From an uncultured Opitutia bacterium (lineage in GTDB: Bacteria > Verrucomicrobiota > Verrucomicrobiia > Opitutales > Opitutaceae), in NCBI GenBank assembly GCA_903840415.1, contig CAIMFY010000051.1, positions 1 through 64,000 of the forward strand: 64,000 nt of DNA, written 5' to 3'. Positions 1-64,000 of this stretch are shown here, piece by piece; the stretch's first letter is position 1; every line of letters starts with the position of its first letter. The notes below the pieces were generated by a model, which searched no databases, was not told the origin of the DNA, and was given only the letters and a program-made list of their open reading frames with translations. The translations under genes were made by a program, and so were the position numbers.

Positions 1-737
1 GACAGCGTCGGTGTGGCCGTCGACCTGCCGCCGACCGAAAGTCGCCGCGCCTTCGCGCGTAATCAGCTCGGCGCCATCGGCACCAACTTCGTGCTGTTAC
101 TCGAAGCCGACGAAACGCTCGATGCCGCCTCGACCCACGCACACCTTGAGGCTCGCCAGTGCTCCAGCGCATCCCCGGTCGACCAGTTTTTTCGTGTGGC
201 CTCATTGCGTGCTGCCCTGCGCGCACCTCTGATCGACGGCGAGAATATCTACGATGAAATCGCGGGCGACTGGCTGCGCTTCAACCTCGCGGCCCATGCG
301 CTCGCTCGGGCCGAGCCACCGCCGCCGCTCCCGTTGTCGCCGCCGCGCACCGCCCGCCAGGCGCTCAATGCACTCGCGTTCGTGCATCAACTGTTCTGCC
401 ACTGCCCGGTTCTGCCGCAGGCCGCGCCGCCCGACGCGCCGCCACGCGGTTTACCCTGCTCGCCTGGCGCCGCCGGCGGGAGCTTCTTTCGGGCACGGCC
501 CACGCGCTCGCCACGATTCTCCACGGCGCGCCGCCCTTGCCGGTGACCGCGCGCATGAAGTTCGGCTTCGAATGCATCGCAACGCGGTTTGCGCCCGACT
601 CCCGCGGCGCCGATCTGCTCGCGTGGTGTGCCGAGATCAAAATCGTTCTCCCAGGTTTTTTCGGTGGACCGACCTTGTGGCCGCCGGTGCTACAGCACCC
701 CCATGATCCCCATGCACGATTCGTTCGACATGGCTGA
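1..737 (+). pseudogene. Frameshifted C-terminal part of a gene in the glycan cluster (left-edge partial)
   Basis: Reading starts at base 1 in frame 1 with no start codon, so the gene enters from the left. Frame 1 gives plausible protein (VLLLEADETLD, APLIDGENIYDEIAGDWLRF) until about base 400. The coding-like text then continues in frame 3 (TLLAWRRRRELLSGTAHAL, MKFGFECIATRFAPDS, EIKIVLPGFFGGP) and stops at 737. The two halves join only if one base is missing or extra somewhere around 390-447. The stop overlaps the next start (ATGGCTGA), as expected for an intact operon member. The EADE string faintly recalls the acidic motif of GT2 glycosyltransferases, but I do not recognise the family. It may be a real pseudogene or an assembly error in a GC-rich stretch. 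Confidence 0.6.
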
Positions 738-2304
738 CGGCCGCACGCGCCGCCGCTCCTACGCTGCCTTGTTCATGCTGCCCTTGCTGTGCGCTGTTTT
801 CGCCCTGCTGCAGTTGCGCGAGCAGCAACCCTACTGGGGCGGCCGCATGAGCGACCCGAGTTACACTTATCTGCTCAGCTCGCTGCATATCGCTACGTTT
901 TCCGCACCGACTCACATTGATCATCCCGGAACCACTGTGCAGGAGATCGGCGCGCTAACCTTGCGCGCGCTGCATCTGTTCGTCAGTTCGGACGAACTCA
1001 CGAACGCCGTCCTCGCCGATCCGGAATGGCACGCGCAGGCGATCGGCCTCGTCCTCATCGCGCTCGCCATCGGCGCATCGCTCGCGGCCGGCATCTGGGT
1101 GTTCCGGCGCACGGGCCGCCTGGGCGCCGCCCTCGTATCCCAAGCCGGGCCGCTGCTCATTGCCAACGTCCTTGCCGGCTACTCCGGTGTGCGCCCGGAA
1201 CCGCTGTTGATCGCGGGCGCCCATCTCTGGGCCGCGGTCTGGATATTGTGGGCCGAAGGGCAAATCGACCTGCAGCACCGCCCCACGTGGCTGGCGATTG
1301 CAGCGCTCGGTGGCGTTTGCCTCGCGACGAAATACACCTTCGCGCCCCTGCTGGTGATTCCATTGGTCTTGCTGCCGGATTGGCGCGGACGTGCCTGTTT
1401 TTCCGCAGCGGGACTGGCGGCGTTTTCGATCATGATCGCGCCGGCGTGGCCGCGCTGGCACCGGATGGCCTCGTGGGTGTTTCGCCTCGCGGCGCGCGAT
1501 GGCGGCTATGGCAGCGGCGTCACCACCTTCCGTCCACGGGAAGGCTGGCGCCACGCGATCCTCAACACGGTCGCCGACAATTCGGCTTTCAGCCTCGTGC
1601 TCGCCTCCACCGCGCTCGTGCTCGCTCTCGGCTGGCGACGTGCCGACTCTGACTCGGCGACCGCACGCCGACGGCGCTTATCGCTCGCGTTCGTCGTCGC
1701 GCTGGCCGCCGCGGTGGTGTTTGTCGCAAAACAGGCGAGTGGCTCCACGCGCTATCTGTTGCCGACAGCTGCCACCGCGCCGCTGGCCGTTTACGCATTG
1801 TGGCGCTGGCAGAGCGGGCGTCTCTCGCTGAGGCTCCGTCGCCTGCTTGTTGCCACCGGCGGCGCGGCGGTGCTGGCGTTCGCGCTGCCGGTTGCCACAA
1901 GACAAATTGCCTTAGTACACGGTGAGCGCGCCGCCGCACTCGAGGCGCCAGATTGGATCGCGCGGAATCTTCCCGGTGCGAACATCGTTCCCTACTACGG
2001 CGCGTCCTCAATCCCCTACAGTCTCGGCCAGGCCGAGGTTTATTTGAATTGCTGGGCGCCAACCTTGGCCCGCCTCTATCCGCAGTTCATCTGGTTCGAT
2101 CTTTGGGGCGCAAATTTCAAACGCAATTTCACTCTCGAGCCAGCCGCGCCTCCCGACGGCGTGTTTTATCTGGAGGGCGTCCCGCTCGAAGGCGAATTGC
2201 TCGACCACGTCTGCCGCCGGCTCCGTTGCACATTGACCCCAGTCTGGAATAACCGCGTCGAAGTCATTTATCGCGTCGCACTTCTCGATCCAGCGACTTC
2301 GTGA
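730..2304 (+). CDS. Polytopic membrane protein, GT39/ArnT-like glycosyltransferase candidate
   Basis: A 524-residue protein with many hydrophobic segments, starting with a transmembrane helix after a short basic N-terminus (MADGRTRRRS). The first loop after helix 1 contains HIDHPGTTVQEIGA, and later segments include YSGVRPEPLLIAGAHLW and LATKYTFAPLLVIPLVLLP. This layout is typical of lipid-linked sugar transferases of the GT39/GT-C type, which take sugar from a polyprenyl phosphate on the periplasmic side; the family call is inference. ATGs at 703 and 712 are also possible. I chose 730 because it overlaps the previous stop as ATGGCTGA. The stop overlaps the next ATG (TGATG). Confidence 0.7.
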   Translation: MADGRTRRRSYAALFMLPLLCAVFALLQLREQQPYWGGRMSDPSYTYLLSSLHIATFSAPTHIDHPGTTVQEIGALTLRALHLFVSSDELTNAVLADPEWHAQAIGLVLIALAIGASLAAGIWVFRRTGRLGAALVSQAGPLLIANVLAGYSGVRPEPLLIAGAHLWAAVWILWAEGQIDLQHRPTWLAIAALGGVCLATKYTFAPLLVIPLVLLPDWRGRACFSAAGLAAFSIMIAPAWPRWHRMASWVFRLAARDGGYGSGVTTFRPREGWRHAILNTVADNSAFSLVLASTALVLALGWRRADSDSATARRRRLSLAFVVALAAAVVFVAKQASGSTRYLLPTAATAPLAVYALWRWQSGRLSLRLRRLLVATGGAAVLAFALPVATRQIALVHGERAAALEAPDWIARNLPGANIVPYYGASSIPYSLGQAEVYLNCWAPTLARLYPQFIWFDLWGANFKRNFTLEPAAPPDGVFYLEGVPLEGELLDHVCRRLRCTLTPVWNNRVEVIYRVALLDPATS

Positions 2305-3332
2305 TGAACGCACCCGACATCTCCGTCATCATCCCGATCTACAACCGCGGTGACGTCATCCGCTACACGCTCGAAAGCGTCCGGCGCGCCTCCGTGGGCT
2401 TGCACGTCGAGACCATCATCGTTGACGACGGCTCCACGCCTCCGACCGCCGACACGCTCGCGCGGTTTGGTTTTGTGCCGAGCGTGCTCGAGCGCCAGGA
2501 AAACCAAGGCCTGCTATTCGCGCGGCTCGCTGGTTTCGCGCGCGCGACCGGCCGTCACGTACTCTTCCTTGATTCCGACGATCTCGTATCGCCAGAAAAG
2601 CTGCGTCTGCAGATCGCTGCGCTCGACGCCGGCCCGGCGGATGTGAGCTACACCGACCAGGCCCGCTGCACGCTCGAGGGCGATTACGATCAGCTGAAAA
2701 TCGTCCCGGACGAACCGTTGCTGGACACCGACGACAGTGCAAAATTTTTCATCGCCGTGCAACCCGCGCCACACTGTCCGGTGTTCCGCACTGAATGGTT
2801 GCGGCGCGTGCTCGCGGCGCCGTTGTTTCCGCCGTCTGCCCTCTACAATTCCGTCGCCGAAATTTGGTTTTACCACAACGCCGCCCCGCACCCCGCGAGC
2901 GTCATTAAGGTTCACGGCGCCCACACAATCGGTGGCCGTCATCCCGGCGAACGGATCACCAACCACTGGGAGCGGCTCGCGGCGGGTTCCCTTGCCGTCA
3001 TGGAGGCGTTCGCGCGCACCTGCCCCGACACACCCGCCACTGCCCGCGCCCGCCAGCTAGTGGCCGAAAAAGCGTTTCTCTCGTGGCGGCGGCTGCCGCG
3101 GGGGTTTTCCCCGGAGTTTTGCGCTCGCGAACTAGCGATCTGGCGGCGCCTTGCCGCGCACGACAGCTTTCACCGGCTCGGCGGACCGGTGTTTCAAAAT
3201 CTCGCGCGCCTACTCGGCCCGGTCCCGGCTGGCTGGCTCCTGCGTCGCCTGCAAAGCCAGCCCTACCGCACTTGCCGCACGCTGAGCGACGTCGATTTTG
3301 CCAAACTCCTCTCGGTCCTGCCGCCCACCTAA
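2304..3332 (+). CDS. Family 2 (GT-A) glycosyltransferase
   Basis: The N-terminus is a textbook GT2 domain: ISVIIPIYNRGDVIRYTLES at residues 5-25, then ETIIVDDGSTPPTADT, and the metal/nucleotide-sugar acidic motif in HVLFLDSDDLVSPEKL near residue 90. The roughly 200 C-terminal residues are soluble and not recognisable. It should add one sugar from a nucleotide donor to the growing lipid-linked oligosaccharide in the cytoplasm; donor and acceptor cannot be read from sequence. GTG at 2301 is an alternative start two bases upstream; the ATG at 2304 overlaps the preceding TGA, which points to translational coupling. Confidence 0.88.
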   Translation: MNAPDISVIIPIYNRGDVIRYTLESVRRASVGLHVETIIVDDGSTPPTADTLARFGFVPSVLERQENQGLLFARLAGFARATGRHVLFLDSDDLVSPEKLRLQIAALDAGPADVSYTDQARCTLEGDYDQLKIVPDEPLLDTDDSAKFFIAVQPAPHCPVFRTEWLRRVLAAPLFPPSALYNSVAEIWFYHNAAPHPASVIKVHGAHTIGGRHPGERITNHWERLAAGSLAVMEAFARTCPDTPATARARQLVAEKAFLSWRRLPRGFSPEFCARELAIWRRLAAHDSFHRLGGPVFQNLARLLGPVPAGWLLRRLQSQPYRTCRTLSDVDFAKLLSVLPPT

Positions 3333-3346
3333 TTTTTTCCACGCCG

Positions 3347-4423
3347 ATGACATTGCCGCGTTCTTTCGAACTCAATTCCCGGACTCGCATTTTTTTCTGC
3401 GCGCTCGTCTGCCTCGTCCTGACATTATTCATGTTCGCCCCGCGCCTCTGGTTAATGCGCACGTATCTGCCCGGCACGTTTCAGTGGGACCGCGCCCACA
3501 CCTACCTCCTCCAGTGCGAACATCCATTGCGCCGCGACATCGAGCCCGCCATGCTCTGGCGCGTCCTTCCGCCACTCGTCTGTCATTTTGGCGGCCTCAG
3601 GGGTAATCAGCCGCTCGTCGTGCCGTTTCTCGGCGTGTTCGTCCTGACGAGCTATGTCGCCGTCCTGCTCCGACGTCGCAATGCAGATGCGCGCTTCGTC
3701 TTCGGTGGCACTCTGCTCGTAACGACCACCTCGGCGGTCCTCGTGCCGCTGCATTGGTTTGGCATGAACGATGCGTGGATTTGGCTAGGGCTGCTCGCCG
3801 TGGCCTTTGGCCGCGCCGCCTGGGCTCTACCGATCGCTTGCGCGCTCTGTCCATGGATCGATGAGCGGTTTATCATCGGCTTCCCCCTCGCTTGGTGCGG
3901 CCGCTGTCTCGATCGCCACGAACCCTTTCTCGACGCCCGTGCTGGCGTCGCGCTGTGGCTGCTTCCCTACGCCGGACTCCGCTTCTGGCTCAGTCGTAAT
4001 TCTGCCGGCGCGCATGTCACGGCAGATTTTCTGCGCTCCGTCCCCGGCACGACTCTAGGCCTGGCGCCCTTCGTCCCCTTCGGGTGGTGGATGGCCCTGC
4101 GGCTCGGCTGGGCGTTGGTCGCCGGCGCGGTCTGGCTGGCTCCGGCTGGACGCCGCGTGCCCATTGCGTCCATGCTCCTCGCAACCCTGGTGGTCTCGTG
4201 GCTGCTCGCTTCCGACCTCAGTCGCTCCGCCGCGATCGCGCTGCCGCTCGTGCTTCTCGGCTGTTTCGTGCTCGCGCAAAGATTTCCGCTCCACTTCCCG
4301 AGGGCCTTGCTCCTGCTCGGCCTCGCGAGTCTCCTCGTTCCCGCCGCCCACGTCGTCTACACGAAGATCGACCTCATCAGTCCGCTCCCGCTCGAGATCT
4401 TCCGCCTGCTGCGCTGGCTCTGA
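3347..4423 (+). CDS. Multi-pass membrane protein of the glycan cluster, unknown function
   Basis: A protein of 358 residues with about eight hydrophobic stretches (FFCALVCLVLTLFMFAPRLW, PFLGVFVLTSYVAVLL, ALLLLGLASLLVPAAHVVY). A short loop after helix 1 carries GTFQWDRAHTYLLQ, a position where GT-C enzymes and related polysaccharide membrane proteins hold acidic residues, but no diagnostic motif is present. The ATG lies 14 bases after the preceding stop. A membrane glycosyltransferase or polymerase-associated role is plausible from position alone. Confidence 0.65.
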   Translation: MTLPRSFELNSRTRIFFCALVCLVLTLFMFAPRLWLMRTYLPGTFQWDRAHTYLLQCEHPLRRDIEPAMLWRVLPPLVCHFGGLRGNQPLVVPFLGVFVLTSYVAVLLRRRNADARFVFGGTLLVTTTSAVLVPLHWFGMNDAWIWLGLLAVAFGRAAWALPIACALCPWIDERFIIGFPLAWCGRCLDRHEPFLDARAGVALWLLPYAGLRFWLSRNSAGAHVTADFLRSVPGTTLGLAPFVPFGWWMALRLGWALVAGAVWLAPAGRRVPIASMLLATLVVSWLLASDLSRSAAIALPLVLLGCFVLAQRFPLHFPRALLLLGLASLLVPAAHVVYTKIDLISPLPLEIFRLLRWL

Positions 4424-4445
4424 GCGGGTTTCTCTCTCGCACGTC

Positions 4446-5399
4446 ATGTCACCGGCTCTCTCGCCCGGCCGTCTGGTTTACCTGGCCTACCATCGGCCTC
4501 TCGCTTGGCTCGCACGCTGTCGTCGCGAGGGCGGTCCGGGCAACCAATGGACCGATGCCCAGGGCCGCCGTGCGATGGAGCGTGCCGCCGCCACCCTGCC
4601 CACCGCGCGCATGCCCCCGGCGGCGCAATTCCCGGAACTTCATTTTCTCACCGGAAAAAAATTCTGGTATCAGACGGCATTCTGCCTGCACTCGCTCCAA
4701 CTCCACACCGGCGTCACGTTTCGCGCCGTGCTGCACGACGACGGTTCCTTCGACGACGCCACGATCGCGCGCCTCCGCACGCTTTTTCCCGCCGCGGAAA
4801 TCCGCCGCCGGGCCGACAACGACGCAATCTTCGCGACCTTGCTACCGCCCGCCCGCTTTCCGTTTCTCCACGACCGCCGCCGCCACTATCCAAATATTCT
4901 CAAACTCACCGATGTTCACGCCGGCGCTCGCGGTTGGCGGCTCGTGCTCGACTCCGACATGCTCTTTTTCCGCCGGCCGGATTTTCTGCTGACATGGCTC
5001 GCCGCGCCCGGCCGGCCCCTGCACATGGTCGATGTCGGCGATGCCTACGGCTATCCCACCGCGCTCATGGCAGAACTCGCGGGCGCACCGATCCCCCACC
5101 TCGTCAACGTCGGTCTCACGGGCTTGCAGAGCGACGCGCTCGATTGGGAGCAACTCGAATCGTGGTGCCGCCGTCTAATAGAGACGCACGGCACCAGCTA
5201 TTATCTCGAACAGGCCCTCATCGCCATGCTGCTCGCCGGCCGCTCCTGCGCGGTCGCGCCGCGCGAGGATTACATCTTGATGCCTGCCTTGGCCGAGTGC
5301 CTTGCCCCGCGCGCCGTGCTGCATCACTACGTGGCGGAATCGAAACGCGGCTACTTCCGTCACAGTTGGCGTCACATCAGTCCGCCAGCCGGGGGTTGA
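4446..5399 (+). CDS. GT-A-type glycosyltransferase with DSDMLFF motif
   Basis: A soluble 317-residue protein. Midway it carries GWRLVLDSDMLFFRRPDF, the DxD-type motif that holds the metal and the nucleotide sugar in GT-A enzymes such as GT8. Other helpful strings are FLTGKKFWYQTAFCLHSLQ at the N-terminal side (the usual entry strand of such transferases), PHLVNVGLTGLQSD and TSYYLEQALIAMLLAG, which resemble acceptor-loop parts of GT8/GT77-like proteins. The exact family is uncertain. The start ATG is 22 bases after the previous stop, and the next gene follows after 67 bases. Confidence 0.72.
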   Translation: MSPALSPGRLVYLAYHRPLAWLARCRREGGPGNQWTDAQGRRAMERAAATLPTARMPPAAQFPELHFLTGKKFWYQTAFCLHSLQLHTGVTFRAVLHDDGSFDDATIARLRTLFPAAEIRRRADNDAIFATLLPPARFPFLHDRRRHYPNILKLTDVHAGARGWRLVLDSDMLFFRRPDFLLTWLAAPGRPLHMVDVGDAYGYPTALMAELAGAPIPHLVNVGLTGLQSDALDWEQLESWCRRLIETHGTSYYLEQALIAMLLAGRSCAVAPREDYILMPALAECLAPRAVLHHYVAESKRGYFRHSWRHISPPAGG

Positions 5400-5466
5400 T
5401 CGGCCAGCCCGATCGCTATTCATTCAATTAGACCTCAGAAGCGCTTCAGCACCCTCTTCCTCTGCG

Positions 5467-6816
5467 ATGGAGAATTTCCGTTTGGCCAACCTGACGCATG
5501 TCTCGCTAAAGTCCCTTCCGATCCGCGTGCGCCTGCTCGTCGGGTTGGCCTTCGCCTTCACGGTGTTTCACTTCGTCGTCACAACCCAGAGCGTCCGGCT
5601 CGCCAACAGCGATGACACCGTTTGTCAGCAGATCGCATCGGCCGGCGAAATAGTGCGGTATTTTACGGACGCCAGTCAGTCGCAGGGGCGGTTCTACTAT
5701 GCCACGCCGCTCTATCAAGTGCCTTGGCTCCTCTATTCCATCGAATCACCAGTCGGGTTCGCCATGGCGCGCGCCACTCTGTTTTTCGTTGCCGTGGTTT
5801 TGCTGGGTTGCTGGCTGGCACAACTGACTCACAGTGCCGCTTGGGCAATGTTGTATGGCTTGGTCGCTGTCGCCGCGCTGCACCTGCCCCCCCAGTTCTA
5901 TCCGGTGCTCTCCTATCCGAACATCTCGCTGGGTTTCATTGCGCTGTTGGGGGCAATGCTCGCACAGGCAAACTATGCCCGCGACGGCTCGTTCGTCGCC
6001 GGTCTCGCGAGCGGAGCGTGTTTTCTTGCCGCGTGCCTGCTCTGCGAGGTGTTCATCGTCTATGCGCCGTTCGTGATCCTGCAAGCCTGGCGGGACGAAA
6101 GTCCTCGGGGCCGGCTCTTTCTGCGCCGTTCGCTGCCGATCGTGGCGGGCGTCATCGGCTACGTGGCAGTTTATGCGCTATTTGCGTCCACGTTTAAGTC
6201 CACCTACAGCGGCACGCGATTCTCCGTCAACATTTCAGATGCTCTTCTCTGCTTGTGGCGCCAAACGGCGGCGTGCGTGCCCGGGTTTGAACTGCTGGCG
6301 AAGCGGACGGTCATGGGCGCGCCCGGACCGTTTTGGCGGCAGCCGGCGGAAGTGCTCCACCTCTTCCGCGATCTTCCGTTCGCGAGCCTCGCCTTGGTGG
6401 TGCTCCAGGTTTGCGCGACCGCGGTGTTGTTGGATCGCATCTCCCGGGAATCGGTGGCCGTGTCGCGTCGCGTGCTCGTGCTCGCAGTGGCGCTGGTCGT
6501 GCTACCGAATCTCCCCATCAGTTTGACTGCCAGGTATCAGGTGACTGCGCATCAGAGAATGTATCCCTACGTCTACAGTTACTACGCCTATCTGGCGCTC
6601 GTTTTTTTGGTTCTGGCATGCTGGCACCGCCTCACAGTGATCCGCCCCGGATGGCGCTGGCGCCGCGCCTGGGTCTGCGCCGGCGTCGCACTGGCGGCAT
6701 TGCTTGATTTGTCCGCCCAAGCGGCCAATCGAAAAACGCTCGCGTTTCTCGTCACGGGTTCCTCCGAATCGACGCCGGTCGCCAGTGCTCCGAGTAATCA
6801 CGCGGTTGGAAAATAG
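5467..6816 (+). CDS. Multi-pass membrane protein, possibly GT-C-like
   Basis: A protein of 449 residues with roughly ten membrane segments, starting with RVRLLVGLAFAFTVFHFVV. The periplasmic loop after helix 1 contains RLANSDDTVCQQIASAGEI, where GT-C enzymes keep an acidic pair (here SDD). No family signature is secure. It sits among glycosyltransferases, which suggests transfer of a sugar or another group from a lipid carrier, but a purely structural membrane role cannot be excluded. The start was taken at ATG 5467, which gives a short basic N-terminus before the first helix; upstream codons in the same frame overlap the previous gene. Confidence 0.65.
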   Translation: MENFRLANLTHVSLKSLPIRVRLLVGLAFAFTVFHFVVTTQSVRLANSDDTVCQQIASAGEIVRYFTDASQSQGRFYYATPLYQVPWLLYSIESPVGFAMARATLFFVAVVLLGCWLAQLTHSAAWAMLYGLVAVAALHLPPQFYPVLSYPNISLGFIALLGAMLAQANYARDGSFVAGLASGACFLAACLLCEVFIVYAPFVILQAWRDESPRGRLFLRRSLPIVAGVIGYVAVYALFASTFKSTYSGTRFSVNISDALLCLWRQTAACVPGFELLAKRTVMGAPGPFWRQPAEVLHLFRDLPFASLALVVLQVCATAVLLDRISRESVAVSRRVLVLAVALVVLPNLPISLTARYQVTAHQRMYPYVYSYYAYLALVFLVLACWHRLTVIRPGWRWRRAWVCAGVALAALLDLSAQAANRKTLAFLVTGSSESTPVASAPSNHAVGK

Positions 6817-6830
6817 TCTCCTGTTTCCCG

Positions 6831-7088
6831 ATGGACGCCGTCCTCCTGCTCACCATCGAATCGTCCCGCCGGACTGCGACTTTCTTGCTACCCTCGTTGC
6901 GCCAGAATTACCGCGACCTCGCTACGCTCTTGCTCGGTGACACAGCATTGCTAGTTCCTAAGTTCGCCGGCTGGCGACCTCCCGCCACTGAGGACGCCGG
7001 GCGGCGGCCCCTCTTCAACGAGGTCGCGAGCCGCCCCGGGATCGCGGTTGATGAAGTCGCGGCCCGGCTGAAATCTGTCCAGCTTTGA
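6831..7088 (+). CDS. Small ORF of 85 codons, doubtful or gene remnant
   Basis: This is the only content of the 297-base gap between the membrane protein ending at 6816 and the gene at 7114. It begins ATG with MDAVLLLTIESSRRTATFLL and ends AARLKSVQL. It has no recognised motif, although codon usage is compatible with coding. It could be a remnant of a decayed transferase or a chance ORF; GC-rich DNA yields such ORFs easily. Confidence 0.25.
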   Translation: MDAVLLLTIESSRRTATFLLPSLRQNYRDLATLLLGDTALLVPKFAGWRPPATEDAGRRPLFNEVASRPGIAVDEVAARLKSVQL

Positions 7089-7113
7089 AGCCCGCCCACC
7101 CGCCCGCCTCCGC

Positions 7114-7992
7114 ATGAATGCATTCAAGCGCCTCTACAAATCTCTGCCGCTGATCCGCGAGATCGATCGCGCGGCCGGTCTTGTCACCAGTCTCACCAAC
7201 GAAACCCGGGCCGAACTGAACGCGCTCCGAAAGTTGCGCTGCGCCGAGATTACAGAGCGGTTGTGCACCGAAAAAGCCACGCGCGAGGGGCCGCTCTGTC
7301 TGCACGCTTTCGAGCGACAGGTGTGCTCGCAACATGGCGAGGACGGCGTGACGGCCGAAATACTTCGCCGCATCGGCACCGGCCGCCGGGTCTTCGCCGA
7401 GATCGGCATCGGCGACGGCGTCGAAAACAACACCGCCTTCTTTCACAGCCTCGGCTGGACCGGCTTCTGGCTCGACTCCGAGCCGCCGCGCGTAGGATTG
7501 AGCGAAACCGAAAGCCGCACGCTCCGTTTCCAGCGCTCCTTCGTCACGCGCGAAACCATCGCCGCGCAATTCACCGAACTGGGCGTGCCTGCCGATTTGG
7601 ACCTGCTCTCCATCGATATCGACCAGAACACCCTCTACCTCTGGGAAGCCCTCCGGGCCTGGCGCGCGCGCGTCGTCATCGTGGAATATAATGCCGTCAT
7701 TCCGCCCTCGGTGAACTGGCGGGTAGCCTACCGGGCGGAGCGCATTTGGGACGGGACCGCCAATTTCGGGGCGAGCCTCAAGGCTTTTGAGCAGCTCGGC
7801 CGGGAACTCGGCTATGCGCTCGTGCATTGCGAAATCGTCGGCTCCAACGCTTTTTTCGTGCGCACCGATCTCCTCGCCGATCGCTTCCTCGGACCGTTCG
7901 ATGCCGAGACTAATTTCGAGCCATTCCGACTTGAGCTTACTTACCGCAACGGCCACTCGGCCTCACGTCTAGACCGCCAGCCGCCCGCGTAG
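7114..7992 (+). CDS. Methyltransferase-fold protein with FkbM-like core
   Basis: A soluble protein of 292 residues. After an N-terminal region of about 70 residues comes CSQHGEDGVTAEIL followed by FAEIGIGDGVENNTAFFHSL and GFWLDS. This order (Q-x-GEDG, E-x-G-x-GDG, NNT, D) is typical of a bacterial family related to FkbM methyltransferases, where GxGDG binds S-adenosylmethionine. DLLSIDIDQNTLYLWEAL supplies the post-strand-4 acidic residues. The role is probably methylation of a sugar in the cluster's polysaccharide. Whether it is catalytically active is not provable here. Confidence 0.62.
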   Translation: MNAFKRLYKSLPLIREIDRAAGLVTSLTNETRAELNALRKLRCAEITERLCTEKATREGPLCLHAFERQVCSQHGEDGVTAEILRRIGTGRRVFAEIGIGDGVENNTAFFHSLGWTGFWLDSEPPRVGLSETESRTLRFQRSFVTRETIAAQFTELGVPADLDLLSIDIDQNTLYLWEALRAWRARVVIVEYNAVIPPSVNWRVAYRAERIWDGTANFGASLKAFEQLGRELGYALVHCEIVGSNAFFVRTDLLADRFLGPFDAETNFEPFRLELTYRNGHSASRLDRQPPA

Positions 7993-8080
7993 ACGCATCA
8001 GCGTCGCCACCACCGCTTCGGTATTTCACCATCTCTCCCGGCGTGCCTCTCGTCTCGATCCCGATAGTTTACCTCGTTGG

Positions 8081-8983
8081 ATGACCATTTCAGCACTCGT
8101 TCGTCATTTCGAACAGCAACCGCTTTTCCGGATTGCATTTTCGCCCGCCCGAAAAATCTGGAGGTGGGCTTTCGGAATCAGGTGCTACTTTATAGCATAT
8201 CGCGAGCTGAGTGCGCGCGCAACATTGGTTCTAGATTGCCCTGATCTTAACCGCTTACCCTACGTCCGTGAAGCCGGCCAAACCCGGGGAAAGGTCCAAG
8301 TGATGCACAATGGCATCCGTATTGAGAAAGGTTGTTACTACAATCGGGGATGCATCCCCTTGTTCCGCCGCACTCACGGCGTGCATGAACCACAGGAAGA
8401 AATCGCCTTTGCCACAGTGCTGCCACAACTTCCGCCTGACGCCACGATGCTGGAATTAGGCAGCTATTGGGCTTTTTATTCGATCTGGTTTGCACGGGAT
8501 GTGCCCGGCGGTCGTTGCCATTTGGTCGAACCTGTTCCTGCCAACCTCGACCTCGGCGCGCGCAATTTTCGCCTGAATGGGTTAACCCCGGCATCGGTGA
8601 CACGAGGTTTCGTCGCCGAGAAACCCAGTCGAACCGCCGAGGGAGTCGACATCATCACCGTCGATCAGCTCGCCGCAAAACTCCCACTTCATCACATTCA
8701 TCTATTGCATGCAGATATCCAAGCGTCCGAGCGAGCGATGCTCGACGGGGCGCGCCAGATGATTGCTCACGGGCAGATCGATTATTTTTTCGTTTCTACC
8801 CACGGCGACGCGCTCCATGCCAGCTGCCGTAATTTCCTCACCGAACATCATTACGATCTCTTAATGGATCTACCGCAATCCCAGTGTTTTTCTGTGGACG
8901 GAATTCTGGTTGCCCGCCGCCGCGGGCTGACAGGACCCACAAAAATATCTGTCTCGGCGCGAGAATCCCGTCTTCTTGACTGA
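8081..8983 (+). CDS. FkbM family methyltransferase
   Basis: A protein of 300 residues. ATMLELGSYWAFYSIWFARD near residues 125-145 is the SAM-binding motif I of FkbM-type enzymes (the usual glycine pattern E-x-G-x-x-x-G is altered to ELGSYWAF), followed by CHLVEPVPANLDLGARNF, where E-P binds the ribose. IHLLHADIQASERAMLDGA is the D-I-x-G/A-x-E segment. The family O-methylates sugars or other secondary metabolites. Base composition looks lower in GC than the neighbours. The stop overlaps the TTG start of the next gene. Confidence 0.72.
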   Translation: MTISALVRHFEQQPLFRIAFSPARKIWRWAFGIRCYFIAYRELSARATLVLDCPDLNRLPYVREAGQTRGKVQVMHNGIRIEKGCYYNRGCIPLFRRTHGVHEPQEEIAFATVLPQLPPDATMLELGSYWAFYSIWFARDVPGGRCHLVEPVPANLDLGARNFRLNGLTPASVTRGFVAEKPSRTAEGVDIITVDQLAAKLPLHHIHLLHADIQASERAMLDGARQMIAHGQIDYFFVSTHGDALHASCRNFLTEHHYDLLMDLPQSQCFSVDGILVARRRGLTGPTKISVSARESRLLD

Positions 8984-9917
8984 CTTGGTCTCAATCATTG
9001 TTCCGTGCTTCAACGCCGCCCCTTGGCTGGCCGAGACGCTTGAATCGGCGCTAGCACAAACTTGGCCGAACAAGGAAATCATTGTTATCGACGATGGCTC
9101 GACCGACGCCAGCGTCGGAATCGGCCGCCAATTTGAATCGCGCGGTGTCGCCGTCGCCACCCAGTGCAATCTCGGTGCCAGTGCCGCGCGTAACCATGCC
9201 CTCGGACTTGCGCACGGGCACTACATTCAGTTTCTCGACGCCGACGACCTGCTCGCACCGGACAAAATTACGCAACAGGTAGCCGCACTAAGAGCAGCCC
9301 CGACCAATCGAATCGCCGCAGGTCCGTGGGGACGTTTCAAACGCGATATCCGGACCGCCATTTTCACGCCGGAGGAGAATTGGCGCGATGCTGCGCCCAT
9401 CGACTGGCTCGCGCTCAACTTCGCCGGCCGCGGCATGATGCCACCTGCCGCGTGGCTCATGTCGCGCCCACTCGCCGAAGCCGCCGGACCATGGGACGAG
9501 CGCCTCACCCTCAACGACGACGGCGAATATTTTTGCCGCGTGCTCTTGCGCTCGACCGGTGTGCGCTTTTGCGCCGAAGCGCGGACCTTTTACCGCTCCA
9601 ACCTACCCAGCAGCCTCAGCCGCCGCCGTTCCGAGGCGTCGTGGCGTTCTGCACTATTCTCACAAGAGCTGTCCATGCAGCACCTACTCACCGTTGAAGA
9701 CAGTCCCCGCACTCGCCGCGCCTGTGCCGATCTTATGCAGCGACTCGCTCACGCTGCGTGGCCTGACGCTCCCGCCGTTGTCGCAAGAGCCGAGGATCTC
9801 GCTCGCGTCCACGGCGGCTCTGACGTGCGACCCGGCGGCGGCCGCGCGTTTCGTTTGCTCACCGTATTATTTGGCTGGAAATTCGCCCGCCGCATCCAGC
9901 AACGCCGCCGCAACTGA
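8976..9917 (+). CDS. Family 2 (GT-A) glycosyltransferase
   Basis: Residues 5-25 read VSIIVPCFNAAPWLAETLES, followed by NKEIIVIDDGSTDASVGIG and IQFLDADDLLAPDKI, all diagnostic for GT2. NDDGEYFCRVLL further on matches the ED/DGE acceptor-base region of this family. It is probably a cytoplasmic sugar transferase of the glycan assembly line. The start is TTG at 8976, overlapping the previous stop by eight bases; TTG at 8985 is a possible alternative. No ATG lies close by. Confidence 0.87.
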   Translation: MTDLVSIIVPCFNAAPWLAETLESALAQTWPNKEIIVIDDGSTDASVGIGRQFESRGVAVATQCNLGASAARNHALGLAHGHYIQFLDADDLLAPDKITQQVAALRAAPTNRIAAGPWGRFKRDIRTAIFTPEENWRDAAPIDWLALNFAGRGMMPPAAWLMSRPLAEAAGPWDERLTLNDDGEYFCRVLLRSTGVRFCAEARTFYRSNLPSSLSRRRSEASWRSALFSQELSMQHLLTVEDSPRTRRACADLMQRLAHAAWPDAPAVVARAEDLARVHGGSDVRPGGGRAFRLLTVLFGWKFARRIQQRRRN

Positions 9918-9922
9918 CCCTC

Positions 9923-11092
9923 ATGGCTCGCCCGCTGCGAATCTTTCTTTGTTGCCAGCAGGATCTCGGGACGCGCCATCCCGTCCCCGCTTACGATTTT
10001 TGGGCCGGGTATTTTCGCGCCGCCTGCGCCGAGGCTGGCCACGAATGCCTAGAGGCGCCCGGCTGCGACTGGGCTGCGGGCCTCGTCGCCCGGCCGGCAG
10101 TCGAGCACGCCGCGTGGCTCGAGTCCACTTGGTCTCGCGCCTTGGATTGGCTGAAACGCGAGCATACCCGGCAGCCCGTAGATTGGTTTCTTGGTTATCT
10201 CTTTCCCACCCAGGTGCTGTCAGGCGCGCTCGCGGAGCTGCGGGCGGTAGGCATCCCGAGCGTAAATTTTTTCTGCGACCATGTCCGCCTCTTCCGCCGC
10301 GTGCCTGGGGAATTTCGAAGCTTCGATTTGCATTGGGTGCCCGAGGCCGCCGCGCTCCCGCTCTATGCCCGCGCTGGGCTGCCCGCACTGGCGGCGCCCA
10401 TGGCATGCTGGGTGCCGCCCGCTTACCGGACGTTGCCGGACCGCGAGACCCTGCCCCCCACGTTCGTTGGCACGCGCGACGAAACGCGCGAGCGGCTTTT
10501 CGCCGCGGCGTTCGCGCTCGGACTCGAAGCCGACCTGCGGGGCCATGGTTGGGACGGCGCCGTGGGCGCTCCGTCGCCGCGCGGCCAGGGCGGCCGGGCG
10601 GTGCTCAACCAGTGGAACTACGCGCGCCAGCATGGGACCGCCGCGGCGGCGCGAAAGATCCTTCGGACGGTATTTCCACCGGTATCGGTAAAGTTCGATT
10701 TCGCACCGCGCGTGCGTCCGATGCCGGGCGCCGATTACTGGCTGGTGCTGCGCGAAAGCCGTGTCTGCCTCGGCGTCAACCGCTTCCCGTCACTGCGCTT
10801 TCCCCTCGACCGGCCGGGCGCCTACTCTCGTCTCCGCGACATCGAAGCCCCGATGACCGGCGCCTGCTACCTCACGGAATGGGCGCCGGGGCTCGACCAA
10901 CTCTATGATCCTGGCCGGGAGATCGAGGTGTATCGTGACGCCGCGGAGCTCGTGGAAAAATGCCGTGCCCTCGACCGCGATCCGGCGCGCCGCGCCGCGC
11001 TTCGTGCCGCCGGCCAGCGGCGCGCCCTGACCGATCACACCATCGCTCGCACGCTCGAACGTATCGCCGATCACCTTGGCTGCGTCCGCTGA
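9923..11092 (+). CDS. GT-B glycosyltransferase, CgeB/GT1_2-like
   Basis: A protein of 389 residues. The N-terminal half (RIFLCCQQDLGTRHPV, VDWFLGYLFPTQVLSGAL, SVNFFCDHVRLFR) and the C-terminal half (RLRDIEAPMTGACYLTEWAP, LDQLYDPGREIEVYRD) match the layout of CgeB-like glycosyltransferases. In these a conserved E-A-x-x-x-G-x-x-L-x-T loop and a late G-x-E-x-x-x-Y-x-x-x-x-E-L segment close the nucleotide-sugar pocket. It starts with ATG six bases after the preceding stop. Confidence 0.75.
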   Translation: MARPLRIFLCCQQDLGTRHPVPAYDFWAGYFRAACAEAGHECLEAPGCDWAAGLVARPAVEHAAWLESTWSRALDWLKREHTRQPVDWFLGYLFPTQVLSGALAELRAVGIPSVNFFCDHVRLFRRVPGEFRSFDLHWVPEAAALPLYARAGLPALAAPMACWVPPAYRTLPDRETLPPTFVGTRDETRERLFAAAFALGLEADLRGHGWDGAVGAPSPRGQGGRAVLNQWNYARQHGTAAAARKILRTVFPPVSVKFDFAPRVRPMPGADYWLVLRESRVCLGVNRFPSLRFPLDRPGAYSRLRDIEAPMTGACYLTEWAPGLDQLYDPGREIEVYRDAAELVEKCRALDRDPARRAALRAAGQRRALTDHTIARTLERIADHLGCVR

Positions 11093-11224
11093 ATCGCAAG
11101 TATCCTTAATTTTGAAAATCGCGAACCCTGGAGCGACACCGTGCGTTGTCTCGATCGAGTCAGCCAGCCCGGACCGAACCGCTTCAACTTTGCCCCCGGC
11201 GAAACCCACGAGCTGGGCGTTCCA

Positions 11225-12460
11225 ATGAAGCCGTCGAGCATCCTCATACTAAGCGCGCTGCATCTGTGCCGCAACCCGCGCGTAGTCAAGGAAGCCGCCA
11301 CCCTCGGCCGGGCCGGCTACGATGTGACGGTGCTAACCGTTTCCGCCTCCGCCCGATTCGAAGCGATGGATCGCGAACTCGAACGCGGCCTGCCCTTCCG
11401 CCGCCTCACGCTCGATCTCGCCGGTCCCGCAGTCGCGACGCGGCTGCGCAGCCTTCTCTCGCGCGGGACAACGCGTCTGGCACGAACGGCCCTGCGGTAT
11501 CTGAGAATCGAATCCCCGCAGGCACTCGGCCCCGCTTACGGCCTGCTGGCGATGGCACGCGGCTTTCCCGCCGACCTCACGATTGTCCACACGGAAATTC
11601 CGCTCTGGGCGGCGGCGGCACTCGTGCGCGCCGGCTGCCGCTTCGCCGTCGATTTCGAAGACTGGTATTCCGAGGATTTGCTGCATGCCGATCGGCATGG
11701 CCGGCCGCTGCGCTTGCTGCGGCGCGCCGAGCACTTCGCGCTCCATCACGCCAGCTATGTCGCCGCGACCTCCGACCGCATGGCCGACACGCTCGCCCAG
11801 TGCTATGGCGGCACTCGATCGATCGTGATCCGCAACACGTTTCCTTTGCAGTCCCACACGCGCCTCGACCGGCCGATCGGCGCGGAGCCTCCCGCCTTCG
11901 TATGGTTTTCGCAAACCGTCGGGCCGGGTCGCGGGCTCGAGCTGTTCCTCGCGGCGTGGAACCAAACCACCGTTCGCAGCAGCGTCGTTTTCCTCGGCGA
12001 CGTGCGCACCGCCTACCGCGACCAGCTCCTGGCGAGCGTCTCTACCGATCGGCGCGATCGGATCGTCTTTCAGCCGCCGGTCGCACCGGATGAGCTGCCG
12101 GATCGACTCGCCGACTTCGATCTCGGCCTCGCGCTCGAAGCCCACAGGCCGCCGAGTCGCGACATCACGATCACCAATAAGATTCTCCAGTATCTTAACG
12201 CTGGCCTCGCCATTGTCGCGACCGACACCGCCGGCCAGACCGAAGTCATGCGTGCTGCGCCCGGCAGCGGCCTCTTGGTCGCAGCTCACGAGACAACGCA
12301 GTTCGCCGCCCAACTCGACGCCCTACTCGCCGATAGGGTGAGACTGCGTGAGTGCCAGAGCGCTGCGCGCGCCGCCGCCCGCGAAAAATTCTGTTGGGAG
12401 ATCGACACGCCGCGCTTGTTGTCCGCTGTCGAGCACGCTCTGGTCACCCCAACAGCCTGA
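11225..12460 (+). CDS. GT-B (GT4-like) glycosyltransferase
   Basis: A protein of 411 residues. The N-terminal Rossmann half begins SSILILSALHLCRNPRVVKE and AGYDVTVLTVSA; RNPRV is a common start of GT4-type enzymes acting on LPS or capsule. The C-terminal half includes NKILQYLNAGLAIVATDTAG, the K-x-x-x-Y-x-x-x-G-x-P/A-x-V-A-T region, and EVMRAAPGSGLLV. A GTG-type start further upstream at 11141 would add 28 residues without homologous character; ATG 11225 fits the fold start. The 132 bases before it hold no other gene. Confidence 0.8.
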   Translation: MKPSSILILSALHLCRNPRVVKEAATLGRAGYDVTVLTVSASARFEAMDRELERGLPFRRLTLDLAGPAVATRLRSLLSRGTTRLARTALRYLRIESPQALGPAYGLLAMARGFPADLTIVHTEIPLWAAAALVRAGCRFAVDFEDWYSEDLLHADRHGRPLRLLRRAEHFALHHASYVAATSDRMADTLAQCYGGTRSIVIRNTFPLQSHTRLDRPIGAEPPAFVWFSQTVGPGRGLELFLAAWNQTTVRSSVVFLGDVRTAYRDQLLASVSTDRRDRIVFQPPVAPDELPDRLADFDLGLALEAHRPPSRDITITNKILQYLNAGLAIVATDTAGQTEVMRAAPGSGLLVAAHETTQFAAQLDALLADRVRLRECQSAARAAAREKFCWEIDTPRLLSAVEHALVTPTA

Positions 12461-12485
12461 CATTCCTGCTGTGCCGATTTCTTCG

Positions 12486-13310
12486 ATGGAGACACCAATA
12501 GGTTGGCAGCCGGCGAAAGAATTTGTGCGTCTGTTTGTTGCACGCGGCGGCCAGCTGATCTGGCGACTCACCGGCCAGACCTACGTCGGGCAGCATGGCA
12601 CCGCCATCGTGTTTGCCCCGCATCAGGACGACGAAACACTCGGTTGCGGTGCGCTCATCGCCAGTAAACGGAATTCGGGACACCCAGTCCACGTCGCGTT
12701 CATCACCGACGGGGCAGGCTCGCATCGCGAACATTCGCGTGTGACGCCGGCGGAGATCGCCGCTATCCGCGCTCAGGAGGCGCGGCAGGCCCTCGCGATT
12801 CTCGGAGTCGATTCCACTGCGATCCATTTTCTCAACGAGCCCGATGGCACTCTTGCCTGTCTGCCAGCCGCACGCCGCGACGCACTCGTGGCCCGCCTCG
12901 CCGCATTAATCACGCGATTAGCGCCAGCGGAATTTTTCCTACCTTGTAGCAGCGAGGGCAGCACCGAGCACACAGCCGCGTTTGAGCTGGTGATGGCAGC
13001 AGCCGGACGGGCCGGCACGCCGGCCTACGTCTGGGAATATCCGGTCTGGCTCTGGTGGAACACTCGCGCACTGCTGCGACAACTGGCCCGACCAGGCCGC
13101 GTCTACCGCGCGCCAACAGGCGATTTCCTTTCGATAAAGCGCCACGCGATCGCACGCTACCTTTCGCAAAGCAAGCCGCTGCCGCCGCAGTCACAGCCTG
13201 CCCTCCCACGCAGTATTATCCGGTTGCTCGACGTCGAGTCCGAGTATTTCTTCAGGGTCAGGCCTGCTCTGCAGCCGCTGCCTGCGCCTGTCGGTTACGC
13301 GATTGATTGA
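12486..13310 (+). CDS. PIG-L/LmbE-type N-deacetylase
   Basis: A protein of 274 residues. AIVFAPHQDDETLGCGALI carries the zinc-binding PHxDDE motif (usually AHPDDE), FITDGAGSH follows, and SEGSTEHTAAF holds the second metal-ligand segment (H-x-x-H-type region). The family removes acetyl groups from N-acetylglucosamine-containing substrates such as GlcNAc-PI or mycothiol precursors. In a polysaccharide cluster the natural reading is de-N-acetylation of a sugar in the glycan or its lipid-linked precursor. The start at ATG 12486 is 25 bases after the previous stop. The next start lies seven bases past this stop. Confidence 0.82.
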   Translation: METPIGWQPAKEFVRLFVARGGQLIWRLTGQTYVGQHGTAIVFAPHQDDETLGCGALIASKRNSGHPVHVAFITDGAGSHREHSRVTPAEIAAIRAQEARQALAILGVDSTAIHFLNEPDGTLACLPAARRDALVARLAALITRLAPAEFFLPCSSEGSTEHTAAFELVMAAAGRAGTPAYVWEYPVWLWWNTRALLRQLARPGRVYRAPTGDFLSIKRHAIARYLSQSKPLPPQSQPALPRSIIRLLDVESEYFFRVRPALQPLPAPVGYAID

Positions 13311-13317
13311 ACGCATC

Positions 13318-14640
13318 ATGAAACGCGTCCTTATCGTCAGCCCCCATTTTCCGCCGTTCAATGCACCGGACCTCCAGCGGGTGCGCATGAGTCTACCCGA
13401 TTATCGCGCCCATGGTTGGGAGCCTATCGTCCTGTGCGTTGACGATCGCGACATCCCTGGTATGCGCGAGCCCGAATTGTCCAAGTCCATTCCATCGGAC
13501 GTAACCATTATTCGCTGTCCAGCACTGTCGCTGCGCTGGACGAGATTACTGGGTGTTCACAATATCGGCCTGCGTTGCTGGCTGAATTTTCTTTTTTCCG
13601 GTGCGCGTATCATCCGGCGCGAACGCATTGATCTCGTGTTTTTTTCAAATACCCAGTTTGTGACGTTCACGCTCGGTCGAATTTGGCGTGCATGGCTGGG
13701 CACGCCCTATGTTTTTGACATGCAAGATCCTTGGCGCACCGATTACTACGAGCGCGCCGGTTCAAGGCGACCACCGGGAGGCTGGAAGTATCAAGTCGCG
13801 CGCTTAATGGCTTGGATGCTCGAAGGTTGGTCGTTTCGCCGGGTGGCTGGAGTGATGAGCGTTTCGCCCAGTTACCTTGAGGACCTGCTCAAACGCTATT
13901 CCGAATTTGCCTCCGTCCCTACGGCTGTTATCGGCTTTGGCGCCAGTCAGCACGACATTGCCGTGGCCCTCGCCATGCCACCGCCCGCGGTGCGCTACGA
14001 GCGGCAAGGCGGTGAAATTCATATCCTTTACACCGGCGCATCGGGTCCGGTGATGCCACACTCGCTTTCCGTCTTGTTTGACGGACTGCGCCTTTATCGT
14101 GAGAAGAATCCCATCGGAGCGCGCCGGTTGCGTTTTCATTTTTTTGGCACGAGCTATGTTGCTCCCGGGCAAGGGCGCGATTCTGTCATGCCCGTCGCCG
14201 AACTCTGCGGTGTTGCCGACCAAGTTGATGAGATTCCTCACCGGCTCGGCCACTTTGAATGCCTCCGACTTCAACTCGAGGCCGATATCCTTCTCTTGCC
14301 TGGGTCAAGCGATCTCGCCTACTCGCCATCGAAAATCTACCCTTACTTTCTCGCCGATCGCCCGATGCTCGCGATCGTTTTTTGCCAGAGCGTGCTTGAA
14401 CAGCTCACCCGCGAGTTAGCGTGCGCGTTCACGGTCGCGATGACCGAGCACGGGCCCAAAGACGAAGCCCACGCCGCGCTCGCACGGTTCTTCGACTGTG
14501 CGCTCCACGGCTTTCCCGCCGGATCGCTGCCCGTTCGCAATCAGCGCTACTTCGACGAGCACTTCCTGGCCGAGTCCCTCACCCGCGATCAATGTCGGCT
14601 GTTTGATAGCGCTTACGCTCGAGCCGTCGCCCCATCATGA
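13318..14640 (+). CDS. GT-B (GT4-like) glycosyltransferase
   Basis: A protein of 440 residues. It opens MKRVLIVSPHFPPFNAPDLQ, the frequent N-terminal strand and glycine/proline loop of GT4 enzymes, and PYVFDMQDPWRTDYYER is the D-x-x-D/N-P-W segment typical of this group. The C-terminal domain shows EIHILYTGASGPVMP and SPSKIYPYFLADRPMLAIVF, the K-x-x-x-Y nucleotide-binding helix. I used ATG at 13318; a TTG at 13303 would overlap the previous gene. The stop overlaps the next gene as ATGA. Confidence 0.8.
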   Translation: MKRVLIVSPHFPPFNAPDLQRVRMSLPDYRAHGWEPIVLCVDDRDIPGMREPELSKSIPSDVTIIRCPALSLRWTRLLGVHNIGLRCWLNFLFSGARIIRRERIDLVFFSNTQFVTFTLGRIWRAWLGTPYVFDMQDPWRTDYYERAGSRRPPGGWKYQVARLMAWMLEGWSFRRVAGVMSVSPSYLEDLLKRYSEFASVPTAVIGFGASQHDIAVALAMPPPAVRYERQGGEIHILYTGASGPVMPHSLSVLFDGLRLYREKNPIGARRLRFHFFGTSYVAPGQGRDSVMPVAELCGVADQVDEIPHRLGHFECLRLQLEADILLLPGSSDLAYSPSKIYPYFLADRPMLAIVFCQSVLEQLTRELACAFTVAMTEHGPKDEAHAALARFFDCALHGFPAGSLPVRNQRYFDEHFLAESLTRDQCRLFDSAYARAVAPS

Positions 14641-16133
14641 ACGATTTTGAAAATGAACTCTTTCCGGTGCCAGAAGCAGAGGCACCGAAACCGACATCGG
14701 GACTCGGCAGCACCTCACTGAGCCACAAGAGTGCGGCCCAGAGCAGTAGTCGGCTTTTTGCGACCGGCCTCGTTGCGCTCGCGGTCACACTCTGTTATTA
14801 TGCATTGACCGCCAAAGTCGGCGATCCAATTCACCTGTGGTTTGGACTACTCATGATCGTCGGAGCATCATTTCCCGCGCTCATGTGGGCCAAGCGAGCG
14901 GACAGCCGCTTCCCCGTCTTCGAGGTTCTTATGCTGACAGGCATCAATACCTACGCCATTCCTTTGCTCGGTGGACACGAGCAGCTCAGAATCTACCCAG
15001 ATCAGACTATCACCAATGCCGCGTTGTGTGTGCTCCTCTACCAACTGATCGCCAATTTTACTTTTGCCGTCACTTCGGGACAGCCCAAGAATACGCCCGT
15101 CTGGAGGACCGAAGTCATCACCGGGGACATCGCCGACTACCTCGGCTATGGTATGATCATCACTACCGTTTATACGATGATTGTGGGGTTCACCGACTGG
15201 ATTCCCTACGATCTCATGGGTCCGGTTCGCGCCGTGTGTTATGGCGTCGGCATCGTCAGCACCTTTCTGCAAAGTCGCATGTGGGGGCAGGGCACGTTGC
15301 CGCATTATCGAAAGGGGATTTTTATTTTTCAATTAGCCCTCCAGGTCACCTTCAGCTTCGCGGCTTTGTTTCTCATCGGCGGTCTCTCCATTCTCGCTCT
15401 CGGTCTGCTCGGCTATGTGTCTGGAGGTAAAAAAATTCCCATCCTCCCGCTCGTCATCGTCCTGCCGATTATCGCCGTGTTGCACAACGGCAAGAGTGTG
15501 ATGCGGGACAAATACTGGGAAGGCAAGGCGCCCATGCCGTCCATTACCGGAGTCCCGGCATTTTTCTCCGAATGGTTTGGCAACGGCCTCAATTTTTCGG
15601 CCGACGGCAGCACCCAAAACAGCAGCCATGCGGGCAGCAAGCTTCTCGATCGCACCTCGCTGTTCCACATCCTCTGCCTCGTCGTTGACTGTACGCCCTC
15701 GCGCCAAGCCTACCTCGGTGGACTGACCTACAGTTACGTTCCCTCCCAGTTCATCCCCAGCTTCTTCTATGGTAGCAACAAGCCAGTCGCCCACGCCGGC
15801 ACCAATCGCTTGTCCATTTACTACGGACTCCAGGACGAAAACGCTACGACTAAGACGACGATAGCATTCGGCTTAGTCTCTGAGGCCTATGCCAATTTCG
15901 GCCTGTTCGGCGTAGGGCTGCTCGGCGCCACCCTTGCGTTTTGTTTTCGAAGATTCTGCGATTGGTCCGCGAACAGTCCCATCCTCTCGTATCCGGGTTT
16001 GGTGCTCGTCATTCTCATGGCCTGGTCATTCCAAACTGAGATGACAATGGCGGCCTGGCTTGGATCGCTTTATCAGGCCTGCATGGCCGTGCTGGGTGTG
16101 CCTTTCGTGATGCGCAATATTCTCGGCCGATGA
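14637..16133 (+). CDS. Polysaccharide polymerase candidate (Wzy/EpsG-like membrane protein)
   Basis: A protein of 498 residues. About 40 soluble residues are followed by ten or more membrane helices (FATGLVALAVTLCYYALTA, GIFIFQLALQVTFSFAALFL, ILPLVIVLPIIAVLH). A large loop around residues 290-400 contains SVMRDKYWEGKAPMPS and the C-terminal side has GLVSEAYANFGLFGVGLLGA, a pattern seen in oligosaccharide repeat-unit polymerases (E-x-x-x-N-F-G). This suggests assembly of repeat units on the periplasmic face. Sequence conservation in Wzy proteins is weak, so the call rests on topology, the SEAYANFG string and context. ATGA overlaps join it to both neighbours. Confidence 0.65.
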   Translation: MNDFENELFPVPEAEAPKPTSGLGSTSLSHKSAAQSSSRLFATGLVALAVTLCYYALTAKVGDPIHLWFGLLMIVGASFPALMWAKRADSRFPVFEVLMLTGINTYAIPLLGGHEQLRIYPDQTITNAALCVLLYQLIANFTFAVTSGQPKNTPVWRTEVITGDIADYLGYGMIITTVYTMIVGFTDWIPYDLMGPVRAVCYGVGIVSTFLQSRMWGQGTLPHYRKGIFIFQLALQVTFSFAALFLIGGLSILALGLLGYVSGGKKIPILPLVIVLPIIAVLHNGKSVMRDKYWEGKAPMPSITGVPAFFSEWFGNGLNFSADGSTQNSSHAGSKLLDRTSLFHILCLVVDCTPSRQAYLGGLTYSYVPSQFIPSFFYGSNKPVAHAGTNRLSIYYGLQDENATTKTTIAFGLVSEAYANFGLFGVGLLGATLAFCFRRFCDWSANSPILSYPGLVLVILMAWSFQTEMTMAAWLGSLYQACMAVLGVPFVMRNILGR

Positions 16134-17350
16134 CGTCGGTCCCTGCACTCGCGAGCCCGCACCGGCTCGCCATCGTGCTCTCGCACCCTACTCAGTATTA
16201 CAGTCCGTGGTTTCGCTGGCTGCACTCCGAGACGCCGCTCGTCTTCCGTGTTTTCTATCTCTGGGAATTCGGGGTCACACCTCATCACGACAGGCAGTTC
16301 AACGCCACCTTCAGTTGGGACGTCGACCTCCGGTCTGGTTACGACCACGAGTTTGTTCCCAACGTCGCGTACGAACCCGGCACCCATCATTTCCACGGTT
16401 TGCATAACCCCACTCTGCCAGCACGGCTCACAGACTGGCACCCAACTGCCGTGCTGTTTTTTGGCTACAACTGGTCGAGTCATGTGCGCGCAATCGTTTC
16501 TACTCGGCTCCGCCGCGTGCCGCTGCTCTTCCGCGGCGACTCACACCTGCTTGGACGGGGCGCACCGCGGCTTGGCGCCCGGCTCGCACTACGTGCGCTC
16601 TATGCGCAGTTCGCAGCGTTGCTGCCGGTCGGTGCAGCGAACCGTGACTATTTTCTCGCGCTCGGTGTGTCGGAACAAAAGCTTTTTTCCTGCCCGCATT
16701 CGGTCAGCCGCCAGCTCTTCGATCCGAGCCAACAGCAGCATCGGTCTGCGGCAGCCGCGCTTCGACAACACCTCGGACTCGCCACCTCGACGCGCGTTGT
16801 CCTGTTTGCCGGCAAGCTGGTCGCGGCTAAGCAACCGCGGGAACTCCTATCTGCATTCCTTAGCTTGCAACTAAAAGATGTCGCGCTCGTTTTCGTCGGC
16901 GACGGCCCGGAAAAAGCTGCGTTACTCGAACTGGTCCGCCAATCTCCCGCCGGTGCCGTGCATTTCCTGCCCTTTGCCAACCAGACCGAAATGCCTGCGC
17001 GTTATCTCCTCGCCGATCTATTTGTGTTACCGTCGCGCGGACACTATGAGACTTGGGGTCTGGCAGTAAACGAGGCCATGCTCCTCGGTGTCCCTGCGCT
17101 CGTCAGCGATTTGGTCGGATGCCAGCGTGATCTTGTGACCGACGGGGAAACTGGCTGGGTCTTCTCTTCCACGCAGCCCAACGATCTTGCGGGAAAACTT
17201 TCCCTAGCTCTTGCGACCCTTGCCGATGCCACGTCACGCGCGCGTATCCGCGCCAACGTCGCCGCGCGCATCGCCCACTACACCTACGCTGAAACCACCG
17301 CCGGCCTGCTCGCTGCACTCGCATCGATACCAGCAACCAAGCGCAAGTAA
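16130..17350 (+). CDS. GT4 family glycosyltransferase
   Basis: A protein of 406 residues. IVLSHPTQYYSPWFRWLH forms the first strand and loop. The C-terminal domain has VVLFAGKLVAAKQPRELL, DVALVFVGDGPEKAALLEL, and the conserved E-x(7)-E helix in SRGHYETWGLAVNEAMLLGV followed by PALVSDLVGCQRDLV. These are the best GT4 donor-binding signatures in the window. It starts with ATG overlapping the preceding TGA (ATGA), so translation is likely coupled to the polymerase candidate. Confidence 0.88.
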   Translation: MTSVPALASPHRLAIVLSHPTQYYSPWFRWLHSETPLVFRVFYLWEFGVTPHHDRQFNATFSWDVDLRSGYDHEFVPNVAYEPGTHHFHGLHNPTLPARLTDWHPTAVLFFGYNWSSHVRAIVSTRLRRVPLLFRGDSHLLGRGAPRLGARLALRALYAQFAALLPVGAANRDYFLALGVSEQKLFSCPHSVSRQLFDPSQQQHRSAAAALRQHLGLATSTRVVLFAGKLVAAKQPRELLSAFLSLQLKDVALVFVGDGPEKAALLELVRQSPAGAVHFLPFANQTEMPARYLLADLFVLPSRGHYETWGLAVNEAMLLGVPALVSDLVGCQRDLVTDGETGWVFSSTQPNDLAGKLSLALATLADATSRARIRANVAARIAHYTYAETTAGLLAALASIPATKRK

Positions 17351-17381
17351 CTCCTGAGGTAAAAGACCCTCAAAGTCCCAT

Positions 17382-18530
17382 TTGAAGATCACGATCGTCA
17401 CCGGTTTCTTTCTACCCGTGCCGCCGGTCCTTGGCGGTGCAACCGAGAAAATTTGGTATCGACTTGCACAGGAATTTGCGGCGGCCGGACACGAAATCAC
17501 CTTCGTCTCCCGACGTTGGCCTGGCTTTGCAATTCGAGAAAAACTTAATGGTGTGGCGCACCTACGAGTGCGCGGAGCAGACCACACCCGGTTTCTCCCT
17601 CTCAATCTCTGGCAGGATTTTTGGTGGGGCGTGCGCGTGAGCCGGGTGTTGCCAGCAGCGGACATCGTGATTTGCAACAGCCCCACGTTGCCCGCGTGGT
17701 TGGGTCGCGCGCGCGCCTCGGTCGGCCGAGTGGTAGCCGTCGTCGCCCGCATGCCCAAAGGGCAGGGCCGAACCTACGGCGGTGTCGCGCTGATCCTCGC
17801 TCTCAGTGAGGCCGTCGCGATGAAATTGCGCGTGGAAAACTCGCGGATCGCGTCGCGGATCGCTCCTTTTCCGTTTCCAATCGATTGGGCGCTGCATGCG
17901 CGTTTTGCCGCAAAGTCCCAGCCACCGACCCCGGTTGCGATTGGCTACATCGGCCGGGTGCATCCCGAGAAAGGAATTCGCCTGCTGCTGGCCGCCGCCG
18001 CGCGCCTTGCGACCCGCGCGGATTTGCCCGCCTGGCGCTTAGAAATCGCCGGCCCAATCCGTGTGCAGTCGGGCGGTGGCGGAGAAATCTTCCGCGACGC
18101 CCTTGTCGCAGAATTCGCACCCGCGCTCGGCGCCCGACTCACTTTTTCCGGCCCGGAATTCGAAGCCGAAAAACTCGCTCGACGCTACGGTGCGCTCGAC
18201 ATTTTTTGCTATCCGAGTCTGGCCGACCGCGGTGAAACCTTTGGTGTGGCTGTGGCCGAGGCGATGGCAGCGGGCTGTGTTCCGGTTGTCTCCGGCCTCG
18301 AATGTTTTCGTGAACTGGTGTGCGACGGTGACTCCGGATTAGTCTTTGACCACACCTCACCAGAGGCCGAGCAACTACTCGCCGATGCGCTGGCGCGCTT
18401 GATCGGCAACAATTCACTTCGTCGCGAATTGGCCGCCCGCGCCCAAGCTCACGCGCGGCACTTTGACTTCGCTGAATGTGCGCGAACGGTGCTCGGTGAT
18501 CTTCAGCGAACCGTCTCGCCTGCTAAGTAG
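17382..18530 (+). CDS. GT4 family glycosyltransferase
   Basis: A protein of 382 residues. The opening is ITIVTGFFLPVPPVLGGATE, with the usual G-G-A-x-x acceptor-side loop. The second domain holds AIGYIGRVHPEKGIRLLLAA and the ETFGVAVAEAMAAGCVPVVS helix, the EX7E motif. The start is TTG at 17382; GAGG about 20 bases upstream is too far to be a good ribosome site, so the start is only moderately certain. The gene follows the preceding one by 31 bases. Confidence 0.86.
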   Translation: MKITIVTGFFLPVPPVLGGATEKIWYRLAQEFAAAGHEITFVSRRWPGFAIREKLNGVAHLRVRGADHTRFLPLNLWQDFWWGVRVSRVLPAADIVICNSPTLPAWLGRARASVGRVVAVVARMPKGQGRTYGGVALILALSEAVAMKLRVENSRIASRIAPFPFPIDWALHARFAAKSQPPTPVAIGYIGRVHPEKGIRLLLAAAARLATRADLPAWRLEIAGPIRVQSGGGGEIFRDALVAEFAPALGARLTFSGPEFEAEKLARRYGALDIFCYPSLADRGETFGVAVAEAMAAGCVPVVSGLECFRELVCDGDSGLVFDHTSPEAEQLLADALARLIGNNSLRRELAARAQAHARHFDFAECARTVLGDLQRTVSPAK

Positions 18531-18594
18531 GCTCCGCGGCGCATTGGGTGTTCTTCGCCATTGAGTCGTTCACCGCACATCAAAAAATTCCAAC

Positions 18595-19164
18595 ATGTCT
18601 GACGAATCATCTTACCTTGGTCAGCATTGCGCGACGCCCTATCCGCGTCGCGAAGTGCTGCTGCGGTGGTGCTGGGCGATCGTGCAGGCGAGCCTTTTTC
18701 GCTGGAGCCCACGCCCGCTGCACGGATTCCGGGCGCGCCTTCTCCGGTTGTTTGGCGCGGATATTCCCGAACCTCGTTGCGTCGTCATCTTTCCAACCGC
18801 CCGGGTCACGTTTCCTTGGAAACTTTCGCTCGCGCCTCGCTCCATGGTCGGGCCGAACGTGACCCTGTACAACCTCGCCACGATCGCGTTGGGTCGCGGA
18901 GCTAACCTCAGTCAGAACTGCCACCTTTGTTCCGGCACTCACGACTTCACGCGCTGGGACATGCCACTGGTCGCGCAGCCCATCGTCATCGGCGAAAACG
19001 TCTGGTTGGCTGCCGACGTTTTTGTCGGCCCCGGTGTGACGATCGGAGAACTCTGCGTTGTCGGCGCCCGTTCAGTCGTGGTGCGCGATCTGCCTCCTCG
19101 GAAAATTTGTGTCGGCTCGCCGTGCCGCCCGATTAAGGACCGCCCAGAGCCCAGCCGCCCATGA
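18595..19164 (+). CDS. WcaF-like hexapeptide-repeat O-acetyltransferase
   Basis: A protein of 189 residues. The left-handed beta-helix runs from about residue 60, with turns such as TLYNLATIALGRGANLSQN, IVIGENVWLAADVFVGPGVT and IGELCVVGARSVVVRDLPP. CSGTHDFTRWDMPLV contains the catalytic-type H in S-G-T-H-D, and the tail VGSPCRPIKDR is standard for sugar acetyltransferases of the WcaF/NodL/LacA type. It would transfer acetyl from acetyl-CoA to a sugar hydroxyl of the polysaccharide. It starts with ATG 64 bases after the previous stop; the stop overlaps the next start. Confidence 0.85.
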   Translation: MSDESSYLGQHCATPYPRREVLLRWCWAIVQASLFRWSPRPLHGFRARLLRLFGADIPEPRCVVIFPTARVTFPWKLSLAPRSMVGPNVTLYNLATIALGRGANLSQNCHLCSGTHDFTRWDMPLVAQPIVIGENVWLAADVFVGPGVTIGELCVVGARSVVVRDLPPRKICVGSPCRPIKDRPEPSRP

Positions 19165-20285
19165 AGCTCTGCGAGATCGTTCCGAGCCTCGAGGAGCAAT
19201 ACGGCGGCCCCAGCCGATCAGTTTATGCGCTGTCGGCGGGCTTGGCGAGAGCCGGGCATGACGTCGCGTTACTCGCTACTCAGCCCGATAACGCCGCCGA
19301 GGTTCGCATCGAAGGAACCCTCCGCGTGGAGGTATTCCGCCGCGGCTGGCCACAACTTTTCTGTCCGTCCTCCAGATTGCGCACCGCGTTGGCGGCGTGC
19401 GATGCTCAGATTATACACCATCATTCCCTCTGGTTGCGCACCGTGCATTATGCTCATCAACATGCGCAGCGCTCCGGTGCAAAATTTGTCCTGTCCCCAC
19501 GTGGGATGATGGGCCCGTGGGCGTGGCGACACCACAGTTGGAGAAAAAAATTCGCTCGCACGCTCGTGCATTCCGGTGCCCTCGAAGGGGTCACCGGTTG
19601 GCACGCCACCAGTCCAGAAGAAGCCAATGACATCCATGAACTCGGCTTCGAACAACCCGTATGCGTCGCGCCGAATGCCGTCGACGCTCCAGCCGATGCC
19701 GATGTGATTGCGGCCGCCGCGCATTGGAACACCGCTTGTCCCGAGGTGGCGAAACGTCCTGTGGCTTTGTTCTATTCCCGTTTTCATCAAAAGAAGCGCG
19801 TCATCGAGCTCATCGATCTCTGGCTGGAGCAGGCACCGCCGGAGTGGTTGCTCCTGCTCGTCGGCATTCCGCAAGACTACTCTCCGGCCGATTTGGATGC
19901 CTATGTGATGCGTATGTCGGGTGCGGGCCGTGTGCGCGCGTTTGCGGGTGTAAACCGGCCGCCTCCCTACGCCGTCGCTTCATTGTTCTTACTCCCATCG
20001 CACAACGAAAATTTCGGCCTCGTGATCGCCGAGGCTTTAGCCCACGGCGTGACAGCGGTCGTCACGGACACGACTCCGTGGCGTGGCCTGAACACCGACG
20101 GGCGGGGTTGGTGTGTGCCGTGGAAAAACTTCGGCGATGCACTCGTTGCCGCCACCGCCGAAACAACTCATGTGCTCAAGCAACGCGGCCGGCGCGCGCG
20201 CGAATGGGTGTTGAGTGAGTTTTCGTGGGATAAGTCCGCCAATACTTTGGCGGCATTTTACCAAAGCCTGCTCGGATCAAAATGA
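19161..20285 (+). CDS. GT4 family glycosyltransferase
   Basis: A protein of 374 residues. KLCEIVPSLEEQYGGPSRSV is the GG-P-x-x-x-V N-terminal loop, FVLSPRGMMGPWAWRH is the S-P-R-G-M-x segment of WcaI/WfgS-type transferases, and VALFYSRFHQKKRVIELI begins the donor domain. HNENFGLVIAEALAHGVTAV is the EX7E helix. Both ends overlap neighbours as ATGA, so it is coupled to the acetyltransferase and to the ligase-type membrane protein. Confidence 0.88.
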   Translation: MKLCEIVPSLEEQYGGPSRSVYALSAGLARAGHDVALLATQPDNAAEVRIEGTLRVEVFRRGWPQLFCPSSRLRTALAACDAQIIHHHSLWLRTVHYAHQHAQRSGAKFVLSPRGMMGPWAWRHHSWRKKFARTLVHSGALEGVTGWHATSPEEANDIHELGFEQPVCVAPNAVDAPADADVIAAAAHWNTACPEVAKRPVALFYSRFHQKKRVIELIDLWLEQAPPEWLLLLVGIPQDYSPADLDAYVMRMSGAGRVRAFAGVNRPPPYAVASLFLLPSHNENFGLVIAEALAHGVTAVVTDTTPWRGLNTDGRGWCVPWKNFGDALVAATAETTHVLKQRGRRAREWVLSEFSWDKSANTLAAFYQSLLGSK

Positions 20286-21805
20286 GTTTTCTTCGCACTA
20301 CCGACCGCCGCAACGATGCGCTGAAATATGCGCCCGGTGTCGGTCCGCGAATCCCATCGGGCCAGCTGCCTTTGCGTCCGCTCGAGTGGGTCGTGCTCAG
20401 CCATGTCGGAATCTTCCTCGTAGCGATCACGTGGGGCTTTGGCGGAGCGGCGGACTGGCTGCGACCCTACTTCGGCTGGTGGGGCGGGATTGGTGGATTG
20501 CTCACGCTCACCGCTTTGCAAGATCGCGAAGCGCGTCAGGAAGGCTGGTTGCGGCTCTGGATTTGGCTCTGGCCGCTGGTGGCTTTCAACGCGTTTGTGC
20601 TCATCGGTTGCCTCAATCCGAGTTTTCACGCCGTAAAATTCGACTCGGAAACTCTGCTGAAGCACTCGGGCGCGCTGACTTGGCTGCCCAGTTCCGCGCA
20701 ACCCTCACTCGGCCTCGGTGCCCTCGCGTTGTTCGACGTCACCTGGATCTCGTGCTTCAATGTCGTCCTCGTCGTTCGCCAGCGGCGGACACTGCGCGGG
20801 TTGCTGCTGGTCGCGGCCACCAACGCGCTTGCGCTCGCCGTATTCGGCACCGTGCAGAAATTCTCCCACGCGTCGGGCTTATTTTTCGACACCGTAGCCT
20901 CACCGCAGAAGGCGTTTTTCTCGTCGTTTGTATACCATAATCACTGGGGCGCGTTCATGGTTTTGATGCTAGCGGTATGTCTTGGCCTAATCTGGCACTA
21001 TGCGCGCCGTCGCGATTCGCGCGGTTTTTTTCACTCACCGGCTTTTACAGGTATAGTGGTTCTTTTCTTTCTCGCCGCCTCCGTCCCGCTGAGCACTTCA
21101 CGCTCCTGCACCATTCTAGCGATTCTTCTGCTGGGTGCTGCACTGCTTCACTGGCTCGTTCATGTTATGCAAAAGCGCCGCGAATTCCGTGAATCGATAT
21201 TTCTGCCGGTGGTCGGAGCGTTGGCGGCGATTCTGCTCGCAGCAGCCGGCATCTGGCAAATTGCCGGTGAGAGCATCACACTACGTCTAGCCAAGACCCG
21301 CGAGCAACTCGACGACATGCACGTGCGTGGTGACATCGGCTCGCGCGGTGTGCTTTATCGTGACACTTGGATGATGGCGCGCGACGAACTCTGGTTTGGT
21401 TGGGGTATGGGCTCCTACCCGCATGTCTTCACACTCTATAATTCCCAACGTTCCGTCGACAAACTGCCGGTTTTTTATCGCGACGCGCACAGCGACTGGC
21501 TCCAAGCACTGGCCGAGCATGGCATCGTCGGCAGCACACTGCTAGCACTCTGCGCGATCGTTCCGCTGCTGAAGCTGCGCGCCCGCCATCTCGCTAGCGC
21601 GGTGCCGCGTTATTTGCTGGGTGGCTGCACGCTTTTGCTCCTCTACGCCTGGATCGAATTTCCCTTCGGCAACCTCGCTGTAAATCTTTCGTGGTGGCTC
21701 TGTTTCTTCTGCGCGGTCCACTACGCGCGCCTGTATGAGCGCGAAACCCGGACCATCGGCCCAGCCGCGCCCGATCCCGCCGCCCCGCGGATCACGAGCG
21801 CATGA
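20282..21805 (+). CDS. O-antigen ligase/polymerase family membrane protein (Wzy_C domain)
   Basis: A protein of 507 residues with about twelve helices. The diagnostic part is in the C-terminal half: FVYHNHWGAFMVLMLAVCLG, a large periplasmic loop beginning TLRLAKTREQ and containing RGVLYRDTWMMARDELWFG, then GWGMGSYPHVF and DAHSDWLQALAEHGIVGS. R-x-x-x-Y/W and H-x-x-x-x-x-x-x-E-x-G are the hallmarks of the WaaL/Wzy_C superfamily. The enzyme either ligates finished glycan to lipid A-core or polymerises repeats. With a separate polymerase-like protein at 14637, ligation is the likelier role, but this is inference. Confidence 0.85.
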   Translation: MSFLRTTDRRNDALKYAPGVGPRIPSGQLPLRPLEWVVLSHVGIFLVAITWGFGGAADWLRPYFGWWGGIGGLLTLTALQDREARQEGWLRLWIWLWPLVAFNAFVLIGCLNPSFHAVKFDSETLLKHSGALTWLPSSAQPSLGLGALALFDVTWISCFNVVLVVRQRRTLRGLLLVAATNALALAVFGTVQKFSHASGLFFDTVASPQKAFFSSFVYHNHWGAFMVLMLAVCLGLIWHYARRRDSRGFFHSPAFTGIVVLFFLAASVPLSTSRSCTILAILLLGAALLHWLVHVMQKRREFRESIFLPVVGALAAILLAAAGIWQIAGESITLRLAKTREQLDDMHVRGDIGSRGVLYRDTWMMARDELWFGWGMGSYPHVFTLYNSQRSVDKLPVFYRDAHSDWLQALAEHGIVGSTLLALCAIVPLLKLRARHLASAVPRYLLGGCTLLLLYAWIEFPFGNLAVNLSWWLCFFCAVHYARLYERETRTIGPAAPDPAAPRITSA

Positions 21806-21833
21806 ACCTCTGTCACTCCTGTCTGGCCGCTGC

Positions 21834-22643
21834 ATGTTTTCCGTCCTGATTCTCACCCTGAACGAGGAACGAGATCTGCCGCGGTGCCTCGCTTCCGCCA
21901 GCGACTGCGACGATGTCGTTGTGCTCGACTCCGGATCCACCGACCGCACGATTGAGCTTGCCCGCGCAGCCGGCGCCCGCGTGTTCACGCGCCGTTTCGA
22001 TGATTTCGCCGCACAGCGCAACTACGCCCAGCGAGAGATTCCCTTTCGCTATCCTTGGGTCTTTCACCTCGACGCGGATGAGCAGCTCAATCCGGAACTC
22101 GTCGCCGAGTGCCAGATCGCTGCGGCGCGCACGGATCTCGACGGTTTTCTCGTTGCGCCACGCATGCTGTGGGCAGGCCGCTGGATTCCGCGCTGCACCG
22201 ATTTCCCGGCCTGGCAGGCGCGTTTCGTGCGTGCGCCGCAATTCGAGTTTATCCAAGTCGGTCACGGTCAGCGCGAGGCACCGCACATGCGAACCGCCCG
22301 CTTGTCAGCGAATTATCTCCACGATCTCTCAAGCGGCGGTGAAGCCGAATGGCTCGACAAACATCGCCGTTATGCGCGCGCCGAGGCTCATGCTCACCTC
22401 GTGTCCGCCGCGGGCAGTTCGATTACCGATCTTTTCTCGGGAGAGCGTCTCGTCCGCCGTCGTGCGCTCAAACGCCTGAGTTACTCGCTACCCGGTCGTC
22501 CCTTCCTGCGTTTCACTTATCAATATTTCCTGCGGCTCGGCTTCCTCGATGGCGTGGCCGGCCTGCGCTACTGTCGGCTGCTTGCGCGCTATGAGGGTTT
22601 CACGTCCGCCGAACTCCACCGGCTTCGCGCCCGAACCTCCTAA
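21834..22643 (+). CDS. GT2 glycosyltransferase, WaaE/KdtX-like
   Basis: A protein of 269 residues. FSVLILTLNEERDLPRCLAS, DDVVVLDSGSTDRTIELAR and WVFHLDADEQLNPELVAE match the compact GT2 group that includes LPS core beta-1,4-glucosyltransferase WaaE. FLRFTYQYFLRLGFLDGVAG near the end is the amphipathic C-terminal membrane-contact segment of this group. I used ATG 21834; the ATG at 21802 near the preceding stop is in another frame. The stop is three bases before the next start. Confidence 0.87.
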   Translation: MFSVLILTLNEERDLPRCLASASDCDDVVVLDSGSTDRTIELARAAGARVFTRRFDDFAAQRNYAQREIPFRYPWVFHLDADEQLNPELVAECQIAAARTDLDGFLVAPRMLWAGRWIPRCTDFPAWQARFVRAPQFEFIQVGHGQREAPHMRTARLSANYLHDLSSGGEAEWLDKHRRYARAEAHAHLVSAAGSSITDLFSGERLVRRRALKRLSYSLPGRPFLRFTYQYFLRLGFLDGVAGLRYCRLLARYEGFTSAELHRLRARTS

Positions 22644-22646
22644 ACT

Positions 22647-23828
22647 GTGCGGGTCATTTTTCTCAACCGTTTCTACTGGCCCGACGAACTCGCCACCGCG
22701 CAACTCCTCACCGATCTAGCCGAGGCGCTCGCAGCCGCTGGTCGCGATGTCGTCGTGATCACGAGCAATCCCGATGCCGCCCGCGTGCCACGCCACGAAA
22801 CGCGCCACGGCGTCAGCATCGAACGCGTTTCCAGTTCGCGGTCTTCGCACCCCAGACTAATCCGCAAAGCAATCGACTTTATCACTTATCACATCGGTGC
22901 GATGGCGCGCCTCTATTCTCTCTCTCGCCGCGGCGACACCATCGTCGCCATGACCGATCCGCCGCTTCTCGGCGTCAGCGCATGGCTGGTCGCCGCTTGC
23001 CGCGGCGCGCGCGTGATTCACTGGGTGCAGGATATTTATCCGGAACTCGCCATCGAACTTACGAGCCACAGCTGGCTGAGAATAATCCGACCGCTCCGAA
23101 ATCTCGCGTGGCGTCGTGCCAGCATGTGCGTGACGCTCGGCCGCGATATGGCCGCCGTGCTTACCGCCGCCGGGGTCGCCGATCGGCAGCTCGCCGTCAT
23201 TCCCAACTGGCCGCCCGCGGGCCTCGCACCCCAACCGCAGACCGCGTCGGCTGACCTCCGGGCTCGCTGGAATCTCGCCGACCAATTCGTCGTCGCCTAC
23301 TCCGGCAATCTCGGCCGCGTCCACGATCTCGATCCAGTGATTGCTCTGGCAGACGTGCTCCGCGACGACGCCAACATTTCGTTTGTCTTCATCGGCGCTG
23401 GCGCCCAACGAGCCGCGCTTGAGTCGAAAGCAAAACGATGCGGACTCGACCGTGTTCACTTTTTCCCGCCACAAGCCCGCGACCAACTCGCCGCAATACT
23501 GGGTCTAGGCGATGTTCACCTCGTCACGCTGCGGCCCGGCTGTGAACGCTACGTTTTCCCGAGCAAACTCTACGGCGTCGCCGCCGTGGGCCGTCCCGTG
23601 ATTGTAATTGGTCCGCGTGAATCGGAAATCGCTCGTATAGTCGTCGAAGGTCACTTCGGTCGTGCCTTCGGTCGCGCTGAGATCGGCCCACTCGCCACCG
23701 AGATTCGCACCCTCGCCACCGATCCGGCAGAATGCGCACGACGGAGTGAGGCTGCCGCGCGATTCGCCCGCACACACTGCGCCACCTTGGCCTGTGAGCG
23801 CTGGGGCGCCCTGCTCGATGCCGTGTAG
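22647..23828 (+). CDS. GT4 glycosyltransferase, WcaI-like
   Basis: A protein of 393 residues starting with GTG three bases after the previous stop. VIFLNRFYWPDELATAQLLT and DVVVITSNPDAARVPRHET open it. VIHWVQDIYPELAIEL is the characteristic W-V-Q-D-x-x-P segment of WcaI/WbuB-type enzymes. The donor domain has VVAYSGNLGRVHDLDPVI and VFPSKLYGVAAVGRPVIVIG, the P-S-K-x-Y-x-x-x-A-x-G-x-P helix. Related enzymes transfer fucose-type or N-acetyl sugars in capsule and O-antigen synthesis; substrate unknown here. Confidence 0.87.
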   Translation: MRVIFLNRFYWPDELATAQLLTDLAEALAAAGRDVVVITSNPDAARVPRHETRHGVSIERVSSSRSSHPRLIRKAIDFITYHIGAMARLYSLSRRGDTIVAMTDPPLLGVSAWLVAACRGARVIHWVQDIYPELAIELTSHSWLRIIRPLRNLAWRRASMCVTLGRDMAAVLTAAGVADRQLAVIPNWPPAGLAPQPQTASADLRARWNLADQFVVAYSGNLGRVHDLDPVIALADVLRDDANISFVFIGAGAQRAALESKAKRCGLDRVHFFPPQARDQLAAILGLGDVHLVTLRPGCERYVFPSKLYGVAAVGRPVIVIGPRESEIARIVVEGHFGRAFGRAEIGPLATEIRTLATDPAECARRSEAAARFARTHCATLACERWGALLDAV

Positions 23829-23870
23829 CCTTGCTGATCCTCGTCGTTCGCGCATCGTCTTAAGCCACGG

Positions 23871-25250
23871 ATGAACACGCCTCGCTCCACCGGCATCGCT
23901 CTCCTGGTGCTTGATGTCGCGGCGACAGTAGTCGTTTTCAACGTAGTGACCCATTTCCGCGGTCTCGGCGTGGCCGAGCACTTTATCCTCGACCCGCTCA
24001 AGTGGCCGATTGCCGCCATTATTTTCGCGATTTATCTCATCGACGGCTACAAGGCGCGCACCGACATGCTGAGCGTGGATTACACGAGTCAGCATTCCAT
24101 TGCGCTTCTCGGCGCACTGGGCGCCACGCTACTCTTCACCTTTGCGTTTAATCCAGCCGGCTACGAACTTCAAACGAGCCGCGGCGTGATCGCGTTCAGC
24201 TTCCTCGCACTGATTCCACTTACGCTCGGTTACCGCCGGCTGATATATCCGGTCGTGCTCAGTTCCCGCGGCGAACACTGCCTCGTTTTTCTCGGTGATC
24301 GATCGAGTTGCTTAGCGTTTCGCGTCGAATGCAAAAAAATGGGCATGACCCAACCCGTCGTCTTTACCGTCGTCAGCGAGGAATCAGCCGTGCCCTTCGC
24401 TCCGGACGACAGCAGCGATCGGCTGCGCCCTTTTTCCGAGGTGCTCGATGCCCTTCAAAATGGCCGTCTTAACATTGAGGCCATTATCCTCCGCGAGTCC
24501 GCGCGCGAGCTTCCGACCGACATCTCCCAGCGCTTGGTTGAACTCTATTTCAGTGGAGTGCCCACTTACACACTTGAGCTCTTTCACCAGGTTTACTGGC
24601 AGAAAATTCCGCTTTATCGCCTGAATCAGACGTGGCTTTTCCAGGAAGGATTTCAAATCGCGCGCGAACCAGTTTTCGAGCGCCTCAAGCGCGCGAGCGA
24701 CATCGCACTGTCCGCGTTCGGCCTCCTGCTCGCCTCGCCCCTGATCCTAATCGGTGCACTGGCCGTGTGGCTTGGTGATCACGGACCCATTTTTTTCTTT
24801 CAAACCCGCATAGGAAAAAATCACCTGCCGTTCCGTCTCGTGAAGCTTCGCACCATGCGCGTCGAACCCACCGACGGTGATCTCTACACACAGCCTAGCG
24901 ATCCGCGCATCACCCGTGTGGGACATTTTCTCCGCTCCAGCCGACTCGACGAGTTGCCCCAATTGTGGAACGTGCTCCGCGGCGACATGAGCCTCATTGG
25001 CCCCCGCGCCGAATGGGATCGCCTCGTTGCCAACTACGAACGCGAAATCCCCTGCTACAATTTCCGGCACCTCGTAAAGCCAGGCATTACCGGTTGGGCG
25101 CAAGTCAACTACCCCTATGGCGCGAACATGGAGGACACACTCCGCAAGCTGGAATACGACCTCTACTACATCCGCCACTTCTCCTTCATGCTAGACGCCT
25201 CGATCGTCCTGAAGACAATCCACATCATGCTGTTTGGCAAGGGACGCTAA
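23871..25250 (+). CDS. Undecaprenyl-phosphate sugar-1-phosphate transferase (WcaJ/PglC superfamily)
   Basis: A protein of 459 residues that starts glycan synthesis by moving sugar-1-phosphate onto undecaprenyl phosphate. N-terminal membrane helices (LVLDVAATVVVFNVVTHF, IAAIIFAIYLIDGY) and a central Rossmann-like domain precede the catalytic domain from about residue 260. The catalytic domain includes the re-entrant helix FGLLLASPLILIGALAVWL, RLVKLRTMRVEPTDGD, RVGHFLRSSRLDELPQLWNV, LRGDMSLIGPRAEWD and VKPGITGWAQVN. These are the family's most conserved strings. It is the clearest marker that the cluster is a lipid-linked polysaccharide pathway. The start ATG is 42 bases after the preceding stop. 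Confidence 0.93.
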   Translation: MNTPRSTGIALLVLDVAATVVVFNVVTHFRGLGVAEHFILDPLKWPIAAIIFAIYLIDGYKARTDMLSVDYTSQHSIALLGALGATLLFTFAFNPAGYELQTSRGVIAFSFLALIPLTLGYRRLIYPVVLSSRGEHCLVFLGDRSSCLAFRVECKKMGMTQPVVFTVVSEESAVPFAPDDSSDRLRPFSEVLDALQNGRLNIEAIILRESARELPTDISQRLVELYFSGVPTYTLELFHQVYWQKIPLYRLNQTWLFQEGFQIAREPVFERLKRASDIALSAFGLLLASPLILIGALAVWLGDHGPIFFFQTRIGKNHLPFRLVKLRTMRVEPTDGDLYTQPSDPRITRVGHFLRSSRLDELPQLWNVLRGDMSLIGPRAEWDRLVANYEREIPCYNFRHLVKPGITGWAQVNYPYGANMEDTLRKLEYDLYYIRHFSFMLDASIVLKTIHIMLFGKGR

Positions 25251-25255
25251 AGGTG

Positions 25256-26752
25256 ATGTCTGTCGCACCAGCTGCCCCAAGAACTGAGGTCACCATGCAG
25301 CGCGTGATCTTTTGGCTCTCAATGATCGCAACCATCTGCTCGACGGTGGTGTTTGTCCAAAGGGGCCTGAATGCTTGGGTGATCGCCGGAATTCCGCCGG
25401 GGGTTGCCACCACTTCCGGTTTCGAGGAAGAAAGCTTGTTTGCTCTCCACCGCGCAGTGCATCACCAGCCCGTTTACCTCGACAACACGCGACTGCCTTT
25501 CGCGGCTGCCTATTTCAACTGGCTATTTTACGCTTCTTATTCGGCGCCATTGAGGCCAGTCGTCACCCGCTATGGCGACGCCGCGATGCCACGCTTTGCG
25601 CGAATCCTGACGGCCGTTGGCGGTCTCATGGGAGTGTTGATGCTGGGCCTGATCGGTCGATGGCTGCTGGCGGAATATTGGCCTGTGACGATCCCTGTCG
25701 CGACCTGGGTTTTTTTCGGACCGCTTGTCGGGTGGTGGGCTCACACCGCGCGGCCCGATGTCTGGGCGCTCGCGTGTGAAGCGACAGCCATCGCTTTGCT
25801 CCTACGCCACCTTTCGCGTCGCCCAATCTTGGCCGTCGTTGGCGCAATGGTGTTTTTTTATGCGGCCTGGGCGTTCAAGCCGACCTACATCTTCGGTCTC
25901 GGCACGGCGACCGCGTTTTTGGCGGTGCGACGGCGACTGGTTCTGGCGACAATTCTGACGGGCGGCAGCCTCGCGCTTTGGATGGTAACCTACTGGTTGA
26001 TTGACCCAGGATTTCGCGCTACGATGCAGAGCACGGCGGCCGTCAGCGATTATTATTTTCTCGGTGGTTGGAAGAATTTGGTCAACGCCGGGCTGAAGAC
26101 AGCTCCGTTGATCGTGCTCACCGCGGGCTTATTGTATTCGCGGTTCCCCGCGGACGGTGAGTTGCCCACAGACAACGTATCTGCAGCTGATGCCGCTGTG
26201 TTCGGTAGTCTCGGTGTCGTCCTCACGACGCCAGTCATGTTTTGGGCAAGTTGCAAAGTCGGTGCGTGGTCCAACTATTTCTTTACGCCATTGCTGATGC
26301 TTGCGGTGTTGTCGCTCGGGTTAGCTGCACAGCGTCCCGCGCCAGCGGCACTGGCTGCTTTTCTCGCTCTTTCCACCGCCATGCAGATCTTCATGTTGGC
26401 GGGAAAAGCCGGGCGAATTGATCTGCGCCCGCTCGCCGACGAACTCTCCATCCGTTGGGCTAGATGGGAATCTCAACCGGAGCCGCGGTTTTCAGCCGAC
26501 ACTCGCCTCAACTTGCCTTGGCTCAACGCCCACTCTCCGCCGCTGGTGCTCTCCTTCAACTATGGCTTCGACCGAGCGGCTGGCCGGAGATTCGAGTCCG
26601 GCGGCCTCGGCGGCTTGATCTCGGCCGGCTATTTTGCCACACTCCTGTTGCCAGAAGGAGAAATGAGCAGCTATGACGGTAGCGATTTGAGACTCTATCG
26701 AAAAGGAAGCACGGCCGCTGGCATGAGTGTGTATCTTCTCAAGAATCCCTGA
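25256..26752 (+). CDS. Multi-pass membrane glycosyltransferase candidate (GT39/GT87-like)
   Basis: A protein of 498 residues with about ten helices. The loop after helix 1 reads GFEEESLFALHRAVHHQPVY, with acidic residues at the catalytic position of GT-C enzymes. LPFAAAYFNWLFYASY and HTARPDVWALACEATAIALL resemble the P-F-x-x-x-Y-x-P-L and R-P-D motifs of GT39/87 relatives. I chose ATG 25256, six bases after the preceding stop; an ATG at 25295 is also possible. It probably transfers a sugar from a polyprenyl phosphate on the outer face of the inner membrane, which is inference. Confidence 0.68.
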   Translation: MSVAPAAPRTEVTMQRVIFWLSMIATICSTVVFVQRGLNAWVIAGIPPGVATTSGFEEESLFALHRAVHHQPVYLDNTRLPFAAAYFNWLFYASYSAPLRPVVTRYGDAAMPRFARILTAVGGLMGVLMLGLIGRWLLAEYWPVTIPVATWVFFGPLVGWWAHTARPDVWALACEATAIALLLRHLSRRPILAVVGAMVFFYAAWAFKPTYIFGLGTATAFLAVRRRLVLATILTGGSLALWMVTYWLIDPGFRATMQSTAAVSDYYFLGGWKNLVNAGLKTAPLIVLTAGLLYSRFPADGELPTDNVSAADAAVFGSLGVVLTTPVMFWASCKVGAWSNYFFTPLLMLAVLSLGLAAQRPAPAALAAFLALSTAMQIFMLAGKAGRIDLRPLADELSIRWARWESQPEPRFSADTRLNLPWLNAHSPPLVLSFNYGFDRAAGRRFESGGLGGLISAGYFATLLLPEGEMSSYDGSDLRLYRKGSTAAGMSVYLLKNP

Positions 26753-26764
26753 TCCTTCTCAATT

Positions 26765-28156
26765 GTGACGCTTCCCTACGATTTTCTCGTGCTCGGCGGC
26801 GGCAGCGCCGGCTTTAACGCCGCGCGCGTCGCCGTCTCCCTCGGCCTGCGCACCGCGATCGTCGATGGCGCCCGCCAACTCGGCGGGCTCTGCATCCTTC
26901 GCGGGTGCATGCCGTCGAAGACGCTGCTCTACATGGCCGAGGTTCTTCATCTCGCGCAGAAAGGGAAAACCTTCGGCCTGAAAATCCCTTCCGCCCACGC
27001 CGATATGAAGGCGATTCACGTGCGCAAGCAGGCGATGATTGCCGACTTTGCCGGTTACCGCCAACGCGCACTCGCCACCGGAAAATTTGATCTCATCCGC
27101 GTCCACGCACGCTTCCTCGATCCATACACGGTCGAGCTCTCGACCGGGAAAAGACTTTCGGCGAAACACATCCTCATCGGCACCGGCTCCAAGGTCAGCG
27201 TCCCACCGGTGCCTGGTCTCGCCACCGCGAAATTCTGGACGAGCGACGACGTGCTCGAGCTCGATTTCATTCCGAAGAGCGTGATCGTTCTCGGCGGCGG
27301 CATCGTGGCGTGCGAGCTCTCCCAGTTCCTCCACCGCATCGGCTCGCGCGTCACGATCGTCCAGCGCAGCCCGAACATCCTCCGCGATCACTCCGAAGAC
27401 GCCTCGTGTGTCGTGCAAAGAGCCTTTGTTGACGAAGGCATCGAGTTGTTCGCCGGCACCACGGTCCAATCGATCACGCAGGGGCGGCATGGCACGACGG
27501 TGACGTTTCTCCACGGCGGCAAAAGGATCTCGCGCCGCGCCGCCTACCTCTTCAACGCCCTCGGCCGCGAGCCCCACACCGCCACGCTCAACCTCGTCGC
27601 CGCCGGCGTCCGCACCCGCCCCGGCGGACAGATCCTAATCAACCGCTGGCAGCAGACGAGCACGCCGCACATCTACGCCGCGGGCGATTGCTCCGGCCCC
27701 GCCGAGATTGTCCACATCGCCATCCAGCAGGGCGAACTCGCGGCGCGCCACGCTGCCGGCGTGAGGAATCTGAAACCGGTGGACTACTCTCTTCTCCTCA
27801 ACGTCGTCTTCACTGATCCGGCGCTCGCCACCGTTGGCCGGCTCGAACGCGAACTCGACGAGCGCGGCGTGAAATATCTCGTCGCGAGTTATCCGTTCAA
27901 CGATCACGGCAAGTCCATCCTCATGGATGCGACCTACGGCTACGTGAAGGTCATTGCCGAGCCGAAGCGCGGCCGAATCCTCGGCGCCGAAATTGTCGGC
28001 AAGGACGCTGGCGAACTCATCCACTTATTCAGCGGTCCGATCGTCATGCGCGCCACCGTTTTCGATCTTCTGCGCGCACCCTGGTATCACCCGACACTGG
28101 CCGAAATTGTCACCTACCCGCTCGAGGAGATCGCTGAAAAAATCCTATCCCGCTGA
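26765..28156 (+). CDS. Class I pyridine nucleotide-disulfide oxidoreductase (dihydrolipoyl dehydrogenase/mercuric reductase-like)
   Basis: A flavoprotein of 463 residues. The FAD-binding GGGSAGFNAAR is at residues 11-21, and the redox pair C43 and C48 sits in GGLCILRGCMPSK. The NAD(P) motif VLGGGIVACELSQFLHRIG comes near residues 177-195, HIYAAGDCSGP is the second FAD motif, and HPTLAE (H442, E447) is the catalytic dyad at the C-terminus. It lacks an N-terminal heavy-metal domain and the C-terminal cysteine pair of MerA, so mercury reduction is unlikely. No lipoyl enzyme subunits are nearby. GTG start; the stop overlaps the next ATG. Substrate unknown. Confidence 0.85.
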   Translation: MTLPYDFLVLGGGSAGFNAARVAVSLGLRTAIVDGARQLGGLCILRGCMPSKTLLYMAEVLHLAQKGKTFGLKIPSAHADMKAIHVRKQAMIADFAGYRQRALATGKFDLIRVHARFLDPYTVELSTGKRLSAKHILIGTGSKVSVPPVPGLATAKFWTSDDVLELDFIPKSVIVLGGGIVACELSQFLHRIGSRVTIVQRSPNILRDHSEDASCVVQRAFVDEGIELFAGTTVQSITQGRHGTTVTFLHGGKRISRRAAYLFNALGREPHTATLNLVAAGVRTRPGGQILINRWQQTSTPHIYAAGDCSGPAEIVHIAIQQGELAARHAAGVRNLKPVDYSLLLNVVFTDPALATVGRLERELDERGVKYLVASYPFNDHGKSILMDATYGYVKVIAEPKRGRILGAEIVGKDAGELIHLFSGPIVMRATVFDLLRAPWYHPTLAEIVTYPLEEIAEKILSR

Positions 28157-28941
28157 TGGGCCCGCTTCAATTACTCGCCAAATTCATCCTCGGCCGCACC
28201 CCGCTCGGGCGCTGGCCGATCCGGGCTCGCATCGGCTTTGTCGCCGGAGCACGGTGGACGCTCTATCCGTGGACGTCTTATTGGCGCGGCACACACGAAC
28301 CGGAGTTGCAGGCCGCGTTGTGCGGGCTCGGCGGCGGTGATATTCGTGGCTGGAACTGTTGGGATCTTGGTGCGCACTTTGGTTTCTATGGCATCGGCCT
28401 CGCCCGCCGCGTCGGTCCGACCGGGCAGGTGGCCGCGTTCGAGCCCAACCCAGTCAGTTTTGCGCGACTGGAGCACCATCGCGCCATGAACCACCTCCCG
28501 TGGTTGAAACTTTACCCTGCCGCCGTCTCGGCGCAATCCGGGTCCGCCGAACTCTACACTTACGGTAACCTCGCCACCACCACGACGCACCTGCCCTACG
28601 ATGGCGAACAGCGCACCGTCGAAACTGGAGCCCTCACGGTGCACACCGTCCGGCTCGACGACCTGGTTCGCACCGGTGAGCTGCGCGCACCCAATTTTGT
28701 GAAGATCGATGTGGAGGGCCACGGTCACCAGGCTCTTCAAGGCATGCAGGAAACGCTCTCCGCCGTCCGACCGTTGATCGTCGCCGGTTTTCACAGCCCA
28801 CAGGAAATTGAGGGCATGACCTCGTTGCTTCTGCAATCCGGTTATCGCTGGGAGCAGATCGGCTCCTCGGCCCCGAGTCCGAAGTTTCAGGTTGGGGCGG
28901 ACTACCTGTTCACGCCGGGTACTCCACCGACACGCGCTTGA
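28156..28941 (+). CDS. FkbM family methyltransferase
   Basis: A protein of 261 residues. NCWDLGAHFGFYGIGLARRV near residue 75 is SAM motif I (D-x-G-A-x-x-G-x-Y), AAFEPNPVSFARLEHHRAMN is the E-P-x-P-x-x-x-x-L-x-x-N region, TVRLDDLV and FVKIDVEGHGHQALQGM are the FkbM signature (D-V-E-G-x-E variant with H). It probably O-methylates a sugar. ATG overlaps the TGA of the oxidoreductase gene by one base, so the two are co-translated. Confidence 0.85.
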   Translation: MGPLQLLAKFILGRTPLGRWPIRARIGFVAGARWTLYPWTSYWRGTHEPELQAALCGLGGGDIRGWNCWDLGAHFGFYGIGLARRVGPTGQVAAFEPNPVSFARLEHHRAMNHLPWLKLYPAAVSAQSGSAELYTYGNLATTTTHLPYDGEQRTVETGALTVHTVRLDDLVRTGELRAPNFVKIDVEGHGHQALQGMQETLSAVRPLIVAGFHSPQEIEGMTSLLLQSGYRWEQIGSSAPSPKFQVGADYLFTPGTPPTRA

Positions 28942-29056
28942 AGTCTCCTGACGTTTCATCGCGGTCTTTGCCGCTCGCCCTACCGCCTCCGGGAATGCAA
29001 CTTTGCTTCATATGGTCACACGTCATCCCGACGTATGTGGCCATGCCACCTCCTAT

Positions 29057-29734
29057 ATGAGCATCAGCGTTAAAGACCCCAGCGAGCTGCGCGCGATCTA
29101 CGAGCGCCGATTCAAAGCCGAACGCACGCGCTATCGCCAGCAGCTCTGGGCGACACTCGTCGAAGCATATTTTGGACGCCTAATCCCGCACGATGCCACC
29201 GTGCTGGATCTTGGCTGCGGCTACGGAGAATTCATCAACCACGTGCGCAGCGGCCAGCGGTTCGCGATGGATCTCAATCCCCAAGCCGCTGAGCACCTCG
29301 ATCCCGCAGTGAAACTTTTTCAGCAAGACTGCACCCACGCCTGGCCCTTGCCGGATGGCTCGCTCGATGTCGTGTTTACCAGCAATTTCTTCGAGCACCT
29401 GCCCGATAAACTCGCGCTCAAGCGCACCCTGCTCGAGACGGCGCGCTGCCTTAAGCCCGGCGGCCGTCTCATCGCCCTCGGACCAAATATAAAATTCGTC
29501 CAAGGCGCCTACTGGGATTTCTGGGATCACTTTCTCTGTCTGACCGAGTTGTCGCTGGCCGAGGCGCTGGAGAACAACGGTTTTGTTGTCCGCCGCATGA
29601 TTCCGCGGTTTCTCCCCTACACGACCATTCACCAGCCAGCCTATCCGATGTCCCTGGTGCGACTTTACCTGAAAATGTCGTTCGTCTGGCCGCTCTTCGG
29701 CCGCCAGTTTCTCGTTGTGGCCGAGCGGCAATAG
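29057..29734 (+). CDS. Class I SAM-dependent methyltransferase
   Basis: A protein of 225 residues. TVLDLGCGYGEFINHV is motif I, FAMDLNPQAAEHL the ribose-binding strand, and SLDVVFTSNFFEHLPDK with RCLKPGGRLIALGPN are motifs II/III. It resembles methyltransferases common in O-antigen and capsule clusters. The ATG at 29057 leaves 115 bases after the previous gene; an upstream in-frame start at 29003 would add 18 residues without recognisable content. It is the last gene of the + strand glycan block and converges on hisA, with 13 bases between stops. Confidence 0.82.
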   Translation: MSISVKDPSELRAIYERRFKAERTRYRQQLWATLVEAYFGRLIPHDATVLDLGCGYGEFINHVRSGQRFAMDLNPQAAEHLDPAVKLFQQDCTHAWPLPDGSLDVVFTSNFFEHLPDKLALKRTLLETARCLKPGGRLIALGPNIKFVQGAYWDFWDHFLCLTELSLAEALENNGFVVRRMIPRFLPYTTIHQPAYPMSLVRLYLKMSFVWPLFGRQFLVVAERQ

Positions 29735-29747
29735 GCGCTTAAGCCGC

Positions 29748-30494
29748 TCAGGCGTCGCGCGCAATCGACTCACGCGCGATCGCCAACAGATCTGGCAAAT
29801 CCACGCGCTTTTCGTAAAGCGCCTTACCGACGATCACGCCATCCAGATTAGCGTGACCCTGCGCTAGCTTTGCCAATTCGATCGCGTCCTCGCGCCGGGA
29901 CACGCCTCCACTCGCGATCACGCGAAACCTCCCGGCACGCAACATCGCCTTCTGCGCGGAAAAATTCGGTCCGGTCAGCATCCCATCTGTTCCGATATCG
30001 GTGTGAATGATCGTGTGAACTCCAAGCGCTTCCATGCGGCGCGCCGCTTCAAGCGAACTCATGCCGGAACTCGCCACCCAGCCCTTTACGGCAACGATGC
30101 CGTTCTTGGCATCCAGTCCGACCGCGATTTTTTCTCCGAACGCCTGCACAGCATCGCCGACGAAATTATCCGCGTCCACCGCGCGCGTGCCTATGACCAC
30201 ACGGCTCACGCCGAAACCAAACGCCCGTTCGATCGTACCGCGCGTCCGCAACCCGCCGCCCAACTGCACTTTCATCCCCAGGCTCGCGATGGCCTGCACG
30301 ACCGCGAGATTTTGCGGCTCACCCGTGAAGGCGCCGTCGAGATCGACCACATGAATCCAAGTGCTACCGGCGGCTTTAAATTGCACGGCCACCTCCACCG
30401 GATTTTCCGCGTAGACGGTCTCCGCCTCAACCCGTCCCTGCGCGAGCCGCACGCAACGCCCGCCTTTGATGTCGATGGCCGGATAGATCGTCAT
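29748..30494 (-). CDS. hisA: Phosphoribosylformimino-5-aminoimidazole carboxamide ribotide isomerase
   Basis: A TIM-barrel enzyme of 248 residues catalysing the fourth step of histidine biosynthesis (ProFAR to PRFAR). The catalytic aspartate is D8 in YPAIDIKGGRCVRL. HVVDLDGAFTGEPQN, KVQLGGGLRTRGTIE, HTDIGTDGMLTGPN (second catalytic aspartate) and VIASGGVSRREDAI are the phosphate- and substrate-binding loops. I set the start at MTIYPAID (30494); the longer frame to 30554 runs into the aminopeptidase gene. No other his gene lies in the window. The 52-base AT-rich gap to the divergent neighbour probably holds both promoters. Confidence 0.95.
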   Translation of the reverse strand: MTIYPAIDIKGGRCVRLAQGRVEAETVYAENPVEVAVQFKAAGSTWIHVVDLDGAFTGEPQNLAVVQAIASLGMKVQLGGGLRTRGTIERAFGFGVSRVVIGTRAVDADNFVGDAVQAFGEKIAVGLDAKNGIVAVKGWVASSGMSSLEAARRMEALGVHTIIHTDIGTDGMLTGPNFSAQKAMLRAGRFRVIASGGVSRREDAIELAKLAQGHANLDGVIVGKALYEKRVDLPDLLAIARESIARDA

Positions 30495-30546
30495 TGTTGA
30501 TTTTAGATTTTCGAATTCAGTCTCTGTTAAACACAATCGCAGAATC
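30495..30546. promoter_or_regulatory. Short AT-rich divergent intergenic region, hisA / M42 peptidase
   Basis: Fifty-two bases separate the two divergent starts. They are clearly richer in A/T than the coding flanks (runs such as GATTTTAGATTTTCGAATTC), as expected for back-to-back promoters. I could not fix a convincing -35/-10 pair on either strand. Confidence 0.35.
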
Positions 30547-31614
30547 ATGTCCACCTACCAAGTCCCTGCCTTTCTCGCCGAACTTCTCCATGCCCGCTCA
30601 CCTTCTGGTTACGAGGGCGAGGCCCAAGCCGTTTTCGATCGCCATGTGAAACCCGCCGCCGACGCCTACACTGGCGATGCGCTCGGCAACCGGCTCGCCA
30701 CTCTCAACCCCACCGGCGATCCCGTCCTCATGCTCGCTGGCCACATGGACGAACTCGGCCTCATAATTACCTACGTCAACAAGGAGGGATTCCTCTATTT
30801 CGACACTATCGGCGGTCATGACCTCAGCGTCATCTCCGGTCGCCGCGTCATTATTCAGACCGCGCGAGGCCCGGTGAAAGGCGTCACTGGCAAACGCGCC
30901 ATTCACCTCATGGATGACGATGACCGCAAGAAGGTGCCGAAGAAACACGAAATCTGGATCGACATCGGCGTGTCTTCGAAAAAGGAAGCGCTCGAAATCG
31001 TTTCGATCGGTGACGCCGCCACCTACGATCACGAACTTGAACTCATCCGCGGCAGCATTGGCACTGCGCGCGCATTCGACAACAAAGTCGGCGCCTACAT
31101 CGTCGGCGAGACGCTTATCCGTCTTGCGCGCGAAAAGAAAAAACTCGCCGCCAAGGTCGTGAGCGTCGCCACCTCACAGGAGGAAATCGGCGTGCGCGGC
31201 GCCACCACCTCCGCCTACGCCGTCAACCCCCACATCGCCCTCGCGGTCGACGTCGGCCACGCGACCGACCACCCCGACTGCGACAACCGCAAGTTTGGCG
31301 AAACCAAACTCGGCGGTGGGCCCATCCTCTGCCGTGGCGCCAACATCAATCCGAAAATTTTCGATCGTCTCCTCCACGCAGCGAAGAAATTGAAGATCCC
31401 CTATCAGATCGAAGCCGACCCACGACCGACCGGCACTGACGCCCGCGCGATCCAGATGGGCCGCGGCGGCATCGCCACCGGACTCGTTTCCATCCCGCTC
31501 CGCTACATGCACACTCCGAGCGAAATCGTCGATCTGGAGGATGTGGAGCGGAGCGTGAAACTTTTCGTCGAGTTCGCGAAAGGCCTCGAAAAAGGCGACT
31601 ACGCGCATTGGTAA
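30547..31614 (+). CDS. M42 family metallo-aminopeptidase
   Basis: A cytoplasmic peptidase of 355 residues with two metal ions. H66 and D68 lie in AGHMDELG, D178 in ARAFDNKVG bridges the metals, E212/E213 in SQEEIGVRG supply the catalytic base and a ligand, D235 in DVGHATDHP and H322 in YMHTPSEIV complete the set. All expected M42 ligands are present. The family (FrvX, TET, PepA/glutamyl aminopeptidase) trims peptides and often forms large tetrahedral assemblies. ATG start. Confidence 0.93.
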   Translation: MSTYQVPAFLAELLHARSPSGYEGEAQAVFDRHVKPAADAYTGDALGNRLATLNPTGDPVLMLAGHMDELGLIITYVNKEGFLYFDTIGGHDLSVISGRRVIIQTARGPVKGVTGKRAIHLMDDDDRKKVPKKHEIWIDIGVSSKKEALEIVSIGDAATYDHELELIRGSIGTARAFDNKVGAYIVGETLIRLAREKKKLAAKVVSVATSQEEIGVRGATTSAYAVNPHIALAVDVGHATDHPDCDNRKFGETKLGGGPILCRGANINPKIFDRLLHAAKKLKIPYQIEADPRPTGTDARAIQMGRGGIATGLVSIPLRYMHTPSEIVDLEDVERSVKLFVEFAKGLEKGDYAHW

Positions 31615-31720
31615 ATCAACCTCCTCGATCAGAGCCTGGACGTTTGGCGTGTAACTTTGTTTAAGCTTCGACGACTTGCACCCTTGGTGGCCCTGCACAA
31701 AGTGGGTCAGTCGATAACTC

Positions 31721-32077
31721 ATGCGCTCCTTTCCCTTCATCGTGCTCTTCTTGTCGCTGCTCTGCAGCTGCTCAACCACACCCGGCGGCCCCGAAGTCGC
31801 CCGTGAAGTTGTCCTCCAACACATCGGCCCGGGCGTCGGCACCGCCGGGCCATTCAATCGGAAGGACAAGAAGGAACTCGGTTCGTTGTCGCCGCAGGAC
31901 CGCAGCACCGCGATCACACTGCTCGATCGGGGAGCGCTCGGATTTCTCGTTTTCGGTCCCGACAATGGCACTCAACCCGCCGCCACCGGCGCCGCGCTCG
32001 CCGACATGGTCAAGGTCGATCGCATCCTCTTCGTGCAGGGCGGCAAGATCGTCGGTGATTTTTCGGCGGTGAGGTAG
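31721..32077 (+). CDS. Small predicted lipoprotein, unknown function
   Basis: A protein of 118 residues with a lipoprotein signal peptide: MRSFPFIVLFLSLLCSC with the lipobox ending at C17 (C15 is possible). The mature part is hydrophilic; no family is recognised. The end, DRILFVQGGKIVGDFSAVR, looks like a beta-strand pair. It lies 106 bases after the peptidase gene and converges on the GH2 gene. Confidence 0.65.
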   Translation: MRSFPFIVLFLSLLCSCSTTPGGPEVAREVVLQHIGPGVGTAGPFNRKDKKELGSLSPQDRSTAITLLDRGALGFLVFGPDNGTQPAATGAALADMVKVDRILFVQGGKIVGDFSAVR

Positions 32078-32107
32078 CACGCCGTTGTCGCCCCGCGCCC
32101 GGCGGGC

Positions 32108-35100
32108 TTAATGGTCGAAGCGAAAAACGAGTGTGCCCTCGTAGCGGCCGGCGGCTTTCGCCCATTGGCTTTGCGGTCCGGCCTGCTCGGCGGGTTTGCT
32201 CTTGGAACCGATCGCCGGAATTGCGTGGAGAAAAGAAAGATCGCCCGACGGAAAATCGACCGTGGTGGTGGGGTGCGTGATGCGCGGCGTGCCCACGCGG
32301 ATAAAAAGTTCCGGTGACGCACTGGTGACCGTGAGCGCGCCGGCCGGCGTGGCGAGTTGCGCCCAGCGGAGCCCGGCGAAGTAACCTTGAAACTCCGGAT
32401 AGCCCCACGACTCGCCCGGCTGGATTTCGTTGTGCGCGATCGCGTGAATACCAAGCGTCGTGCCGCGGAGCCGATTCTGCCAGACGCGATACGGGCCTTC
32501 ACCGAGCCACGTGAGTTTCTCCATCTGCGTCTCCGGGAGATCGAACGTGATGCCGTGATAGGCGAAGTCGCCCTCTAGCGTGTAGGCGTAGTCAAGTTGC
32601 AGCGAGCCATCGCCGCGCATCGTCCAGCGCGCAAGATCAAGCCCGTTCGGCCCTCCGTGGGTTTCGAGTGAAGACGCGCCCATCGAAACGACGGCAGGCG
32701 CGGCAGGCGCCACGGGGAAACGCCCAGCCGCGTAACCGATGCGGACGGACTTCACGGCCATCGCCACGGCGCGCTCATTCTGGACGTTCGAGATGCGAAC
32801 TGCCGCTACGGTCTGTGGTGGAAACTCATAGCGGGTTCCGTCGCCGCCACGCCGCGAACTATCAAAGATCGTTTTCCACGCCGTGCCGTCCGGTGAGATT
32901 TCGAGTTTCAGCGCGGCAAATGCCACGGCGCGCACGCCCTCGACTTCTGCTTCGATAACGTTGGCCAGGTGCGGTGTGGGCAAGGTGTGAATCGCCGCCG
33001 TGGGAGCGTCGCCCGCAGCAAAGGGCAACCACTCGGCCGCCGACGCGGCGGCAGGTCGCGCAAAGGCGAGTCGCGGACCATTCGCCAGCGTGAAGACGTT
33101 CTCGCCCCGGCGCACATCGCGCAGGCTCCCGGTGGCGGCGTCAAACGTGGCGGTTACATAGCCACCGATCAGTTGAATCTCGGTCGCAGATTTTTTTGAG
33201 CTGCGAGCGGCTGCAGTAGGCGACGCGAGAGCGGCGGCAGTCCGGGTCGCAAGCGAAGGCGTGGCCCACGTCGAAGTCCAAAGCTCCGCACCCGACGGAT
33301 TGGCGACGGTGATCGAAAGCGCATCCGCTTCGCGCCAGTTGGCGGGCAGCGAAAGCGAAAGTTTTCCGTCCGCGTGTGGCGCGACGACCGGTGCCGTCGC
33401 GGTGCCGGAGGCGAAAACCTTTTCCACCGAGTCGAAGCGCATGAGTTTCCAAGTGAAGCGGCATGAGGATAGCTGCGTGAAATCGTAGCGATTGTGGACG
33501 GTCAGCGAGCCAGCGAAGTCGGCGGTCAGCTTCGGCGCATCGATTTGCACTGGCGACCAAACGTCGCGCACGGTGAAGTAGCTACCTTCCTTTTCGAAGT
33601 GCGGGCCAACGATGCCGTCGGGCGCAAACGTGCTGAACACATCCACACGGCCGCCTTGGTCGGTGCGGACGACGCCTTCGTCGTGAAACACCCAGAGGAA
33701 CATCCCGGCGCCAACCGGTGAGGTGCTGAGCGCGCTCCAATAAGTATCGAGACCCGCGCCAATTCCGCCGTCGTAGAGGCCGTGCAGGATTTCGGTGGGC
33801 ATGACGAGGTTCGCCCCGCGGAGGCGTTTCGCAAAATCGTCGAAGCTCACGTAGTGCTTCGTGTCGACGCCGTTGAACGTGTCCCACGGATGGAGCACGC
33901 GGCGCTGTTGCGGATCGTAGAGGGAAAACTCGCCGTCGAGATCACGGTTGAAACCACCCTCGTTGCCGTTGTCCCAGAAAAGAATCGCGGGGTGGTTCAC
34001 GTCGCGCTCGACCATCTCGCGCACGAGAAGCCGGCCGATAGTCGTGCCGTGCGAGTGTTGCCAGCCGCTGAGCTCGTCGAGCACGTAGAGACCGAGTTCG
34101 TCGCACGCCTCCAGAAAAGCTTCGTCGGGCGGATAGTGTGACATGCGCGCCGCGTTCATATTCATCGCCCGCATCAGTCGGACATCTTCGTAACACTCTT
34201 CGCGGTTCAGCGCGCGCCCCGTCTCCGGCCGGAAGCTGTGGCGGTCGACGCCTTTCAGGAGAATGCGCTGGCCGTTGAGAAACAGCCCCTGTCCATCGCG
34301 CACTTCAAAGGTCCGAAATCCGAAGCGCTGATTGATCACGTGGAGCGTGTCGGCCCCGCGGCAGAGCGCGAGGCGCAGGGTGTAGAGATTCGGCGCCTCG
34401 GCATTCCACGTGCGTGGACTGTCGACGCGCCCGGCGATCCGCACACGGCCGGCACCGCCGGCGGTGAGTGGCTGCGAGAACGCCGCGCCAAACGGCGTGC
34501 CGTCCGCCGCGATCACCTGCGCATCGACCCGCAGCGGCGCGACCGTGAGCCCGTCAACGCGCCCAGCCGGCAGCGTGCTGAAGATGACATCGGCCGTGAG
34601 CGAGCCATCGGCCCGCGCATCTATCGCCACATGATCGATCGCACTCGCCGGTAGTGCCTCCAGCCATACCGGACGGAAAATCCCGCCAAAAACCCAGTAG
34701 TCGCCCCCGCGTTCCGCGAGTTCGGTCTGCGCATCGGTCGAGACTTTCGCGACATCGACCTCGAGGAAATTTTCGTTCGCTGCTCCGTCACCGAATTTCA
34801 CCAGCGCCGTGACATCGTGGCGGAAACGGTAGAACCCGCCCTGATGCACCGGACCCGTCGAGCGCCCATTGAGTTTGATGACGGCATCGGTCATCACGCC
34901 ATCAAACACGAGGCGGATGCGGCGGCCCTTCCATTCGGGCGGCACCGCGAAATGCAGACGGTAGAGCCCATGCTCGTCGGACTTGTTCTTTTCTTGGCCG
35001 TAGTTGTAGGTGCCGAAGCCGTGCAGTTCCCAGTTCGACGGCACGGGAATAGTGGTCCACTCGCCGGCCCGTCGTCCGCCGGTCACGGAAAACCCCCACG

Positions 35101-35212
35101 GCACGACATCTTTCGGCCCGTGGCCGGAGAGAAAGCGAACTTCGGTTTGCGGCTCGGCGGCGCGCAGTAAAGCGGCACACGTAAGCAATACGAGAGCAGG
35201 GAGTAATTTCAT
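32108..35212 (-). CDS. Secreted family GH2 glycosidase (beta-galactosidase type)
   Basis: A protein of 1034 residues with a signal peptide (KLLPALVLLTCAALLRAAEP). The sugar-binding domain is at about 60-200 (VPSNWELHGFGTYNYG, FDGVMTDAVIKLNGRSTGPV), followed by an immunoglobulin-like domain and the TIM barrel from about 300 (RILLKGVDRHSFRPETGR, MNMNAARMSHYPPDEAFLEA). AILFWDNGNEGGFNRDLD holds the candidate acid/base glutamate (N-E), and NLVMPTEILHGLYDGG is the candidate nucleophile region. The long C-terminal part resembles the beta-galactosidase small-chain domain (TWLGEGPYRVWQNRL). It probably removes terminal sugars from plant or algal polysaccharide. A TTG at 35221 would add three residues. 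Confidence 0.88.
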   Translation of the reverse strand: MKLLPALVLLTCAALLRAAEPQTEVRFLSGHGPKDVVPWGFSVTGGRRAGEWTTIPVPSNWELHGFGTYNYGQEKNKSDEHGLYRLHFAVPPEWKGRRIRLVFDGVMTDAVIKLNGRSTGPVHQGGFYRFRHDVTALVKFGDGAANENFLEVDVAKVSTDAQTELAERGGDYWVFGGIFRPVWLEALPASAIDHVAIDARADGSLTADVIFSTLPAGRVDGLTVAPLRVDAQVIAADGTPFGAAFSQPLTAGGAGRVRIAGRVDSPRTWNAEAPNLYTLRLALCRGADTLHVINQRFGFRTFEVRDGQGLFLNGQRILLKGVDRHSFRPETGRALNREECYEDVRLMRAMNMNAARMSHYPPDEAFLEACDELGLYVLDELSGWQHSHGTTIGRLLVREMVERDVNHPAILFWDNGNEGGFNRDLDGEFSLYDPQQRRVLHPWDTFNGVDTKHYVSFDDFAKRLRGANLVMPTEILHGLYDGGIGAGLDTYWSALSTSPVGAGMFLWVFHDEGVVRTDQGGRVDVFSTFAPDGIVGPHFEKEGSYFTVRDVWSPVQIDAPKLTADFAGSLTVHNRYDFTQLSSCRFTWKLMRFDSVEKVFASGTATAPVVAPHADGKLSLSLPANWREADALSITVANPSGAELWTSTWATPSLATRTAAALASPTAAARSSKKSATEIQLIGGYVTATFDAATGSLRDVRRGENVFTLANGPRLAFARPAAASAAEWLPFAAGDAPTAAIHTLPTPHLANVIEAEVEGVRAVAFAALKLEISPDGTAWKTIFDSSRRGGDGTRYEFPPQTVAAVRISNVQNERAVAMAVKSVRIGYAAGRFPVAPAAPAVVSMGASSLETHGGPNGLDLARWTMRGDGSLQLDYAYTLEGDFAYHGITFDLPETQMEKLTWLGEGPYRVWQNRLRGTTLGIHAIAHNEIQPGESWGYPEFQGYFAGLRWAQLATPAGALTVTSASPELFIRVGTPRITHPTTTVDFPSGDLSFLHAIPAIGSKSKPAEQAGPQSQWAKAAGRYEGTLVFRFDH

Positions 35213-35354
35213 ACAGGGCAAACATCAGCGCAGCGCATGGACACGAGCTTGAAAAGCGCAAACTGCGTGGACAGTTCGCCGTCGTTCAAATCCCGAAACA
35301 CTGCATCGCAATTTGCTCCTTGCCACATAGGTTGGTGTTGATCCGAGCCAAACG

Positions 35355-36176
35355 ATGTTTAGGTGTCATCCGTTCCATAAGCCCATAAGCTTGACGACTA
35401 AAATACCATGGCGACTCACCTGCTCTGCCGTGCTGAGCAGCCTGACGCTTGCCGTTCACGCCGTCGAAACTGGATCCAGTTACAATGGCACCGATCCCGG
35501 ATCGGCAGCATGGAATTATGTCGGGTCGATTGGCGGAGCGAGCGGAGTATTCTTGGGTAATTATGGAGGCAGTGGTTGGGTGCTGACAGCGGCGCACGTG
35601 GGGGCGGGCAGTTTTGCACTCGGAAACACGACTTACTTGTCTACCGGCACAGTCTTCACGAATTTCACCTGCAATAGCATCGTGGCCGATCTGACCCTCT
35701 TCCAGATCAACGGCACGCCAAGCCTGACAAACCTGTCTCTCGCCAATCCTGCGTCAGGAAGCACGGTGCAAATGATCGGTTTCGGCGGCGGGAAAAGTTG
35801 GGCCAACAACACTATCTACGCTTACGTCAACTACACCTTGAGCGACACATCCTATGGGGGACCGGGAGTCATCACACTTGCGAGTGGACTGGGCAACTCC
35901 GGCGGACAAGGTGTCGTTGGCGATTCCGGCGGCGGCTTGTTTTATCAGTCATCCGGCACTTGGTATCTTACCGGGATTTTCAGTGGCACGGGCGATTTCA
36001 CTTCAGGCAGCACAAATCTGGGAATGGGAACAGCGGCGGTCGATCTCGCGGTCTATGTCAGTCAGATCAACGACGACCTAAATTCCGTTAGTGCCATTCC
36101 CAAACCTACAGTTTGTGCCGCTTTCTGTGGCGCCGGCGTTTTTTTTGCGGCGATCGGCCGGCGGCGGCGCGCTTGA
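35355..36176 (+). CDS. Secreted trypsin-like serine protease with variant PEP-CTERM tail
   Basis: A protein of 273 residues. The signal peptide probably ends after VHA (residue 36). The chymotrypsin-fold triad is visible: H81 in WVLTAAHVG, D112 in IVADLTLFQI and S191 in GDSGGGLF. The last 25 residues follow the PEP-CTERM plan of short motif, hydrophobic helix and basic end (AIPKPTVCAAF, GAGVFFAAIGRRRRA), but the motif reads PKP instead of PEP. PEP-CTERM signals are cut by exosortase; with lysine for glutamate recognition is uncertain. No exosortase gene is in the window. Confidence 0.82.
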   Translation: MFRCHPFHKPISLTTKIPWRLTCSAVLSSLTLAVHAVETGSSYNGTDPGSAAWNYVGSIGGASGVFLGNYGGSGWVLTAAHVGAGSFALGNTTYLSTGTVFTNFTCNSIVADLTLFQINGTPSLTNLSLANPASGSTVQMIGFGGGKSWANNTIYAYVNYTLSDTSYGGPGVITLASGLGNSGGQGVVGDSGGGLFYQSSGTWYLTGIFSGTGDFTSGSTNLGMGTAAVDLAVYVSQINDDLNSVSAIPKPTVCAAFCGAGVFFAAIGRRRRA

Positions 36177-36183
36177 GACGAAC

Positions 36184-37479
36184 TCAGGCTGCGTCCTGCG
36201 TCGTTTCGACTTTGTTGGCGCGGCGGAGCGAGGGCTTGCGGCGGCCGGCAACGACCGCCGCATCGATCACCACCTCAGTCACATCGTCGCGCTGGGGCAA
36301 TTCATACATCACCTCGAGCATAAGGTTTTCCATGATCGAGCGCAGCGCCCGCGCGCCGGTTTTTAGCTCGATGGCCTTTTGCGCGATCGCTTTCACAGCA
36401 TCGGGGGTCAGTTTCAGGCGCACGCCGTCCATCGCGAAGAGCTTGGAATACTGCTTCACCATCGCGTTCTTCGTTTTGAGTAAAATCTTTTCGAGATCGG
36501 CGACAGAGAGCTGGTCGAGCACAGAAACTACCGGCAGCCGGCCAATGAATTCCGGAATCATGCCGAAGCGGATCAAGTCCTCCGGTGCGAGCGACTTCAT
36601 CATCTGCTCGGGCTTGAGCGCCTGCTCGTGCTGCGCGGCGACGGCGGTGAAGCCGAGGCTATGCGAACCCATCCGGCGCTGCACAATCGCATCGAGCCCG
36701 ACAAACGCGCCACCGCAGATGAATAGAATGTTCGAGGTGTTAATCTGGATATATTCCTGATTGGGGTGCTTGCGGCCACCCTGTGGCGGGACGTTGCACG
36801 TCGTGCCCTCGAGAATTTTCAACAGCGCCTGCTGCACGCCTTCGCCAGACACGTCGCGCGTGATCGAGACATTCTCCGTCTTGCGGCCAATCTTGTCGAT
36901 TTCGTCGATGTAGATGATGCCACACTCGGCTTTTTTCACGTCGTAGTTCGCGGCCTGCAGCAGACGGAGGACAACGTTTTCGACATCTTCCCCGACGTAA
37001 CCCGCTTCAGTCAGTGTCGTGGCGTCAGAAATCGCGAAGGGCACGTCGAGAATCTTTGCAAGCGTGCGAGCGAGCAGCGTTTTGCCGGAGCCAGTCGGAC
37101 CAGTCAGGAGGATATTGCTCTTCTCAACTTCGACGTCGGTAAACTCCGGCGAGAGCGCCGCCGGATCTTTGATCGACTGGCCGGAGTCGAACATCAGGCG
37201 CTTGTAGTGGTTATAAACCGCGACCGCCAAAACCTTCTTCGCGTGATCCTGACCGATGACATAGTCGTCGAGCGTCTTCTTGATTTCGGAGGGCTTGATG
37301 AGCCGGATCGGCGGCTTGGCATCGACGGTGGGTGTCTTGACCTCGCGATCGATGATGGTCTTGCAGACGTTGACGCAGGAGTCGCAGATGTAGACGCCAG
37401 GGCCGGCGATGATTTTCTTCACCTCGGCCTGCGACTTGCCGCAGAACGAGCAGAGGGTCATGCGCGCGGATTTGGCCAT
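36184..37479 (-). CDS. clpX: ClpX, ATP-dependent protease specificity subunit
   Basis: An AAA+ unfoldase of 431 residues. The N-terminal zinc-binding domain has C10, C13, C32 and C35. Walker A is GPTGSGKT at 127-134, Walker B is in [15 protein letters not shown], the pore loop is GYVGEDV, and the arginine-finger and sensor regions are intact (LILEG-type segment, EFIGRLPV). It feeds substrates to ClpP. I started at MAKSARM (37479); the longer frame adds non-homologous residues. Third gene of a tig-clpP-clpX operon, 61 bases after clpP. Confidence 0.97.
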
Positions 37480-37540
37480 GGCGGGAGCGTGGGAGCCGGG
37501 CGGAGCGAGTCGAGCGCGGAGATTGCGTAAGTCGCGACCA

Positions 37541-38161
37541 TCAGGCCGCGGACGGCACCACAATCTTTTGCGCTTCGCGCGTCGATTCGACGACGTGATC
37601 GACGAGGCCGTAGGCTTTGGCCTCCGGCGCGCTCATATAATAATCGCGATCGGAATCTTTTTCCACCTGCTCGGGAGTCTTGCCGGCGTGCTTGGCGATG
37701 ACTTCGTTGAGCGTCTTGCGCCAACGCAGGATTTCCTTGGCGGCAATGGCGATGTCGGCGGTCTGGCCGCCCGCGCCGCCGCTCGGCTGGTGGATCATCA
37801 CGCGGCTGTTGGGCAGGGCGAAGCGTTTGCCCTTCGTGCCGGCGGCGAGGAGCACGGTGCTCATGCTCGCGGCCATGCCGATGCAGTAGGTGACGATGTC
37901 GCACTGGAGGAAATTCATCGTGTCATAGATGGCCATGCCACCGGTCACGACGCCGCCGGGCGAGTTGATGTAAACGTGAATGTCCTTCTTCGCGTCCTCC
38001 ATCTGGAGGAAAAGCAACTGCGCAATGACAACGTTGGCCACATTGTCATCGATCGGCGTGCCGATAAAGACGATGCGGTCTTTCAACAGGCGCGAATAGA
38101 TGTCCATCGACCGCTCTCCGCGGCCGGTGTTTTCAAGGACGATAGGAACGTAGTAGCTCAC
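37541..38161 (-). CDS. clpP: ClpP, ATP-dependent protease proteolytic subunit
   Basis: A serine peptidase of 206 residues. The triad is S99 in GMAASMST, H124 in VMIHQPSGG and D173 in [27 protein letters not shown] is the oxyanion region. Start GTG at 38161 gives the short processed N-terminus [15 protein letters not shown], standard for the family; upstream in-frame codons overlap the end region of tig. It forms the barrel to which ClpX docks. The gap to tig is 22 bases. Confidence 0.96.
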
Positions 38162-38183
38162 GGTGTGTGGTGTGGTTATCGGC

Positions 38184-39509
38184 TCAGGGAGCCTTCGGCT
38201 GAATGGTCTTAACCGTAGCCTTAGACACCAGGAAATCAACCGCCTTGTCGAAAACGATGGATTGCTGCACCGAGCGGAGTTGCTCGCGATCGTTGGCGAG
38301 GGTCTTGGCGAGCTTGTCGGGCTTTTGTTGCGAGCGCTGCGCCTCGCGGTAAATGAATGCGTCGAGATCGCTGCTGGTCACCTCGATTTTTTCGGCTTCA
38401 GCAATTTTCGCGAGCATGAGCTGGACTTTCACGCGGCCGGTGGCGGCTTTGCGTGCGCCTTCAAACAATTCCTTCTTGTCCTTCTCAAACTGCTCCTGCG
38501 GGACGCCACGGCGCATGTTTTCCTCGATGAAATTGCGGAGCACGCCCTGCGTTTCGGATTCTACCAGCGAATCCGGCACCGGGAAGTCGGTCTTCGCGCT
38601 CAGCGCCTCGGTGACTTGGCGGCGCTGCGCGGCGCGGTTCTGAAACTCCTTTTGGAGTTTCAAGTTATTGCGGATGTTCTGTTGCAACGCGTCGATGCTA
38701 TCAGCCTGCTGGGTTTTGAGAAAGGCTTCGTCGATTTCCGGGAGCACGCGTTCGCGGATTTCCTGAATGTCGACGGCGTAGGTGGCGGTCTTCCCGGCGA
38801 GCCCGGGCGCGGCGGGAAACTCGACGGGAAAAATAATCGGCACGTCCTTCTTTTCGCCGGCGGCGAGCCCGGCGAGGTGTTTGCCGAGGCCGGGGATGAC
38901 ACCGTCGTTGGCGCCTTCGACTTCTTCCCACGTCTGAGGGACTTTGCCGTAAAGTTGCTTGTCGGGCACGAGCTCGGCGACGGGTTTGCCGTCGATCGTG
39001 CCTTCGTAGCCGAGCTTCACATAATCGCCCTTTTGCGCTGGGCGCGTGGCAGGTTTGAAATCAGCGCGCTCAGCGCGCATGCCCTGAAGAACGCTGTCGA
39101 TTTCGGCGTCCGTCGCTTCAGTCGACGCGACTTCAGTCGGGAGGCCGACGTAGTCGGGGAGTGTGAATTCCGGACGCACATCAAGAGTGATAGTCACGGC
39201 GGCGGACAGGCCTTTTTCAATTTTGCCTTCCTCGACATTCACGACGTTGAGCACCTCGAGTTTTTCCTTTTCGAGGCCGCTGCGGTAGGCCTTCGCGACG
39301 ACTTTCTGCTTAAACTCGCCGGTGATTTCCTTGCCGAAATGCTTCGCCACGATGGCGGCCGGGGCCTTGCCGGGACGGAAGCCGGGCAGGCGCGCGAGCT
39401 TGGAATACTCGCTGATGACGGCGGCGTGCTCGGCATCGACTTCGCTCGGATCGAGTGTGACGACGAGGCTCTTGCGGGTGGCGGAAACACTGTTCAGTTG
39501 GACATTCAC
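38184..39509 (-). CDS. tig: Trigger factor, ribosome-associated chaperone and prolyl isomerase
   Basis: A protein of 441 residues. The ribosome-binding signature is [17 protein letters not shown] (family G-F-R-x-G-x-x-P). The FKBP-like domain follows ([37 protein letters not shown]), then the helical C-terminal chaperone domain. It binds nascent chains at the exit tunnel. The start is GTG at 39509 ([16 protein letters not shown]); another GTG at 39548 would add 13 residues. It leads the clpP-clpX operon, the canonical order. Confidence 0.95.
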
Positions 39510-39629
39510 GGGAGCAATGCGGAGTGGTTTGGATTGAGAATCGTGCACGCTACGGCGCGCCCTACCCCGGTCAATGCCGGATTCTGTTCGCTTGCGCGCC
39601 GCACCGCCGGAGCGTTTCGTAACCGCGCG

Positions 39630-40262
39630 ATGCCGAGCCTACGCCAAGTTCTCGCTCCAAATACACCAATGCTGATGCTCGATGCGGCGTCGGCTCGCGT
39701 GCAAGTCGGATGGTTCGCCGGCGGTGATCCCGCTGGCGCAAAATGGGAAACGGCTGAGGAAGAAGCAGGCACCGGTGTATTTCGCTGCGTGGAAAAACTC
39801 GGAGTCGAGATCAGCGCGATTCGGGCGTTTGTTTTCTGCGATGGGCCGGGCTCCGTGCTGGGGATTCGCACGACGGCGATGGCGCTGCGCACGTGGCAGA
39901 TGATCGCGCCGCGGCCAGTTTTTGCGTTTTGCAGCCTCGCTCTCGTGGCCGAGTCGATCGGCCGCGACGATGTCACGGTCATCGCCGACGCTCGCCGCGA
40001 TTTGTGGCATTCGTTTGCACGAGGCGGGAAACTGCGGCGACAGCCTTTGAGCGAACTGAGCGGCGAACTCGTGATGCCGGATAACTTCCGCCATTGGTCG
40101 CCGCTGCCCGAGGGCGTCGGTCGCGCCCCCTACTCCCTCTCCGAGCTGTGGCCGCGAGTGGCCGACGCAGACCTGTTGCGCTCGACGGAGGCACCGGACG
40201 CCTTTCTGCACGAGGAGCCGAGTTATGCGATATGGACTCCCCAGATTCACCGGGCGCCGTAG
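39630..40262 (+). CDS. tsaB: TsaB-like tRNA threonylcarbamoyladenosine biosynthesis protein
   Basis: A protein of 210 residues related to the ASKHA fold. MLDAASARVQVGWFAGG is the N-terminal strand, and VFCDGPGSVLGIRTTAMALR matches the G-P-G-S-x-x-G-x-R segment conserved in TsaB, the partner of TsaD in making t6A37. The C-terminal half is divergent. ATG at 39669 is a likely alternative start because homologues usually begin just before this strand. It is divergent from tig; 120 bases separate the starts. Confidence 0.75.
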   Translation: MPSLRQVLAPNTPMLMLDAASARVQVGWFAGGDPAGAKWETAEEEAGTGVFRCVEKLGVEISAIRAFVFCDGPGSVLGIRTTAMALRTWQMIAPRPVFAFCSLALVAESIGRDDVTVIADARRDLWHSFARGGKLRRQPLSELSGELVMPDNFRHWSPLPEGVGRAPYSLSELWPRVADADLLRSTEAPDAFLHEEPSYAIWTPQIHRAP

Positions 40263-40422
40263 TCGGCTGGACGAGAAGCGGCCATCGGCACAGAACAGGC
40301 GCCGAATTCGATCGGGTTGGTCTGGCTTAAGATGTTGCCCAAGAGCGCCGATAGCTACGTAGCTGAGCTACGCGTAAGCCGTAGGGTTTAAACCCTAGTT
40401 CTTAATTGCTGGGGGTGCGACT
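40263..40422 (+). promoter_or_regulatory. Structured leader region before the PEP-CTERM lectin protein
   Basis: The region holds several exact inverted repeats: AGCTACGTAGCT (40353-40364), CGTAG-CTGAG-CTACG (40358-40372) and the 16-base palindrome TAGGGTTTAAACCCTA (40382-40397). GGCTTA at 40324-40329 is the exact complement of TAAGCC at 40375-40380 and could close a larger stem around the inner hairpins. AGCTACG occurs twice (40353, 40366) with its complement between them, so two alternative hairpins compete. This is what a cis-acting RNA or protein operator could look like. No known riboswitch family is established by eye. Confidence 0.4.
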
Positions 40423-40506
40423 ATGGCCGAACAATAACGCATCAAAACTTCCCGGCACAACGTTCTCGCTCTCCTCCTCGCGCTCAGCGTCGTCGGCGCT
40501 GCGGAG
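40423..40506 (+). other. Signal-peptide coding segment preceded by in-frame stop
   Basis: In the frame of the large protein that follows, this segment encodes a good secretion signal (basic KTSRHN, then VLALLLALSVVGAA) from 40441 to about 40500. The only nearby ATG (40423, preceded by GGGGGTG) is followed after four codons by TAA at 40435-40437. No ATG, GTG or TTG lies between the stop and the signal peptide. Either the stop is a mutation or sequencing error, or translation begins at a rare codon such as ATC at 40441. Confidence 0.6.
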
Positions 40507-43500
40507 TTGGCTGGACAGACCGTGACCCTCAGCGGTTCGTTTACCGGAGCTACTCTCGACAGCGGATGGACAACGGGCGGCTCGGGCTACGCGCCCGTGC
40601 TGACTGCTTCGGCCGCCGGGGGCAGCACGGACGCCGTTGGAAGCGGCTGGCTGCAGATGACGAGCAGCGCAGGCAATCAGGCGACCTACGCCTACGATAC
40701 CAACGCATTTGCCGCGGCGCACGCGACCATCACCGCGACTTTTAATTACGCCTCCTTTAACGGCACCGGCGCCGACGGCATCACGTTCTTCCTCGCCGAC
40801 GCCAGCAAGACCTTCGGCGTCGGCGCTTACGGCGGCAGTCTCGGCTACGCGCAGAAGACCGCGGCTGGCGGCGGCGGCGCCGACATCAGCGGCATGAACG
40901 GCGGCTACATCGGGGTTGGCATCGACGAGTTTGGCAATTTCTCCAACCCCACCGAAGGCCGCATCGGCGGCACCGGCTCAGTGCCCAACGCCATCGCGGT
41001 CCGCGGTCCCGGCCAAGGCCTCACCGGCTACAACTACCTCGGCGGCACCGGCAACCTCGGCACCAACTCGATCGCGTTTCCCACTTCGACCACGCGCCCC
41101 ACCGGCGCAAATCAGCGCACGATCGAGGTCGTGATCACGGCGACGAATCAAATGACCGTTTACATGGCGACGGGCGGTAGCGGTAACTTCATCCCGCTCT
41201 ACTCGATCGACCTCTCCGGCTACACGCGACCGGGCAGCCTAATTATGGGATTCACCGCCGGCACCGGCGGCTCCACTGATGTCCACCAAGTGCAGAGCGT
41301 GGCGCTTTCCAGCGTCGTCTCCAATCTCTGGACCAATACCAACGCGGACAGCGCTTGGGCGACGGCGAGCAACTGGAACAACACCCCGGCGTCAGCTCCG
41401 GCCAGCGGCTCCGATATCCTGTTCGACAATACCTTCGTCAACACCGCGCAAACCATCGCGGTCACCGGCAACAAGATCGTCCGCAACCTGCAGATCGATG
41501 CGCCGTTCAGCTACACGCTCTCCGGTGGTAGCCTAGAGTTCAACGGCACCTCGGCCATCGGGCCTTCGGGGATTTTCGTTTCTCAGACGCACGGTGCGGC
41601 AACCCAAACTGTCAATTCCAACCTGATCGTCGACAACGCGATTCAGATTCAAAACAACAGTTCGGCCGCGCTTGCGCTGACCGGCACGGTCAGCCTCGGC
41701 AGTTCCACGGCCACGCTCAACGGCAGCGGTAACACCTCCCTTTCCGGCAACATTTCTGGCACTGGCGCCCTCGTCCAGAGCGGCACCGGTGGCACCACGC
41801 TCAGCGGCACGAACACCTATTCTGGCGGCACCACGCTTAGCGCGGGCAACCTCACGGTCAACAACGCCAGCGGACTCGGCACCGGCGCTGTCGCGATTTC
41901 AGGCGGCACGCTCTCTTCCACCAACGCGACTACGGTCGGCAACATTCTTACGCTTCAAGGCAACGCCACCTTCTCCGGCATCACGACCAGTGGCACCCTC
42001 ACCCAGACCGGCGGCAGCTACCTCTTGAATCTGGCCGGCGCCACGCAATCTGGCACCGTCAATCTCTCGAACAACAACACCGCGCAAACCCTCACCGTCC
42101 AGGTGGACGGCGGCACCTCCTACATTTCCGGTGTCATCCAAAACGGTGGCACGAGCGCGGGCAACCTCACGAAGACCGGCGCCGGCACGCTCCAACTCAG
42201 CGGCCTCAACACTTATTCCGGCGCCACCGCCGTCAACGCCGGCTCGCTCCAGCTTGGCGCCAACAACTCCCTCGGCAGCGGCGCCCTCAATCTCGCGGGC
42301 GGCACCCTCAGTCTCAACGGCTTCTCTGACAAAGTGGGCAACCTCTCCTTCTCCGGCGGCGCCGCGATCGACTTCGGCGCCGGCGCCAATTCCTTCGTCT
42401 TCGGCAACGTCACCTCCTACTCCGGCATCCTCACCATCAGCAACTGGACGAGCGGCTCCGACGTGCTCGGCACGACCCAAGCCGGCCTCGCCACTGCGCT
42501 CCTCAACTCGATTTACTTCGCCGGCTACGGTTCCGGTTCGATCGAGGCGACCACGTCCGCCAACGCCGGCAATGGTCTCGGCAACGCCTTTTTCATCACG
42601 CCCAACTCCACCTTCCTCACATGGACTGGCGGCGGCGCCAGCAACAATTGGTCGACCGGTGCCGATTGGGTTGGCGGCACTGCTCCCGTCACGACCACTA
42701 ATTCCGCGCAAAAACTCGACTTCACCGGCACCACCCGCCTCGCGCCGGTGATGAATAACAACTATTACGTCAATTCGATCAAGTTCGACACCGCCGCCGG
42801 CTCCTCCGCCACCGGGGGATTCAACGTTGGTCTGGGCACCAAGACGCTCTACCTCAACGGCACGGTTCCCAGTATCATCCAGCAGTCCGCTTACGGCCAG
42901 ACCATCAGCGGTGGCACCGTCAACATCGGCGCCAACACCGTGATCGACGTCTCGGGCGCGGGCGCGTTGACCGTCAGTTCCAACCTCACCGGCACCTCCA
43001 CCATCGACAAACTCTCCAGCGGCACGCTCATCCTCTCCGGCACCAACAGTGGCTACAGCGGCAACATCACCGTCGATGCTGGTATCCTGCAGGTGCAGAC
43101 CACCAATAGTGTCCTCGGCACTGGCAGCGCCTCGGTCGCCAGTGGCGCCACGCTGAAAATCAGCGACGGTCGCACGCTCACCAACGCCCTCACCCTCAAC
43201 GGCGGCGGCTACGGCGGCGTCGGCGCGCTTGATGCCGCTCCCGGCGCCGCGACCACCGCCACGCTTTCCGGCGCCATCACTCTCGGCTCGGCCAGCACGA
43301 TCAACACCGACACCGGCACGCTCGTGCTCTCCGGCGGCATCAGCGGCACCAATACCAACCTTACACTCGGCGGCGCTGGCAACACCACCATCAGTTCCGC
43401 CATCGCGACCGGCACCGGCGGCGTCCTGTTGAACGGCACCGGCACCACCACCTTCTCCGGTGCCGCCAACACTTACACCGGCACCACCACGTTGAGCAGT

Positions 43501-44964
43501 GGCACGCTCACCCTCGCCAAAGCCGCCAACACCACCTCGATCGCAGGCAACCTCACCGTCAACGGCGGCACGTTAAACGAAAACGCCTCCGGTCAGATCG
43601 CCTCCACGGCCACCGTCGCGCTCAACGCCGGCACGCTTAACCTCGCGAACGCCGTCACCAACACCTTCTCTAACCTCTCCACCACCAGTGGCAGCACGCT
43701 GAACCTCGGCACCAGCGCGGTTGCCACCATCGCCAGCACCGGCAGCAGCACGCTCAATGGCAACATCACCGGCGCCGGTTCGATTGTCACGTCTGGCACG
43801 GGCAGTGTGACACTCGGCGGCGCGGCCAGCACTTACTCCGGAGGCACGACCGTCGGCTCGATCGTTACGCCGCTCTCCAACAGCGCCTTTGGCACCGGCA
43901 CCGTCACTGTCAACAGCGGCGGCAGCATCGAAACGCAAAATACCGTCTCGCTCGCCAACAATTTCACGCTCAACAGCACCGGCACCACCGCCTACAACGG
44001 CGCCATCGAAAACATTTCCGGCAACACCACGATCTCCGGCACCGTGACTCTCGCCGGCAGTTCCCGCATCCAATCCGACTCCGGCACTCTCACCGCCTCG
44101 TACACCGTCGCCCTCGCCGGCAACACCCTCAACGTCGGCGGCAACGGCAACACCACGCTCAGCGGCGCCCTCACCGGCACCTCCGCCAGCAGCCTCACTA
44201 AGGACGGCACCGGCACCCTCGCCCTCGGCGGCAACAACGCTTCGTTCGCCGGCACCGTCGTCGTCTCCGCCGGCACGCTCGTGTCCAACGCCGCCAACGT
44301 CTTCAACAGCGCCAACGCGATCACCGTCAACGCCGGCTCGATTCTCAACCTCAACGATTTCAGCCAGACCATCGCCTCGATCACCAGCAACGGCACGCTC
44401 GCCCTCGGCGCGGGCACCGGAGACACCCTCACGCTCAGCTCGGGCAGCAGCACGCTCGGCGGTTCACTCACCGGCGCCGGCACGATCATTGTCGGCGCGG
44501 GCGCTACACTCACGCTCGCCGCGAATTTCAACGACCCCAGCGTCAACATCATTCTCAACGGCGGCTCGCTCTTCCTGAACGGCACCTCGGACTCCTTCGG
44601 CAGCCTTAGCGTAACCGGCAATTCGATCCTCGATTTCGGTAACACCACCGCCTCCACGCTCAACTCCACGAGCGTCTCGCTCAACGCCGGCGTCACCCTC
44701 TCGGTCAACAACTGGATCAACATGAGCGACTTTTTCTACACCCAGAATCTCACTGGCGCCACCCCCGGCACGCGCGGCACCACCCCTGAAAACCAAATCA
44801 CCTTCGCCGGCTACCCCAACTCCGCCACGGCCTGGCAATCCTACGATCACCAAATTACTCCCGCTCCCGAACCCGCCACTTACGGCGCGATCTTCATTGG
44901 CGGCGCGCTCGGTCTCCTTCTCTGGCGCCGGCGGAAAAAATATACCGCTGAGTCCTGCATCTAA
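40507..44964 (+). CDS. Large extracellular PEP-CTERM protein with L-type-lectin-like domain and autotransporter-associated strand repeats
   Basis: The open frame has 1485 codons from the first usual start (TTG), but the real protein almost certainly begins with the signal peptide encoded just upstream. Residues about 10-270 resemble a bacterial L-type lectin fold (TFNYASFNGTGADGITFFL, GIDEFGNFSNPTEGR). From about 41750 to 44400 there are at least six repeats of the type TGxGTLxLSGxNTYSGxTTVxxGTL, the strand motif known from autotransporter passengers. The C-terminus PEPATYGAIFIGGALGLLLW plus RRRKK is a PEP-CTERM signal, with eight further residues after the basic patch. There is no autotransporter beta-barrel. 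It is probably a surface or matrix adhesin sorted by exosortase. Confidence 0.85.
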   Translation: MAGQTVTLSGSFTGATLDSGWTTGGSGYAPVLTASAAGGSTDAVGSGWLQMTSSAGNQATYAYDTNAFAAAHATITATFNYASFNGTGADGITFFLADASKTFGVGAYGGSLGYAQKTAAGGGGADISGMNGGYIGVGIDEFGNFSNPTEGRIGGTGSVPNAIAVRGPGQGLTGYNYLGGTGNLGTNSIAFPTSTTRPTGANQRTIEVVITATNQMTVYMATGGSGNFIPLYSIDLSGYTRPGSLIMGFTAGTGGSTDVHQVQSVALSSVVSNLWTNTNADSAWATASNWNNTPASAPASGSDILFDNTFVNTAQTIAVTGNKIVRNLQIDAPFSYTLSGGSLEFNGTSAIGPSGIFVSQTHGAATQTVNSNLIVDNAIQIQNNSSAALALTGTVSLGSSTATLNGSGNTSLSGNISGTGALVQSGTGGTTLSGTNTYSGGTTLSAGNLTVNNASGLGTGAVAISGGTLSSTNATTVGNILTLQGNATFSGITTSGTLTQTGGSYLLNLAGATQSGTVNLSNNNTAQTLTVQVDGGTSYISGVIQNGGTSAGNLTKTGAGTLQLSGLNTYSGATAVNAGSLQLGANNSLGSGALNLAGGTLSLNGFSDKVGNLSFSGGAAIDFGAGANSFVFGNVTSYSGILTISNWTSGSDVLGTTQAGLATALLNSIYFAGYGSGSIEATTSANAGNGLGNAFFITPNSTFLTWTGGGASNNWSTGADWVGGTAPVTTTNSAQKLDFTGTTRLAPVMNNNYYVNSIKFDTAAGSSATGGFNVGLGTKTLYLNGTVPSIIQQSAYGQTISGGTVNIGANTVIDVSGAGALTVSSNLTGTSTIDKLSSGTLILSGTNSGYSGNITVDAGILQVQTTNSVLGTGSASVASGATLKISDGRTLTNALTLNGGGYGGVGALDAAPGAATTATLSGAITLGSASTINTDTGTLVLSGGISGTNTNLTLGGAGNTTISSAIATGTGGVLLNGTGTTTFSGAANTYTGTTTLSSGTLTLAKAANTTSIAGNLTVNGGTLNENASGQIASTATVALNAGTLNLANAVTNTFSNLSTTSGSTLNLGTSAVATIASTGSSTLNGNITGAGSIVTSGTGSVTLGGAASTYSGGTTVGSIVTPLSNSAFGTGTVTVNSGGSIETQNTVSLANNFTLNSTGTTAYNGAIENISGNTTISGTVTLAGSSRIQSDSGTLTASYTVALAGNTLNVGGNGNTTLSGALTGTSASSLTKDGTGTLALGGNNASFAGTVVVSAGTLVSNAANVFNSANAITVNAGSILNLNDFSQTIASITSNGTLALGAGTGDTLTLSSGSSTLGGSLTGAGTIIVGAGATLTLAANFNDPSVNIILNGGSLFLNGTSDSFGSLSVTGNSILDFGNTTASTLNSTSVSLNAGVTLSVNNWINMSDFFYTQNLTGATPGTRGTTPENQITFAGYPNSATAWQSYDHQITPAPEPATYGAIFIGGALGLLLWRRRKKYTAESCI
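41770..44370 (+). repeat. Array of autotransporter-associated beta-strand repeats (coding)
   Basis: Six clear units start near 41770, 42165, 43005, 43425, 43785 and 44195, each with a G-T-x-x-L-S-G-x-N-T-Y-S/T-G-x-T core followed by A/S-G-T/S-L. Between them degenerate units fill most of the region. At DNA level GGCACC- and CAACG-type words recur constantly, so slippage and assembly collapse are possible. Confidence 0.75.
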
Positions 44965-45002
44965 TTTTTGGCGCCAATCTACGTTTCGCCGATCCGATCA
45001 AC

Positions 45003-45030
45003 AGCCGCGTTTTCCCGAGCGGCTTTTTTT
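45003..45030 (+). terminator. Rho-independent terminator after the PEP-CTERM gene
   Basis: A perfect six-pair stem AGCCGC (45003-45008) / GCGGCT (45019-45024) with a ten-base loop is followed directly by six more Ts. It lies 39 bases after the stop at 44964 and isolates the large protein gene from the GH28 gene downstream. Confidence 0.75.
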
Positions 45031-45112
45031 GCGCACTCACGGAGGCACCCTGGCGTCTTACTTTTGCAATCTTGCGGGCACCTGTCCGCGATGTTTCACT
45101 CAGGCGCCTTTT

Positions 45113-46507
45113 ATGAACCCCAATCGCTCCAGTCACACTCTCCTCCATACTGCCGTCGCCCTCCTCGCGATCGCTCTCGTCCCAGGTTGCACCACCACCA
45201 AGGTCGAAACTCCTCCCGCGCTTCCGCTGCCAATCGCCGCGGTCACCACTGCACCGCGGGCCCTTGAAGTCGACGTCTCCGCCGCGGAGCGCGTCAAACC
45301 CGCTCTGCCTGTCATACCGGAGCGCACGTTCACGCTGACGGATTTCGGCGCCGTCGGTGACGGCAAGACGATGAACACCGACGCCTTTAAAAAATCCATC
45401 GCCGCCGTGGAAAAGGCCGGTGGTGGAAAGCTCGTCATTCCGCGTGGTGTCTTCATCACCGCACCTTTCGTCCTCTGCTCCAGCCTTGACCTGCATCTCG
45501 ACGCCGGCGCCGTCATCAAGGCCCCCGAGACATTCGAAGCCCTCGGCCTTCCACATCCGTCCACGTTCAAGACTCAAGCCGAGGCCAGCGCCGTTTACCG
45601 CGTACCCAGTCCGCTCATCACCGGCAGCAAACTCCATGACGTCGCCCTCACCGGCCCCGGCACCGTCGACGGCAGCGGTCAGCATTGGTGGGAGTGGTCC
45701 GAACGCGCCGAGCGCGCCCACCGTGGCCGCATCGTCTACCGCCGCCCTCACCTCATCGTCATCGATCGGTGCGAACGGCTTCACGTGGCCGACATCACCC
45801 TCACCAACTCTTCGATGTTTCACTTCGTGCCGAAAAATATTACCGATCTCACCGTCGAGCGGGTGAAAATCCGCGCCCCATGGGATGGCAGCGCGCCGAA
45901 CACCGATGCCATCGACCCCGGTCCCGGCACCAATTTCTGGATTCACGACTGCGACATCGACACCGGTGACGACAACATCTGCATCAAGTCCGGCGGCACC
46001 AACATCCTCATCGAGAACAACACCATCAAACACGGCCACGGCATATCCATCGGCTCCGAGACCAGCGTCGGCATCAAAAACATGCTCGTCCGCCACTGCA
46101 CCTTCGATGGCACCGACAACGGCATCCGTCTGAAATCCATGCGCGGCGCTGGCGGTCTCGTCGAAAACATCCGCTACACCGACCTCCAGATGAAGAACGT
46201 CACCAACGCCATCGTGCTCCAACTCGACTACATCGATAACAACCGCCCCGACTTCAAGGGCGACCCGACGAAAATTCCCGCCATTCACAACATCCTCCTC
46301 GATCACATCACCATCGAAGGCAGCCGCAACGCCGGCATCATCCACGGCCTCCCCGACAGCAAGATCACCAACATCACGCTTCGCGACATTTCGATCACCG
46401 CCGAGAAAGACCTCAGCGTCCGCGATGCCGATAATCCCGTTTACGAGCGTGTCACGAAAGTCATCAAGCCCGGCGTCGCTCCCGCCCGCATCGCCGGCGA
46501 GCATTGA
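45113..46507 (+). CDS. GH28 polygalacturonase-type lipoprotein
   Basis: A protein of 464 residues. The signal peptide has lipobox LVPGC at C26, so it is likely membrane-anchored on the periplasmic or outer surface side. The parallel beta-helix starts near residue 75 (FTLTDFGAVGDGKTMNTDAF). Catalytic motifs of GH28 are present: NTDAIDPGPG (N-T-D), DTGDDNICIKSG (the D-D pair), GHGISIGSE (G-H-G) and IRLKSMRG (R-x-K). It should hydrolyse pectin-type galacturonan or a rhamnogalacturonan. ATG 45113 is 149 bases after the previous stop. A pseudopilin gene follows immediately. Confidence 0.92.
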   Translation: MNPNRSSHTLLHTAVALLAIALVPGCTTTKVETPPALPLPIAAVTTAPRALEVDVSAAERVKPALPVIPERTFTLTDFGAVGDGKTMNTDAFKKSIAAVEKAGGGKLVIPRGVFITAPFVLCSSLDLHLDAGAVIKAPETFEALGLPHPSTFKTQAEASAVYRVPSPLITGSKLHDVALTGPGTVDGSGQHWWEWSERAERAHRGRIVYRRPHLIVIDRCERLHVADITLTNSSMFHFVPKNITDLTVERVKIRAPWDGSAPNTDAIDPGPGTNFWIHDCDIDTGDDNICIKSGGTNILIENNTIKHGHGISIGSETSVGIKNMLVRHCTFDGTDNGIRLKSMRGAGGLVENIRYTDLQMKNVTNAIVLQLDYIDNNRPDFKGDPTKIPAIHNILLDHITIEGSRNAGIIHGLPDSKITNITLRDISITAEKDLSVRDADNPVYERVTKVIKPGVAPARIAGEH

Positions 46508-46509
46508 TT

Positions 46510-46992
46510 GTGACTCAGCCTTTCACTGTCGCCGCGGCCTGTGACCGCCGCTCCCGTCGAGCGTTCACGCTCGTTGAAATCATGGTTGTCGTCGTGATTT
46601 TAGGAATCCTCGCCACCCTCGCTACCGCTGCCTTCAACCGCATAAAGGAACGGTCGCTGGCGTCGCGGATGGCGAACGACTTTCGCGTCATTGCCAACGG
46701 CTTCCAACATTATGTGCAGGAATGCGGAAGCTGGCCCGCTGCCACCACCACCGCTGGAGCCATCCCAACTAACATGGGCCCGTATCTACCGTCCGTGTTT
46801 GCGCAAGGCTCTGCAGTTGGTGGTGGCTACACCTGGTCCGGACCGAGTGCCCGTCTCCGACTCATCAACGTCACCAACGCTACCTACGACCCCATTCTCA
46901 CGCGGGTCGACGCCATCCTCGACGATGGCAAACTCACCACTGGTGACTTCACGTCGATGACTTCCGGTGGTTACCATTGGCAATTGCACTGA
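46510..46992 (+). CDS. Pseudopilin-like protein with prepilin N-terminal cleavage/methylation motif
   Basis: A protein of 160 residues. RRAFTLVEIMVVVVILGILA is a type IV prepilin signal with E at +5, but alanine replaces the usual glycine at -1. The rest resembles the globular domain of orphan pseudopilins found in many copies in Verrucomicrobiota and Planctomycetota. GTG at 46510 begins two bases after the GH28 stop, so the two are probably one operon; TTG at 46504 would overlap. No other secretion or pilus gene is nearby. Confidence 0.8.
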   Translation: MTQPFTVAAACDRRSRRAFTLVEIMVVVVILGILATLATAAFNRIKERSLASRMANDFRVIANGFQHYVQECGSWPAATTTAGAIPTNMGPYLPSVFAQGSAVGGGYTWSGPSARLRLINVTNATYDPILTRVDAILDDGKLTTGDFTSMTSGGYHWQLH

Positions 46993-47180
46993 ATGGCCGC
47001 TGGAGAATCTGCGGCGTGGTTAGCGCAGAGCTCTCGCCGCCAGCTCTTCAACTTGAAACAGGCCGACTGTTTGTAATCTGAAAATACTATACGCTGCGAC
47101 TCCCAAAGCCTACGAATCTACCACCAAGCTCTTCGTCTGTCGTCCGCGTTTCGCAATAATTCCTCAACCCTATTCCCGCC

Positions 47181-48104
47181 ATGCGCACTAGTCTTACCCT
47201 CCTCCCGCTCCTCATCCTCGCGGTCATTGCCGCCGCAGTCATCTCCTCCAATTACCACAACGTGCAGGCGCCGGCCGGCTACGCCGCCTATGTCGTCGAG
47301 CGGCCGATCGTGGGGAGCACTTCGTTTCAAGAGGTGATCTTTGGCCCGTCTTCGACTGGCCTCCGGTGGCGCGCGTTTGGGGATTTGCTTAGCATCACGC
47401 CTTACTCGTATCCCGAACTTTTTGAAGGCTCCTCCACACTTATCGCCAAAGACAAACTCCCGATCATCGGTGGGGCCCACATCGTCTGGCGACTGCGCTC
47501 CACGCCGGACCAAATCAGGCTCTACATGGAAAAATTCGGCGGACTCGATGAGTCGCGCTCTCCCGACGTGACAGCCAAGGAGAGCTACTCGAACTATATT
47601 AAAGAACCGTTCCGCACGCTTGTCCGGGAGGAATTCGCCAAATACGACGGCCTCGCCGTGTCGGAGCATCTCGCCCAGATGGGACTGTCGATCCAGCAGG
47701 AATTGACGACGCGCCTCGTGCAGACGCCGTTTGAGGTGCTGCAAGTCGTCGTGGGCAATGCCCAGCCACCGTCGCAAGTGCTCGAAAAAATCGCGATGAA
47801 GGTCGCCGCCGCCCAGGAACTCGAACGCAAAAGCATCGAGTTGGACATCGCCAACAAGTCGCGGGAAATCGAGAAGGCCAACGGCGAAGCCCTCGGTGAT
47901 CGCGAGCTGGCCATCGCCGTGAAACGCGCCGAGGCCAACCTCAAACTCTCAGCCTCGCTCACGCCGATGCTCCTCCAATATCAATCCATCGAAAACCTGA
48001 AAACGGCGCAAAGAATCTATCTCCCACTCGGCGCCACCGGCCTGCCCATTGTGAACACGGTGAGCGACGCTCACGACGCCAGCGCGCCCGAGCCCAAACA
48101 CTGA
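47181..48104 (+). CDS. SPFH/prohibitin-like membrane-anchored protein
   Basis: A protein of 307 residues. A single N-terminal hydrophobic helix (LTLLPLLILAVIAAAVISS) anchors it. The body has the alternating strand/helix look of an SPFH domain (HIVWRLRSTPDQIRLYMEK, EPFRTLVREEFAKYDGLAV), followed by a charged coiled-coil region rich in A/E/K (ELERKSIELDIANKSREIEK). Stomatin/HflK-type proteins organise membranes or control FtsH, but no partner is next to it. The 188 bases upstream contain no gene. Confidence 0.72.
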   Translation: MRTSLTLLPLLILAVIAAAVISSNYHNVQAPAGYAAYVVERPIVGSTSFQEVIFGPSSTGLRWRAFGDLLSITPYSYPELFEGSSTLIAKDKLPIIGGAHIVWRLRSTPDQIRLYMEKFGGLDESRSPDVTAKESYSNYIKEPFRTLVREEFAKYDGLAVSEHLAQMGLSIQQELTTRLVQTPFEVLQVVVGNAQPPSQVLEKIAMKVAAAQELERKSIELDIANKSREIEKANGEALGDRELAIAVKRAEANLKLSASLTPMLLQYQSIENLKTAQRIYLPLGATGLPIVNTVSDAHDASAPEPKH

Positions 48105-48135
48105 GCCCGGCTTTTCGCCCGACGCGCCCCGGTCG

Positions 48136-48145
48136 CCCCCCCCCC
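48136..48145. repeat. Ten-base C homopolymer
   Basis: An uninterrupted run of ten C lies between the convergent SPFH and UDP-glucose dehydrogenase genes. It is intergenic, so a change of length would not alter either protein; it may be an assembly-sensitive site. Confidence 0.8.
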
Positions 48146-48153
48146 GTGCGAAC

Positions 48154-49512
48154 CTATTTCCCGATTCCGCTCGCGCGGAATCCGATCGACCGCAGCTTGG
48201 CGAGATCGAGGACGTTGCGACCGTCAAAAACGAACGCCGGTTTCTCCATCGCGGCGTGGATTTTCTTGTAGTCGAGTTTCTTGAATTCATCCCACTCCGT
48301 CACTACGGCCAGCGCGTGGGCGCCCTCCGCCGCCTCGTAGGCGCTCGTCGCCACGGTGAGCCGCGGATCGTCCTTGCCGTTGCCGAGCACGTCATGGCGG
48401 ATTTCTTCCGCCTGCACCTTCGGATCGTAAACGACCACCTGCGCCTGCTCGGCGAGCAGATCGCGGCACACCGCGATGGCGGCCGATTCGCGCGTGTCGT
48501 TCGTGTCCTTCTTGAACGCGAATCCGAGCACGGCGATTTTTTTACCCGCGACCGTATTGAACAGTGAACGCACGATTTTCGAGGCGAAGCGGTGTTTCTG
48601 CCAGTCGTTCATCTTGACGACGCTTTCCCAGTAATGTGCGACCTCGGCCAATCCGAAGTGTTCGCAGAGATAGACCAGATTCAGGATGTCCTTTTGAAAA
48701 CACGAACCGCCGAAGCCGACCGACGCTTTTAGGAATTTCGGCCCGATCCGCGAGTCGCGGCCAATCGCGTTAGCCACCTCATCGACATCAGCACCCGTCG
48801 CTTCGCAGAGCGCCGAAATCGAGTTGATGGAGGAAATGCGCTGCGCGAGGAAGGCATTGGCCACGAGCTTCGAAAGCTCACTCGACCAAAGGTTCGTTGT
48901 GATAATCCGGTCGCGCGGCACCCAGGTGGCGTAAACCTCCACCAGCGTCTTGATCGCTTTTTCGCCGCCGGGCGTCCGCTCCCCACCGATCAGCACGCGG
49001 TCCGGCAACTGCAAGTCCGCGATCGCCGTGCCCTCGGCCAAAAATTCCGGATTCGAAAGCACCTCGAATTTGTGACCGCGCGCGTTCGCCGCGAGGATGT
49101 CCTTGATCGTCTCGGCGGTCTTCACGGGAATCGTCGACTTTTCGACAATGATTTTGGGGCCGTTCGCTTGCTCGGCAATTGTGCGCGCCACCAACTCGAT
49201 GAACCGTAGATCCGCCGCGCGACCGGCCCCGACGCCGTAGGTCTTCGTCGGCGTGTTGACCGCCACGAAAATGATGTCGGCCGCTTTGATGGCGCCGTGG
49301 ACGTCGGTGGAGAAATGCAGGTTTTTTCCCCGCCGCTGTTTCACGACCTCGTCGAGGCCCGGTTCATAAATCGGGAGCGTGTCAGAATTCCAGGCGGCGA
49401 TGCGCGCGGCATTCATGTCCACGACGCGGACTTCGATTTTCGGGGCCTTGAGGGCGATCATCGCCATGGTCGGACCGCCAACGTAACCAGCGCCAATGCA
49501 GCAAATTTTCAT
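48154..49512 (-). CDS. UDP-glucose 6-dehydrogenase, animal-type
   Basis: An enzyme of 452 residues oxidising UDP-glucose to UDP-glucuronate with two NAD+. The NAD motif is [12 protein letters not shown] at residues 4-15; the catalytic cysteine is C271 in [11 protein letters not shown]215-type and N219-type residues lie in [29 protein letters not shown] is the C-terminal NAD/UDP region. Its text follows the eukaryotic UGDH pattern ([36 protein letters not shown]) more than the short bacterial Ugd. It supplies UDP-GlcA, a plausible donor or precursor for the glycan cluster. The start at MKICCIG is supported by the fold. Confidence 0.94.
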
Positions 49513-49612
49513 ACGGGGAATATGATTCCACTGTGCGGCTCGCCGCCGGGAATCCAAGGCTGATTTTGACCCACCCGTAGCGGCGGACTTGACCACCGCC
49601 ACGGCTAAGCAC

Positions 49613-51640
<2,028 letters not shown>

Positions 51641-51711
51641 CGAGTGGTATGGACTTGATTGGCACCGTGGATGTTCCCGGTCGGGAAGTCAATTGGCGCA
51701 CCGGTGGAATC

Positions 51712-52728
51712 TCAGTGTTTTCTTTCCGCGCGCTCAAACCGTAGCACCCCGCCGCGAATCACCGCAAAACCCTGTCGGCCAAGACTGTATCGTGTTGGCT
51801 GGGCCCGCTCCACCGCAGTCAGCAGGGCGTCGAATCCTTGACGCGCTAAATCACCCGCCTGCGGTTGCACTTGGAGCCACCGGTGAAGCGCCCGTCGCAC
51901 GATGGCGCGTGGCTGGCTGGAAAGATTCCGCAGCACGAGCGAACGATCGGCGGCTAGTGCCCCCAGTTCTTCTACCCGCGCCTCCAGCGCCGCATTGTCT
52001 TCCTCCAACAACTCGCGGGCGCGGGCCGCACCCGCGAGCGCATCGCGCTGCGCCGCGCGCGACCAGGCCGGAATCACCGAGCGGCGGACGCGATTGCGGA
52101 AAAAATCGCCACCCGCATTGGTCGCATCTTCCCGCCAAATTGCCCCCGCCGCCCGCAACGCGACGACGATATCGCTCTTTTTCAGCGTCAGCAGTGGCCG
52201 CAAATGTGTGCGCTGTCGCGGCATCGCTTGCACCGGCCGGGGCGCCGCCAATCCGGCGCTCCCGCTGCCGCGGGCAAGCCGCATGAGCATCGTTTCCGCG
52301 ATGTCATCCTGCTGATGCCCGAGCCAGAGCACGCGCGAATTTTTTTCGAAAAACGTCATGCGCGCTGCGCGCGCCTCCGCCTCGCTTGCGCTCGCGCGTG
52401 CCTCCGTCCATGCCGCCGATCCAAACTTGACGCCAAGTGACGCACACACTTTGGCACAAAATCTTCCATCTGCTTCCGAAGATCGCCCTCTCAAGCGGTG
52501 GTTGAAGTGCAACACCCGCAGCCACCGACGCCGCTCCGGCCAGTGCGCCCAAAGCAGGAGTAACAACGCCAGTGAGTCGGCTCCGCCGGAAAACGCCACA
52601 CCCCACGTCACTCGCGCACCGCTGGCCTCCGCCCATTGCAGCACTGCTGGATGCAGCCGCCCGCGCGGAAACGTCGCGGCGAGGCGCTCCGCCGCGTGCG
52701 GCCAATCGACTGTCTTTCGATTCGTCAT
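51712..52728 (-). CDS. tilS: tRNA(Ile)-lysidine synthase
   Basis: A protein of 338 residues modifying C34 of tRNA-Ile(CAU) to lysidine. The PP-loop SGGADS is at residues 47-52. LHFNHRLRGRSSEADGRF, GHQQDDIAETMLMRLARGSG, LRPLLTLKKSDI and the D-x-T-N segment REDATNAGGDFFRNRVR are the family's catalytic and tRNA-recognition motifs. The C-terminal substrate-binding domain is short, as in some minimal TilS. It lies 31 bases downstream of serS, same strand. Confidence 0.93.
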   Translation of the reverse strand: MTNRKTVDWPHAAERLAATFPRGRLHPAVLQWAEASGARVTWGVAFSGGADSLALLLLLWAHWPERRRWLRVLHFNHRLRGRSSEADGRFCAKVCASLGVKFGSAAWTEARASASEAEARAARMTFFEKNSRVLWLGHQQDDIAETMLMRLARGSGSAGLAAPRPVQAMPRQRTHLRPLLTLKKSDIVVALRAAGAIWREDATNAGGDFFRNRVRRSVIPAWSRAAQRDALAGAARARELLEEDNAALEARVEELGALAADRSLVLRNLSSQPRAIVRRALHRWLQVQPQAGDLARQGFDALLTAVERAQPTRYSLGRQGFAVIRGGVLRFERAERKH

Positions 52729-52759
52729 CCTTCGCTTCGCTCAGAATGACAGACCGCGT

Positions 52760-54031
52760 CTACTGAAAGCTCAAATATTCCTTGCCGAAATATGGCACCA
52801 GCACCGTCGGGATTTTCACGCTTCCATCCGGTTCCAGGTTATTTTCCAGCAACGCCGCGAGCACGCGCGGCACGGCGAGGCAGGAACCGTTGATCGTGTG
52901 GACGAGTTCCGGTTTGCCCGACTCCTTCGCACGGAAACGAATCTGCGCGCGCCGCGCCTGAAACGCCTCGAAGTTTGAGCAGCTCGACACCTCGAGCCAG
53001 CGTTTCTGGCCGGCCGACCAGACCTCCAGATCGTATTTCTTCGACTGCGCAAATCCGAGATCGCCGCCGCACATCAGCAGCACGCGATACGGCAGGTCGA
53101 GTTTACGCAAGAGCCGCTCGGCATCGTCGCGCAGCTTGTCGAGTTCGTCGTAGCTGGTCGCCGGGTGCACCCATTTCAAGAGTTCGACCTTGTCGAACTG
53201 GTGGAGCCGATTGAGCCCGCGCACATCCTTGCCGTAGCTGCCCGCCTCACGTCTGAAACACGGCGTGTAGGCGCACCGGTAGATCGGCAGCGCCGCCTCG
53301 TCCACGATCTCGTCGCGGAAGAAATTCGTCAGCGGCACCTCCGCCGTCGGCACCGCGTAGAGATGATCCGGTGTCGTCTCATACATCTGCCCTTCTTTGT
53401 CGGGCAACTGCCCCGTCGCTGTCGCGCTCGCCGCATTCACGAAGATTGGCGGCGCGACTTCCACATAACCCGCCCGGACATTTTCATCCAAGAAAAACTG
53501 CAACAACGCCCGCACCAACCGCGCGCCATCACCCACGTAAAACGGGAAACCCGCACCAGTGACTTTTGCGCCACGCGCAAAATCGAACAATTTCTCGAAA
53601 CCCGGAATTTCCCAGTGCGGCCGGGCATGCGGCCGCGGCGTCTCATGCGAGCCGTGCAACGAGAAGACCACGTTTTCCTCCGGCGTCTTCCCATCCGGCA
53701 CGCTCGCGTGCGGCACGTTGGGAATCGAGAGCATCGCGGTCCGAAATTTTTCCTCCGTCTCCTTGAGCAGCGCATCACGATCCTTCGCCTGCGCCGACAC
53801 CGCTTTCATCTCCGCCACCTTCGCCACAAACTCCGGCGAACCTTTGGGCAGTGCGGCCATCGCCGCGTTGGCCGCCTTCTGTTTCGCCCGCAACGCCTCC
53901 ACCTCCTGCAACTGCGTCCGCCACGCCGCATCGATCGCCAGCACGGCATTGAGATCGACTTGGAGATGTTTCTTGGCAATCGCCGCACGGACGATGTCCG
54001 GCGTTTCGCGGATGAGTTTGGGATCGAGCAT
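52760..54031 (-). CDS. serS: Seryl-tRNA synthetase
   Basis: A class II synthetase of 423 residues. The N-terminal antiparallel coiled coil (about 30-105) binds the long variable arm of tRNA-Ser. Motif 2 is YTPCFRREAGSYGKDVRG and motif 3 GSCLAVPRVLAALLENN; YAVPTAEVPLTNFFRDE is the TAE serine-binding loop. Length and motifs are standard. It begins MLDPKLIRETPDIVR at 54031 and lies 22 bases after the stop of the heptosyltransferase gene. Confidence 0.97.
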   Translation of the reverse strand: MLDPKLIRETPDIVRAAIAKKHLQVDLNAVLAIDAAWRTQLQEVEALRAKQKAANAAMAALPKGSPEFVAKVAEMKAVSAQAKDRDALLKETEEKFRTAMLSIPNVPHASVPDGKTPEENVVFSLHGSHETPRPHARPHWEIPGFEKLFDFARGAKVTGAGFPFYVGDGARLVRALLQFFLDENVRAGYVEVAPPIFVNAASATATGQLPDKEGQMYETTPDHLYAVPTAEVPLTNFFRDEIVDEAALPIYRCAYTPCFRREAGSYGKDVRGLNRLHQFDKVELLKWVHPATSYDELDKLRDDAERLLRKLDLPYRVLLMCGGDLGFAQSKKYDLEVWSAGQKRWLEVSSCSNFEAFQARRAQIRFRAKESGKPELVHTINGSCLAVPRVLAALLENNLEPDGSVKIPTVLVPYFGKEYLSFQ

Positions 54032-54053
54032 GACGGAAATATTGAGGCCCGCG

Positions 54054-55010
54054 CTACTTCACGCGCGTCTGCGCCCGATGAAAACGGGCGAAGACTTCCT
54101 TTACGGCGAGCAGTTTCAGGTCGCCCACCGGCGCCTGCACGGTGAAATTCGTCGGCGCGTTCAGCGGATACGGTCCAAACTGCCGCGGATCCGTCGGACC
54201 GAAGATGCCGAACGTTTTCACTCCGAGCGCCGCCGCCAGATGCATCGGCCCGCTGTCGTTCGAGATCACCCAGTCAGCGCGTTTGATCAGCGCGGGGAGC
54301 GACACGAGGCTCGTGTTGCCCGTGAGATTGAAAAATTGCGCCGGCGGAAACGCCCCGCGATCGTGCACGTAATTGCTGCCCGCCCAGACAATCTTGCGGG
54401 ACTTGTCCTCGCGGAGCAGTAATTCGGTGAGCTGCTTGTAGCCGCCCCAGCATTTCTCCGCGCGCCGGCTGTCCGGAAACATCACGATTGGCCGCGCCCC
54501 GCCGCGCGAATCGGCAAAGCGCAGGTTGAGACTGTCGACTTCGCGGAAGCGCAACGTCCCACGCAGCTCGGGCTTCGCGTCGAGCACCGGGCAGAATTGC
54601 AGCAGAATATCCAACGCATGGCTTTTCCGTCCCTCCGGCGGCAGCGGCACTTTCTCGTCGTAAAAGATCCCCGACCACTCGCGCGCATCGGTGCGCCCAA
54701 TCTTGTGCTTGGCGTGAGTGCGCGACGTCATCAACCCCGTCCGCAGCAGCCCCTGCATGTCGAAGACATAGTCGAATTTCGTCTTCCGAATTTCCTTCAT
54801 CAGGCGCAGGAAACCTTTCGTCCCTGCGTTGCGCTCAAACAAATAAACGTGATCGACCGCCTCGCAGGCCCGAACGATCGGCGCGAAGATTTCCCGCACC
54901 ACCCAGGAAATGCGCAGCCCATCGCGCTGCGCTTTCAGCGAGGTCGCCACTTGCAGCGCCTGCACGATGTCGCCGAGCGACGAAGGCTTGATGATGAGGA
55001 GTTCGGTCAT
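54054..55010 (-). CDS. GT9 family heptosyltransferase-like protein
   Basis: A protein of 318 residues. LLIIKPSSLGDIVQALQVA is the GT9 N-terminal strand with S-S-L-G-D, YVFDMQGLLRTGLMTS the D-x-Q-G-L-x-R-S/T segment, and DWVISNDSGPMHLAAALGV with FGIFGPTDPRQFGP the ADP-heptose-binding C-terminal motif. It should transfer a heptose to the LPS inner core (WaaC-like: single SSLGD, short length). The start at MTELLIIKP (55010) is 46 bases from the divergent fusion gene; in-frame codons further up overlap that gene. Confidence 0.88.
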   Translation of the reverse strand: MTELLIIKPSSLGDIVQALQVATSLKAQRDGLRISWVVREIFAPIVRACEAVDHVYLFERNAGTKGFLRLMKEIRKTKFDYVFDMQGLLRTGLMTSRTHAKHKIGRTDAREWSGIFYDEKVPLPPEGRKSHALDILLQFCPVLDAKPELRGTLRFREVDSLNLRFADSRGGARPIVMFPDSRRAEKCWGGYKQLTELLLREDKSRKIVWAGSNYVHDRGAFPPAQFFNLTGNTSLVSLPALIKRADWVISNDSGPMHLAAALGVKTFGIFGPTDPRQFGPYPLNAPTNFTVQAPVGDLKLLAVKEVFARFHRAQTRVK

Positions 55011-55055
55011 GGACGGGAAGCACGCGGAGGGCAGATGCGAATCTGCTTTAACCAC

Positions 55056-57014
55056 ATGAGCGTTACGTTTCATGGTTTTTCCCGGCGGAAATCAAACGCC
55101 AAATCCCGTCTTCCTGTCCGCGTGTCGCTTTTTTTTCTCAAAATCCTTGGCTGGCTCGTCGCCCGCACCCCCGAGCCGCTCTTGGGTGCGCTGGCCGCTG
55201 CCCTCGGCGAGGCGATCTTTTTTTTACTGCCGCGTCGCCGTCGACTCGTGCTGTCGAACCTCGATCATGCGTTTCCCCAAAAATCGCCCGCTTGGCACCG
55301 CGCGATCGGCCGCGAGAGCTGCCGCCGCCTGATCGAAACCGGCCTCCTCTCGCTCGCTACCCCATTTCTCGACGCCGCGCGCTACCGGAAAATCATCACG
55401 GCCTCGCCCGCGTTGGTTGCCGCTTACGAACTGCACCGCACGGCACCCGCCGCGACGCTCATTTGCTCGCCGCACCTTGCCTACTGGGAGGCGCAGACCG
55501 CACAGCCGCTCGTCGTGTCAGGGAGCTTTCCGGAATTTGGCATCATTTTCCGCCCGCTCGACAATCCCGCCGCCAACGCCTTCGTTAAGCAATCCCGCGA
55601 ACGCTTCGGTCTGAAGCTGCTATCGCGCAAGGAAGGTTTCGCCGAGGCATTGAAAATCCTGCGCCGCTCGGGTTTTGTCGGCGTCCTCTTCGATCAAAAC
55701 GCCGGGATGCAAGGCGCTCTGACGACGCTTTTTGGCCGCGTGTGCTCGACGACTGAGTTGCCAGGGCTTATGGCCGAGAAATTCGACGCCCGCGTTTACG
55801 GCATTTTTCCGCGCCGGCTCGGCTTCTGGCGTGTCGAGATCTCGGTCGAACTTATTCCCGGTCCGCGCACGAGCGAAGCCGTCACCATCAACCTCAACCG
55901 ATGGCTCGAAACCCTCCTCCTCAGCGACGACAATCTGTGCGCCTCATGGCTGTGGGCCCACGACCGCTGGCGTAATCAGGACATCCCGGAAAAGCGCTTT
56001 CGCCTCGAGGCCAAACGCAATCTCCTCGCCGCCGACCTTGGCGCCCGCGCGCTCGATAAGCTGCCGCATCGCACCCGAATCTTTATCCGTCTCCCCAACT
56101 GGCTCGGTGACGTCGTGATGACCGTGCCGCTGTTGCGCGCGCTCCGCACCTCGCGACCAGACGCGGAAATCACACTCCTCGCCAAGAATCAATTTCTGCC
56201 GCTCCTAGAATCCTGGGCGGTCGCGGACCGCGTACAAGCGCTGCCACATCGCGGAGCCGGTTATTTTTTCCATTTCTGGAAAATGCGGCCTGAATTCCCG
56301 GACGTTTGGTTGCTTTTCACTCACTCAATTCGCGGCGATCTTGAGGCGTGGTTAGGCGGTTGCCGCCAACGCTTTGGTCTCGAACGACGCGACAAATCGC
56401 GCCCGTTTCTCTCTCATGTTTGCCGGGTGCCAGACGATTTCGACGAGCGCGTTCACCATCAGCTCGAACTTTGGGAAATTTTCCTCCGCCACTTCGGACT
56501 TACTGCTCCGCCCGACCGAACGCCCCTCTCAACGCTGCACCCTCAACTCGCAGCTTCTCAGCCCATCGGCCTGATTTGCGGCTCCGAAAACAACCCCGAA
56601 AAGCGCTGGCCGGTCGCGCACTGGCGCACACTCATCGCCGCGTTCCCCTCCGAGCGCTTCATCGTGTTTGGCACCGCCGCCGACGCGACGTTGACCGCAA
56701 ATGTCGCTGACGGCTTCGAACCGGCACGAGTTGAAAATCTCTCCGGCCGCACCGATCTCGTCGCGTTCGCGGATCGGCTGCGCACATGCCGACTTCTCGT
56801 CACGAACGATACCGGCGGAATGCATCTCGCGAATGCGCTCGGTGTGCCGCTCATTGCGCTCTTTGGCCCGACGAATCCGCAGCGCACTGGCCCCGTCTTC
56901 GTAGCGCCAGTTAAGATCCTGCAACCACCCGATTGCCCGCCGACAGGTGGCGCGGCGCTCGCCGACCTTGCGCCTGACATCGTGATAGCCAGTCTGCGCG
57001 CACTGCTCGTCTAA
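55056..57014 (+). CDS. Fusion of lipid A acyltransferase (LpxL/HtrB type) and GT9 heptosyltransferase
   Basis: A single open frame of 652 codons with two envelope enzymes. Residues about 1-320 are an LpxL/LpxM-like acyltransferase: membrane anchor LFFLKILGWLVARTP, catalytic HX4E in SPHLAYWEAQ, and VGVLFDQNAGMQGALTTLFG. Residues about 345-650 are a GT9 transferase: IFIRLPNWLGDVVMTVPLLR, PIGLICGSENNPEKRWP, LLVTNDTGGMHLANALGV, LFGPTNPQRTGP. The two halves would add a secondary fatty acid to Kdo-lipid A and a heptose to the core. ATG at 55035 is an alternative start. No stop or frameshift between domains. Confidence 0.88.
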   Translation: MSVTFHGFSRRKSNAKSRLPVRVSLFFLKILGWLVARTPEPLLGALAAALGEAIFFLLPRRRRLVLSNLDHAFPQKSPAWHRAIGRESCRRLIETGLLSLATPFLDAARYRKIITASPALVAAYELHRTAPAATLICSPHLAYWEAQTAQPLVVSGSFPEFGIIFRPLDNPAANAFVKQSRERFGLKLLSRKEGFAEALKILRRSGFVGVLFDQNAGMQGALTTLFGRVCSTTELPGLMAEKFDARVYGIFPRRLGFWRVEISVELIPGPRTSEAVTINLNRWLETLLLSDDNLCASWLWAHDRWRNQDIPEKRFRLEAKRNLLAADLGARALDKLPHRTRIFIRLPNWLGDVVMTVPLLRALRTSRPDAEITLLAKNQFLPLLESWAVADRVQALPHRGAGYFFHFWKMRPEFPDVWLLFTHSIRGDLEAWLGGCRQRFGLERRDKSRPFLSHVCRVPDDFDERVHHQLELWEIFLRHFGLTAPPDRTPLSTLHPQLAASQPIGLICGSENNPEKRWPVAHWRTLIAAFPSERFIVFGTAADATLTANVADGFEPARVENLSGRTDLVAFADRLRTCRLLVTNDTGGMHLANALGVPLIALFGPTNPQRTGPVFVAPVKILQPPDCPPTGGAALADLAPDIVIASLRALLV

Positions 57015-57021
57015 ATTTCCC

Positions 57022-57996
57022 GTGCCGCTTCTCTCCGTCACCGATCTCCGCACCTATTTTCATACGCGCAGCGGCATCTATCGCGCGGTCGATGGCGTGA
57101 GTTTCTCCGTTGAGCGCGGCGAGACGCTTGGCATCGTCGGCGAATCCGGGTCCGGAAAATCCGTCACCTGTTATTCGATCATTGGACTGCTGCCGATTCC
57201 GCCAGCCCGCATCGAGAGCGGCACCGCGTTCTTCGACGGCACCGACTTGCTTCACTGCACGCCTGCGCAGGCCCGCGCGATTCGCGGCAAACGCGTCGCG
57301 ATGATATTTCAGGACCCGATGACGTCGCTCAATCCCTACATGCGGATTTCCGAGCAGCTCATCGAACCACTGCTCATCCACGAAAAGATTACCCGGCACA
57401 ACGCCCTCGCCCGCGCCACTGCGATGCTTGAGTCCGTCGGCATCAACGACGCCCAAAAACGCATTCACCTCTATCCGCACGAGTTTTCCGGCGGCATGAG
57501 GCAGCGCGTGATGATCGCGATGGCGTTGATTACAAAACCCGAACTGCTCATCGCCGACGAACCCACTACCGCGCTCGACGTCACGGTGCAGGCGCAGATT
57601 CTCGAGTTGATCAAAAAGATGCAGCGCGAGCTCGGTATGGCCGTGATTTTTATTACTCATGACCTCGGCGTCGTCTCCGGCCTTTGTGACCGCGTGCAAG
57701 TTATGTATGCCGGGCGCGTGGTCGAAGCGGCCGACGTGCGCACGCTGTTCCACTCGCCGAAGCATCCCTACACCCGAGGGCTTCAGCGCTCGATTCCGTC
57801 ACTCCAACCCAAAGGCGCCGAGCTCTACACTATCGCCGGTCTGCCGCCGGACGTCTCGAAACCGCTGCCCGGCTGCGCCTTCGCCGCGCGTTGCGAACAC
57901 GCCACGGCGCGCTGCACCGCTACCACGCCCGCGCTGATCGAGCTCGCATCGGGTCACGCGCAGACGTGCCTCCGCGTGCAAGCCGGCGAAATCTAA
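57022..57996 (+). CDS. Oligopeptide/dipeptide ABC transporter ATP-binding protein (OppD/DppD type)
   Basis: A protein of 324 residues. Walker A is GESGSGKS, the Q-loop [10 protein letters not shown], the signature [15 protein letters not shown], Walker [13 protein letters not shown] and the H-loop FITHDLGVV. The C-terminal OppF-type oligopeptide extension has the cysteine cluster [15 protein letters not shown], which may hold an iron-sulphur cluster or metal. It works as a heterodimer with the next gene product. GTG start at 57022, seven bases after the fusion gene stop. No permease or binding protein gene in the window. Confidence 0.92.
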
Positions 57997-58005
57997 ACGC
58001 ATTCC

Positions 58006-58998
58006 ATGGCCGATCCGATCCTCGAACTCCGCGACGTCCGCACCCACTTCCCGGTCACGCAGGGTTTTCTTTTCAAACGTGACCTTGGCACCGTGAAGGC
58101 AGTGGACGGCGTCACGCTCACCCTTGCTCGCGGCGAAGTACTGGGGCTCGTCGGCGAATCCGGCTGCGGCAAGTCCACGCTCGCGCGCACGATAGTGCAA
58201 CTGGTGCCGACGACCGGCGGTGCGGTCATCCTCGAGGGTAAAAATCTCACCACCGGCTCCACCACCGAAGTCCACGACATCCGTCGCGACCTGCAGATGG
58301 TGTTCCAAGATCCCTACGCCTCGCTCAACCCGCGCATGACGGTTTACGCGACCCTCGCGGAGCCCTTGCTGGTCCATGGCGTCTGCCCGGTCGCCGATGT
58401 TCCGGCCCGCGTCGCTGAGCTCATGCGCATCGTCGGTCTTGCGCCGCGGTTCATGCAAAAGTATCCGCACGAATTTTCCGGCGGCCAGCGCCAGCGCATC
58501 GCGATCGCCCGCGCGCTCGCCCTCGAACCAAAAATCATCATCGCCGACGAACCTGTCTCCGCCCTCGACGTTTCCATCCAGGCGCAAATCTTGAATCTCC
58601 TCGCCCAACTCGTGCGCCGGATGAACCTCTCACTTGTCTTCATCGCGCACGATCTGTCCGTCGTGAAACACATCTCCGACCGGGTGGCCGTGATGTATCT
58701 CGGCAAAATCGTCGAGCTCGGCCGCGCCGCCGACATCATCGAGCGCCCGCGTCACCCTTACACCCGTGCCCTCGTCAGCGCAATTCCCACGCCCGACCCT
58801 GACGTCGAGCGCACGCGCCAGCGCATCGTCCTCCCCGGCGATCCGCCGTCGCCCATGAATCCTCCGGTAGGTTGCGCGTTTAACCCCCGCTGTCCGCATG
58901 CCAAGGAAATCTGCAAGTCTAGCGTGCCGCGGCTCTCCTCGTTCGAAGCCGACCGCGAAGTGGCCTGCGTCCGCGTCGAAGAGATCGCCAACTTGTGA
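58006..58998 (+). CDS. Oligopeptide/dipeptide ABC transporter ATP-binding protein (OppF/DppF type)
   Basis: A protein of 330 residues. Walker A GESGCGKS, Q-loop FQDPYASLNPRMTV, signature FSGGQRQRIAIARAL, Walker B IIIADEPVSALD and H-loop FIAHDLSVVKHI are complete. The C-terminal extension shows VGCAFNPRCPHAKEICK, the OppF cysteine motif. ATG nine bases after the oppD stop, so co-transcribed. The pair energises a Ni, peptide or murein-peptide importer whose permeases must lie elsewhere. Confidence 0.92.
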   Translation: MADPILELRDVRTHFPVTQGFLFKRDLGTVKAVDGVTLTLARGEVLGLVGESGCGKSTLARTIVQLVPTTGGAVILEGKNLTTGSTTEVHDIRRDLQMVFQDPYASLNPRMTVYATLAEPLLVHGVCPVADVPARVAELMRIVGLAPRFMQKYPHEFSGGQRQRIAIARALALEPKIIIADEPVSALDVSIQAQILNLLAQLVRRMNLSLVFIAHDLSVVKHISDRVAVMYLGKIVELGRAADIIERPRHPYTRALVSAIPTPDPDVERTRQRIVLPGDPPSPMNPPVGCAFNPRCPHAKEICKSSVPRLSSFEADREVACVRVEEIANL

Positions 58999-59030
58999 GT
59001 GGGTCTGACTTCTCTGCCTGCGCGACCTGG

Positions 59031-59927
59031 TCAGCGAGCGACCGCCGCCCGTAGCGCTGCCTCCAGATCGGTAAAGCGAAATACGTAACCGGTCGCGCTC
59101 AACCGCCCCGGCCGCGCTCGCGTGCTCGCCAAAATCGTCTCGACTGCCATCTGACCAAACACCGCGCGCAGCAACCAACTCGGCACCGGAAACGCCGCCG
59201 GCCGATTCAGCACGCGTGCGAGCGTCGCAGTAAAATCCGCATTGGTGACCGGTTCAGGCGCGACAACATTCACCGCGCCCGAACATGCGGAGTGATCGAG
59301 TGCATGCATCGCGGCTCCCACCGCATCGTCGATGCTCACCCAACTCATCCACTGCGAGCCCGCGCCCATCCGCCCTCCCAACCCGAGACGAAACACCGGC
59401 AGCATTTTCGCCAACGCCCCGCCGTTCGCAGCCAGCACTACGCCGAAGCGGAGCAACACCGTTCGCATTCCCGCTCGCGCGGCACTTTCGGCATTGGTTT
59501 CCCAGATGAGACACGTCTCTGGCAGAAATCCGTGGCCCGCCGGGCTCGCCTCGGTCACCTCGTCATCGCCCGCGTCGCCATAAAATCCGACCGCCGAGGC
59601 GTTGATAAACACGGTCGCCTTCTGCTTCATTTTTGCGCACGTCGTCACGAGCGTGCGGGTCGCATCGACCCGACTCGCGAGAATCCGCTCACGCCGCGCC
59701 GCCGTCCAACGACCGCCCGCGATGTTCTCGCCCGCAAGATTGATGATCGCATCCGTGCCCACCAGTTGCTCGCCATCCAACTCGCGATTCTCCGGTCGCC
59801 AGAAAATTTCATCCGCCCCTCGAGCCGGAATCCGCACGAGACGGATCACCTCGTGACCCCGATCCCGCAGCGCCGGCAGCAGCGCACGCCCAATTAAACC
59901 CGACGCTCCAGCGATGACGATCTTCAT
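59031..59927 (-). CDS. TIGR01777-type sugar-nucleotide epimerase/SDR protein (YfcH-like)
   Basis: A protein of 298 residues. The NAD(P)-binding motif is IAGASGLIGRALLPAL, INLAGENIAGGRW contains the family's signature N-L-A-G, FINASAVGFYGDAGDDEVTE holds the S/Y active-site region, and WMSWVSIDDAVGAAMHAL and NVVAPEPVTN are typical of this group. The function is not established for the family; association with photolyases is frequent. The start overlaps the photolyase stop as ATGA, and it is the last gene of the glgA operon. Confidence 0.85.
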   Translation of the reverse strand: MKIVIAGASGLIGRALLPALRDRGHEVIRLVRIPARGADEIFWRPENRELDGEQLVGTDAIINLAGENIAGGRWTAARRERILASRVDATRTLVTTCAKMKQKATVFINASAVGFYGDAGDDEVTEASPAGHGFLPETCLIWETNAESAARAGMRTVLLRFGVVLAANGGALAKMLPVFRLGLGGRMGAGSQWMSWVSIDDAVGAAMHALDHSACSGAVNVVAPEPVTNADFTATLARVLNRPAAFPVPSWLLRAVFGQMAVETILASTRARPGRLSATGYVFRFTDLEAALRAAVAR

Positions 59928-61375
59928 GCGCGCAATTGCTTCAACGCCGCCAATGCCGCGGCTCGCGCCGCCGCATGATCGACAATCGGGTGTGGATAAT
60001 TCTTTCCGAGTTGCACGCCGGCCTTGGTCAGCACGGTCTCAGGCGCTGTCCACGGTGCATGGATGTGCTCGGCTGGCAACCGCGCCAATTCCGGCACCCA
60101 GCGTCGGACATAGTCGCCGTTCTCGTCGAACTTCTCTCCCTGCAGCACCGGAGCGAAGATCCGAAAATACGGCGCCGCATCCGCCCCGCACCCCGCGCTC
60201 CACTGCCACCCCAGTGTGTTGCTCGCGAGATCGGCATCGACGAGCGTATCCCAAAACCATGCCGCCCCATGGGTCCACGCCAGCCGCAGATGTTTCACCA
60301 GAAAAGAAGCGACGATCATCCGAACGCGGTTGTGCATCCAGCCGATTTGCCAGAGCTGCCTCATGCCGGCATCGACGATCGGGTAGCCTGTGAGACCGCG
60401 TTGCCACGCGCGCAATTTCTCGCCCCCAAGATCATCTGCCCAAGGAAAGCGACTGAACTCGTCGCGCAACGGCGCCTCCGGCGTGCGCGGAAAATGCCAC
60501 AGCAGGTGATGCGCAAATTCCCGCCAACCGATCTCAGCGAGGAAAACCCGCGCGCCGTTGCTTGGGGGAAACACGCCCGAATCCCGGGAGCGCACCTTCA
60601 CCGCCGCGCAAACCTGGCGGGGCGAAATCTCTCCAAAATGGAGTGCCGGCGAGAGCATCGACGTGCCAGCGAGTGCCGGCCGATCGCGGGTGTTATCGTA
60701 GTCGTCCAGCGCACGAGCAGCGAAAGTCCGCAGACGTTTCGCCGCGCCGGCCTCGCCGGGTTGCCACGCGGCCGGGAAAGCAGCGTCCCACGGCCGACGC
60801 GGGCGCAAGTTGAGTTCATCGACTGCGAGCGATGCTGGCCATGGCTCCGGCGCGGGCAGGATTGAAGCCGTGAATTTGATCGGAGCTGCGACCGGCAACG
60901 TGAGGCAGTGTCGCCAATAGGGCGTGAAAACCTGAAACGGCCGCCCCTGCTTGTTCGCGATCGAATGCGGTTCGTTCAGCAGCGCCGCGTTAAAACTCCT
61001 GACCTCCAGACCAGCCGTCACAAACTCCGCCTTGATCGCGGTATCGCGACTCACCACTGCCGGTTCGTAGCGGCGATTCCAAAAAATGACTTTCGCGCCC
61101 GTCAGGCGCACCGTCTCACGCAACACCGTCTCCGAATCCCCGCGGGCGATAATCAGCCGCGAACCGTGATCGCGCAGTGCCGCGTCGAGTGCCGTGAGCG
61201 CGTGGTGCAGCCACCAGCGACTCGCCCTGCCCGGTCGCCAGCGGCCTTCGCCGGCATCGTCGAGAATGTAGAGCGGGACGATACCGCCGCCACGAGCGAT
61301 CGCCGCGTGCAGGGCGGGATTATCCTGTAGCCGCAAATCCTGACGGAACCAAATAATGGCCGGCGCGACACTCAC
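59924..61375 (-). CDS. phrB: Deoxyribodipyrimidine photolyase
   Basis: A protein of 483 residues of the cryptochrome/photolyase family. IIWFRQDLRLQDNPALHAA opens the antenna domain. The FAD domain has EIGWREFAHHLLWHFP, YPIVDAGMRQLWQIGWMHNR, MIVASFLVKHLRLAWTHGAA, and NTLGWQWSAGCGADAAPYF, the flavin and lesion-binding strings of class I CPD photolyases. It repairs UV pyrimidine dimers with light. GTG start at 61375 is four bases after the glgA stop; upstream in-frame codons overlap glgA. Confidence 0.93.
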   Translation of the reverse strand: MSVAPAIIWFRQDLRLQDNPALHAAIARGGGIVPLYILDDAGEGRWRPGRASRWWLHHALTALDAALRDHGSRLIIARGDSETVLRETVRLTGAKVIFWNRRYEPAVVSRDTAIKAEFVTAGLEVRSFNAALLNEPHSIANKQGRPFQVFTPYWRHCLTLPVAAPIKFTASILPAPEPWPASLAVDELNLRPRRPWDAAFPAAWQPGEAGAAKRLRTFAARALDDYDNTRDRPALAGTSMLSPALHFGEISPRQVCAAVKVRSRDSGVFPPSNGARVFLAEIGWREFAHHLLWHFPRTPEAPLRDEFSRFPWADDLGGEKLRAWQRGLTGYPIVDAGMRQLWQIGWMHNRVRMIVASFLVKHLRLAWTHGAAWFWDTLVDADLASNTLGWQWSAGCGADAAPYFRIFAPVLQGEKFDENGDYVRRWVPELARLPAEHIHAPWTAPETVLTKAGVQLGKNYPHPIVDHAAARAAALAALKQLRA

Positions 61376-61379
61376 GCAA

Positions 61380-62822
61380 TCACAGCGAGTCCGAATAAAG
61401 TTTTTCGTAACCTTTTGCCGCCGTCGCCCACCCGAAATCGCGCGCCATGCCGCGTTGTTGCGCTGCCGAATATCGCCGTCGATCGACAAAAAGGGTTTGT
61501 GCCCGCTGCATCGCCGCCCGCAAACCCACCGCGGTCGGCGCGCACATGAGACCCGTGCCCGTCGCCGGTTGTTCGTCGAGATCGATCACCGTGTCCGCCA
61601 ATCCGCCGACGCGGCTCACAATTGGCACCGTGCCGTAAACTTGGGAATACATCTGGTTGAGTCCACACGGCTCGAACCGCGATGGCATCAAAAAGAAATC
61701 GCTCCCCGCTTCGATCAAATGGCTCATGGCTTCGTCCAACCGCGCACTCAACGAAATCTTCTGCGGCGCCTCTGCGGTAAACGCGTGCATCGCGTCCTCG
61801 AGGGCCTTGTCGCCGGAACCGAGCACCACCAGACGGCATTCCGCACTGAGGAAGAAATTACGATTCTCCAGCACGAGATTCACCCCTTTCTGCTCGGTGA
61901 ATCGCGCGACCATGCCGTAAATCGGACCGGAATAATTCGCCGCGAAGCCGCAGCGTTTCAATAACTCCGCGCGGCACACCTGCTTGCCCGCCATATTGGC
62001 CGACGAATATCGCGCCGGCAGGAGCGCATCGATCGCGGGATTCCACACCGCGGCGTCGACGCCATTGAGCAATCCCACGATGTCGTCTGCGCGCGTCTGC
62101 GCCACGCCATCAAGCCCGCAGCCGAACTCCGGTGTTTGAATCTCTTGGGCATAACGCGGGCTGACCGTCGTCACCCGATCCGCGAACAGAATGCCACCCT
62201 TCATCAGGTTGATCTGTGAGTAATATTCTAAACCATCGATGTTGTTGAGTTCGTCCGGCAGATTGGTGCGGGCAAACGTCGGGGCCGGAAACAGTCCTTG
62301 ATAGGCGATATTGTGAATCGTGAAGATCGTTTTCAACGCTAGGGTGACGTTGTGCCGCCGCTCGGCCTCGCGCACGAGGAGCGGCAGCAGCGCCGCCTGC
62401 CAGTCGTGCGCATGCACGACATCCGCCTGCAAGTCCGCCAGCCGAAGCGTCTCGACGACACCTTTGCAAAAGAAAATAAACCGATCGGCGTTATCCTCGT
62501 AATCCCGCTCGCCGTTGCCGTAAGGCGCCGAACGATCGAAATACTCTTCCCGGCAGATCAAGAAGACGCGAAGATTTTTTCGCGGCGAAAACACCCGCAC
62601 GTCGCCCGCGATGAAGTCGTTGCCCATCTCGATTTTCAGCCGGAGTTTACGCTCGGCCTGCGCGGCATCCGGATGCGCCAGGGCCGCACGATAGCCGGGC
62701 AGGAACACCGCCACATCGTGGCCCTTGTCCGCCAGCGCTCCCGCCATCGCTCCGACGGCATCGGCCAGTCCCCCGGTCTTCATATACGGAAACGCCTCGC
62801 TGGCTGCATGGACGATTTTCAT
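61380..62822 (-). CDS. glgA: Glycogen synthase (ADP-glucose type, GT5)
   Basis: A protein of 480 residues. K15 in KTGGLADAV binds ADP-glucose phosphate, DVVHAHDWQAALLPLL, IFTIHNIAYQG and VTTVSPRYAQEIQT are GT5 motifs, and the C-terminal half has YGMVARFTEQKGVNLVLEN, EPCGLNQMYSQVYGTVP with the EX7E motif. It elongates alpha-1,4-glucan. The start at MKIVHAASEAFPY is 22 residues inside the longest frame. It is first in the glgA-phrB-SDR operon. Divergent from rnr across 77 bases. Confidence 0.95.
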   Translation of the reverse strand: MKIVHAASEAFPYMKTGGLADAVGAMAGALADKGHDVAVFLPGYRAALAHPDAAQAERKLRLKIEMGNDFIAGDVRVFSPRKNLRVFLICREEYFDRSAPYGNGERDYEDNADRFIFFCKGVVETLRLADLQADVVHAHDWQAALLPLLVREAERRHNVTLALKTIFTIHNIAYQGLFPAPTFARTNLPDELNNIDGLEYYSQINLMKGGILFADRVTTVSPRYAQEIQTPEFGCGLDGVAQTRADDIVGLLNGVDAAVWNPAIDALLPARYSSANMAGKQVCRAELLKRCGFAANYSGPIYGMVARFTEQKGVNLVLENRNFFLSAECRLVVLGSGDKALEDAMHAFTAEAPQKISLSARLDEAMSHLIEAGSDFFLMPSRFEPCGLNQMYSQVYGTVPIVSRVGGLADTVIDLDEQPATGTGLMCAPTAVGLRAAMQRAQTLFVDRRRYSAAQQRGMARDFGWATAAKGYEKLYSDSL

Positions 62823-62899
62823 CGCCGAATCCCTACCCCACCTCTTTGTTAAGGCCAATCTCAAAGCACGGCCTGCGCGCCGCGCCATCTCTTAATTAC

Positions 62900-64000
62900 A
62901 TGAGTCTCCGTGATCGACTGCTCTCGCTTCTGCGCGAGCCTGACTATTCTCCCGCTAACGAATTCGAGCTGGCCAACCGGCTCGGTCTGAAAAAAAAGGA
63001 GCGCGCTATGCTCGCCCACGAGGTCCGCCTCGTGCTCAAGGCCGGCCAATTCGCTCGGGCCCAAAATGGCCGCATCGCGCCGCGCGGCAGCGCCGCTGTG
63101 ACGAAACGCGTCGAAGCGCGGCCCATTTTTGTGCCGACCCGGCGCGGCGCCGACCCGACGGCTCCGACACCTTCGCCCGCGGCCCCCTCCGACCGCCAGC
63201 GCGGCCCGGCTCAGAAGAAAACTGCTCCGGGCAGTGTGCGCTCCACCGTCTCGTCAACCGCCACGCCTACCATCGGACCGGATGAATTGACCGGCCGCAT
63301 CCAATTTCGCGCCGGCGGCTCCGCCTTCGTCGTCCGCGACGATCCGGCGAGTCTCGCCCTCGGCGAACCCGCCCTTCAAGTTTTTGGTGAGGATACCGGC
63401 GTGGCGCTCCCCGGCGACCGCGTGCTCGCCCGCGAGTTTCCCGGCCGCAAAGGCCGCAAGCCCGGCGAAAAAATCGGCGGCGTCGTCCGAGTCCTTGAAC
63501 GCGGCCGCAGCACCCTCGTCGGCGATCTCCGACGAGATCGCCGCGCTTGGATCGTCCAGCCCGACGACCCGCGTTTCAGCTACCAAATCATCGTCGACGA
63601 TCCCGCCAAAAGCGAAGTTACGCCCCAGCCCGAGGAGGGCGACAAGGTCATCGTCACGCTCCACGAATGGAAGCGCCGCACCGATCCGCTCACCGGCCTC
63701 ATCACCTCGCGCCTCGGTCGCACGCATGAACCGCGCGCCGAGCTGCTGGGTGTGTTCGAGAAATACGATCTCTCGCCGAGTTTTCCCGAGGACGTCGAAC
63801 GCGAGGCCGCCGCCCTGCCCGACCGCGTGCAGCCGCGCGATCTCGCCAACCGGCTCGACTACCGCGAAGTCCCAACCTTCACGATCGATCCCGACGACGC
63901 CAAGGATTTCGACGACGCGCTCTCCATCGAGACGCTCGACGGCGGCGAAGTGCGCGTCGGCATCCACATTGCGGATGTCTCGACCTACGTTCGCCAGGGC
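62900..64000 (+). CDS. rnr: Ribonuclease R, N-terminal part (runs off the right edge)
   Basis: The frame from ATG 62900 is open to the window end (367 codons). MSLRDRLLSLLREPDYSPA is the N-terminal helix-turn-helix; the middle has a Lys/Pro/Ala linker; VQPDDPRFSYQIIV and EEGDKVIVTLHEWK are cold-shock-type OB domains; and PTFTIDPDDAKDFDDALSIE is the start of the RNB catalytic domain with its metal-binding aspartates, followed by VGIHIADVSTYV. It degrades structured RNA 3' to 5'. The catalytic barrel and S1 domain lie beyond the window. Confidence 0.93.
   Translation, partial: MSLRDRLLSLLREPDYSPANEFELANRLGLKKKERAMLAHEVRLVLKAGQFARAQNGRIAPRGSAAVTKRVEARPIFVPTRRGADPTAPTPSPAAPSDRQRGPAQKKTAPGSVRSTVSSTATPTIGPDELTGRIQFRAGGSAFVVRDDPASLALGEPALQVFGEDTGVALPGDRVLAREFPGRKGRKPGEKIGGVVRVLERGRSTLVGDLRRDRRAWIVQPDDPRFSYQIIVDDPAKSEVTPQPEEGDKVIVTLHEWKRRTDPLTGLITSRLGRTHEPRAELLGVFEKYDLSPSFPEDVEREAAALPDRVQPRDLANRLDYREVPTFTIDPDDAKDFDDALSIETLDGGEVRVGIHIADVSTYVRQG

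Follow-up and report, generated by a model that had tools for sequence, protein, structure and literature searches.

Does a single gene in an uncultured Opitutia bacterium encode two enzymes of lipopolysaccharide (LPS) assembly, and what has become of this pairing in related genomes? We analyzed these questions in a 64,000-nucleotide stretch of contig CAIMFY010000051.1 (hereafter, the window), in which an uninterrupted 652-aa reading frame runs from 55056 to 57014 on the plus strand. An earlier note on this DNA had read the frame as an LpxL-type acyltransferase fused to a complete GT9 heptosyltransferase. Our results favor, with a probability of roughly 0.78, a bifunctional LpxL-WaaF protein in the window and a retained pseudo-glycosyltransferase in several of its relatives.

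Extent and architecture of the fused gene

Both halves of the claimed fusion were recovered in one frame. PF03279 matched residues 14-306 (88.0 bits against a Pfam cut-off of 22.3) and PF01075 matched residues 496-614 (92.7 bits against 22), and colinear relatives share the arrangement. The HX4E motif described in the earlier note was seen in the alignment at H140-E145, and the GT9 half is complete as had been stated, with NWLGD, KRW, and NDTGGMHLAN all present (Table 1). A sequencing error or chance frame was ruled out because intact colinear relatives are widespread. A separate GT9 protein translated from an internal start, for which the vicinity of 56085 had been proposed as the place to look, was also ruled out for the window gene: no in-frame ATG, GTG, or TTG occurs between codons 239 and 354, so no such codon would let a separate GT9 begin near 56085 with its N-terminal motif retained.

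Table 1. Coordinates of the fused gene, its parts, and its divergent neighbor in the window (residue numbers follow the 652-aa reading)
Feature	Position	Strand	Basis or remark
Divergent WaaC-like GT9 gene	54054..55010	-	TIGR02193; start MTELLIIKPSSLGD
Intergenic region common to both divergent genes	55011..55121		Alignment with nearest relatives
N-terminal stretch as first read, probably untranslated leader	55056..55121	+	Start-codon comparison with relatives
Fused LpxL-WaaF-type gene, probable true extent	55122..57014	+	GTG start, 630 aa
Acyltransferase domain, residues 23-310, PF03279	55122..55985	+	Pfam 88.0 bits; LpxM 5kn7 superposition
HX4E catalytic motif, H140-E145	55473..55490	+	Alignment
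Linker, residues 311-338	55986..56069	+	Domain borders and structure model
GT9 N-terminal domain, residues 339-490	56070..56525	+	Homology and model
NWLGD motif, residues 348-352	56097..56111	+	Alignments
GT9 C-terminal donor-binding domain, residues 496-652	56541..57011	+	PF01075; WaaF 1psw Z 30.8 over 340-652
KRW motif, residues 516-518	56601..56609	+	Alignment
NDTGGMHLAN motif, residues 584-593	56805..56834	+	Alignment

The start of translation likely lies downstream of the first ATG. Of 70 named relatives located at codon 23 (55122), 49 carried GTG, 6 TTG, and 4 ATG. Only one of 19 relatives compared further upstream (L182, with GTG) has a start codon at the position matching ATG 55056; several of these 19 have leaders unrelated to the window's 55056-55121 stretch, and in L230 a stop codon separates the leader from the GTG. 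Residues 1-18 of the 652-aa reading are disordered in the structure model. Taken together, the conserved GTG, the rarity of a start at the ATG position, and this disorder indicate that translation likely begins at GTG 55122 rather than at ATG 55056 and that the protein is probably 630 aa long.

The gene on the opposite strand, previously read as a second heptosyltransferase, was indeed recognized as a WaaC-like GT9 gene, with a TIGR02193 match of 130.9 bits that lies under the cut-off of 185.3. Its longest frame begins at 55073, and its canonical start MTELLIIKPSSLGD is at 55010, leaving a gap of 45 bases to ATG 55056 or 111 bases to GTG 55122; the 46-base gap that the two genes had been thought to share therefore rests on the unlikely start codon. 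Several of the closest relatives resemble the window in part of the sequence at 55011-55121, as in the aligned stretches GTTACGTTTCATGG and AAATCAAACGCCAAA, and this is possibly a shared regulatory region; a search for a sigma-70-like site between the divergent genes found none. A divergent GT9 neighbor adjoins the fusion at no fewer than 29 of the 146 loci with more than 900 upstream bases, a lower bound because many loci held only 900-1100 upstream bases, barely enough to show a neighbor. The window itself comes in addition, since the counting script took its neighbor's frame too long and missed it. All 29 loci with the divergent WaaC-like neighbor have intact GT9 motifs. Downstream of the fusion, at 57022-58998, two adjacent frames appear on reading to resemble peptide ABC transporter ATPases of the OppD/OppF type.

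We predicted the structure of the protein with AlphaFold2 from a 31-row alignment comprising the window protein and 30 named-locus relatives, which gave a mean pLDDT of 91.1 and a pTM of 0.89. In this model, residues 340-652 superpose on Escherichia coli WaaF (1psw; Z 30.8, rmsd 2.7, 299 aligned, 27% identity), and the acyltransferase part can be laid over LpxM (5kn7; Z 26.0, rmsd 2.5, 251 aligned, 18% identity). Residues 339-652 have a further structural match in the NDH-PSI supercomplex of plant chloroplasts (chain 7wff_a; Z 21.7, rmsd 3.6, 291 aligned, 11% identity), whose GT9-like fold is perhaps another one used without catalysis.

Spread of the fusion and decay of its GT9 half

The fusion is shared by many genomes around the window. 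Of the 177 genomes searched in the order to which the window belongs, 157 matched some portion of the fused protein at E <= 0.001, many of them over its full length, and dozens of colinear full-length relatives have 31-76% identity to it (57-66% within its own family in the order search, up to 76% in the phylum search). The best 80 of the 449 relatives include named members of Opitutaceae, Puniceicoccaceae, Coraliomargarita, Cerasicoccus, and others. Among 20 loci fetched from other families of the class, the acyltransferase profile was found in 19 and both GT9 halves were in frame in 13, a rate that is not a census because the loci came from search hits. A search of 387 genomes of the phylum gave, among the matches listed, none outside the class that spans both domains; PF03279 was matched in each of 28 genomes selected from outside the class, for the most part in frames some 300-380 aa long. 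The comparison of domain order across Verrucomicrobiota advised in the earlier note thus returned colinear fusions in the order and in other families of the class, and the pairing of acyltransferase and GT9 is old and widespread within the class.

A phylogenetic tree of GT9 sequences placed the fused clade of the order, the fused clade of the class, and unfused GT9 of other classes in a branching without resolution, with five unfused or differently built rows (L094-L096, L341, L342) as sister to the fused clade of the class. A constraint grouping all 26 fused rows together with six relatives was not rejected (p-AU 0.488), and a single origin of the order's and the class's fusions is possible on these alignments. 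Split forms were seen at L053 (G014) and L092 (G424), as overlapping separate acyltransferase and GT9 frames or a GT9 interrupted between the N and C domains, and are either assembly errors or real. In G034 (L052:6721-7716), a lone 331-aa GT9 half groups with the order's fused GT9 and no PF03279 match occurs at E <= 1e-8, a domain loss in the reverse direction.

Among titles and abstract openings in the open PMC literature, we recognized no printed description of this fusion. According to the available portion of PMC3087551, an LpxC-FabZ fusion occurs in Bacteroidetes, Chlorobi, and Verrucomicrobia. It likewise joins two enzymes that are linked to lipid A supply, also in Verrucomicrobia, but it involves other enzymes that act early in the pathway, and an LpxL fusion is unmentioned in that portion of the paper.

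We further classified the state of the GT9 half in 115 proteins of the order. Its motifs were intact in 69, whereas 23 proteins were full-length but motif-broken, 18 were of half length (under 530 aa), and 5 consisted of the acyltransferase alone. The motifs were lost in 41 of the 110 proteins with an extension behind the acyltransferase, and 18 of these 41 were shortened. The count covers rows of the order with at least 200 acyltransferase positions and leaves out eight genomes in which the gene was cut or split (G168, G149, G078, G099, G109, G169, G063, G014). Fourteen of the 18 half-length rows match the GT9 N-domain profile with no C-domain match and end near the border between the GT9 domains; the other four (G118, G130, G005, and G164) were called half-length solely because they are short, and G164 probably represents another protein. 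The acyltransferase dyad is kept in nearly all complete rows, with G111 and G048 as exceptions. On the acyltransferase tree, in which many branches are weakly supported, motif status requires at least 15 changes and the half-length form at least 9, the doubtful G164 included. Two placements stand behind well-supported branches: G091 is surrounded by intact forms within the window's own family, and G016 nests among motif-broken forms.

This recurrent decay, together with the complete loss of the GT9 half in the five genomes of f19-g31, would suit an account in which the retained dead halves are drifting relics without function. Against it stand the dN/dS values, which were calculated from 11 decayed pairs and 12 intact ones. 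Decayed pairs gave 0.11-0.29 in the GT9 N domain (0.29, 0.11, 0.12, 0.13, 0.16, 0.24, and 0.28 in 7 of 11 pairs, the rest being saturated), 0.09-0.21 plus one value of 0.50 in the C domain (0.14, 0.09, 0.20, 0.18, 0.11, 0.21, and 0.50 in 7 of the 9 pairs having it), and 0.05-0.22 in the acyltransferase (9 of 11); three of these pairs draw on the same three Akkermansia-like genomes and are hence not independent, and dS is in some cases high (up to 2.45) and a rough estimate. Most decayed pairs constrain the GT half less than the acyltransferase, as relics would. However, the GT9 domains of intact pairs, at 0.01-0.25, overlap with the decayed range, so the constraint on the dead half is real and in part somewhat relaxed. 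Moreover, R367 was kept in 98% and D369 in 93% of the 41 decayed proteins, compared with 0% for W349, 20% for G351, and 15% for D352. We consider functionless relics unlikely. Judging from these substitution patterns, the dead GT9 half is under purifying selection, and the WaaF half has repeatedly been turned into a retained module that is probably non-catalytic.

Likely substrates of the two halves

The GT9 half shares its motifs and the GT-B fold of 1psw with WaaF (heptosyltransferase II; GT9, PF01075). In alignments, D352, K516, and D585 fall on an aspartate, a lysine, and an aspartate of E. coli WaaC, which we take to be D13, K192, and D261 in both number and role, and D352 matches the aspartate of GD in both WaaC and WaaF of E. 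coli. Unlike WaaF, it sits behind an acyltransferase, and its alignment to the heptosyltransferase II model TIGR02195 over residues 342-615 scores 100.9 bits, below the equivalog cut-off of 134.6; two relatives in the class, L081 and L086, exceed this cut-off with 216.4 and 202.6 bits.

To relate the GT9 half to heptose supply, we compared its status with the presence of HldE. Scores of the HldE kinase profile were bimodal, at 217-339 bits in 96 positive genomes of the order and at most 130 bits in the next matches (80 genomes). The 80-genome HldE/GmhA set leaves out G104, G117, G069, G156, G119, and G130, and genomes found only by the phylum search (e.g., G318, G472, G346, and G424) enter no HldE count. 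HldE was present in 64 and missing in 5 genomes with an intact GT9 half, and present in 8 and missing in 38 genomes in which that half was decayed or lost (Fisher 3.8e-17, a raw association without kinship correction). When genomes given as <90% complete in a hand-compiled list were removed, the corresponding numbers were 49 and 2 for intact forms and 5 and 32 for decayed ones. With kinship correction, the link was not significant over 8 supported independent pairs (median p 0.25), of which on average 2.8 pointed in the same direction, 0.0 in the opposite one, and 5.1 showed no difference. PF01075 was matched 2-7 times per genome in 12 genomes taken as intact examples and 0-3 times in another 28, which mostly have decayed forms. 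HldE-like frames measured about 500-560 aa in f29, where kinase and nucleotidyltransferase may be fused, and mostly 320-380 aa in the other genomes, where the two may be separate.

The window's own genome (G000) has Kdo-transferase and HldE-like genes, with HldE domain I at 330.6 bits (cut-off 345) and GmhA at 178.4 bits (cut-off 209.45). These two missed cut-offs count against the LpxL-WaaF reading, as do the non-significant kinship-corrected link, the missed TIGR02195 cut-off, the 5 intact-motif genomes without HldE, and the 8 decayed genomes with it. One alternative is that the GT9 half moves a sugar other than heptose II. The window's TIGR02195 score is in line with this, and so are several f8 proteins that keep LGD or near it in genomes where no HldE match was found; in some decayed forms E replaces D352, so a changed activity is possible there. 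Nevertheless, the heptosyltransferase II cut-off is passed by the two class relatives, HldE accompanies 64 of the 69 intact forms, and the half-length forms have no donor-binding domain at all, which together make another sugar quite improbable.

The acyltransferase half resembles LpxL/LpxM-type enzymes (HtrB/MsbB, PF03279) in its HX4E motif, LpxM fold, and PF03279 score, with Kdo-lipid A as the likely substrate. Known enzymes of this type stand alone and measure about 300 aa (most NCBIfam models are 289-322 long), whereas the window protein has a complete GT9 enzyme behind its acyltransferase. TIGR02207 (NCBIfam LpxL/LpxP) scored 53.4 bits, below its cut-off of 297.8, and this half is therefore assigned at the Pfam level only. 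In a profile search of its own genome, the fusion was the sole PF03279 match. Across the order, 151 of 177 genomes matched PF03279 at E <= 1e-8, 132 of the 151 exactly once, and a Kdo transferase was found in all 40 genomes tested. PF03279 was also present in 17 of 17 own-family genomes picked for missing a good fusion match, in frames of 296-476 aa; one of them, G164, doubles as the doubtful half-length row in the decay count.

Action on another lipid instead of lipid A, for example in PatA-like glycolipid acylation, is a second alternative: the acyltransferase part also superposes on PatA of Mycobacterium smegmatis (5f2t, Z 23.5) and reaches the cut-off of no LpxL model. We rate it slightly lower again than a different sugar, given that the only PF03279 protein of the genome occurs in a genome with a Kdo transferase, that all 17 fusion-less family members still have some PF03279 protein, and that lipid A acyltransferases give this half its top NCBIfam scores. 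The fused acyltransferase domain is probably the cell's LpxL.

Unfused PF03279 proteins (L255-L267, L269, and L273; mostly about 300-390 aa) occupy fusion-less genomes of the family and order. They score 191-239 bits in Pfam, far above the fusion, and look like displacing genes. PRK05906 (454 positions) is presumably a chlamydial-type LpxL with a long C-terminal tail; in a profile comparison only, its best stretches stopped at model position 324 or earlier, leaving the idea of this tail as a GT9 relic without profile support.

Akkermansia and the proposed function

The genome matching Akkermansia muciniphila ATCC BAA-835 (G274) encodes a full-length fused protein that has lost its GT9 motifs, with E in place of D352 and one surviving D in the third motif. 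Apart from the fusion, the only GT9 match of this genome at E <= 1e-5 has intact motifs; PF03279 is matched once, and genes resembling HldE and GmhA are present. The full-length motif-lost form also occurs in G375, G194, and G272, which share its genus code, and G180 has a shortened form.

Available excerpts of published work report one heptose in the A. muciniphila inner core (PMC13135019) and one in its oligosaccharide OS2 (PMC12527988). The latter paper, as far as it is accessible, also describes some lipid A species whose 2' acyl chain bears a secondary one, for which it proposes a "potentially new acyltransferase" (JFJHEM_01585, 23.7% identity to LpxL), gives 99.96% ANI between its strain and BAA-835, and refers to an earlier study that had assigned hexa-acylated lipid A to BAA-835. 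Given this ANI and the single PF03279 match in G274, JFJHEM_01585 is probably the ortholog of the fused protein; it is named there only as an acyltransferase, and the words "heptosyl" and "fusion" are absent from the main text as available. One heptose and a 2' secondary chain agree with an LpxL half that is alive and a WaaF half that is dead, a match that was found afterwards and not predicted. Hexa-acylated lipid A counts against so simple a picture: a single PF03279 enzyme adding one chain would leave it unexplained, and a second acylation would be needed.

We propose that the window gene product is a bifunctional LPS enzyme that would be membrane-associated. Its N-terminal domain, as the organism's only LpxL-family secondary acyltransferase, would put a secondary acyl chain on Kdo-lipid A. 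The product of the divergent WaaC-like neighbor would add the first core heptose, and the C-terminal WaaF-type domain would then add the second from ADP-heptose. In several relatives, the GT9 half, stripped of its motifs or its donor-binding domain, may be kept as a non-catalytic partner of the acyltransferase. The earlier note had seen in the fusion a physical coupling of acylation and core building. The conserved joining of two LPS-pathway enzymes and the confident two-domain model are consistent with such coupling, but it is not obligatory, since relatives keep the acyltransferase with a motif-dead, halved, or absent GT9 and G034 has the related GT9 half by itself.

A broader scenario, to which we give somewhat less than even odds, is that the LPS acyltransferase of the class permanently absorbed WaaF. 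Several lineages, including Akkermansia, may then have abandoned heptose II while a dead or halved GT9 persisted under purifying selection, serving as a pseudo-glycosyltransferase to hold the Kdo-lipid A acceptor in position or to stabilize the acyltransferase; the single heptose of A. muciniphila would be the chemical trace of this history.

Two late LPS steps that are usually described as the work of separate enzymes are thus joined in one polypeptide across the class, including the genome matching Akkermansia. A fusion with a dead GT9 half could explain, in a concrete and testable way, why the inner core of A. muciniphila has one heptose, and the natural series of active, motif-dead, halved, and lost forms makes it possible to ask what a pseudo-glycosyltransferase does for its partner enzyme.
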